Positions 1 to 36,786 of a stretch of DNA of 36,786 nt are shown here, one piece after another. Source of the DNA: Nitrospirota bacterium (GTDB lineage Bacteria > Nitrospirota > Thermodesulfovibrionia > UBA6902); contig JACRHB010000170.1 of NCBI GenBank assembly GCA_016217725.1, positions 1 to 36,786 on the forward strand. Direction: 5' to 3'. Position 1 is the first letter of the stretch, and each line of letters starts with the position of its first letter. The notes beneath the pieces are model-generated. The model saw only the letters and a program-made list of their open reading frames with translations, was not told the DNA's origin and did not search any database. The position numbers were made by a program, and so were the translations under genes.

Positions 1-117
1 CCACCGAGATCATTTGAGATTAGATGACCGGTAGCATCATCACCCTACCGGTCACTCTATTTTGAGACATTCAATTGATTGTGAGATTTTTGGGTCAGAT
101 TATTGTGAGACGTTACA
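1..117 (-). mobile_element. putative terminus of an IS21-like insertion sequence (rest lies outside the window)
   Basis: Read on the minus strand, MCP homology stops at GGC AAG GGT and the next bases are TGTAACGTCTCACAATAATC...ATCTCACAATCAAT...TGTCTCAAAATAG: a TG-starting end with three spaced direct repeats of CTCA(C/A)AAT, as in IS21-type multiple terminal repeats. A hairpin TGACCGGTAG/CTACCGGTCA lies further in. Confidence 0.5.
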
Positions 118-1260
118 ACCCTTGCCGTGCTCGCCTGCGCGCGCAGCTTCAATCGCCGCGTTCAATGCCAGAAGATTTGTCTGCCTTGCGATCTCCTCGA
201 TAATCGATATCTTGCCCGCTATTTCTTTCATGGCAGAGACCGTCTCGGAAACCGCGCCGCCGCTTTCCTTTGCGTCGGTAGCGGATTTCAATGCTATCTT
301 CCCGGTCTGCTGCGCGTTATCCGCGTTCTGTCGTATATTGGACACCATTTCTTCCATCGAGGACGATACCTCTTCGATCGAACTTGCCTGCTCCGTCGCC
401 CCTTGAGACATCTGCTCCGAGGTTGAGCTCATTTCCTGGCTTCCTGACGCAACGTTGTCCGCCGCAACTTTTACGTCGCCGACAATTTCCCTCAGTTTTT
501 CAACCATGTTTTTCATTGCTGTAAGCAACTGGCCGGTCTCGTCCTTCCCCGTTACTTCAATGTCTGCGGTCAGGTCGCCGTCTGAGAGCTTGTTTGAAAC
601 ACCTACTGCTTTGCCTATCGGCTGCGTAATGCTTCGGGTTATAAAAATGGCGATTGCTATACCGAGCAGCACAGAGAGACCCCCCATCAGAAAGAGTATC
701 CTCTGCACCTTGCCTACGACGGCTATATTGTTTTGCGTGCTTGACTTTGCCTCATCAACCTGGGACTTTTGCAGGTCTTCAACCTTCTCGATTAATTTCT
801 CATGGTCTTCATCTAATTCAACCATCATTTTATCGCCTGCTTCTTTACCCTGTGTGATATAAACATTAGCCATACGTTTTCCGTGTTCATGAAACTCATT
901 AAAAGCCGTCTCCAAATCCTCGACTTCCTTAAGCGCTTTTGTGTCGTTTTCTTTTCTGAACATCTCCTTGAACTTTGCAAGATCCTCTTTTACAACGCCT
1001 GCCGCCTTTTCCGCTTCTTTTATACCGTCAGTGTTATGTGTTAAGGCCGCATCCGTCAGATTCTCTGCGACTTCCGTAACGTTAATGTCCAGCTCATACG
1101 CAGTCATTAAAAACGGCACACTTTCGTTTGCCACCTGTTTTGAACTGTTGTCCACCGCCTTCAGCGATAAAGTGGTCATTAATACGGCTGCCACAAAAAC
1201 CAACAGGACGGCGCCGAAGCCCAGTCCCAGCCTTACTCCAATCTTCATATTCTTAATCAT
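100..1260 (-). pseudogene. methyl-accepting chemotaxis protein, C-terminally truncated in the signalling domain
   Basis: N-terminal TM and 4-helix-bundle-like sensor, HAMP, then the MCP hairpin sequence [20 protein letters not shown] followed by the non-native CNVSQ*; the second half of the signalling domain is missing. Confidence 0.85.
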
Positions 1261-1274
1261 GTCTTCCTCCTTAA

Positions 1275-2102
1275 TTAAAATCTAAAGTTTATACCTGCGA
1301 GGATTGAATAATCCGTCTCAGGTTTGTTTAGTCCGGCTTTACAGCCGAAATCTATGTCAACATTCTCCGACAGAGAATAGATCAGTCCACCGAGAATAAA
1401 TGCGGGATGTGTGTTTGACGCCTTGTCGGCATTCTTTTTAACTCCGATGTTTGCAACGAAGCTGAGTTTTTCAGCAACTTCTACCTGAGATGCAAGCGAT
1501 ACATGCCAGATGTCTTTTCTGTTAGCGTCTTTATCCTCCTCAAGCTTGTATTCGTTGTGCGAATACGCAAGGTTCAGATGAAACGCCCACGGCTCAATCT
1601 CTTTTGTTGTAATAAATGTAATGCCGTAAGACGCCCTGCCGTTTCCCAATCCCTTTTCCTCATCGCCTGTCGGAAAGGTAAGGCCGGGCTTAAGGGCAAA
1701 GCTCAAACCATCGGACTCATACAGCCTCCATTTAACCTCCAGCGACATATCCGCTATCCCGTCTTCATCGGAAACGGTCTCGCCGTCTTCTTTGGTTTTA
1801 GCCCATTGATATGGCAATCCGAGAACGACGTCAATGTTGTCGTTTATTCCGTAAGACACTATAGCTGCAACTTCTACGCCTGTTTCTTTTGTAGTTACGT
1901 CGTCATCTCTTTCCTTGTCATAACCGAATTCGCTGTTGATTTCAAGCTGCATTTTTCCTTTGCCCTGCGTGCCTGCGTCGTCGGTTATTAAAGGATGCGC
2001 GGCAAAAGAAATGCTGTTTACAAACATCGTCAAACTTATTAGAATCAGTGTTGCCGTTAATATTTTTATTGTTTTCATTGAATCTCTATTTCCTCCTTTC
2101 AA
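1275..2102 (-). CDS. outer-membrane transporter-like protein (MetA-pathway of phenol degradation-like family)
   Basis: Signal peptide followed by AHPLITDDAGTQGKGKMQLEINSEFGY and alternating beta-barrel strands ending in ..AGINFRF. Confidence 0.7.
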   Translation of the reverse strand: MKGGNRDSMKTIKILTATLILISLTMFVNSISFAAHPLITDDAGTQGKGKMQLEINSEFGYDKERDDDVTTKETGVEVAAIVSYGINDNIDVVLGLPYQWAKTKEDGETVSDEDGIADMSLEVKWRLYESDGLSFALKPGLTFPTGDEEKGLGNGRASYGITFITTKEIEPWAFHLNLAYSHNEYKLEEDKDANRKDIWHVSLASQVEVAEKLSFVANIGVKKNADKASNTHPAFILGGLIYSLSENVDIDFGCKAGLNKPETDYSILAGINFRF

Positions 2103-2147
2103 GTTATCAAATTTATTTTTCTGATTAATAAAATAATTTATCCCTGC

Positions 2148-4424
2148 CTATCCCCTCACCTCCTCCCGTTCCGCAGATTGAACAAGCCGCGGAACGTCCA
2201 GTATCAAAGCCACGGTCCCGTCTCCTAAAATAGTCGCGCCCGAAATGCCTTCGATATCCTTGTATATTCTTCCGAGATTTTTTAAAACCGTCTGATGTTC
2301 TCCGATGACATGGTCCACAACAAAGCCGACCCTCTGACCCTCGACTCTTACGATCACGATCTGCTCGATGTCAGGGAGGGAGCCCTTTATCATGAACTGC
2401 TCGCGCAAACGGATGTACGGGACTATCTGCCCGCGCACATTGGCGAGATGTCTTCCGTGGGAATTTGCTATGTCCTCACGCGTCAGATCAACACATTCTT
2501 CTACGGACGAAAGCGTCAGCACAAAATATTCCCCTCCGATCTTCACAAGAAGTCCTTCAATAATTGCGAGCGTGAGCGGCAATCTTAATGTAATGGTCGT
2601 GCCGAGGCCTTCCTGACTGTTTATATCTATCGAGCCGCGTAAACTGCTGATGCCTTTACGCACAACGTCCATCCCTACCCCGCGTCCCGATATGTTGGTG
2701 ACGTTTTCCGCAGTTGAGAATCCCGGCGCAAATATGAGTTTGTATATCTCCTTGTCGCTGAGTGTTTGCTCGGAGTTGATCAGGCCTTTCTCTACAGCTT
2801 TCTCTATTATCTTTTCGCGGTTCAATCCGCTGCCGTCATCGCTGATCTCGATGACTATGCTGCCTGCGTCATTAAAGGCATTGAGGCGGATCACGCCTTT
2901 TGCCGGTTTGCCTTTTGAGATGCGCACATCCGGTTTCTCAATGCCGTGATCCGCTGCATTGCGAACCAGATGCATAAGCGGGTCATTGATCTTTTCAGTC
3001 AGGTTTTTGTCCAGCTCGGTTTCGCCGCCGCTGACAGCCAATTCAATGTCTTTACTCATCTCACGGCTGATATCACGGATCACACGGTGGAAGCGGTTGA
3101 AGCTCTCTCCTATGGGGACCATGCGCGCCTGCATGGCCCTGTCGCGGATGTCTTCAATGAGCCGTGACAATGTCGAAGCGGATTCGATCATGTCGATATC
3201 CCCCAGGCGCTGCGCGTTCTGGATTATATTGGCGTTTGCAATAACGAGTTCCCCGACGAGGTTTACGAGTTGATCAAGTTTATTGGTATCGACACGGATG
3301 GTCTTTGCTTCGCGGGCCTGCGCCTCCTTTTGCTTCTTCTGCTTTTCAACAGCGGCGTCCACTACCGGGGGATACGTCATCTTTTCATCTACAACTATTT
3401 CGCCGATCAGAGATTTTCTCTGAGAGCACCCCTCACCCTGACCCTCTCCCTCAAGGGGAGAGGGATATACGGCTTCGGCATTCTGTATCTTTAAGGCCTC
3501 TTCAAGCTCATGAGGGGTAAGAGCGCCGCCCCTTACAAGTATCTCCCCGATCTTTAGGGGCGCTTCAGGAAGGCTGTTGATAAGTTGAATATATTCTTCG
3601 ATCCTGCTGCGGGGAGGCAGTATGCAGATTTTGCAGTCCTCACGCACGAATTCAAACACGTCCTCAATGGTCTGTTTATCAAAGTCGCTTTTGAAATCTA
3701 TCTCAAAGCCGAGGTAGCAGCTTTCCGGGTCCATTTCCGCGGCAGGAGGAACAGCGTCTGTTATAGTGGTAAGGCTGACGATCTCTCCGAGTCTGGTTAA
3801 ATAATTGATAAACGATATGGGATCCATGCCGTTTCGTAATACGTCCTCCCCGAACCTGAGAGAGATATGCCAGTTGCCGCTCTCAACATCTCTGCCATGC
3901 AAAAAGGTCCTCACCCCGTCCCCTGAGCCCGAGGGTTCAGAGGAAGGGTGAGGATAGTTGAGGGAGTTGGGGGAGTTACTGCCCAACTGTGAGGGAGCTG
4001 TGTCATTTATTTTCGTGTTTGATTGTTTATCAGTTGACGTCAGATAAGACTGAAGTTGTCTCAAAAGACCCTCTTCGGCTGTTCGGTCGGATGCGCTTGC
4101 CGGTGTGTCTTTCTCCGCAAGTTCTATTAAATTCGCAATATGATCGCGGCACTTCAAAAGGAGCTCGATCAATTCATTGTCGACTTTAATCTTCCCGCTG
4201 CGGACCTGTTCCAGGACGTTCTCCACTTTATGGGTAAACCGCTCTATGTTTTCAAAGCCGACAATGCCGGAGGAGCCTTTGATCGTATGCGCCGAGCGGA
4301 ACAGGGCGTTTATCGTCTCCTCATCTTCCGGCGCCGCCTCAAGCCGGAGAAGCGCATCTTCCATAGCCTGAAGCAGCTCGGTGCATTCGATCATAAAGGT
4401 CTGGATTACGGGGTCGTCAGCCAT
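2148..4424 (-). CDS. cheA: chemotaxis histidine kinase CheA
   Basis: Hpt domain (SAHTIKGSSG), dimerisation region (TIRVDTNKLDQLVNLVGELVIANA), HATPase motifs (DHGIE, ISDDGSGL, GRGVGMDVV), C-terminal CheW-like domain. Confidence 0.95.
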   Translation of the reverse strand: MADDPVIQTFMIECTELLQAMEDALLRLEAAPEDEETINALFRSAHTIKGSSGIVGFENIERFTHKVENVLEQVRSGKIKVDNELIELLLKCRDHIANLIELAEKDTPASASDRTAEEGLLRQLQSYLTSTDKQSNTKINDTAPSQLGSNSPNSLNYPHPSSEPSGSGDGVRTFLHGRDVESGNWHISLRFGEDVLRNGMDPISFINYLTRLGEIVSLTTITDAVPPAAEMDPESCYLGFEIDFKSDFDKQTIEDVFEFVREDCKICILPPRSRIEEYIQLINSLPEAPLKIGEILVRGGALTPHELEEALKIQNAEAVYPSPLEGEGQGEGCSQRKSLIGEIVVDEKMTYPPVVDAAVEKQKKQKEAQAREAKTIRVDTNKLDQLVNLVGELVIANANIIQNAQRLGDIDMIESASTLSRLIEDIRDRAMQARMVPIGESFNRFHRVIRDISREMSKDIELAVSGGETELDKNLTEKINDPLMHLVRNAADHGIEKPDVRISKGKPAKGVIRLNAFNDAGSIVIEISDDGSGLNREKIIEKAVEKGLINSEQTLSDKEIYKLIFAPGFSTAENVTNISGRGVGMDVVRKGISSLRGSIDINSQEGLGTTITLRLPLTLAIIEGLLVKIGGEYFVLTLSSVEECVDLTREDIANSHGRHLANVRGQIVPYIRLREQFMIKGSLPDIEQIVIVRVEGQRVGFVVDHVIGEHQTVLKNLGRIYKDIEGISGATILGDGTVALILDVPRLVQSAEREEVRG

Positions 4425-4430
4425 TATCCT

Positions 4431-4724
4431 TCAAAAAACCTCCCCATGCATGTTGTATAATTCCAAAACCGAAGACGTCGCTTCACTATGCGACGTAATC
4501 CTCATAATTTTTCCTGAGTAAATCGCTTCCCTCTTTGTCAGGAATAATAACTGGAATCCCGCTGAATCCATTTCGCTGACCTGCGAGAGATCAATTTCGA
4601 GTTTCGAGCAGTTTTCAAGATTGTAAAGAAGATGTCTTTTAAGCTCGGCTGATGTAAGAACAGTCATCTCGCCTTCTATGGCCAGCTTATATAAGCCGTT
4701 ATTTCTTTCTACGTTGACTGTCAT
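4431..4724 (-). CDS. STAS-domain protein (anti-sigma factor antagonist-like)
   Basis: 97 aa; LEIDLSQVSEMDSAGFQLLFLTKREA is a typical STAS phosphoacceptor-serine region. Confidence 0.8.
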   Translation of the reverse strand: MTVNVERNNGLYKLAIEGEMTVLTSAELKRHLLYNLENCSKLEIDLSQVSEMDSAGFQLLFLTKREAIYSGKIMRITSHSEATSSVLELYNMHGEVF

Positions 4725-4728
4725 ATTT

Positions 4729-4853
4729 CTTTAAAAATCTCCCCTAACCCCTCTTTGCCAAAGAGGGGGAACACCCCCCTAACCCCTCTTGATAGAGGGG
4801 AACTCTCTCCCCCTTTGTAAAAGGGGGATAAAGGGGGATTTTGTAAATAATAA
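4729..4853. repeat. composite palindromic repeat, copy 1
   Basis: TCTCCCCTAACCCCTCTTTGCCAAAGAGGGGG..CCCCTCTTGATAGAGGGG..CCCCCTTTGTAAAAGGGGGATAAAGGGGGATTTT; three successive palindromes. Confidence 0.85.
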
Positions 4854-4870
4854 ATTCTCATTTTCATTCC

Positions 4871-5239
4871 TCACGGCAATATAAGCTTCTCCACTGCCGA
4901 GAGCATCTGCTCGGGTTTAAACGGTTTTACCACCCACGCCTTTGCGCCCGCCGCCTTGCCTTCCTGCTTCTTTGCTTCCTGTGATTCGGTCGTGAGCATG
5001 ATGATCGGAGTGAACTTGTAAGCCGGGTGCTGTTTGACCGTCTTTAAAAAAGCAATTCCGTCCATGTTCGGCATGTTGACGTCGCAGACAATCAGGTGAA
5101 CCTTCTGCCCTGTTAATTTGTTCAATGCGTCCTTGCCGTCGCAGGCCTCAAGCACTTCGTACCCTGCCTTCTTTAATGTTATTCCGACCACCTGTCTTAT
5201 CGACGCCGAATCGTCTATGGTCATTATTGTCTTAGCCAT
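4871..5239 (-). CDS. cheY: CheY-like single-domain response regulator
   Basis: MAKTIMTIDDSASIRQVVGITLKKAGYEV... VCDVNMPNMDGIAFL ... VVKPFKPEQML; complete receiver domain. Confidence 0.9.
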   Translation of the reverse strand: MAKTIMTIDDSASIRQVVGITLKKAGYEVLEACDGKDALNKLTGQKVHLIVCDVNMPNMDGIAFLKTVKQHPAYKFTPIIMLTTESQEAKKQEGKAAGAKAWVVKPFKPEQMLSAVEKLILP

Positions 5240-5249
5240 GCTGCCCTCC

Positions 5250-5374
5250 TTTAAAAAATCTCCCCTGACCCCTCTTTGTCAAAGAGGGGAACGCACCCTT
5301 TAATCTCCATTTGATAGAGGAGAAATTTCCCCCTTTGTAAAAGGGGGATAAAGGGGGATTTTGCAACAAATAAA
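5250..5374. repeat. composite palindromic repeat, copy 2 (direct orientation relative to 4729-4853)
   Basis: Same module order and flanks as copy 1: TTTAAAAAATCTCCCCTGACCCCTCTTTGTCAAAGAGGGG ... CCCCCTTTGTAAAAGGGGGATAAAGGGGGATTTTG. Confidence 0.85.
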
Positions 5375-5405
5375 TGTTCACTCCTATTTCCAAATGCCAT
5401 AATTT

Positions 5406-6740
5406 CTAAAAAAACGTGACATCTCCTCCATCCGGTTTATTATTTGCCCCGACCGCCTGCAGTTGTCTTTTGTTGGATGTGATGCTGCGCACCTCATGAT
5501 GTATATCCCTCTGTTTTTCCATGGTGTAATATCCGAGAACGGTATCCATGTTGAAATCAGGCAGGCTGCACGAAGGTTCACATGGGACAAATTTGTTGAT
5601 GCAGACCTTGAGGTCTTCAATATACGCTTCAATGTCGGACATGCATCGGATTACAAGCTCGATCTGCTGCCTGGTTATATCCTGGAATTGTATATTGGCA
5701 AGCAGCTCCATAATCTTGGTTGCAACCTTCCGACTGCTTATCTCAACCTGTTCGATTATCAGTTGTTTAAAGCCGTCCAGTTGCTCGTAGCTGTTGCCGA
5801 GATTAAGAAGCTGCGCCTCAAGATTTTTAAGAAGCTCCGTCTCCTTTTCATTTGAGCGGTTGACCAGCCTGTCGGCAAATTGTGTTTCTATCCGTTTTGC
5901 CATGTCTGTAATTGCCTTGCCGATCTGACTTGCCGCCTCTTCCGACCGGTTGGAAAGCTCCCGCACTTTTTCAGCCACTATCGCAAAGCCTTTTCCCCGC
6001 TCTCCTGCATGCGCCGCCTCTATTGCCGCATTCAGCGCCAGGAGGTTGGTCTGGTCGCTGATATTTTTGATCAGAGTCACCAGCGTTATCATGGAGTTGG
6101 CTTTATCGGAAAGGGCGAAGGCTTTTTTATAATCTTCTTCCAGTTCTTTCATACGTTTTTCAACATAATCGCGCAGGCTCATAATAGTGCTTTTATTCTC
6201 CGAAATCGTCATGTGAGACGCCTTTGCAAGCAGCTCGCTCTGATCGCGCAGCGCGGCAAGCGTATTGATCATATCCGTCATGGATTGGTCTATGCCCTGA
6301 GCCTGTGCAATGATCCGGCCGGCTGCGGAGTCGGTCTCTTTTACTACATCCTCAAGATGCGCGGTGGTAAGCCTGTCCAATTCCTGCTGGGCCTTAAAAT
6401 AATGAAACAGCTTGCGCTGTTTTATTTTATTGTGTTCACATTCCTCTACAAACGAGATCAGTAAACGATTCTCTTGGGTCGCCGCTCTTGTCAGAGGTTT
6501 TGCGATGATCTTTATAATAACGAGGGAACATGTTCCCGCCGCAAATACCACCCAAAAGAGATCATCTATGATGTTGTTGCACGCTAAGAACGGGACCCGG
6601 ATGTAGTTATCAAATGAATATGCCATCACTGAAGTTATTACGACTGTAAGCGTGATATGGAAAGGCAGCAGGCGCTTGAATTTCGGCAGGTCGATGAAAA
6701 GCAGGCCGTCATAAGAAATTTCATTATTTTCATTCGTCAT
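5406..6740 (-). CDS. methyl-accepting chemotaxis protein-like transducer
   Basis: Two N-terminal TM helices, MCP hairpin ([47 protein letters not shown]), C-terminal [13 protein letters not shown] segment. Confidence 0.9.
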
Positions 6741-6791
6741 AATACCCGGCTTTGACCGTTAATGAGAAATTTATCGGAGCATTTGAATTGT

Positions 6792-6834
6792 GACTAAATA
6801 GGAATAACCCCGAATCTTAGTCTCGAAAAAGCCG
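6792..6834. promoter_or_regulatory. candidate shared operator/promoter motif, copy A
   Basis: ACTAAATAGGAATAACCCCGAATCTTAGTCTCGAAAAAGCC; resembles copies at 7703 and 9239. Confidence 0.4.
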
Positions 6835-6883
6835 GTTTTAATCGAAAACACAAATTATTTCGAGTATGTTTATAAACTACGGT

Positions 6884-6958
6884 CAGTTGTCATTCCCGCA
6901 AGAGAAGCGCGTCGGGAATCTTTCTGAAAAAAGATTCCGGACAAGCCGGAATGACAGA
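6884..6958. repeat. dispersed REP-like repeat (GTCATTCCCGC...GCCGGAATGACA)
   Basis: GTCATTCCCGCAAGAGAAGCGCGTCGGGAATC...AAGATTCCGGACAAGCCGGAATGACAG; related copies at 25594, 30173 and 32124. Confidence 0.85.
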
Positions 6959-7042
6959 AAAAGGCTCTCCTCCCCCCGGAGGGAGAGGAGGGAGTTGAGG
7001 GAGCTGATGCAAATTATCAGTAATTCGAAAATATCTAAAAAC

Positions 7043-7696
7043 TCAAATAGAGGTTATTCCTTCCCGGATTGCATATTTTGTAAGCTGCGCCACGCTGTGC
7101 ATGTTTAATTTCTTCATTATCTGCTGGCGGTGCGAGTCTATTGTTTTAGCGCTGACGTCAAGACACGAGGCTATCTGCTTGGTGGATTTGCCTTCCGCCA
7201 GCAGTTGGAGCACTTCTCTTTCCCGGTCCGTTAATTCCGAATAGAGAGGGTGTTTCGACAACTTTTTATTTATGACGTCCTGGATTTCCACGCTTATATA
7301 AGAACAACCCCTTTTCACTGTATGGATGGCGTCGATAAGCTCGGAAAAGGCCGCCTCTTTCAACACGTAGCCCGACGCCCCCGCCTTGAGCATTTCCGAG
7401 ACAAGCCTTTTATCGGAGTGTATCGATAAAGCAATTATCTTCACGCCCGGACAGTTTTTAATAATCCGGCGTGTGGCTTCGATCCCGTTCAATTCCGGCA
7501 TGCCGATATCCATTATAATGATATCGGGCCGCATCTCTTTAACTAAACGCACGGCCGTTCTTCCGTCTCCGGCCTCGCCGATCACCTCCAGGCCGCCCTT
7601 TTTTTCAAGCATTGCGCGCAGCCCTTCACGCATAATCCGGTGATCGTCGGCTAAAAATATTTTTATGCTCATGTGAATATTAGACGGGAAAATCAT
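7043..7696 (-). CDS. NarL/LuxR-family response regulator
   Basis: Receiver (IKIFLADDHRIMREGL..MDIGMPELNGIEATR) plus LuxR HTH (LTDREREVLQLLAEGKSTKQIASCLDVSAKTIDSHRQQIMKKL). The start may be the internal Met of MSIKIF. Confidence 0.92.
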   Translation of the reverse strand: MIFPSNIHMSIKIFLADDHRIMREGLRAMLEKKGGLEVIGEAGDGRTAVRLVKEMRPDIIIMDIGMPELNGIEATRRIIKNCPGVKIIALSIHSDKRLVSEMLKAGASGYVLKEAAFSELIDAIHTVKRGCSYISVEIQDVINKKLSKHPLYSELTDREREVLQLLAEGKSTKQIASCLDVSAKTIDSHRQQIMKKLNMHSVAQLTKYAIREGITSI

Positions 7697-7702
7697 AAAT
7701 TT

Positions 7703-7745
7703 ACTAAATAGGGGAATCCCTGATTGTTCACTTCGGAAAGGCTGA
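7703..7745. promoter_or_regulatory. candidate shared operator/promoter motif, copy B
   Basis: ACTAAATAGGGGAATCCCTGATTGTTCACTTCGGAAAGGCTGA just upstream of the regulator at 7043-7696. Confidence 0.45.
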
Positions 7746-7762
7746 ATTTTGTGACAGGTATT

Positions 7763-9169
7763 TTATCTCTTAAACAGCAAGATAAAATATTTCTGAAGAC
7801 ACGCGAGGTTTTTCTTTGAAATATTATTGAAGCGGATGCCTATTAAATAATCTGCAACCGGTTTTTGTTCATTTACGGTGCGCTGGCCTGGAAAAGCACC
7901 GATCTTTCTGCACCAAACGACCACACCCTCAAGATCAATCCGTCCGGCTTTGTTTGTTTTTTTGTCGACTCCGGGCAGATAAAGTTTAATCTTTAAAACC
8001 GTGTTGGCGCTGACAGGTCTTGTACTCGACAAGCTGAGACCTGAAAAACTTATATCAAAGGTATTGCCGGAAAACATCCCGTTATTATTTGTTCCGCCTT
8101 TGATTTTTATTAGCGTCTGGATCCTCGGGTATTTTCTCCTTTCCAAAAAACCTTTGCTTCCAGCAGCTCTAGTTTCGTCTTTCGTAAAATCTGCTGCGCC
8201 ATTATATAATACGGTCTGGTTTCGACCCCGGTCCTTCGCCCGGTATAAGGCTTTATCGGCAAGACTTACAAGGTGCTCTTCCCCGTTAAGGTCCCCATGG
8301 GCGTTGTAAGTGGCGATCCCGAGACTTATAGTGATCCCTAAAGTTTTCCTTCCTATTTTAAAATCAAAAGCGCCTACCAGCTCCCGCAGTCTCTCCGCTT
8401 TTAAATATGCGTCTTCCCGGGTCGTATAAGGGAGCATGATGACAAATTCTTCGCCCCCGTATCTTACAACCTTGTCCGCGTCACGAACATTATTTTTCAG
8501 GATATCCGCAATCTGCGATAAAATCATATCTCCCCACTGGTGACCGTACGTATCATTGACTGCCTTGAAATAATCTATGTCGATCATTACGCAGGACAGC
8601 GGAAACTTATATCGCTTCGCCAGGTTGTATTGGTCGTGAAGGAGCTCTCTGAAAAACCGGTAATTATAAAGACCGGTTAACCCGTCTTTAATCGAAAGCT
8701 CTCTCAGTAGGACGTTTTTATTGTCCAGTTTTTTAACCAGATCGTTGATCTTATCGTTTAATGCCGTAAGCTTTCTGTTTTTCTCCTCGGAATTCCGAAT
8801 GGCTAAAGTAAGCTCTTCTTCCTTTGTTTTGAGCTGAAACATCAGATTGTTGAAATCTTCGCCGATCTGCAGAATAGCGCTCCCTTCAGTTGCCTTCTTA
8901 TATACTTTACACTTCTGGCAGTCGCCGAATTTCTTGGCAAACTCGCCCTGGGGTTCCCCTTTGCAGAAGGTGCCGGAGATCTGCCAGCACCTCAGGTTCG
9001 CTGACTTATATGACGGGCATCGAATATTTGAACAATTCATCTCTTCCCAGCAGTTGCACAACCGGGGATTCTCAAAAAAATACCAGCCCTTCTCGCTTAA
9101 GGCGTTTAAAAGCAGTTTCCGTATTTCATTTGAAATCCTGACAGGATATTTATCATCCGGCTTTTTCAT
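7763..9169 (-). CDS. diguanylate cyclase with N-terminal Cys-rich two-CW-like domain and C-terminal PilZ domain
   Basis: CWEEMNCSNIRCPSYKSANLRCW..C..C..CQKC; GGDEF domain with RYGGEEF and an RDAD I-site; PilZ motifs RRKYPR and DISFSG. Confidence 0.88.
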   Translation of the reverse strand: MKKPDDKYPVRISNEIRKLLLNALSEKGWYFFENPRLCNCWEEMNCSNIRCPSYKSANLRCWQISGTFCKGEPQGEFAKKFGDCQKCKVYKKATEGSAILQIGEDFNNLMFQLKTKEEELTLAIRNSEEKNRKLTALNDKINDLVKKLDNKNVLLRELSIKDGLTGLYNYRFFRELLHDQYNLAKRYKFPLSCVMIDIDYFKAVNDTYGHQWGDMILSQIADILKNNVRDADKVVRYGGEEFVIMLPYTTREDAYLKAERLRELVGAFDFKIGRKTLGITISLGIATYNAHGDLNGEEHLVSLADKALYRAKDRGRNQTVLYNGAADFTKDETRAAGSKGFLERRKYPRIQTLIKIKGGTNNNGMFSGNTFDISFSGLSLSSTRPVSANTVLKIKLYLPGVDKKTNKAGRIDLEGVVVWCRKIGAFPGQRTVNEQKPVADYLIGIRFNNISKKNLACLQKYFILLFKR

Positions 9170-9238
9170 ATTCCCCCTGTTTTTCCCCTACCACAATATT
9201 CGGCAGATTATACAATCTTCTTAAAACCTTGCAGGTCC

Positions 9239-9281
9239 CGTAAATAGGGTAATCCCTGATTTTCGGCTTCGATAAGGATGA
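9239..9281. promoter_or_regulatory. candidate shared operator/promoter motif, copy C
   Basis: CGTAAATAGGGTAATCCCTGATTTTCGGCTTCGATAAGGATGA in the divergent intergenic region. Confidence 0.45.
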
Positions 9282-9333
9282 TTCTTCGACTTAAGGGGAA
9301 ATCCGTCAAGCATCTTTAACCGACTCTGTTATA

Positions 9334-11502
9334 ATGGTGACAGCATTAGTTGTAACAATTTTTGACATTATGACGGATTTCAACATGGATGAAAAAGACA
9401 GGAAAACAGGATGGCTTACCCCGGCTTCATTAAGCGCCGAAGACCGCCTGAAAAAATCACAGGAAATCGCCCACCTCGGCAGTTGGGAGCTTGATGTAGT
9501 CAACAATATTCTTACTTGGTCCGATGAGGTGTACCGGATTTTCGGATTACAGCCCCGGGAATTCGGCGCAACCTATGAAGCCTTCCTTGAAGCGGTGCAT
9601 CCTGATGATCGTGCTGCCGTGGACGCGGCGTATTCCGGGTCGTTGAGAAAGGGAAGAGACACCTACGAGATAGAGCACAGGGTCGTGCGGAAATCTTCAG
9701 GAGAAATACGTTACGTACATGAAAAATGTGAGCATGTCAGGGACGCAGCCGGCAGGATCATCCGGTCTGTAGGCATGGTGCATGACATCACCGGGCGCAA
9801 GAAGGCAGAGGAAGAATTGCGCAATGCGCTTAAAGAATCACAGCGGCGGGAGGCCGAGATACTTGCGCTCCAAAAAAGCTCCAATGCCGTTCTTAAGTAT
9901 CGCAACTTTGAAGACGCGACGCGGACGATATTCGATTCCTGCAAGAACCTGATCGGCGCCGCCGCAGGATATGTCGCGCTTTTGAGTGAAGATAAAAAAG
10001 AGAACAAGGTGTTGTTCCTGGATCCGGGCGGGCTTTCCTGTAAGGTTGATCCTTTTTTGCCCATGCCCATACGCGGACTGCGCGAAGAAGCCTACTCAAC
10101 CGGCAAGGCTGTTTATCATAACGACTTTTCCGGCAGTGAATGGAAAAGATTCATGCCCGAAGGACATGTAAGCCTTGACAATGTGTTATTCAGCCCGCTC
10201 GTGATCGAGAGGGAAGTAGTGGGTTTGTTAGGCCTTGCCAACAAGCCGGGGGGGTTCACCGAAAATGACGCGCTAATGGCAGCGGCTTTCGGCGAGCTTG
10301 CGGCGATAGCGCTTCTTAACAGCCAGACACTCGAGGCATTAAGAAACAACGAGGAGCGTTTTCGTTCTGTAGTGGAAACCGCCACCGACGCCATAATCAC
10401 CATTAATGCCCACGGGAATATTGTTTCATGGAACCGCGCGGCAGAGTACATTTTCGGTTATTTATATGATGAAGTGAACGGGAGGCCGCTTGCCCTGCTG
10501 ATGCCTGAAAGATTCAGGGAATTTCATCAAAGAGGCATTAACCGTTTGCAATCGGGCGGAGAAGCCATTCTCATCGGAAAAACGCTGGAGCTGGCCGGTC
10601 TCAGGAGAAACGGCGAAGAGTTCCCCCTTGAGCTTTCCCTCGCGGAATGGAAGACGAAGCAGGGGGACTTCTTCACCGGCATTGTCCGCGACATCACCCA
10701 GCGAAAGAGGATGGAAGATGAACTCCAGAGGGCAAAGGATGGTCTTGAAATAAAAGTACAGGAGCGAACCGAGGAGCTGAAATCGGCGGTCGCCCTTCTT
10801 CAGGCGGAGATTGCCGAGCGCAAGGAAGCGGAGAGAACCATTATGTTCTATCAGGAGCAATTACGCGCACTTATATCCAAAGTGTCGGTGCTTGAAGAAC
10901 GGGAAAGGAAACGCATATCCGAGCATTTGCATGACAATATCAGCCAGAACCTTGCTATTTCAAAACTCAGACTGGAAACCCTGAAAGAATCCTACCCCGC
11001 CATTGCAAGAGATTTAAATGAGACGCAGGGGCTGATCGAGCAAACCATTACATTTGTAAGATCCATGATATTTGATCTGAGCCCGCCCGTTCTCTACGAG
11101 CTTGGCTTCATGTCCGCAGTAGATTGGCTTGTTGAAAAATTACAGGAACAGTATAAAATAATTATAACGTTCGGCTGCGATAAGAGCCTTGCAGAACCTA
11201 AAGGGGAGGCCGGGATCCTCCTTTTTAAGACGGTGAGGGAGTTGATGATGAACATTGTCAAGCACTCTGAGGCGGAAAAAGCAAAAGTATCCATTTCGCA
11301 CGACGGTAATAACATGGAAATCAATATTGAAGACAACGGGGTGGGATTCGATACATCCAAAATCGACCCTCTGACCTGCAAAAGTGAAAACTTCGGCATT
11401 TTCAGTATCCGTGAGAAGATCAAATATCTAAAGGGAGCTTTTGATATAGAATCAAAACCGGGAGAAGGCACGAAGGTAAAAATAGTGGTGCCGCTGGGAT
11501 AG
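9334..11502 (+). CDS. sensor histidine kinase, PAS-GAF-PAS-HisKA_3-HATPase (NarX/DegS type)
   Basis: PAS (W.DEVYRIFGLQPREF), GAF-like, second PAS (ATDAIITINAHGNIVSWNRAAEYIFGY), H-box ERERKRISEHLHDNISQNLA, HATPase (NIEDNGVGFD). True start may lie slightly downstream. Confidence 0.92.
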   Translation: MVTALVVTIFDIMTDFNMDEKDRKTGWLTPASLSAEDRLKKSQEIAHLGSWELDVVNNILTWSDEVYRIFGLQPREFGATYEAFLEAVHPDDRAAVDAAYSGSLRKGRDTYEIEHRVVRKSSGEIRYVHEKCEHVRDAAGRIIRSVGMVHDITGRKKAEEELRNALKESQRREAEILALQKSSNAVLKYRNFEDATRTIFDSCKNLIGAAAGYVALLSEDKKENKVLFLDPGGLSCKVDPFLPMPIRGLREEAYSTGKAVYHNDFSGSEWKRFMPEGHVSLDNVLFSPLVIEREVVGLLGLANKPGGFTENDALMAAAFGELAAIALLNSQTLEALRNNEERFRSVVETATDAIITINAHGNIVSWNRAAEYIFGYLYDEVNGRPLALLMPERFREFHQRGINRLQSGGEAILIGKTLELAGLRRNGEEFPLELSLAEWKTKQGDFFTGIVRDITQRKRMEDELQRAKDGLEIKVQERTEELKSAVALLQAEIAERKEAERTIMFYQEQLRALISKVSVLEERERKRISEHLHDNISQNLAISKLRLETLKESYPAIARDLNETQGLIEQTITFVRSMIFDLSPPVLYELGFMSAVDWLVEKLQEQYKIIITFGCDKSLAEPKGEAGILLFKTVRELMMNIVKHSEAEKAKVSISHDGNNMEINIEDNGVGFDTSKIDPLTCKSENFGIFSIREKIKYLKGAFDIESKPGEGTKVKIVVPLG

Positions 11503-11914
11503 TTCCCCTCTAATAAGAGGGGGCAGCCTTACTTTCATCCCCTCTAAAAAGAGGGGTAGGGGTGTGTAATAATGAAAATCAAGTATAATCCTGAACTAAA
11601 AGAATTAGCCGGAACCCTGAGAAATAGCAGTACAAAAGCAGAAATAAAACTCTGGAGTTATTTAAAAGGGAAGCAACTATTGGGATATGATTTTCATAGG
11701 CAGAAGCCGATAGAAAATTATATTGCAGATTTCTTTTGTAATAAGCTGATGTCGGCAATTGAATTGGATGGATATACACATGGCTTTGAGAATGTGTTTG
11801 AAAGAGATAAAAGAAAAGAGAAGAGATTAAATGAAATAGGAATAACTGTCCTTAATCCCCTCTTAATAGAGGGGAAATTTGGCAGATTAATCCCCTCTTA
11901 TTAGAGGGGAACTA
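11500..11914. mobile_element. palindrome-bounded cassette carrying a DUF559 ORF
   Basis: Perfect 23-bp inverted repeat: TAGTTCCCCTCTAATAAGAGGGG (11500-11522) versus CCCCTCTTATTAGAGGGGAACTA (11892-11914); further palindromes just inside each end. Confidence 0.65.
11572..11904 (+). CDS. DUF559-family PD-(D/E)XK nuclease-like protein (C terminus encoded by repeat sequence)
   Basis: LRNSSTKAEIKLWSYLKGKQLLGYDFHRQKPIENYIADFFCNKLMSAIELDGYTH matches the DUF559 pattern (D..ExDG). After GITVLN the protein is read from palindromic repeats. Confidence 0.8.
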   Translation: MKIKYNPELKELAGTLRNSSTKAEIKLWSYLKGKQLLGYDFHRQKPIENYIADFFCNKLMSAIELDGYTHGFENVFERDKRKEKRLNEIGITVLNPLLIEGKFGRLIPSY

Positions 11915-11941
11915 AAGCATGAAAATCGTAAAATTAACACC

Positions 11942-12595
11942 ATGAGCTTGCGAATCATTCTTGCAGACGATCACAAGATAATGAGAGAGGGGCTGCGCAC
12001 CCTGCTCGAAAAACAGGACGACTTCCTGATAATTGCGGAAGCCGGAAACGGCCGGACCACCGTTAAGCTCGCGGAAGAGCATAATCCGGATCTCGTCGTT
12101 ATGGATACCGTGATGCCGGACTTGAACGGGATTGAGGCAACACGACAGATCATCGCCAGAAATCCGAAGATCAAAATAATCGCCCTGTCGATGCATTCCG
12201 ACAAGCAGTTTGTAATGCAGATGCTCAAGGCCGGCGCCTCCGGATACATACTTAAAGACTGCGCCTTTAAAGAATTGGTCTATGCCATCCAGTCGGTAGT
12301 CGACGGCTATATTTACCTTAGTCCCAGGATAAACACCATCCTTCTGAAAGAGCGCGTGTTCGAACATAAGGAAGTCAATGCTTCGGCCTTCGCCGCCCTC
12401 TCAAACAGGGAGCGGGAAGTCCTGCAGCTTATTGCCGAAGGCAGGTCTACGAAAGAAATTGCCGAAACCCTGTTCGTAAGCGTGAAAACGATCGAGACTC
12501 ACCGCCAGCAGATCATGAGCAAATTGAATATTCACAGTATAGCCGGGCTTACGAAATATGCCATACGCGAAGGGTTGACCACGGCGGAGGAGTAA
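11942..12595 (+). CDS. NarL/LuxR-family response regulator
   Basis: MSLRIILADDHKIMREGL receiver; LSNREREVLQLIAEGRSTKEIAETLFVSVKTIETHRQQIMSKL HTH; paralogous to 7043-7696. Confidence 0.93.
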   Translation: MSLRIILADDHKIMREGLRTLLEKQDDFLIIAEAGNGRTTVKLAEEHNPDLVVMDTVMPDLNGIEATRQIIARNPKIKIIALSMHSDKQFVMQMLKAGASGYILKDCAFKELVYAIQSVVDGYIYLSPRINTILLKERVFEHKEVNASAFAALSNREREVLQLIAEGRSTKEIAETLFVSVKTIETHRQQIMSKLNIHSIAGLTKYAIREGLTTAEE

Positions 12596-12596
12596 T

Positions 12597-12690
12597 AAGA
12601 GTTAAGAGTTAAGATAATGTCAATAAAAATGTTATTTTTACACTTTTAACTTTTAACTTTCAACTTTTAACTTTCAACTTTTAATTTTCT
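12597..12690. repeat. polarity-switching heptamer array between convergent genes
   Basis: AAGAGTT|AAGAGTT|AAGATAA, spacer, then ACTTTTA|ACTTTTA|ACTTTCA|ACTTTTA|ACTTTCA|ACTTTTA|ATTTTCT. Confidence 0.85.
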
Positions 12691-13540
12691 ACCGCCATTC
12701 CATGGGGACGGCGTGTTCGCCGGCAAAGACCTTGAGCCTGTTCAGCAGCTCATCAGCCGTACTGTATTGTTTGTCCGCAAATCTCTTTAAGGCCTCCACC
12801 CTCGCGGAGTCATAACTTAATTTATTGAGGTCTTCCCTGTACTTTTCCCATCTGGCCCTCATCTGCATAAAATCGCGGAACGTAAGCCGCCACCATTCTT
12901 CATCATGCCCTGCAGGCATATCCGGTCTCTTCGGGAGCTCCTCAAGCACGAGCAAATGTTTTTTTGTGTCTATCCGGACGGAGTAGTTTGCCATAAAGTC
13001 CATCCCGATGAGACCTTCAAAGTCATTTGAAATCGTCCCTGAGACAACGGTTGGATTAAAAAGGTTTACAGTGTCTCCGACGGATATTTTGTCGATAATA
13101 GTATAAATTGCCGGGACGGCGCCGCCTATGCCCGATACGCTGATCCAGAGCTTCCCTTCGTTGTCCTCGAGGACGCCGAGTTTTTCCGCCAATCTGTATG
13201 AAATGTGCATCCCGGGCGCTCCGGTGTCAAGAAGCATCGGCGCGGTGATCCGGTCATTAAACGTTACGGGTATAATAATCCTCCTTGAAGTCCCTTCATA
13301 GGCCGTGTAAGGAATCACATACTGCTTAAGAGCCTGTTTTGCATCTCCGGAGATTTTTAAACCCGGGGTATCTATCGAGGGCCCGGGATCCGCGTTTGTC
13401 CTGGTATCCGAAGAAGCTTTATATTTCTCCAGATCCTCATTTGTAAAAGATCGGACCTTCTTATCTCCGGCAAAAACAGGCGATATGGCTAAAAGCAGCA
13501 TCAATACAGGCAATAGAATCTTTTTCACTTTTGCGCTCAA
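12689..13540 (-). CDS. retropepsin-like aspartic protease, exported
   Basis: Signal peptide; APMLLDTGAPGMHISYRLAEKLGV (DTG-A motif), FEGLIGMDFMANYSVRID second conserved region. Confidence 0.78.
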   Translation of the reverse strand: MSAKVKKILLPVLMLLLAISPVFAGDKKVRSFTNEDLEKYKASSDTRTNADPGPSIDTPGLKISGDAKQALKQYVIPYTAYEGTSRRIIIPVTFNDRITAPMLLDTGAPGMHISYRLAEKLGVLEDNEGKLWISVSGIGGAVPAIYTIIDKISVGDTVNLFNPTVVSGTISNDFEGLIGMDFMANYSVRIDTKKHLLVLEELPKRPDMPAGHDEEWWRLTFRDFMQMRARWEKYREDLNKLSYDSARVEALKRFADKQYSTADELLNRLKVFAGEHAVPMEWR

Positions 13541-13676
13541 TACATTCTCGAGGTTGAGATTTTATGTTTAATATCGGCCTATGAAAAGAAAATCTTAACC
13601 CGAAAAATGCATTTGACCGCTATTTTTTGTAAATTAAAAAATATTTCAAAGCCCCGCTCCCCGGCTCCGCCTTTCC

Positions 13677-14702
13677 CTATTCACTCATTTTCTTATACTC
13701 ACGCACCCTGGCTAACATTTTATCTTTTATGCCTTCTTCGAGAAAAGAAGCCTCGAATGAATTCATCGCAAGCTTGTATATATCATCCGCGGTTAAATTG
13801 AGCGCTTTAGTTATTGCTGAATAGTTTTCATTGACATAACCGCCGAAGTAAGCCGGATCATCGGAATTTATAGTGACTAAAAGCCCGCGCTCCATCATTC
13901 TTCGTAAAGGATGCTCTTCCAGGCGGTCTATTACTTTCAGCCTGAGGTTTGAGAGAGGGCAGACCGTCAAAGGTATTTTGCGGCGTATCAGCTCTTCAGT
14001 CAGTTTATCGTCATCAAGACAGTGATTGCCATGGTCTATCCGGGACACCTTCAGCAGCTCCAATGCTTCCCGGACATATTTCGCGGGGCCTTCTTCACCT
14101 CCATGTGCTACCGTTAGAAATCCTGCTTCCCGTGCCCGGGTAAAAACATCCTGAAATTTTGAAGGAGGATTGCCGGTCTCCGCAGAATCCAATCCCACCG
14201 CTATGATCCGGTCTCTATAAGGGAGCGCCTCTTCAAGTGTCTTCATTGCAGCGGATTCATCAATATCTCTGAGAAAGCACATTATCAATCCTGTTGAAAT
14301 GCCAAACCTTTCCCCGGCATCTTCAAGGGCTTTGTGAATACCATCGATTACAGTTGAAAACTTGATTCCCCGCCCTGTGTGAGTTTGGGGGTCAAAGAAT
14401 ATTTCACTGTGAAGGACATTTTGTGAAACGGCTTTTTCAAGATATGCCGTCGTCAGCTCATAAAAGTCCTCTTCTTCGGTCAATATACCGGCCCCTTCAT
14501 AATAAATGTCGAGGAAGTCCTGAAGATTACTGAATCTGTAAGCCTCTCTGATCTCTTCTACTGATTTATACTTGATCCGGGCATTGTTCCTTTTAGCGAT
14601 TTTAAACATTAATTCAGGCTCAAAAGTGCCCTCGATATGCAGATGCAGCTCAGCCTTGGGAATACCTTTTATGAAATCTTCAATAACCATCTGCTTTCTC
14701 AT
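13677..14702 (-). CDS. adenosine deaminase family protein (adenosine/adenine/aminodeoxyfutalosine deaminase-like)
   Basis: IPKAELHLHIEGTFEPE, VAHGGEEG, RIDHGNHCLDD, TVCPLSNLRL, TINSDDPAYF motifs. Confidence 0.9.
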   Translation of the reverse strand: MRKQMVIEDFIKGIPKAELHLHIEGTFEPELMFKIAKRNNARIKYKSVEEIREAYRFSNLQDFLDIYYEGAGILTEEEDFYELTTAYLEKAVSQNVLHSEIFFDPQTHTGRGIKFSTVIDGIHKALEDAGERFGISTGLIMCFLRDIDESAAMKTLEEALPYRDRIIAVGLDSAETGNPPSKFQDVFTRAREAGFLTVAHGGEEGPAKYVREALELLKVSRIDHGNHCLDDDKLTEELIRRKIPLTVCPLSNLRLKVIDRLEEHPLRRMMERGLLVTINSDDPAYFGGYVNENYSAITKALNLTADDIYKLAMNSFEASFLEEGIKDKMLARVREYKKMSE

Positions 14703-14704
14703 AA

Positions 14705-14906
14705 TACCTAAATTGAGCGATTCTTTAATGAATAAACGGTATCTTAGGTATACTGGTCTTGTTTTTAGATCTCACCTGTCAGGTGATATAATTTTCCCCT
14801 CTAAAAAGAGGGGTAGGGGTGTGTAAAAGGAAGAGCATAAAGGAAAACACACCCCTCAATCCCCTCTTGATAGAGGGGAAGCAGCAAAAATCGCTCAATT
14901 TAGGTA
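14705..14906. mobile_element. MITE-like element with perfect 18-bp terminal inverted repeats
   Basis: TACCTAAATTGAGCGATT (14705-14722) and AATCGCTCAATTTAGGTA (14889-14906) are exact reverse complements; the interior holds two inverted copies of the TTCCCCTCT..AGAGGGG..GGGGTGTGT repeat. Confidence 0.6.
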
Positions 14907-14978
14907 ATAATATTTTAACCCGGAATATTCCATGCATAAACGAGGTCAAGCTTAAAAATTGAAATTAATATCTCGTTC

Positions 14979-15473
14979 TTAATTTATTTCTATTTGCCGG
15001 ATCCTTTCTTCTACCGACACGTTGAGGCTTTTAATAGTTTCACTGCCGACAACGCCGTCTTCCTTCAGTCCGTGCCTTTTCTGAAATCTTATAACCGCAT
15101 GATGAAGCTTCTCATCAAAAATATCTTCCTCTCGTGTCTCCTCACTGAATAGATCACCTGTTACAATAAGCCGTTTTCTCAGCTCTATGACCCGTTCTTC
15201 CTTATCTCCTTCTTTTAATGATGCCCCCTTTGTGACAGCAGACCAACCCCCTTGTGATGCTATTTCCTTATATTTCCGGAGAGCTTTCTGCAGCCTTAAA
15301 TATCCATTGCATGAAGCGTAAAGGGATTCATCTCCTGGCGTCAGTACAGGATGCCGATTGTCGTGAAGAATTGCCAAACCCGGAGTCCCGGGTTGGGAAA
15401 ATATGAGTAGAAAAAAAATACCAAATAGAGAGTAAAGATTCGGTCTGCTTTTCATGGCTCTTCTTCGAATCAA
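14979..15473 (-). pseudogene. L,D-transpeptidase-like protein, truncated after the peptidoglycan-binding domain
   Basis: PG_binding_1-like VIRFQKRHGLKEDGVVGSETIKSLNVSVEERIRQIEIN*, ending where YcbB/ErfK-type enzymes continue (..RIRQIELNLER..); no YkuD catalytic domain follows. Confidence 0.65.
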
Positions 15474-15565
15474 ACCTCCACCGGCCTTTTCACCTCTGAT
15501 AAAACCTCTCTAACTGAAGTTTGCTCCAAAGCTTTCAAATCGAAGTTTCATGTCATTTTCAGGGG

Positions 15566-16006
15566 TTATGTAAAATGACTTAAGATTTCAGACTTGCGGA
15601 CGTTAGTTAAATCACCGGGGATGTTTTTCTCCAGACCGGCTTTTACCTCGGGCTCCAATTTATTGACAATCTCTTTATTGATTTTTTTGCCGGCTGCCAG
15701 ATACCAGCTTTTGCAATCTTCTTTTTTTATTAAGGCATTAATATCCATCGCGATCATTTTTACAAGTTTTTTTCTAATTTCCAATTCAAGATGGTGAGGT
15801 TCCCCATATCCCTTTGCAACTTCACCTTCTCCGCCGCCTCCCGTGAATCTTCCTGCTGTATCACTTAATTTTTCCGACAGCTTGCCGTGTCCTTCAATGG
15901 AATCATAACTTTCTATCAATTCAATTATCGGTCTTCCAAGGGGATCACTCGTGACTCTATATGCCTTAAAATGTCCTAAATCAACCGTTATTATTATTTT
16001 ACTCAT
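15566..16006 (-). CDS. host-attachment-protein-like (baeRF/PF10116-type) small protein
   Basis: ITVDLGHFKAYRV N-terminus, Gly-rich middle, ..LYLAAGKKINKEI..LEPEVKAGLEKNIPGDLTNVRKSEILSHF resembling the family C-terminal DLT..P..EL region. Confidence 0.5.
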   Translation of the reverse strand: MSKIIITVDLGHFKAYRVTSDPLGRPIIELIESYDSIEGHGKLSEKLSDTAGRFTGGGGEGEVAKGYGEPHHLELEIRKKLVKMIAMDINALIKKEDCKSWYLAAGKKINKEIVNKLEPEVKAGLEKNIPGDLTNVRKSEILSHFT

Positions 16007-16111
16007 AATATCTATCCCTAAAAATATATTAATTTAATGTAAAAAGTTCAAAAGTTCTGAGCAGTAGTTTTTGGGGTGAGTCTAAAAACATACTTATTCC
16101 CGCCCGGTTTT

Positions 16112-16405
16112 CTACTTGAACTTTGATGCTGCTTTGTCGATTGCGGCTTTCATTTCCCGCCATGCTTTCTCGGTGCCGGACTTGAGCTCCTCCCAGGTCT
16201 CCTCGCCGGCTTCCTTCAGCTTCCGGATTCTCTTTTTGATATCCTCTCTCCTTGCCCGCAGGTCCTCGATCCTTTTATGGTATTCTTCCCTGATCTTTAC
16301 CTCTGAACGTTCCGCTGTAGCCTTCAATTTATCGATCTCAGCGGACCATTCCCTGAGTTTTGCCTCCAGTTTTCCTATATATGCCTCTCTTGATTCCTTG
16401 CTCAT
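16112..16405 (-). CDS. small charged coiled-coil protein
   Basis: 97 aa, continuous heptad-like charged helix, EEHEL-type composition, good RBS (GGAGGTGAAATC). Confidence 0.75.
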   Translation of the reverse strand: MSKESREAYIGKLEAKLREWSAEIDKLKATAERSEVKIREEYHKRIEDLRARREDIKKRIRKLKEAGEETWEELKSGTEKAWREMKAAIDKAASKFK

Positions 16406-16557
16406 GATTTCACCTCCCGCATATTCATAAATTTATAAAAGCAATAACTTCTTCGCGCTATTGATTCAATACTATCAAAAATATACGTAAAGTCAATCTT
16501 ATTCGGGTACGTGTCGTAATACTTAAGTAATTTTAAGCAGCATTTGAAATGAAACTG

Positions 16558-17208
16558 TTATTGAAACAAATAAGGCGGGTTGATGAGGACGGCGTCTTTA
16601 CTAGCGCCTTTTATGATCACTTTCCGTCCCTCGACTGAAATCTTTCCTTCCGAATAAAGCTTGATCGCATAAGGAAATATCCTGTGCTCCTGTTTCAGGA
16701 TCCTTTCTCCGAGGGTGTCTTCGGTATCATCATGATATGCGGGCACTGCCGCCTGGATGATGATCGGGCCTGTGTCCATTCCTTCATCAACAAAGTGGAC
16801 GGTGCAGCCGGAAATTTTTACGCCGTAATCCGCAGCCTGCTTCTGTCCGTGCAGCCCGGGGAATGAGGGGAGCAGGGCGGGGTGGATGTTCATGATCTTG
16901 TTGCGATACCGGTCAATGAGCTCCTTGCCGACGACTCTCATGAAGCCGGCGAGGATGACGAGTTCAACGTTTCTCTTTTTCAGCTCCCCGGCGATATGAG
17001 AATAGTACGCATTCTTGTCGGGGAAATCTTTCGGCTTCAGAACAAGCGCTTCAATGTTGTGCTTCTTTGCCCGCTCGAGTGCATATGCGTCAGGATTGTC
17101 TGTAATTAACACGGCGATCTTTGCATTGAGAAAACCGGACTCGATGCCGTCTAGGATCGACTGGAAATTTGAGCCTCTGCCGGAGGCCAGGACGCCGAGG
17201 ATCAACAT
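16558..17208 (-). CDS. purN: phosphoribosylglycinamide formyltransferase
   Basis: LGVLASGRGSNFQSILDGI, LAGFMRVVG, NIHPALLPSFPGLHG, GCTVHFVDEGMDTGPII. Confidence 0.95.
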   Translation of the reverse strand: MLILGVLASGRGSNFQSILDGIESGFLNAKIAVLITDNPDAYALERAKKHNIEALVLKPKDFPDKNAYYSHIAGELKKRNVELVILAGFMRVVGKELIDRYRNKIMNIHPALLPSFPGLHGQKQAADYGVKISGCTVHFVDEGMDTGPIIIQAAVPAYHDDTEDTLGERILKQEHRIFPYAIKLYSEGKISVEGRKVIIKGASKDAVLINPPYLFQ

Positions 17209-17312
17209 GGGTCAATTATAAATGAAAGAAAAAAATCCGTCCACCGTGTCCGTTGTTCGTGTCCGTATGTTTCTTCTTCACGGTCACGTTAACCGTACAC
17301 GTTTCACGTCCT

Positions 17313-18101
17313 TCATATCTTTGCTTCTTTCAAAGCCTCTCTGCAGACGCACTTTCTTTGTCCGGGAATGAGCGCGAAGGTTTCTTTCAGCAGGAGCTTT
17401 ATTTTCCCGGATGCGTCTTTCATTGCCTTCATTACTTCGGCGACGGTCAGTTTTCTCTTGCTGATGCCCGCTGCATAATTGGCGACTACGGAAATTCCCG
17501 CATAACAGATCTCCGCTTCTCTGGCTAATGAGGCTTCGGGCATGCCGGTCATGCCGACGACGTTGGCGCCGAGGACTGCGAAAGATTTTATCTCTGCCGC
17601 TGACTCAAGCCGGGGGCCTTCGACGGCTGCATATACTCCTCCATCTTTTACAGTGACCTTGACACGTTTGCCGGCCTTCAATAATGTTTGCCGCAGCTCC
17701 CGGCAGTAAGGCTCCGTGAAATCTATATGCACAACTCCGTCTTTTCCATCGTAAAACGTGGACTTCCTGTTTCTTGTCATGTCGATTACCTGGTCCAGGA
17801 TTACAATGTCTCCCGGTTCCAGGCCTTTTTCGATCCCTCCGACTGCGCTGATCGACAGGATTCTCTCAACGCCCAATTTCTTGAAGCCCCATATATTAGC
17901 CCTGTAATTAATCATGTGAGGAGGGATATTGTGATGACTGCCGTGACGCGGCAGGAAGATGATCTCCTTACCCCCCATTTCTCCTATTAAATATTCACCG
18001 GACGGTTTGCCGAAAGGGGTGGTGATTTTCTTCGCGCCTTTTGGGACGAGACCTTTGATCTCATACAATCCGCTTCCGCCGATCACGCCGAGCTTTGACA
18101 T
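17313..18101 (-). CDS. mtnP: S-methyl-5'-thioadenosine phosphorylase
   Basis: LGVIGGSGLYEI, FLPRHGSHHNIPPHMINYRANIW, GMTGMPEASLAREAEICYA. Confidence 0.93.
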   Translation of the reverse strand: MSKLGVIGGSGLYEIKGLVPKGAKKITTPFGKPSGEYLIGEMGGKEIIFLPRHGSHHNIPPHMINYRANIWGFKKLGVERILSISAVGGIEKGLEPGDIVILDQVIDMTRNRKSTFYDGKDGVVHIDFTEPYCRELRQTLLKAGKRVKVTVKDGGVYAAVEGPRLESAAEIKSFAVLGANVVGMTGMPEASLAREAEICYAGISVVANYAAGISKRKLTVAEVMKAMKDASGKIKLLLKETFALIPGQRKCVCREALKEAKI

Positions 18102-18180
18102 AATATCCTCCTTTGGGGTTTAATAAAAACTTAATAATAATGTCAGATTGGCAGAAAGGATGCAAGGGGGGAAAGAGTAA

Positions 18181-18227
18181 AGTTGTTAGTTTTTAGCTTA
18201 ACAACTGACAACTGACAACTAATAAAG
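18181..18227. repeat. short polarity-switching heptamer array
   Basis: AGTTGTT|AGTTTTT|AGCTT|AACAACT|GACAACT|GACAACT|AATAAAG. Confidence 0.75.
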
Positions 18228-18229
18228 CT

Positions 18230-19621
18230 ATGGTAAATATTCCGGAAGACTTATTATCAAAGATCCTCAAGAAAGCGCTCTCTAACGGCGGGGATTATGC
18301 GGATGTATTCGAAGAGCACTTGAGGCCGCTGTCAATACAGCTTGAAGACGACAAAATAGAAAAGATCGTCTCCGGCGTCGATTCAGGCGTAGGGGTAAGG
18401 GTCATATACGGGGATAGATCGGCATATGCATACAGCAATGATTTTTCAGAAGGGTCCTTGCTCGCCATCGCCGAGGCTGTCAGCAGGGCGGTAAAAGAGG
18501 GCAAGGGAAAAGACGCGGTCTTTGATTTAAGAAAGGTTAATCCCGACGTTGATTTTATGATCAAGCTTAATCCTCGCGAGGTTGCGATGGAAAAGAAGAC
18601 TTTGCTTGTGGAAAATGCAAACCGGGCTGCAAGAGGCGTCAGCCCGAAGATTAAACAGGTATCCATAACCTACAGGGACGCAATACAGAAGGTACGCATT
18701 GCAACGTCGGACGGGACGGTTGCGGAGGACGAGCGCATCCATACTCTCGCACTCGTTCAGGTCGTTGCTTCAGATGGGGATGTACTGCAGACCGGGTATG
18801 AGCCTGTCGGAGGGCTTATCGGATTTGAGCTCTTTGATGAAAACCCCTTAGAGGAGACGGCCGTTACCGCCGCGGAAAAGGCGGTAAAAATGTTAAGCGC
18901 AAGAAAAGCCCCGGGCGGCAGGATGCCGGTCGTGATATCCTCCGAGGCGGGAGGGACCATGATACATGAGGCCGTCGGACATGGTTTGGAGGCCGACCTC
19001 GCGCAGCAGGGGTTGTCGGTCTACACAGGCAGGATCGGTCAGATAATCGCATCGCCTTTGGTTACTATTATCGATGATCCTACGCTGCCCAATAAAAGGG
19101 GGTCGTACAGATTTGATGATGAAGGCGTAATTTCACAGCGAACCGTCCTGGTGGAGAATGGGATATTGAAGGGTTATATGTACGATAGGTTAACTGCGAT
19201 GAGGGATAGAATATCTTCTACGGGGAACGGAAGACGACAGTCTTATAAGGACCGTCCTATTCCGAGGATGAGCAATACCTTTATCGTGCCCGGAAATGGA
19301 AATCCGGATGACATTATCCGCTCGGTTGATAAAGGTTTCTTCGTTAAGAAAATGGGCGGCGGTCAGGTCAACACGGTGACCGGCGAATTCGTTTTTGAGG
19401 TTTCAGAGGGAAATATGATTGAAAAAGGACGGGTAGGAGAGCCTGTGCGTGGGGCTATGCTTATCGGCAACGGACCCGAAGTGCTTCAATCCATAGATAT
19501 GGTCGGGAGCGACCTGGGTTTTTCCATCGGCACTTGCGGTAAAGACGCCCAGGGTGTTCCCGTATCCGACGCAATGCCCACCGTAAGAATCCCGGAGATG
19601 GTTGTCGGCGGCGAGGTCTGA
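18230..19621 (+). CDS. tldD: TldD-family metalloprotease
   Basis: EAGGTMIHEAVGHGLEADL (HExxxH) and C-terminal PTVRIPEMVVGG; 463 aa. Confidence 0.93.
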   Translation: MVNIPEDLLSKILKKALSNGGDYADVFEEHLRPLSIQLEDDKIEKIVSGVDSGVGVRVIYGDRSAYAYSNDFSEGSLLAIAEAVSRAVKEGKGKDAVFDLRKVNPDVDFMIKLNPREVAMEKKTLLVENANRAARGVSPKIKQVSITYRDAIQKVRIATSDGTVAEDERIHTLALVQVVASDGDVLQTGYEPVGGLIGFELFDENPLEETAVTAAEKAVKMLSARKAPGGRMPVVISSEAGGTMIHEAVGHGLEADLAQQGLSVYTGRIGQIIASPLVTIIDDPTLPNKRGSYRFDDEGVISQRTVLVENGILKGYMYDRLTAMRDRISSTGNGRRQSYKDRPIPRMSNTFIVPGNGNPDDIIRSVDKGFFVKKMGGGQVNTVTGEFVFEVSEGNMIEKGRVGEPVRGAMLIGNGPEVLQSIDMVGSDLGFSIGTCGKDAQGVPVSDAMPTVRIPEMVVGGEV

Positions 19622-19856
19622 GTTGTGCCTAATATAAACATAATAGATGTATTTATGATACATCTTTCGAAGTAAACTCCTTGTTTTTAAAGAATATTGC
19701 TTTTGGTATCTATTTTGCTTGGCATTACATGTTAATTTTTTGCCGGAAAACCGGAGAGAGGGTGTAAAAAAACCCGGGTTGACAGGATAAGGATCTTGCC
19801 TTTCAGCTTTTCCGCTAAATATTAAGTTAAAATTTTATATTTTTTTAATAGATAGC

Positions 19857-20765
19857 ATGTTCGGATTTAAAATGAGATTACAAAATACCTTAAGAAAAGA
19901 GGTCCTGATAAAAGGCAAGGGCCTTCATACAGGCAATGACATTAAAATGAGACTCAGGCCGGCGCCGAGGGATACCGGTGTAATCTTTATAAGGACCGAT
20001 AAGGGTAATATCAAAATAAAAGCGAGCGTAACTTCCGTTGTCGACACTACTTTTGCCACTACCCTTGCTTCCGAAGGCGTTAAGGTGGGCACGGTAGAAC
20101 ACCTTTTAGCAGCTTTTGCGGGTCTTAACATAGATAACGTATATGTTGAGCTTGACGGGCCCGAGGTGCCGATAATGGATGGAAGCGCCATGCCTTTTGT
20201 TAATAAATTGGTGGAAGCCGGTATCGCAAAACAGGCGAGGGCCGTATCTTTTTTAAGGATCCTGGAACCGGTAGTGGTTATCGAAGGACAGAGCCAGATT
20301 GCCGTTACCCCGTATGAGGGCACAAGGATAACATACAGGCTTTTTTACACGCATCCGGCTTTTGGGGAGCAAAAGCTGGGCCTTGACATTACAACAATGA
20401 AGTTTGTTCGCGAGCTTGCGTCTGCAAGGACTTTCGGATTCCTTAGAGACGTCGAGATGCTGAGGGCCAAAGGATTAGCGAAAGGCGGGTCGCTGGAGAA
20501 CGCGATCGTGCTCGGCGAAAAGGAAGTCATAAACGGAAACGCGCTCAGGTTCAAGGATGAATTCGTCAGGCACAAGATCCTTGACGCAGTCGGCGACATT
20601 TCATTGATGGGGCTGCCGATTTACGGTCACATTATTGCAAATAAGTCAGGACATACCTTACACGTAAAATTACTCAAGAAGATACTTTCATCCAGGGATT
20701 CCTGGGAGCTTGTCTCCGAGCCGGTCATAGCTCCTTCAGCTTCAGGCCTGGCTGCACAGGTTTAA
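19857..20765 (+). CDS. lpxC: UDP-3-O-acyl-N-acetylglucosamine deacetylase
   Basis: QNTLRKEVLIKGKGLHTG, TVEHLLAAFAGLNIDNV, ELDGPEVPIMDGSAMPF, ARTFGF, RHKILDAVGD. Confidence 0.96.
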   Translation: MFGFKMRLQNTLRKEVLIKGKGLHTGNDIKMRLRPAPRDTGVIFIRTDKGNIKIKASVTSVVDTTFATTLASEGVKVGTVEHLLAAFAGLNIDNVYVELDGPEVPIMDGSAMPFVNKLVEAGIAKQARAVSFLRILEPVVVIEGQSQIAVTPYEGTRITYRLFYTHPAFGEQKLGLDITTMKFVRELASARTFGFLRDVEMLRAKGLAKGGSLENAIVLGEKEVINGNALRFKDEFVRHKILDAVGDISLMGLPIYGHIIANKSGHTLHVKLLKKILSSRDSWELVSEPVIAPSASGLAAQV

Positions 20766-20812
20766 AAAAAAGAGGCTTCTCGCAACCTGAAATTTCTACA
20801 TATAGTGAATAA

Positions 20813-20842
20813 ACACGTTTGCATTTCAATGCTTGAACGTGT
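20813..20842. terminator. stem-loop downstream of lpxC
   Basis: ACACGTT-TGCATTTCAATGCTTG-AACGTGT; 7-bp outer arms and a nested GCATT/AATGC; no clear U-tract, so function is uncertain. Confidence 0.35.
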
Positions 20843-20900
20843 CCGTCATTTTGCTGACACCTTCATAATTCTGATTTTCTTTAAAATCCGACAGTTAAAT

Positions 20901-20917
20901 TTGGCACACTAATTGCT
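20901..20917 (+). promoter_or_regulatory. sigma54 (RpoN) promoter
   Basis: TTGGCACACTAATTGCT: TGGCAC-N5-TTGCT with GG-N10-GC spacing. Confidence 0.8.
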
Positions 20918-20929
20918 CATTATCAGGAC

Positions 20930-23266
20930 ATGAATGTCCTGCGCGTCATTATTCTATCGATCCTGGCAGGTCTCTTTTCACCGACCGGCAATTTGCAAGG
21001 AGCGTTACTTAACAATGACGCCTTTTCACTCCGGATAAGGGCGGGCAATCATTCCGAATTTTTTAGAATAGTTTTAGAAGGGCCGGACGCTTTAATATCC
21101 AGATGGAAGGTGATTCAGAAAGCCAGGGAGATATCAGTTCGTTTCCCGGACATGAATTTTGATGTGCCTCAGCAAAGCCTTCCGGTTCCTTACAGGAAAA
21201 TCGATGATGCAGTCGTATTTACCCTCGGCAATCCCTCTGATCTTAAGGTGTTTTTTCTCGATAATCCGGGCCGTCTCGTTATTGACGCATATCCGAAGGT
21301 GCGGAGAAACGGAGAAACGGAGAAGCGGAGAAGCGGAGAAACTGGGAAATTGAATTCTCCCCTTCGCCCACTCTCCCGTTCTCCGATTCAAAGATTGGAA
21401 GAGGGCGACGGCGATTTCGGTCACCCGCTTTCGGGTCAGACAGGGGAGAACAGGGCTTCTGCCGGAGATATTGACAATACTGCCGACGAGGGCTTCATTC
21501 CGGAAAAATATAAAAAAGCATGGACGGCTTTAAAGACGGAAAATAACCCGTACAAAGTGATAAAAGAGCTTTCCGCCGATAAACCGAAAGACCGGCAATA
21601 TTTTGCAGCATATCACTTCATCTACGGAGATGCCTTGAGCGCTGCAGGGAAGCAGCTCGAGGCCATTGAGCAGCTCCGGCTGGCATATATATATTCATCT
21701 CAGGGGGACTTGAGAGAACTGGCGCTTATAAAAAGGGCCCGGGTTTATCAGAAGCTCGGGCGCATGCACGAAGCAAAGGTCAACTATCAGGTGTTTATCA
21801 ATGAGTTCCCGTACTCAAAATATATAGCAAAGGCGCATCTCGGCCTGGCAAAAAGCCTCTTGGAGACCGGCTCCTTTTCGGAAGCCGTCGAACACTATGA
21901 AAATGCGGGCAAGGGGGCTGACGTCATGTTCAGCATGGCCGACGCCCTGCAAAAGCTCGGAAGGACGGAAGAGGCAAAGAGGGCCTATGACAATGCCGTT
22001 CTTTTCGACAGGGCTTATATCGAAAAATCCCCTGAAACCTATTACCTCATGGGCGAGAATATGCGCATGACGGGAAGGACCCGGGAGGCAAAAAAACATC
22101 TGTCCGAGATCAACAGCGGTCCCTTCAGAGATAACGCAAACATGAGTCTCGGACTTATCGCGATGGATGAGTCCGATAATGAGAAGGCGATAGAATATTT
22201 CAAAGCGGCGTCTTATTCGAAAGACAGAAAATTAAAGGTGGAGGCTATGCTGAACCTGTCCCTCGCATATCTGAAAGCAGGAAAGCTGAAGGAATCGATA
22301 GCGAACCTCGAGGTGATCAGGCATAAATATTTCGATTCCTCCGACAGGTACAAGGAGACCCTGCTCGTGCTTTCAAAGCTTTATAAGGAAGACGGTAAAT
22401 ATAACGAAGCCCTATCCTTGCTGAAAGAGCTTGTCTACGGGAAAGAACCGCCGGCCGCGGCCTTCAGCGAACTGGAGGCGATCCTGCTTGAGGCGAGCGC
22501 AAAGACAAGCCTTGACGCTGCAGGCACGATACGGTTTACGGATTTATGGAAAGAGGTCGGCCAGTGGATGCTCGACCCCGCGAGGGAGGAGTTTCTGCTT
22601 AAGATCGCAAAAAGGCTGAAACCCGAAGGCAGGCCTTTTCTGGAATTATGCTCCTGGCTTGTTGAAAATACTTCCGGAAAGGCCAGGACCAGGGCTGCGC
22701 TTGAGCTTGCGGATTATTACGTCGGCATGGGAAACATCCCGGCCGCCGGGCAGTACATAGCTATATTTAAGGATTCAAAAACCAGAGAAGCCGGGGACGA
22801 CGTCCTCAGGATCGAAGCGAGGATAAAACAGGCAAACGGCGAGATCGAGCAGGCTTTAAAAAACCTCATGCAGGTCAAAGAATTCGAGCATAAGGATTTT
22901 CAACTTTTAGGAAAGATCATAAACGACCTTAAAGCCTCACAGTCCAGGAACGCGCAGACGGCCGTCTCCTTGTATGAAAAGATGATAAAGAAGTATGACG
23001 GAGAGGCTGAAGATTACATCATATTAGCCGACATTTATTATGAGAATGAAAAAGACGAAAAGGCCCTTGAATACTACAAGGCCGCTTATGAGAAAGACCC
23101 CGGAGATGAATGGGCTATGTACAGGATAGGCAGCATTGAAGGGCCGGCGGATGAGAATGAGATGCTGGATAAGCTCCAAAAGGGAGACACGCTGTTAGGC
23201 CGTCTGGCGAAGACAAAGCTCAAGGGGATAAGCATCTTTAATAAAATCGACGAGGTGTATCAATAA
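20930..23266 (+). CDS. exported TPR-repeat protein
   Basis: Signal peptide-like start MNVLRVIILSILAGLF; repeated TPR signatures (e.g. EALSLLKEL, ALEYYKAAYEKDPGDEWAMYRIG). Confidence 0.85.
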   Translation: MNVLRVIILSILAGLFSPTGNLQGALLNNDAFSLRIRAGNHSEFFRIVLEGPDALISRWKVIQKAREISVRFPDMNFDVPQQSLPVPYRKIDDAVVFTLGNPSDLKVFFLDNPGRLVIDAYPKVRRNGETEKRRSGETGKLNSPLRPLSRSPIQRLEEGDGDFGHPLSGQTGENRASAGDIDNTADEGFIPEKYKKAWTALKTENNPYKVIKELSADKPKDRQYFAAYHFIYGDALSAAGKQLEAIEQLRLAYIYSSQGDLRELALIKRARVYQKLGRMHEAKVNYQVFINEFPYSKYIAKAHLGLAKSLLETGSFSEAVEHYENAGKGADVMFSMADALQKLGRTEEAKRAYDNAVLFDRAYIEKSPETYYLMGENMRMTGRTREAKKHLSEINSGPFRDNANMSLGLIAMDESDNEKAIEYFKAASYSKDRKLKVEAMLNLSLAYLKAGKLKESIANLEVIRHKYFDSSDRYKETLLVLSKLYKEDGKYNEALSLLKELVYGKEPPAAAFSELEAILLEASAKTSLDAAGTIRFTDLWKEVGQWMLDPAREEFLLKIAKRLKPEGRPFLELCSWLVENTSGKARTRAALELADYYVGMGNIPAAGQYIAIFKDSKTREAGDDVLRIEARIKQANGEIEQALKNLMQVKEFEHKDFQLLGKIINDLKASQSRNAQTAVSLYEKMIKKYDGEAEDYIILADIYYENEKDEKALEYYKAAYEKDPGDEWAMYRIGSIEGPADENEMLDKLQKGDTLLGRLAKTKLKGISIFNKIDEVYQ
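21302..21392. repeat. polarity-switching octamer array inside the TPR ORF
   Basis: CGGAGAAA|CGGAGAAA|CGGAGAAG|CGGAGAAG|CGGAGAAA|CTGGGAAA then AATTCTCC|CCTTCGCC|CACTCTCC|CGTTCTCC. Confidence 0.85.
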
Positions 23267-24130
23267 TTGGAAAAGACCGTTAAGCTGAATGAGGCGTTTT
23301 ACAGTTTTACACAGGCGTCAAGGAGCCTTGAGACCTGCTACGCGAAGCTGAGCGAGAAGGTGCAGTACCTGACGCAGGAGCTGGAGAAGAAGAATACGAA
23401 GCTGAAGGAATTTGAGAGGCAGAGCGAGAGGAACGCCAGACTTGTCGCAATGGGTGAGATGGCTGCAAAGATCGTCCATGAGATAAGGAGCCCGCTATGC
23501 AGCATAGAGCTGTTTTCCACAATGCTTTCAAAAGACCTTGAAGGTACGCCGCACTCGGAGATGGCGGAAGGCATATCGACAAGCATAAAGAGCCTGAATA
23601 ATATTCTGACGAACATGCTTCTCTTCGCCAGACAGCAAAAGCCGTCTTTCAGAGACGTGAAGCTCGGAGACACGGTCGAAGCTTCGATAAACATGCTGAG
23701 GCCCCTTATAGCCATAAGGAACATAGACCTTGAGGTGAATCTTTCGGATGAGATCATAACCGGAGACGCGGAGCTGCTTAAACAGGTTTTTATGAACATA
23801 ATTATAAACGGAATGCAGGCTATGGAGGACGGCGGCAGACTGAAAATCGTCACCGGATCCGATGATGAATTCACAACAGTCGCAGTAGCCGATGAAGGCG
23901 ACGGGATCAGTCCTGAAAACCTCGAGAAGATATTCGATCCTTTTTTCAGCACAAAAGACAAAGGCACGGGGCTCGGCCTGACTATCGCTCACAAGATAAT
24001 GCAGTGCCACGACGGTTTCATAAAGGCGTTTGCAAATGAAGATAAAGGCAGCACGTTCCACCTTTATTTCCCGAAGAATAAGAATGGAACCAACATCAAA
24101 CAGAAGGATGAATTATGCATAAGCAGATAA
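23267..24130 (+). CDS. sensor histidine kinase (FlrB/AtoS-like)
   Basis: H-box MGEMAAKIVHEIRSPLCSIELF, N-box and G-boxes (VADEGDGISPENLEKIFDPFFSTKDKGTGLGL); TTG start. Confidence 0.92.
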   Translation: MEKTVKLNEAFYSFTQASRSLETCYAKLSEKVQYLTQELEKKNTKLKEFERQSERNARLVAMGEMAAKIVHEIRSPLCSIELFSTMLSKDLEGTPHSEMAEGISTSIKSLNNILTNMLLFARQQKPSFRDVKLGDTVEASINMLRPLIAIRNIDLEVNLSDEIITGDAELLKQVFMNIIINGMQAMEDGGRLKIVTGSDDEFTTVAVADEGDGISPENLEKIFDPFFSTKDKGTGLGLTIAHKIMQCHDGFIKAFANEDKGSTFHLYFPKNKNGTNIKQKDELCISR

Positions 24131-24147
24131 GAAACTCATTTAAAAAT

Positions 24148-24238
24148 TCACCCTCCCCTAAATCCCCTCCCATCAAGGGAGGGGAAACTTGGAAGTCCCC
24201 TCTCCCCTGGCGGGAGAGGGTTAGGGAGAGGGGGATTT
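24148..24238. repeat. palindromic G/C-run repeat between kinase and regulator
   Basis: CCCTCCCCTAAATCCCCTCCCATCAAGGGAGGGG ... CCCCTCTCCCCTGGCGGGAGAGGGTTAGGGAGAGGGGGATTTT. Confidence 0.8.
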
Positions 24239-24242
24239 TAAT

Positions 24243-25538
24243 ATGAAATCAATACTCGTAGTCGACGACGATCAGCATATGAGGTCCGCCTTAAAGGAGG
24301 CTATTGCGAGAATGGGCTACGGCGTTGTGCCTGCCGGGGACCCTTTTGACGCATTGCAAAAACTTGAAGAGACCTCCGTCTCTATGATTGTAACGGATAT
24401 GAAGATGCCCGGGATGGACGGCGTTGCCTTTATAAAAGAGGCCCGGAAAAAAGTCGGGAGCCTGCCCATTCTTGTCATTACAGGTTTTGCAACGGTTGAA
24501 AACGCCGTCGATGCAATGAAGGAAGGGGCGTGTGAATACCTTATGAAGCCCTTCTCCTTCGATACGCTTACAAAGACAATCGAATCCGTCATGACGAATG
24601 CTTCGCACGGCGGCAGAGAAGTAGTAACTAATAATGAAGGGATGAAAAAACTGATACACCTGGCGCACGACGTGGCGCTGAGCGACATCACGGTGCTTAT
24701 CCTCGGCGAGAGCGGCACCGGGAAGGAGCTGTTAGCCGGATATATCCACAAGACGAGCCGCAGGAGTAAAAAGCCCCTTATAGCGGTAAACTGCGCCGCC
24801 ATCCCGGACAATCTCCTTGAGTCGGAGCTTTTCGGATATGAAAAAGGGGCCTTTACGGGAGCGCTCGAAAGAAAGACGGGAAAATTCGAGCTGGCCCACG
24901 GCGGCACCATACTGCTTGACGAGATAGGAGAGATGTCGTATACGCTCCAGGCGAAGCTGCTGAGGGTGCTGCAGGAAAGAGAGATAGATAGGGTAGGGGG
25001 AAAACAGCCCGTGCCCGTGGACGTGAGGGTGATAGCCACCACCAACAGAGACCTGCAGAAAGAAATAAAAGAGGGAAGGTTCAGGGAGGACCTTTTCTAC
25101 CGGCTGAGCGTCTTCCCGCTTCAACTGCTTCCCTTAAGGGAAAGGCCGGAAGATATAATGCTTCTTTCGGAACACTTTGCAAAAAAATTTTCAATACAGC
25201 TCAATAAGAGCATGTCGGGTTTTACAAAAGAGGCTGAGGAATTGCTTGTGAAAAGACAGTGGAAGGGGAATATCAGGGAGCTTGAGAACGCAATTCACAG
25301 GTCGGTGCTTATTGCGAGATCGGATTTGATAAAAGCGGATGACTTTATGCTTAAGGATAAACCGGACCCATGTAATTCGGGCAGCGGCAGTTTAAAGGGT
25401 ATGGAGATGGACCTGATACTAAAGACCCTTGAGGAAACAAACGGCAACAAGACAAAGGCTGCAAAGCTCCTCGGCGTGAGCGTAAGGACCATAAGGAATA
25501 AACTTCACGAGTACGGGAAAAATTTTCCTACTGCGTGA
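24243..25538 (+). CDS. sigma54-dependent response regulator (NtrC family; FlrC/FleR-like by context)
   Basis: Receiver domain, AAA+ with GESGTGKE and GAFTGA (EKGAFTGALERKTG), Fis-type HTH (GNKTKAAKLLGVSVRTIRNKL). Confidence 0.95.
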   Translation: MKSILVVDDDQHMRSALKEAIARMGYGVVPAGDPFDALQKLEETSVSMIVTDMKMPGMDGVAFIKEARKKVGSLPILVITGFATVENAVDAMKEGACEYLMKPFSFDTLTKTIESVMTNASHGGREVVTNNEGMKKLIHLAHDVALSDITVLILGESGTGKELLAGYIHKTSRRSKKPLIAVNCAAIPDNLLESELFGYEKGAFTGALERKTGKFELAHGGTILLDEIGEMSYTLQAKLLRVLQEREIDRVGGKQPVPVDVRVIATTNRDLQKEIKEGRFREDLFYRLSVFPLQLLPLRERPEDIMLLSEHFAKKFSIQLNKSMSGFTKEAEELLVKRQWKGNIRELENAIHRSVLIARSDLIKADDFMLKDKPDPCNSGSGSLKGMEMDLILKTLEETNGNKTKAAKLLGVSVRTIRNKLHEYGKNFPTA

Positions 25539-25593
25539 CGGAAGGATGAAGGATGAAGTGAAAAAGAGCTTATGAATAGAGCCATAGTAGTTG

Positions 25594-25662
25594 TCATTCC
25601 CGCAAGCGAAGCGCGTCGGGAATCCTTCCGGGAAAAGATTCCGGACAAGCCGGAATGACAAC
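25594..25662. repeat. REP-like repeat
   Basis: GTCATTCCCGCAAGCGAAGCGCGTCGGGAATCCTTCCGGGAAAAGATTCCGGACAAGCCGGAATGACAAC. Confidence 0.85.
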
Positions 25663-25697
25663 TAAACCGACTTTATACACAGACGACTAATTAAGGA

Positions 25698-25714
25698 TTG
25701 GCATGTTTTTTGAA
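25698..25714 (+). promoter_or_regulatory. candidate sigma54 promoter upstream of flgB
   Basis: TTGGCATGTTTTTTGAA; matches TGGCA-N-TTG but has GA in place of the -12 GC. Confidence 0.45.
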
Positions 25715-25734
25715 TGAAAGGTTCAGGAGAAAGT

Positions 25735-26100
25735 ATGGACAAGGGATTCAGGATTCTTGAGAGGCTGGTTCAGGCGGCCAATATAAGGCAGAAGGTGATC
25801 TCTTCCAACATCGCCAATGCGGATACGCCGGGCTTCAAGGCAAAGGACGTGAAATTCGGCAACCTCCTGGGAAAGGAAATGAATCTATTGACCACGGATA
25901 AGAAACACGTCGGCGGGACCGAAAAGGTGAGCGCCAGGGAGGAAGTGGAAGGCAGTCTGTCCTGGGAAGACCGCAATAACGTCGAGCTTAATAACGAGGT
26001 CGCCAAGATGACGGAGAACGCCCTGCTGCACGATACGGCGGTTACGCTGCTGGCGGCTAAGATCAAGATGTTCAAGATCGCAATAAGCAGGGGAAGGTAG
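25735..26100 (+). CDS. flgB: flagellar basal-body rod protein FlgB
   Basis: SSNIANADTPGFKAKDVKFG motif. The start at MDKGFRIL is preferred over the ORF-track start at 25714 because of the AGGAGA RBS. Confidence 0.93.
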   Translation: MDKGFRILERLVQAANIRQKVISSNIANADTPGFKAKDVKFGNLLGKEMNLLTTDKKHVGGTEKVSAREEVEGSLSWEDRNNVELNNEVAKMTENALLHDTAVTLLAAKIKMFKIAISRGR

Positions 26101-26145
26101 GATGAAAGTAAGACACGGAGAATTAATGCAAGGGAGAGGTAAACG

Positions 26146-26553
26146 ATGGATATATTCAAAGTAAGCGCAACGGCCCTCGAGGCGCAGAGGATAAGGATGA
26201 ATACGATAGCCTCCAATATGGCGAACGCGCAGTCGACAAAGACTGAATCAGGCGGCCCGTATATAAGGAAGGACGTCGTGTTTGAGACGATGCCGGTAAA
26301 TGCAAAGGCCGATGAAAGGCTTGAAGGGGTAAGGGTGAAAGAGGTCGTAGAGGATAAAAAACCGCTTATAACGCTTTATGATCCGGGGCATCCCGACGCG
26401 GATGAAAACGGCTTTGTAACGATGCCCAACATAAACGTTATCGAGGAGATGGTTAACATGATGATGGCGCTGCGCGCATATGAGGCCAACGTCAAGGCGT
26501 TTAACGTCTCAAAGGGCATGTTCCAGAAGGCCCTTGAGCTCGGGAGGTTATGA
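26146..26553 (+). CDS. flgC: flagellar basal-body rod protein FlgC
   Basis: SATALEAQRIRMNTIASNMANAQST, PDADENGFVTMPNINVIEEMVNMM. Confidence 0.95.
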   Translation: MDIFKVSATALEAQRIRMNTIASNMANAQSTKTESGGPYIRKDVVFETMPVNAKADERLEGVRVKEVVEDKKPLITLYDPGHPDADENGFVTMPNINVIEEMVNMMMALRAYEANVKAFNVSKGMFQKALELGRL

Positions 26554-26855
26554 TGGCTGATATAACGGCGATTAAAAACATCGGCGGCGGCATTACAACC
26601 AACGGCGCCGCGCAGAAAAATTCAGCGAATAACGCTTCAGGGGGCGGTTTTGACGACGTCATCAACGAGGCGTTAAGCAAGGTCTCACGGGTGCAGAACG
26701 ACGTCGACACGGCAGTGGGCGAATTGGCGAAAGGCGGCGACGTTACGAGCGCAATCCTTGCAGTTGAAAAAGCCGATATGTCGTTTCAGTTAATGGTGGA
26801 GATAAGGAACAAGCTCCTGAGCACTTATGAGGAGATCATGAGGATGCAGGTTTAG
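26550..26855 (+). CDS. fliE: flagellar hook-basal body protein FliE
   Basis: 101 aa; ILAVEKADMSFQLMVEIRNKLLSTYEEIMRMQV. Confidence 0.94.
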   Translation: MMADITAIKNIGGGITTNGAAQKNSANNASGGGFDDVINEALSKVSRVQNDVDTAVGELAKGGDVTSAILAVEKADMSFQLMVEIRNKLLSTYEEIMRMQV

Positions 26856-26860
26856 AAAAA

Positions 26861-26959
26861 CGTTCACCGTCAACCGTTCACCGTTGACCGTTAACAGTGA
26901 ACGGATAACGGTGAACAATGAACGGATAACGGTCAACGAATAACGAGAGACGAGGAACG
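26861..26959. repeat. polarity-switching heptamer array (5 forward + 9 reverse units)
   Basis: CGTTCAC|CGTCAAC|CGTTCAC|CGTTGAC|CGTTAAC|A|GTGAACG|GATAACG|GTGAACA|ATGAACG|GATAACG|GTCAACG|AATAACG|AGAGACG|AGGAACG. Confidence 0.92.
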
Positions 26960-26964
26960 AAAAT

Positions 26965-28518
26965 ATGGCGGCGATGGACAACATTATTGCAAATTTGAAG
27001 GCCTGGCCTGCAAAGAAGATGACGGCTGCTTTAGCGGTCTTGATGATAAGCATTGCGGGACTGGTGCTCCTGTTTTCCTGGATGCAGAAGGTTGATTATC
27101 AGGTGTTGTATTCAAACCTCTCCGAAGAAGACGCGGGAAGGATAATACAGGAATTACAGGAAAAGAAAATCCCGTATAAGGCCGGCTCCGGCGGCTCGGT
27201 CCTCGTGGCCTCGGACAAGGTCTACGACGTCAGGCTGCAGCTTGCGTCGCAAGGGCTTCCGCAGGGCGGAGGAGTGGGGTTTGAGATATTCGACAATACG
27301 AATTTCACTACAAGCGAATTCATCCAGAAGCTCAACTACAGGAGGGCGCTTGAAGGAGAGCTGTCGAGGACCATACGCTCTCTCGCGGGCGTGCAGCAGT
27401 GCAGGGTGCACCTTGTCGTTCCTGACAAGTCCGTATTCGCGTTCCAGGATAACAAGCAGGAGACCACGGCTGCGGTATTCATATCCCTTAAACAGGGAAG
27501 GAAGCTTGCCGGAGGCGAGGTGGAGGGGATAATACATCTCGTAGCGAGCAGCGTAGAAGGACTGAACCCGGCGAACATCACAGTCGTCGACAACAAAGGC
27601 GAGCTCCTTCAAAAACCGAATGACGACAGCATGCTGGGCATGAGCGGCTCCCAGATGGAATTTCAGCACGGTTATGAAATGAACATGGCGTCCAAGGTCG
27701 TCGGCATACTTGAGCCTGTCGTAGGAAGAGGGAAAGTGAAGGCAAAGGTGTCGGCGACGTTCGACTTTAAAAAGAGCGAAAAGACGGAAGAGAGATATGA
27801 CCCCGAGGGAGTGGTCGTAAGGAGCGAGCAGAAGAGCTCGGAGAAATCGACGGCCGGAGCCCCTGCAGGCATACCCGGCGTCGCATCGAATCTGCCCGGA
27901 GGCGCGGGACCGCAATTCTCCGGCTCACAGGGACAATCGCAGAAGCAGGATGAAACGATAAATTACGAGACGAGCAAGACCGTAACGCACGTGGTGGAAA
28001 CGCCGTTCACGCTCGAAAGGCAGACGGTGGCGATATTGATCGACGGCATCCTGCAGTCTCAGCAAGGCTCCGTGGAAAATGCAAAACAGTACGTCCAGCG
28101 CTCCGAAGAGGACGTAAGGTTTTATGAAGACATCATTAAAAAGACCGTCGGCTTCACTTCCGACAGGGGAGATGAGATAAGCGTGAAGGTAATGCCGTTC
28201 AGGGAGATGGAAGCAGAGGGCGCACAGGAAGCCCCGAAGGAATATCTCCCGATCATCCTGACCGTTTTGAAATACCTGGCGCCGGTCGTTGCTGCGGTGT
28301 TGTTTTTCCTGTTTGTCGTGAGTCCGATGATGAAATCGCTTTCATCGATGCCGGGAAGGACGCAGACCGTTCAGGCCGGCTCATCCGGGATGGGCGCGTC
28401 TGGAGAAGGCATTATACAGATGAAAGAGCTGCCGGTTGAAAAACAGGTCATCGACTGGGCGAACAAGAACCCCCAGCAGGCTGCCGCGCTGGTAAAGGGC
28501 TGGCTGGAGGAAAAATAA
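26965..28518 (+). CDS. fliF: flagellar M-ring protein FliF
   Basis: YQVLYSNLSEEDAGRIIQELQEKKIPYK, RRALEGELSRTIRSL, C-terminal TM. Confidence 0.96.
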   Translation: MAAMDNIIANLKAWPAKKMTAALAVLMISIAGLVLLFSWMQKVDYQVLYSNLSEEDAGRIIQELQEKKIPYKAGSGGSVLVASDKVYDVRLQLASQGLPQGGGVGFEIFDNTNFTTSEFIQKLNYRRALEGELSRTIRSLAGVQQCRVHLVVPDKSVFAFQDNKQETTAAVFISLKQGRKLAGGEVEGIIHLVASSVEGLNPANITVVDNKGELLQKPNDDSMLGMSGSQMEFQHGYEMNMASKVVGILEPVVGRGKVKAKVSATFDFKKSEKTEERYDPEGVVVRSEQKSSEKSTAGAPAGIPGVASNLPGGAGPQFSGSQGQSQKQDETINYETSKTVTHVVETPFTLERQTVAILIDGILQSQQGSVENAKQYVQRSEEDVRFYEDIIKKTVGFTSDRGDEISVKVMPFREMEAEGAQEAPKEYLPIILTVLKYLAPVVAAVLFFLFVVSPMMKSLSSMPGRTQTVQAGSSGMGASGEGIIQMKELPVEKQVIDWANKNPQQAAALVKGWLEEK

Positions 28519-29505
28519 ATGGGGATCAACGGCTATGAAAAGGCGGCGATATTTTTAAGCGCCGTCGGCGAGGAGACGGCGGCGCAGATATTAAAAGGTC
28601 TGGACCCTGAAGTCATAGGTAAGATTACATCATATATGGCCCGGATGAAGAAGGGCGATCGCGTCAAGATCGAGAGCGTTTTTGTGGAAACGCTGGAGCT
28701 GGTGAAAAGCGGCGACATTCAGCATCTCGGAGGCGAAGAGTACGTTAAAAAGATATTGACAAAAGGGCTCGGCAATGAAGACGCCGAGAGGATCCTCGAG
28801 ATGGCGTCCAAGGTTAGTCCTCTCGAATCTCTAAAGTGGGTGAACCCGAAGACGCTCTCAAGCTTCCTTGTCACCGAGCATCCCCAGACTATAGCGCTTA
28901 TCTTATGCCTCCTTGAATCCGAGCAGGCGGCGGCGATCATAGAGACGCTGCCGGAGCATATCAGGTCCGACGTCGCCCTGAGAGTCGCTACGACGGAGAG
29001 GATACCCGAAAGCGCGCTGGAAGAGATTGAAGAGGTGCTCAAAGTCCAGCTTGACATGGGGAAGGGCAGTCAGGGGAAAGCCTTTCACGGCACGAAAGTC
29101 ATCGCGGAGATACTCAATCACTGCGACAGGACCACGGAGCAGAAGATCCTCGGCAGCATAGACGGCCGGGATGCGAAGATGGCGGATTCGATAAGAGAGC
29201 TTATGCTCGTATTCGACGACCTTGAAAAGGTGGACGACAGGGGCATTCAGCTCATCCTGAAAGAAATAACCACGGAGGACCTGACCCTGGCTTTGAAAAC
29301 GGCGTCTGACGGGTTGAAGCAGAAGATCTTCAAAAACATGTCGCAGAGAGCGGTTCAGATCTTAAAAGAGGAGATGGAGACGAGAGGCCCCGTAAAGGTA
29401 TCCGACGTTGAGAAGGCCCAGCAGAATATAGTCAAGGTTGCGAGAAAACTTGATGAGGAAGGCAGGATAGTGATCGCAGGAAGGGGCAAAGAGGAATTTG
29501 TTTAA
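28519..29505 (+). CDS. fliG: flagellar motor switch protein FliG
   Basis: GYEKAAIFLSAVGEETAAQILKGLDPE, EHPQTIALILCLL, FDDLEKVDDRGIQLILKEI. Confidence 0.96.
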   Translation: MGINGYEKAAIFLSAVGEETAAQILKGLDPEVIGKITSYMARMKKGDRVKIESVFVETLELVKSGDIQHLGGEEYVKKILTKGLGNEDAERILEMASKVSPLESLKWVNPKTLSSFLVTEHPQTIALILCLLESEQAAAIIETLPEHIRSDVALRVATTERIPESALEEIEEVLKVQLDMGKGSQGKAFHGTKVIAEILNHCDRTTEQKILGSIDGRDAKMADSIRELMLVFDDLEKVDDRGIQLILKEITTEDLTLALKTASDGLKQKIFKNMSQRAVQILKEEMETRGPVKVSDVEKAQQNIVKVARKLDEEGRIVIAGRGKEEFV

Positions 29506-30118
29506 AGGAAGGAGCCATAAAAACGCTGAAGCCGTCCTTTTCAATATGCCTTCTCTTGAGGACGAAAGACTGACGGGCGTCGAAGACGCAGCCCTCAGCG
29601 CGGAAGAAATACAGAGGCGGGCCTATGAAGAAGGCTTTGCCTCGGGCGAGAAAGCCGGTTATGCCGCAGGAGAGCAAAAGGCGCTTTTGCTTGCGGAGCG
29701 GCTCGAAAAGATCATCGGCGAGATAACGGAAATAAAGGCCGGTCTCGTGGAAGAGCTTGAAAGTCAGGCCGTCGAGCTTTCTACCGCGATAGCTAAAAAG
29801 ATAATCACCGAGGAGATCAGAACAAGACCGGAAGTCATCGTGACGATAGTAAAAGAGTCTTTAAAAAGATTGCAGCGGACGGGCGTTATCACGATCAGGA
29901 TCAATCCCGCCCTTCAAGAGCTGTTTATGAAGAAGAAGCCTGAATTGATCGACATACATCAGGATATCGCCTTTGACGTCATCTCTAATATCCCGGTCAC
30001 GGCGCCTCTTGTAATAAGCAAAACCGAGGAAGTCGTGATGGACATTGATTCACTGTTCGCAAACGTTATGGAGGAGATAAAAAAGGCAGCAGAAAAACAG
30101 AAAAGAGTTAAAAGGTAA
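29498..30118 (+). CDS. fliH: flagellar assembly protein FliH
   Basis: AYEEGFASGEKAGYAAGEQ, C-terminal FliH region, position between fliG and fliI; TTG start overlapping fliG. Confidence 0.85.
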   Translation: MFKGRSHKNAEAVLFNMPSLEDERLTGVEDAALSAEEIQRRAYEEGFASGEKAGYAAGEQKALLLAERLEKIIGEITEIKAGLVEELESQAVELSTAIAKKIITEEIRTRPEVIVTIVKESLKRLQRTGVITIRINPALQELFMKKKPELIDIHQDIAFDVISNIPVTAPLVISKTEEVVMDIDSLFANVMEEIKKAAEKQKRVKR

Positions 30119-30311
30119 GAGGTAAGAGGTAAGAGTTAAAAGTTATGTTGCATGGACAGACTTACATTTGGCCGTCATTCCCGCAGTCTTTAAGCGGGAA
30201 TCCAGACAGCGTCCCCGCGAAAGCGGGGAACCGGAAGACAAAGGAACTGGATGCCCGATAAAAAACTTCGGGCATGACAAAAAACAACTAACAACTAAAA
30301 ACTAAAAACTT
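30106..30311. repeat. heptamer array / REP / inverted heptamer array between fliH and fliI
   Basis: AGTTAAA|AGGTAAG|AGGTAAG|AGGTAAG|AGTTAAA|AGTTATG (30106-30147); REP GTCATTCCCGCAG..GCGGGAATCC.. (~30173-30280); ACAACTA|ACAACTA|AAAACTA|AAAACTT (30284-30311). Confidence 0.85.
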
Positions 30312-30313
30312 CA

Positions 30314-31645
30314 ATGACCAGCATCGATCTTACTCCATACATAACGGCGGTTGAAAATTCGGAGCCTCTGAAGGTTTACGGAAGGATAACGGAGATAACC
30401 GGGCTCACCATTAAGGCTACCGGGGTCGATGTGAGCATCGGCGAATCCTGCAAGATCTATACGGACAACGCCCCTTCCATTGACGCTGAAGTGGTCGGCT
30501 TCAAGGAAGGACAGGTTATTCTCATGGCTACAGGGGAGGTTTCGGGGATAAGACACGGCAGCAGGGTGCTGCCTCTCGGCAAGAACATCTCTGTAAAAGT
30601 AAGCGACGACCTTATAGGGAGGGTCCTTGACGCGGCAGGCCATCCTATAGACGGCAAGGGAAGCATCGAAGGCCTGGATTACCTCCTTAATTCATTATCG
30701 CCGCATCCCCTCACGAGACATATGATAGAAGAGCCGATGGATATAGGCATAAGGGCCTTAAACGGACTGCTTACGTGCGGGAAGGGACAAAGGGTCGGGA
30801 TTATGGCCGGCTCAGGCGTGGGGAAAAGCGTTCTTTTGGGAATGATCGCAAAATATTCCGAGGCCGCGGTAAACGTCATAGCGCTGATCGGTGAGAGGAG
30901 CCGTGAAGTGCGTGAGTTTATCGACAAGAACCTCGGCGAGGAAGGTTTGAGGAAATCCATCGTCGTAGTCTCAACATCGGAGCAGACTCCGCTTGCGAAG
31001 GTGAGAGGCGCTTTTACGGCGACCGCAATCGCCGAATATTTCAGGGACAAGGGAAACGACGTGCTGCTTCTCATGGACTCCCTGACCCGTGTCGCTATGG
31101 CGCAAAGGGAGATAGGCCTTGCTGTAGGCGAGCCTCCCACGAACAGGGGATACACTCCTTCCGTCTTTGCCCTTCTTCCGAAGCTGCTCGAAAGGGTTGG
31201 CACTTCCGAAGGGGAAGGCAGCATCACCGGCCTCTATACCGTGCTCGTCGAAGGCGACGACATGCTGGAGCCCGTGGCGGACATGTCGAGGTCCGTGCTC
31301 GACGGGCACATCGTGCTTTCCAGAGACCTTGCAATGGAGAACCACTATCCGTCGATTGACATACTTCAGTCCATCAGCAGGGTGATGCCCCACGTTATCG
31401 ATGATAGGCACAGGGAATACGCGGGAAAATTTATCGACGTGCTGTCGACGTATAAGAAATTTGAAGACATGATAAACCTCGGGGCCTACAAGCACGGCTC
31501 AAACTTTAAGGTCGACTACTCGATCAAGACGATAGACAAACTGAGGAGCTACCTCAAGCAGGGGATGAATGAAAGGATAGATTACGCAGACAGCATACAG
31601 GGATTATATTTCATATTCGATGAAACGGGGAGGGAAAATGCGTAA
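30314..31645 (+). CDS. fliI: flagellum-specific ATPase FliI
   Basis: Walker A GSGVGKSVLLG, LIGERSREVREF, DSLTRVAMAQREIGLAVGEPPTNRGYTPSVFA. Confidence 0.97.
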   Translation: MTSIDLTPYITAVENSEPLKVYGRITEITGLTIKATGVDVSIGESCKIYTDNAPSIDAEVVGFKEGQVILMATGEVSGIRHGSRVLPLGKNISVKVSDDLIGRVLDAAGHPIDGKGSIEGLDYLLNSLSPHPLTRHMIEEPMDIGIRALNGLLTCGKGQRVGIMAGSGVGKSVLLGMIAKYSEAAVNVIALIGERSREVREFIDKNLGEEGLRKSIVVVSTSEQTPLAKVRGAFTATAIAEYFRDKGNDVLLLMDSLTRVAMAQREIGLAVGEPPTNRGYTPSVFALLPKLLERVGTSEGEGSITGLYTVLVEGDDMLEPVADMSRSVLDGHIVLSRDLAMENHYPSIDILQSISRVMPHVIDDRHREYAGKFIDVLSTYKKFEDMINLGAYKHGSNFKVDYSIKTIDKLRSYLKQGMNERIDYADSIQGLYFIFDETGRENA

Positions 31646-32075
31646 GAGCAAGACGATATCCAAGATTCTTAAATTAAAAGAAAGTAAAAAGAAGGAGCTC
31701 GAGCTTGAGGTAAAGAGGGCTTCGGACAAGGTTGATAAAGAACGCTCAAAGCTCCAGGCGCTTGAGAGGGACTTTAACGACACCCTCGATTTCTTTAATG
31801 AAAAACATGCCGAGGGTTCCCTGGATGCAGGCAATCTTATCTCATGCTACGATTTTTTCTCGCGCATCAACGGAAAGATAAATGAGCAGAAGAAGGTCCA
31901 TTCCCGGTGTCAGGCAGAGCTTACAGGTCTGAGAGACACGCTCGTCAACGCGCACAAAGACAAGAAGATAATTGAGATATTGCATGACAGGATCATTAAA
32001 AGAGATATTAAGGAAAGGCTGGATTCAGAACAGAAAGAGAATGATTTCTTTGCTATCTCAAGGAGGTTGAAATGA
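31620..32075 (+). CDS. fliJ: FliJ-like flagellar coiled-coil protein
   Basis: ~145 aa charged coiled coil directly after fliI; probable start MRKSKT at 31638. Confidence 0.8.
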   Translation: MKRGGKMRKSKTISKILKLKESKKKELELEVKRASDKVDKERSKLQALERDFNDTLDFFNEKHAEGSLDAGNLISCYDFFSRINGKINEQKKVHSRCQAELTGLRDTLVNAHKDKKIIEILHDRIIKRDIKERLDSEQKENDFFAISRRLK

Positions 32076-32665
32076 AAACTGACAGGATGAAGAAAATAGA
32101 CCGGCAATTAAATACTATAAGACGTCATTCCCGCTTGTCGGGAATCGGACGGCTTAATATGCTGAATACAAAGAAAGATTCCGGACAAGCCGGAATGACG
32201 GAATTCAAGATATTACATGCCGGGTTAATATTTTATATTTTTTTGCTGCTGCTGTTTTTTACTTTCACCGCATACGCGCAGGAAGACGCGGCGGGCTCCG
32301 TCGAAAAGCAGAAGCTGGAGCTTGCAAAAAAGGAAGAGCTTATAAAACAGGAGACGGAGCGGCTTAAGGCGTTGAAGAAAGAGGTTGAAGACGAGATCGC
32401 AAGATACTCGAACCTACTTCAGCAGATTGAGAAATCCCTTCAGCTCGCGGATGAAGCGGGCGCCAAACGACTGAGACACGTGGCAAAGGCATATGAGGCG
32501 ATGGCCCCTGAAGACGCCGCGCAGAGACTCGCCGGTCTCGATAATGAAACGGCGGTTCAGATACTGCTGAGAATGGAAAGCAAGAAGGCGGGACTCGTAA
32601 TAGGCATGATGGAATCCAGGAAGGCGACCCTCCTGACGAAAGAGATAACGAAGATGAAGCTGTAA
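32072..32665 (+). CDS. MotE/MgtE-N-like flagellar protein
   Basis: TM anchor followed by coiled coil and AKAYEAMAPEDAAQRLAGLDNETAVQILLRMESKKAGLVIGMM. A REP element lies in the annotated N-terminal region; the real start may be MTEFKILHAG. Confidence 0.82.
   Translation: MKTDRMKKIDRQLNTIRRHSRLSGIGRLNMLNTKKDSGQAGMTEFKILHAGLIFYIFLLLLFFTFTAYAQEDAAGSVEKQKLELAKKEELIKQETERLKALKKEVEDEIARYSNLLQQIEKSLQLADEAGAKRLRHVAKAYEAMAPEDAAQRLAGLDNETAVQILLRMESKKAGLVIGMMESRKATLLTKEITKMKL
32124..32202. repeat. REP-like repeat inside the 5' end of the MotE-like ORF
   Basis: CGTCATTCCCGCTTGTCGGGAATCGG...AAGATTCCGGACAAGCCGGAATGACGG. Confidence 0.85.
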
Positions 32666-32676
32666 CGTGGTCGCAT

Positions 32677-33727
32677 GGGGTCGCGTCTACACATTTCACA
32701 AATCCAGTTTTTTTAAAATATAATCAACTCGTTTCTTCAGCTTTTTGTCTTTGTCTAATTTATGTGAAAAACGTATGCTCGACTGCGACACGGCAGATTC
32801 TTTTATCCCGAAGTAATTCCCGATTTCCTTTAATGCCCTCCCACTATATTTGTGGCATAAATATAATGATACATTTCTTGAAAGTGCAGGGTCAGCGTCA
32901 ATTAATGAATCAATTGCCTCGCACAATTCATTAATATCCGAGGTTGTTTTTAACTCTCTTATAGCCGGCAGATTCCGGTCAATGTTATTGTCATTTATTC
33001 CTTTTATATATTTCTCGCGAACTGTGTTAATAAAATTATCACTCCCCAAAATTGTTGAAGCTGTCGTTTTTTGCAGAGGGGATTCGTAATTGCAGTTAAT
33101 CTTTTCACTTACAAATACTTTATACCTTTTCTGCGGTGACTTGCCCTTTCCGTCGAAATACCTAAGAATAAAATCAAGCGTAAGCCAGTCCGGCTTCTTT
33201 TTCTTGTCGATATAATACGCATAACTTGACCAGCCGTATTTTTCCGGTATATCGACCATGCCTGCCCGAACCGGATTGAGATGAATATAGCGCGAGAGTT
33301 CTCCGGCATAAGCATCAGCATCTACGAGAATTGCTTTATATCTCCCCTGAAATAAATGCCCCGCACGTCGATGCCTGATATTAAAATAGGTGGTATATGC
33401 GCCATTTATATGACGCATGATTTGTGAAAGATTGCCCTTTGGTGTTTCCATAAGGAAATGATAATGATTGCTCATGAGACAATATATATGTATCACTGCC
33501 TTATACCGAAGGTTCGCTGATTTCAGATAGAAAATGAATTGTTTCCTATCGTGATCATCATGAAAAATGTCTTTACGCTCATTACCTCTTGACGTTACAT
33601 GGTAATAAGCTCCTGGAAACTCTATGCGTAACGGTCTCGCCATATCCCATGTCCCCGAAAAATAGACTCTTTTATAAGAAACTTTCACAGGATATCGGTA
33701 GCCTGTGAAATGTGTAGACGCGACCCC
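32677..33727. mobile_element. Y1 (RAYT/IS200-like) transposase element bounded by a perfect 24-bp inverted repeat
   Basis: GGGGTCGCGTCTACACATTTCACA (32677-32700) and TGTGAAATGTGTAGACGCGACCCC (33704-33727) are exact reverse complements. Confidence 0.85.
32696..33688 (-). CDS. REP-associated tyrosine transposase-like (Y1_Tnp) protein
   Basis: MARPLRIEFPGAYYHVTSRGNERKDIF, CLMSNHYHFLMETP (HUH), LSRYIHLNPVRAGMV; C-terminal HTH-like domain. The preferred start is the Met of MARPLR at 33643. Confidence 0.93.
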   Translation of the reverse strand: MKVSYKRVYFSGTWDMARPLRIEFPGAYYHVTSRGNERKDIFHDDHDRKQFIFYLKSANLRYKAVIHIYCLMSNHYHFLMETPKGNLSQIMRHINGAYTTYFNIRHRRAGHLFQGRYKAILVDADAYAGELSRYIHLNPVRAGMVDIPEKYGWSSYAYYIDKKKKPDWLTLDFILRYFDGKGKSPQKRYKVFVSEKINCNYESPLQKTTASTILGSDNFINTVREKYIKGINDNNIDRNLPAIRELKTTSDINELCEAIDSLIDADPALSRNVSLYLCHKYSGRALKEIGNYFGIKESAVSQSSIRFSHKLDKDKKLKKRVDYILKKLDL

Positions 33728-33797
33728 ACCTCCCCGCCTGTCACGCCTCCCCTAAATCGGCATGAAAGGGCAAGGGAGGAAGGTCTTTTCCGCTAAA

Positions 33798-34355
33798 TTA
33801 TTCTTTCAAGGGCTGCCCCCTTGCTTTTGTTGAGAAGTGAGAAGCGGCAAATCTTCTCCACGCTCCGAGTGTTACGACGCCGATTATGAAAAGTATCGAG
33901 CTTACAGGCTCGGGCGCTCCAGCGGTAGCGCCTGCTATCGAATGGAATCTTCCCTCATCGTCCTCAAACTCGGCATTAAAAGGAAGACTGCCTGCACGGT
34001 GGTCTACTTTAAAACTGAACCCGCCGAGGGAAGCTGCGGGAGCTATGTCATAATCAGGGGTAGCGCTGTTTGCCGTAACAAATGAGGTCGAGGGCGTGTC
34101 CGTAAAATTTTCCCATCCCTCAGGCATTGCCAGACCTGCAAACGCTGTTTCCTGCACAAAATCGAGTGTGACGAGGTAAAGGTACTCACCTGCAGTGGAT
34201 GTGTTTGAGAAAGTAAAATCATACCGCCACCACCCGTCTTTCAAATCCGTCTCATAATACCATATGCTCGCGCCCGCATCCGCAAACGCGGCCGATGAGA
34301 GCATTAATATGCTCACCACAAAGAATAACGCCGTCAAAACTCTGATTGTCTTCAT
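33798..34355 (-). CDS. PEP-CTERM sorting-domain protein
   Basis: Signal peptide and C-terminal GAPEPVSSILFIIGVVTLGAWRRFA (PEP motif, TM, basic cluster), followed by an unusual ~16-aa tail. Confidence 0.75.
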   Translation of the reverse strand: MKTIRVLTALFFVVSILMLSSAAFADAGASIWYYETDLKDGWWRYDFTFSNTSTAGEYLYLVTLDFVQETAFAGLAMPEGWENFTDTPSTSFVTANSATPDYDIAPAASLGGFSFKVDHRAGSLPFNAEFEDDEGRFHSIAGATAGAPEPVSSILFIIGVVTLGAWRRFAASHFSTKARGQPLKE

Positions 34356-34373
34356 CGCCCAATCCTCCTTCTT

Positions 34374-34411
34374 TCCCCTCTATCAAGAGGGGATTAAGGG
34401 GTGTGTCCCCT
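34374..34411. repeat. solitary palindromic repeat related to the DUF559-cassette ends
   Basis: TTTCCCCTCTATCAAGAGGGGATTAAGGGGTGTGTCCCC. Confidence 0.8.
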
Positions 34412-34436
34412 ATTCTTTATTTACAGACGTCAGAAA

Positions 34437-34826
34437 TCAGTCTTCTAATTGAGGATTAATTATCCTGAGTATCATAATTATAAGCACAAATAAGATGACA
34501 ATCCGTATTACGAAAGCTGGAATATCAGGGGAATTTGGTATTGTTAAATCTACAACCATAGTATATACATTATTCACAATACCTATAATTCCAAGCAATG
34601 TTCCCAACATACGAATAACAATCGATTTCAACAATGCATCTGAGAGCAAAGGAGTTATAAGTAGTGCAAGAACAGTGGATATAGAAAAAACTATAAAGTG
34701 GAATGGCTGTGATAAATAATACTCACCAAACCAAATTAATCCTCCTATATAAATAAAACCCATGAGAAGTGATATAGCTTTTGCTTTTCTAAATGTTTTT
34801 TTCTTCATATATCTTATTTGCCTCAA
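34437..34826 (-). CDS. small multi-TM membrane protein, candidate immunity protein
   Basis: 129 aa with about four hydrophobic helices, 20 bp downstream of the RHS stop codon, AT-rich. Confidence 0.6.
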   Translation of the reverse strand: MRQIRYMKKKTFRKAKAISLLMGFIYIGGLIWFGEYYLSQPFHFIVFSISTVLALLITPLLSDALLKSIVIRMLGTLLGIIGIVNNVYTMVVDLTIPNSPDIPAFVIRIVILFVLIIMILRIINPQLED

Positions 34827-34845
34827 TCAATAATTTCGCTAATAT

Positions 34846-36777
34846 CTATTTTTTGCAACAAGCTCCTTTTTGTGCATTATTGTATGCAGGATAGCCAAAT
34901 GTAACAACAGCAGTATAGTAGATTGTTGCAGTTTCAATACAACCGAGTTGACTTATAGGATTCCACGTAAGTTTGCTGCACTCTTGCATCATATTATTAA
35001 AAAATAGGACATCACAGATAGGTTTTGACTTTCCACAACTATCATAACACTTATCATGATTTTCACATGGCCTCGTGAAGTCAAAATTCCCATAAGAATC
35101 TGGAACAATCTTGTCCGTCCAGCCTGAACCACAAACAAGTCCCGATGGATCCATCAAGTTGATTGGATTTGCTTTCGTATAAACATACGAGTACAAATCC
35201 TGAGGATTAGATATAAGCAAAGGCACACGCCATGTAACAGTCGATTTAACACAACTTGTCTTTGTTGTTTTTGAAACCATCGGCTGCAGAATCGGATCAC
35301 TTTCCACATACCTCCCAATTTCCGCCTTATAATCCCTATGCCAATTCTGATGCAATCCCGTCTCAGCATCATAATACTGCCCAGGGAATCTGAGGTTGTT
35401 TGTTATTGAACCGCTAACCGATAACGGCTCCCCGAAGGGTTTGAACTCTCCCTGCCAGACAGTTTTTCCTGAACTGTCCGTCATCAACATCGGCGTGCCG
35501 AGGTGGTCGTTGTGGTAGTAGTAGACGTTGTCTTTTATGGTGAAATTCCCTTTAACCACAGCTTTCAACCCTGCGCTGTAGTAAAGCGTCCCGTCCGGTC
35601 TGCGGATCTCTATGCCCATTGCATCCGGTAATGAGCTTGCCGGATCGCCGTCCGTTATTGTCACTGTGATCGTGCATCCCGGAATTGTTTCTTTCAGTAC
35701 ACGGCCTATGTTGTTCACTGTCCCAAGGGCTGTAACTGTTGCGGTTTTCCCGGTTATGGACAAGCCGGTGACGGTTGTGTTTGTCAGGGACATCCTCTTG
35801 AACAGGTATTTAATATGTCCCGCTGCGAGTGATGACGTATTGACATTCAGTGATAAGTTTGCCGTAAAACCGGGGGCTTCAGGGTAGTTGTAGGCAGCCC
35901 CTGAAATCGTGGTGTCCATCTTTGCCAGCGGCTGTCCGTTGAGATATGCGTATTCTGCCGTGATGGTCCCGGTATCTGTTGATTCGGCGATAAGCAAGCC
36001 GTTCTGGTCATAATGATAAACCGCGCATCGCGTTCCGTTTTCCGTGCATTTCTTTATCCTCTGCCCTTTGCCGTTGTAAACGTACTCTCCCGATACAGTG
36101 TTACTGTCGGTGACTTGTGTCAGTCTTTGATCCTGGTTGTAGATGTACTGCTTGTTATTCTCTGCCGTTGTATTACCGTTATTGTCATAGCTGAAATTTA
36201 AAACCTTTTCTCCGGAGGAGGAGGTCAGTTTATTTGCGCTGTAATTGTAAGTCGTATTCCCCGTGTCTGTCGTCTCGTATGTTCTGTTTCCGGCCGGATC
36301 ATAGGAGTACGTGAGCGCTCCCCATGGACCTGCTGCAATTGTCAATCCGTTGAGGGGATCATAGGTGTAGGATTTATTTTTCGCATGATTGAGGTCATCG
36401 GTTATTGCCGTGATATTGCCGGTATTGTCTCTTGTGTACGAATACGAGTTAAGAGTTTGGAGCCGTGAGTTTTGAGTTGAAAGATTCGCAAGACGATTTC
36501 TGTTGTCGTAGGCTTTGACAGTAGTTATTCCATTGCCGTATGTCATAGAGGCAATATCCCCGAACGGCTGATACGTGATGTTGTTTGCCAAGGTACTTGT
36601 CGCTCCTATATATTCTTCGGCAGATGAAACAGCTTTATTTAGTTGATTGTAGCCGTAGGCAATAACCCTTCCGCCTGGATATGTAATTGTTAGAACGTTC
36701 CCGTTTAGATCATACGTGTATTCCGTCCGGTAATTTAGATCGCCTATCTGCTTCGTCTCCATTGTCACCCGACCCAT
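34846..36777 (-). CDS. RHS-repeat protein (N-terminally cut by the window edge) with phospholipase A2-like C-terminal domain
   Basis: YD repeats (YTYDLNGNVLTITYPGG, YSYDPAGNRTYE), YYYHNDHLGTPMLMTDSSGKTVW, NPINLMDPSGL boundary, then CGSGWTDKIVPDSYGNFDFTRPCENHDKCYDSCGKSKPICDVLFFNNMMQEC. Confidence 0.88.
   Translation of the reverse strand: MGRVTMETKQIGDLNYRTEYTYDLNGNVLTITYPGGRVIAYGYNQLNKAVSSAEEYIGATSTLANNITYQPFGDIASMTYGNGITTVKAYDNRNRLANLSTQNSRLQTLNSYSYTRDNTGNITAITDDLNHAKNKSYTYDPLNGLTIAAGPWGALTYSYDPAGNRTYETTDTGNTTYNYSANKLTSSSGEKVLNFSYDNNGNTTAENNKQYIYNQDQRLTQVTDSNTVSGEYVYNGKGQRIKKCTENGTRCAVYHYDQNGLLIAESTDTGTITAEYAYLNGQPLAKMDTTISGAAYNYPEAPGFTANLSLNVNTSSLAAGHIKYLFKRMSLTNTTVTGLSITGKTATVTALGTVNNIGRVLKETIPGCTITVTITDGDPASSLPDAMGIEIRRPDGTLYYSAGLKAVVKGNFTIKDNVYYYHNDHLGTPMLMTDSSGKTVWQGEFKPFGEPLSVSGSITNNLRFPGQYYDAETGLHQNWHRDYKAEIGRYVESDPILQPMVSKTTKTSCVKSTVTWRVPLLISNPQDLYSYVYTKANPINLMDPSGLVCGSGWTDKIVPDSYGNFDFTRPCENHDKCYDSCGKSKPICDVLFFNNMMQECSKLTWNPISQLGCIETATIYYTAVVTFGYPAYNNAQKGACCKK
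36446..36480. repeat. heptamer array inside the RHS ORF
   Basis: GAGTTAA|GAGTTTG|GAGCCGT|GAGTTTT|GAGTTGA. Confidence 0.65.
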
Positions 36778-36786
36778 TTTATCATA

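Follow-up and report, generated by a model that had tools for sequence, protein, structure and literature searches.

The polarity-switching heptamer array between fliE and fliF of a Nitrospirota bacterium is one of many STRR-like arrays whose units differ at the same sites among congeners

How does a tandem array of 7-base units come to reverse its polarity at a single nucleotide? The gap between fliE and fliF in the 2.77-Mb draft metagenome assembly of a Nitrospirota bacterium raises this question. Bacterial heptamer arrays have been known for decades, and we know of no accepted explanation for either the 7-base step or the inversions. Here, we analysed the window (the whole stretch of 36,786 nucleotides that contains this gap), 673 kb of the source assembly, and the corresponding sites of congeners.

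Results

Sequence, phase, and folding of the array

The array spans positions 26861 to 26959, between the genes named fliE (26550 to 26855, + strand, ending in YEEIMRMQV, a motif common to its relatives) and fliF (26965 to 28518, + strand, with orthologs in 22 of the 40 genomes searched) in the preliminary description. The gapless parse proposed there, with one A separating five heptamers from nine of opposite polarity, is correct, as are its coordinates. The left arm (26861 to 26895, + strand) consists of five CGTTNAC-type units (CGTTCAC, CGTCAAC, CGTTCAC, CGTTGAC, and CGTTAAC), and the polarity flips at the single A in position 26896. The right arm (26897 to 26959, + strand) has nine units of reverse-complement polarity that drift toward the 3' end (GTGAACG, GATAACG, GTGAACA, ATGAACG, GATAACG, GTCAACG, AATAACG, AGAGACG, and AGGAACG). 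The formula GTNAACG given for this arm is loose: two of the nine units match it strictly, while seven of the nine keep the AACG end.

The 7-base phase is far above that of shuffled sequence. Indeed, the lag-7 identity was 0.68 over the whole array, 0.79 in the left arm, and 0.64 in the right arm; lags 14 and 21 equalled lag 7 in height, and the remaining lags from 2 to 20 gave values of 0.07–0.33. Among 20,000 first-order Markov shuffles, lag-7 identity peaked at 0.51, and at no period between 3 and 12 did a shuffle attain 0.68. On these phase statistics, a chance origin of the 7-base phase was rejected. The imperfect hairpin that had been proposed was also recovered, since the array can fold as DNA (−23.7 kcal/mol, z −4.6) and as RNA (−37.2, z −3.5), better than shuffles.

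The last unit contains AGGA (26953 to 26956, + strand), which is likely the fliF ribosome-binding site, judging from its spacing of 8 bases to the ATG at 26965. Both arms lack AGT and ACT, and their G-C skew is −7 on the left and +10 on the right; as the unit is nearly its own reverse complement, polarity is weakly defined in this array. The array does not have the make-up of an intrinsic terminator (a G+C-rich stem with a T run, at a transcript end): no T run follows the stem, and the array sits between two co-directional genes of one cluster. Rfam returned no family in the window. A second copy of the array was not identified, and the sole other inverted CGTTNAC array seen was at L036 17432.

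Other repeats in the window

Two further inverted heptamer pairs were found in the window, at 12596–12688 and 30094–30310. The left arm of the former (TAAGAGT, 12596 to 12614, + strand) comes immediately after a stop codon and the right arm (TTTTAAC, 12637 to 12688, + strand) fills the gap between convergent genes; its hairpin was not clearly stronger than shuffles (z −0.75). In the latter, the left arm (AAGAGGT/AAGAGTT, 30094 to 30145, + strand) overlaps the end of ORF 29498–30118, the right arm (AACTAAA, 30277 to 30310, + strand) lies just before ORF 30314–31645, and a REP-like GTCATTCCCGC...GCGGGAATCC element is present between them, at about 30160–30275. REP-like elements of this type also occur in many gaps of congeners. 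Near this element, ORF 32696–33688 (− strand) carries a Y1 (REP-associated type) transposase domain at 33281–33610. Elsewhere in the window, ORF 20930–23266 contains the octamer CGGAGAAA five times (21302–21342).

Census and placement of the arrays

The fliE–fliF array is not alone in its genome. Scanning 673 kb of the assembly with a lag detector gave 153–161 period-7 arrays, often as inverted pairs, together with 19 arrays of period 8, one of period 6, and four of period 9; periods 4–6 and 9–13 were hardly represented. The first 248 kb contained 57 period-7 arrays vs zero in order-2 shuffles. Extrapolation from the 673 kb gives roughly 600 period-7 arrays for the whole genome. Neither of the two refuting conditions set in the preliminary description applied, as further arrays number in the hundreds and the 7-base phase is well above that of shuffles. 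Their units are diverse, including AAGAGTT, AGTTGTT, AAAAGTT, AAGTGAG, AAGTCAG, and GACTGCT. MutS1 was present in all 12 genomes searched, and mismatch-repair loss was rejected as the cause.

Genes were called with a simple home-made codon-usage caller. On these calls, 93 of the 161 arrays were assigned to intergenic gaps (20–700 bp) and 43 lay deep within genes, so the idea that arrays always sit at gene junctions was wrong. Among co-directional gaps, 40 of 82 had the array start at most 12 bp from the upstream stop codon (null mean 23.6; highest of 2,000 draws, 38). A ladder of stop codons after genes was rejected, as the arrays closed 2.35 frames on the sense strand vs 2.49 on the antisense, with no enrichment of sense-strand stops.

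About a quarter of the arrays are in frame inside what we take, from the sequences and not from a family search, to be conserved enzymes, including MurC, MurD, MurE, Ddl, DapF, and a P-type ATPase. In these proteins, the in-gene arrays appear as in-frame loops, for example SQKSEVRSQKSEVRS, NSKFKIQNSKF, and LVTRHPSLVTRYPSL. The open frame was missing in 0 of the 43 in-gene arrays vs 42 of the 118 elsewhere, the contrast that blind formation of arrays would give if selection purged the gene-disrupting ones.

Units differ at the same sites among congeners

The fliE–fliF gap holds an array in most congeners, with units that differ from one another: AGCTNNN in G002 and G008, TAGCGTG in G009, AAGAGCA in G001, and GTGACGA in G004 and G007 and, inverted, in G003; in G010, the gap is 3 bp and has no array. 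The array is common to G002 and G008, with a REP-like element inserted in the loop of the latter. Like this gap, the MurE, MurC, and Ddl loops have different units at the same site between species; the MurC loop, for instance, is EVRSQKSEVRKKNKQLKTRNSQL in G006 and ESRVKSQELRVKKNKSKLLTHNSKL in G005, and is absent from G002.

G004 and G007 are 92% identical across the cell-wall gene cluster. In the MurD loop, G007 has a single CCAACCC and G004 has four, a difference of exactly +21 bp; the left arm was retained, and a different unit has taken the place of the second (right) arm. In the MurE loop, one genome has AGAAGTC units and the other AGAAGAC throughout, also with +21 bp. These differences are in-place gain or loss of units together with unit turnover; CCAACCC is the one clear case, its direction (gain in G004 or loss in G007) being unpolarised by an outgroup. 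Slippage had been suggested in the preliminary description, as had a comparison of unit number between strains, and the 1-vs-4 difference directly supports slippage.

Inverted pairing and the orientation of the arms

The two arms of a pair tend to have the same period (67 pairs 7–7 and six 8–8, with six mixed 7/8), and their complementarity was 4.94 of 7 bases vs 4.01 for shuffled partners (highest of 200 shuffles, 4.39). Period match and above-chance complementarity point to one arm templating the other. Some pairs join unrelated units (L046 1571 and L044 11983).

The arms also follow an orientation rule. In G000, AGT-type units were in the left arm and ACT-type units in the right arm by 31 to 0. 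Among 296 Nitrospirota genomes, AAGT-AAGT...ACTT-ACTT gave 164 matches, in 35 genomes (per-genome counts summed, overlapping matches included), and the mirror ACTT-ACTT...AAGT-AAGT gave one. In viral contigs, 22 stretches had the AGT-left/ACT-right order vs one mirror, and most of the few pairs in cyanobacterial plasmids agree with it. The viral contig with the mirror order is L200, at 36–73 (ACTTAAG then AAGTTAT). The pair at L046 1571 obeys the rule although its arm units differ. Beyond the AGT arm, 7-base periodicity continues on the 3' side (0.42) and does not on the 5' side (0.26). Hairpin stability does not explain the rule, as both arrangements are equally good hairpins. The fliE–fliF array falls outside this class, having no AGT/ACT in its arms and a reversed G-C skew, and pairs without AGT/ACT are mixed. 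Purine content failed as a polarity measure on AGTTGTT arms; AGT/ACT and G-C skew were better.

Dispersed palindromic classes

In 673 kb, 12 copies of the AGTTGTT palindrome have an identical one-base centre (TTAG-T-CTAA) and unrelated flanks, in which no target-site duplication was visible by eye. About 39 such sites occur genome-wide, with arms mostly of 23, 30, or 37 bases. In the gap at the ftsQ-ftsA position, G000 has an AGTTGTT-type palindrome and G007 has 2 bp. Conversely, the AAGTTAA and AAGTGAG classes have dissimilar centres. The AGTTGTT class looks copied as whole elements, thus at least two processes are at work, and some arrays probably also spread as elements besides growing in place. 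A single mobile element for all arrays was rejected, since whole-element similarity is confined to some classes.

Other composite arrangements were observed. An 8-mer inverted element with AAAAGTGC / GCTCTATT arms and a TTTATTCCTTC loop is found at L046 6566 and L059 3450, in unrelated flanks. The regions L042 6531–6702 and L075 1636–1801 have nested arrays, with outer 7-mer arms of differing units around an inner 7-mer/8-mer pair, and homologous flanks (79% over 219 bp). This was the strongest all-against-all match; as it extends into the flanks, it looks like a duplicated gene region and was discarded as a case of element copies. In several congeners, CCACAGAG...CTCTGTGG palindromes surround array-bearing gaps, sometimes enclosing 8-mer arrays (L079, about 14020–14170; L161, L163, and L166 gaps).

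The source genome has five Y1-transposase genes. Y1 count showed no clear link with array density (G001, two genes and no arrays in 40 kb; G003, six genes and one array in 80 kb), and a Y1/REP transposase was rejected as the cause of the arrays.

Discussion

We class the fliE–fliF array with the STRRs, as a short tandem array of heptanucleotides. It consists of degenerate 7-base tandem units in constant phase and has many dispersed counterparts, mainly between genes; the likeness to cyanobacterial STRR heptamers had been rightly pointed out. The same detector found 32 period-7 arrays in 100 kb of a Nostoc flagelliforme plasmid, inverted pairs among them. Cyanobacterial inverted pairs are few: 2903/2954, 6518/6553, and 46216/46364 in the Nostoc plasmid (L232), and 46212 in Kovacikia (L234).

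In the P6b stem of the Nostoc trnL intron, the arms are complementary heptamers and one unit class repeatedly replaced another (PMC4476775). Degenerate 7-base units, complementary arms, and unit replacement at the same site are common to cyanobacterial STRRs, P6b, and our arrays, whereas P6b is one fixed site, in RNA and with a structural role, and here there are hundreds of sites, many in protein-coding genes (PMC4476775). The TAACTGA repeats of Beggiatoaceae, Microcystis, and Bacteroidetes also form heptamer arrays between genes, in many cases shortly before a start codon, but have one fixed unit and 169 direct sets to one indirect, unlike the many units and frequent inverted pairs seen here; MacGregor cites an earlier proposal that the 7 nt correspond to the stretch in contact with DNA polymerase (PMC4679880). 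The Geobacter metallireducens repeats and H4 elements resemble ours in having paired opposite-strand 7-/8-mers and heptamer elements both between and inside genes, but they are fixed families read as global regulator sites, and the portion of that report considered here describes no unit turnover (PMC2700814). Xanthomonas GGGAATC and Nostoc GGGGA(T/C)T are heptamers, mostly intergenic and some inverted, but form a single G-quadruplex-type unit family (PMC4692102). Borg tandem repeats likewise evolve fast, have independent origins, and lie between genes and in frame within them, but have many unit lengths and near-perfect copies in head-to-tail order only (PMC9879509).

Given the +21-bp unit difference and the whole-array unit change between 92%-identical relatives, we lean towards an explanation in which arrays change in place by replication slippage, 7 bases at a time, and owe their flips to foldback copying. 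A local 7-base word would be the seed of an array, which slippage in 7-base steps would then make grow, shrink, and change unit. The flip most likely would occur when the nascent strand folds back on the existing array and copies it, leaving a complementary arm and a very short loop. Arrays would survive where harm is small, i.e., in intergenic gaps or, when their length changes by multiples of three, in protein surface loops that tolerate it. That the enzymatic step is slippage, that the flip comes from foldback copying, and that the arrays are nearly neutral are inferences; we see no need for a function of the fliE–fliF array. The dominance of 7-base units, the inverted pairing with common period and complementarity, the retention of arrays at the same sites with different units, and the intact frames of in-gene arrays are all consistent with this explanation. 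Among the mechanisms raised in the preliminary description, slippage gained support from G004 and G007 and foldback would account for the flip, while no unit-templating polymerase or recombinase was found. Slippage alone leaves the step size of 7 and the one-sided arm rule unexplained, and foldback copying predicts neither arms of unrelated units nor the replacement of the right MurD arm with the left kept. The AGTTGTT class, with one conserved centre at about 39 sites, needs dispersal, and birth from a local word has one clear case, of unpolarised direction.

That dispersal is the core of a different explanation, in which MITE- or REP-like palindromic elements with heptamer arms were inserted ready-made and then drifted. 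It accounts for the constant AGTTGTT centre in unrelated flanks, the 8-mer element shared, loop included, by L046 and L059, and the occupied and empty ftsQ-ftsA-position gaps, and the five Y1-transposase genes would suit it. We consider it rather unlikely for the arrays as a whole, given that genomes 92% identical carry changed units at fixed sites and that exactly three units separate one array from a local single copy, besides the dissimilar AAGTTAA and AAGTGAG centres, the lack of target-site duplications seen by eye at the 12 AGTTGTT copies, and the absence of a clear link between Y1 transposases and array density. The arm rule is instead what would be predicted if both 3' ends of a break were extended by same-direction repeats and joined head-to-head, as in telomere fusions: this gives a left AGT arm and a right ACT arm in G000, in the 296 genomes, and in viral contigs, even where arm units differ, and agrees with the periodicity that continues 3' of the AGT arm. 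Such an origin appears improbable, as the fliE–fliF array has the opposite skew, pairs without AGT/ACT are mixed, no enzyme was identified, growth from a local word in G004/G007 needs no break, and common descent from one ancestral palindrome could equally yield the rule. Least of all do we expect that the arrays are under selection for a regulatory role, whether as binding sites, as terminators, or in translation control, of the sort put forward for the TAACTGA and Geobacter repeats. The excess of starts near stop codons, the likely fliF ribosome-binding site in the last unit, and the stable RNA hairpin of the fliE–fliF array would fit such a role, but units are unconserved at the same site, arrays also lie within enzymes, the hairpin at 12596–12688 does not clearly exceed shuffles, and sense-strand stops are not enriched.

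In a limited literature search, we found no description of the arm rule or of orthologous sites compared within a genus. This genus makes it possible to follow given gaps and enzyme loops from species to species and to see arrays in the course of change. Any proposed mechanism has to account for the arm rule, which at 164 to 1 constrains it sharply. It is a doubtful conjecture that head-to-head heptamer arrays in several phyla are scars of one break-repair process, with self-templated 7-base extension of 3' ends followed by joining; if true, a single repair process would explain the constant inward orientation of AGT-type arms on the two strands. Finally, arrays in essential enzymes are a route by which repeats of a non-coding type add peptide loops to conserved proteins.
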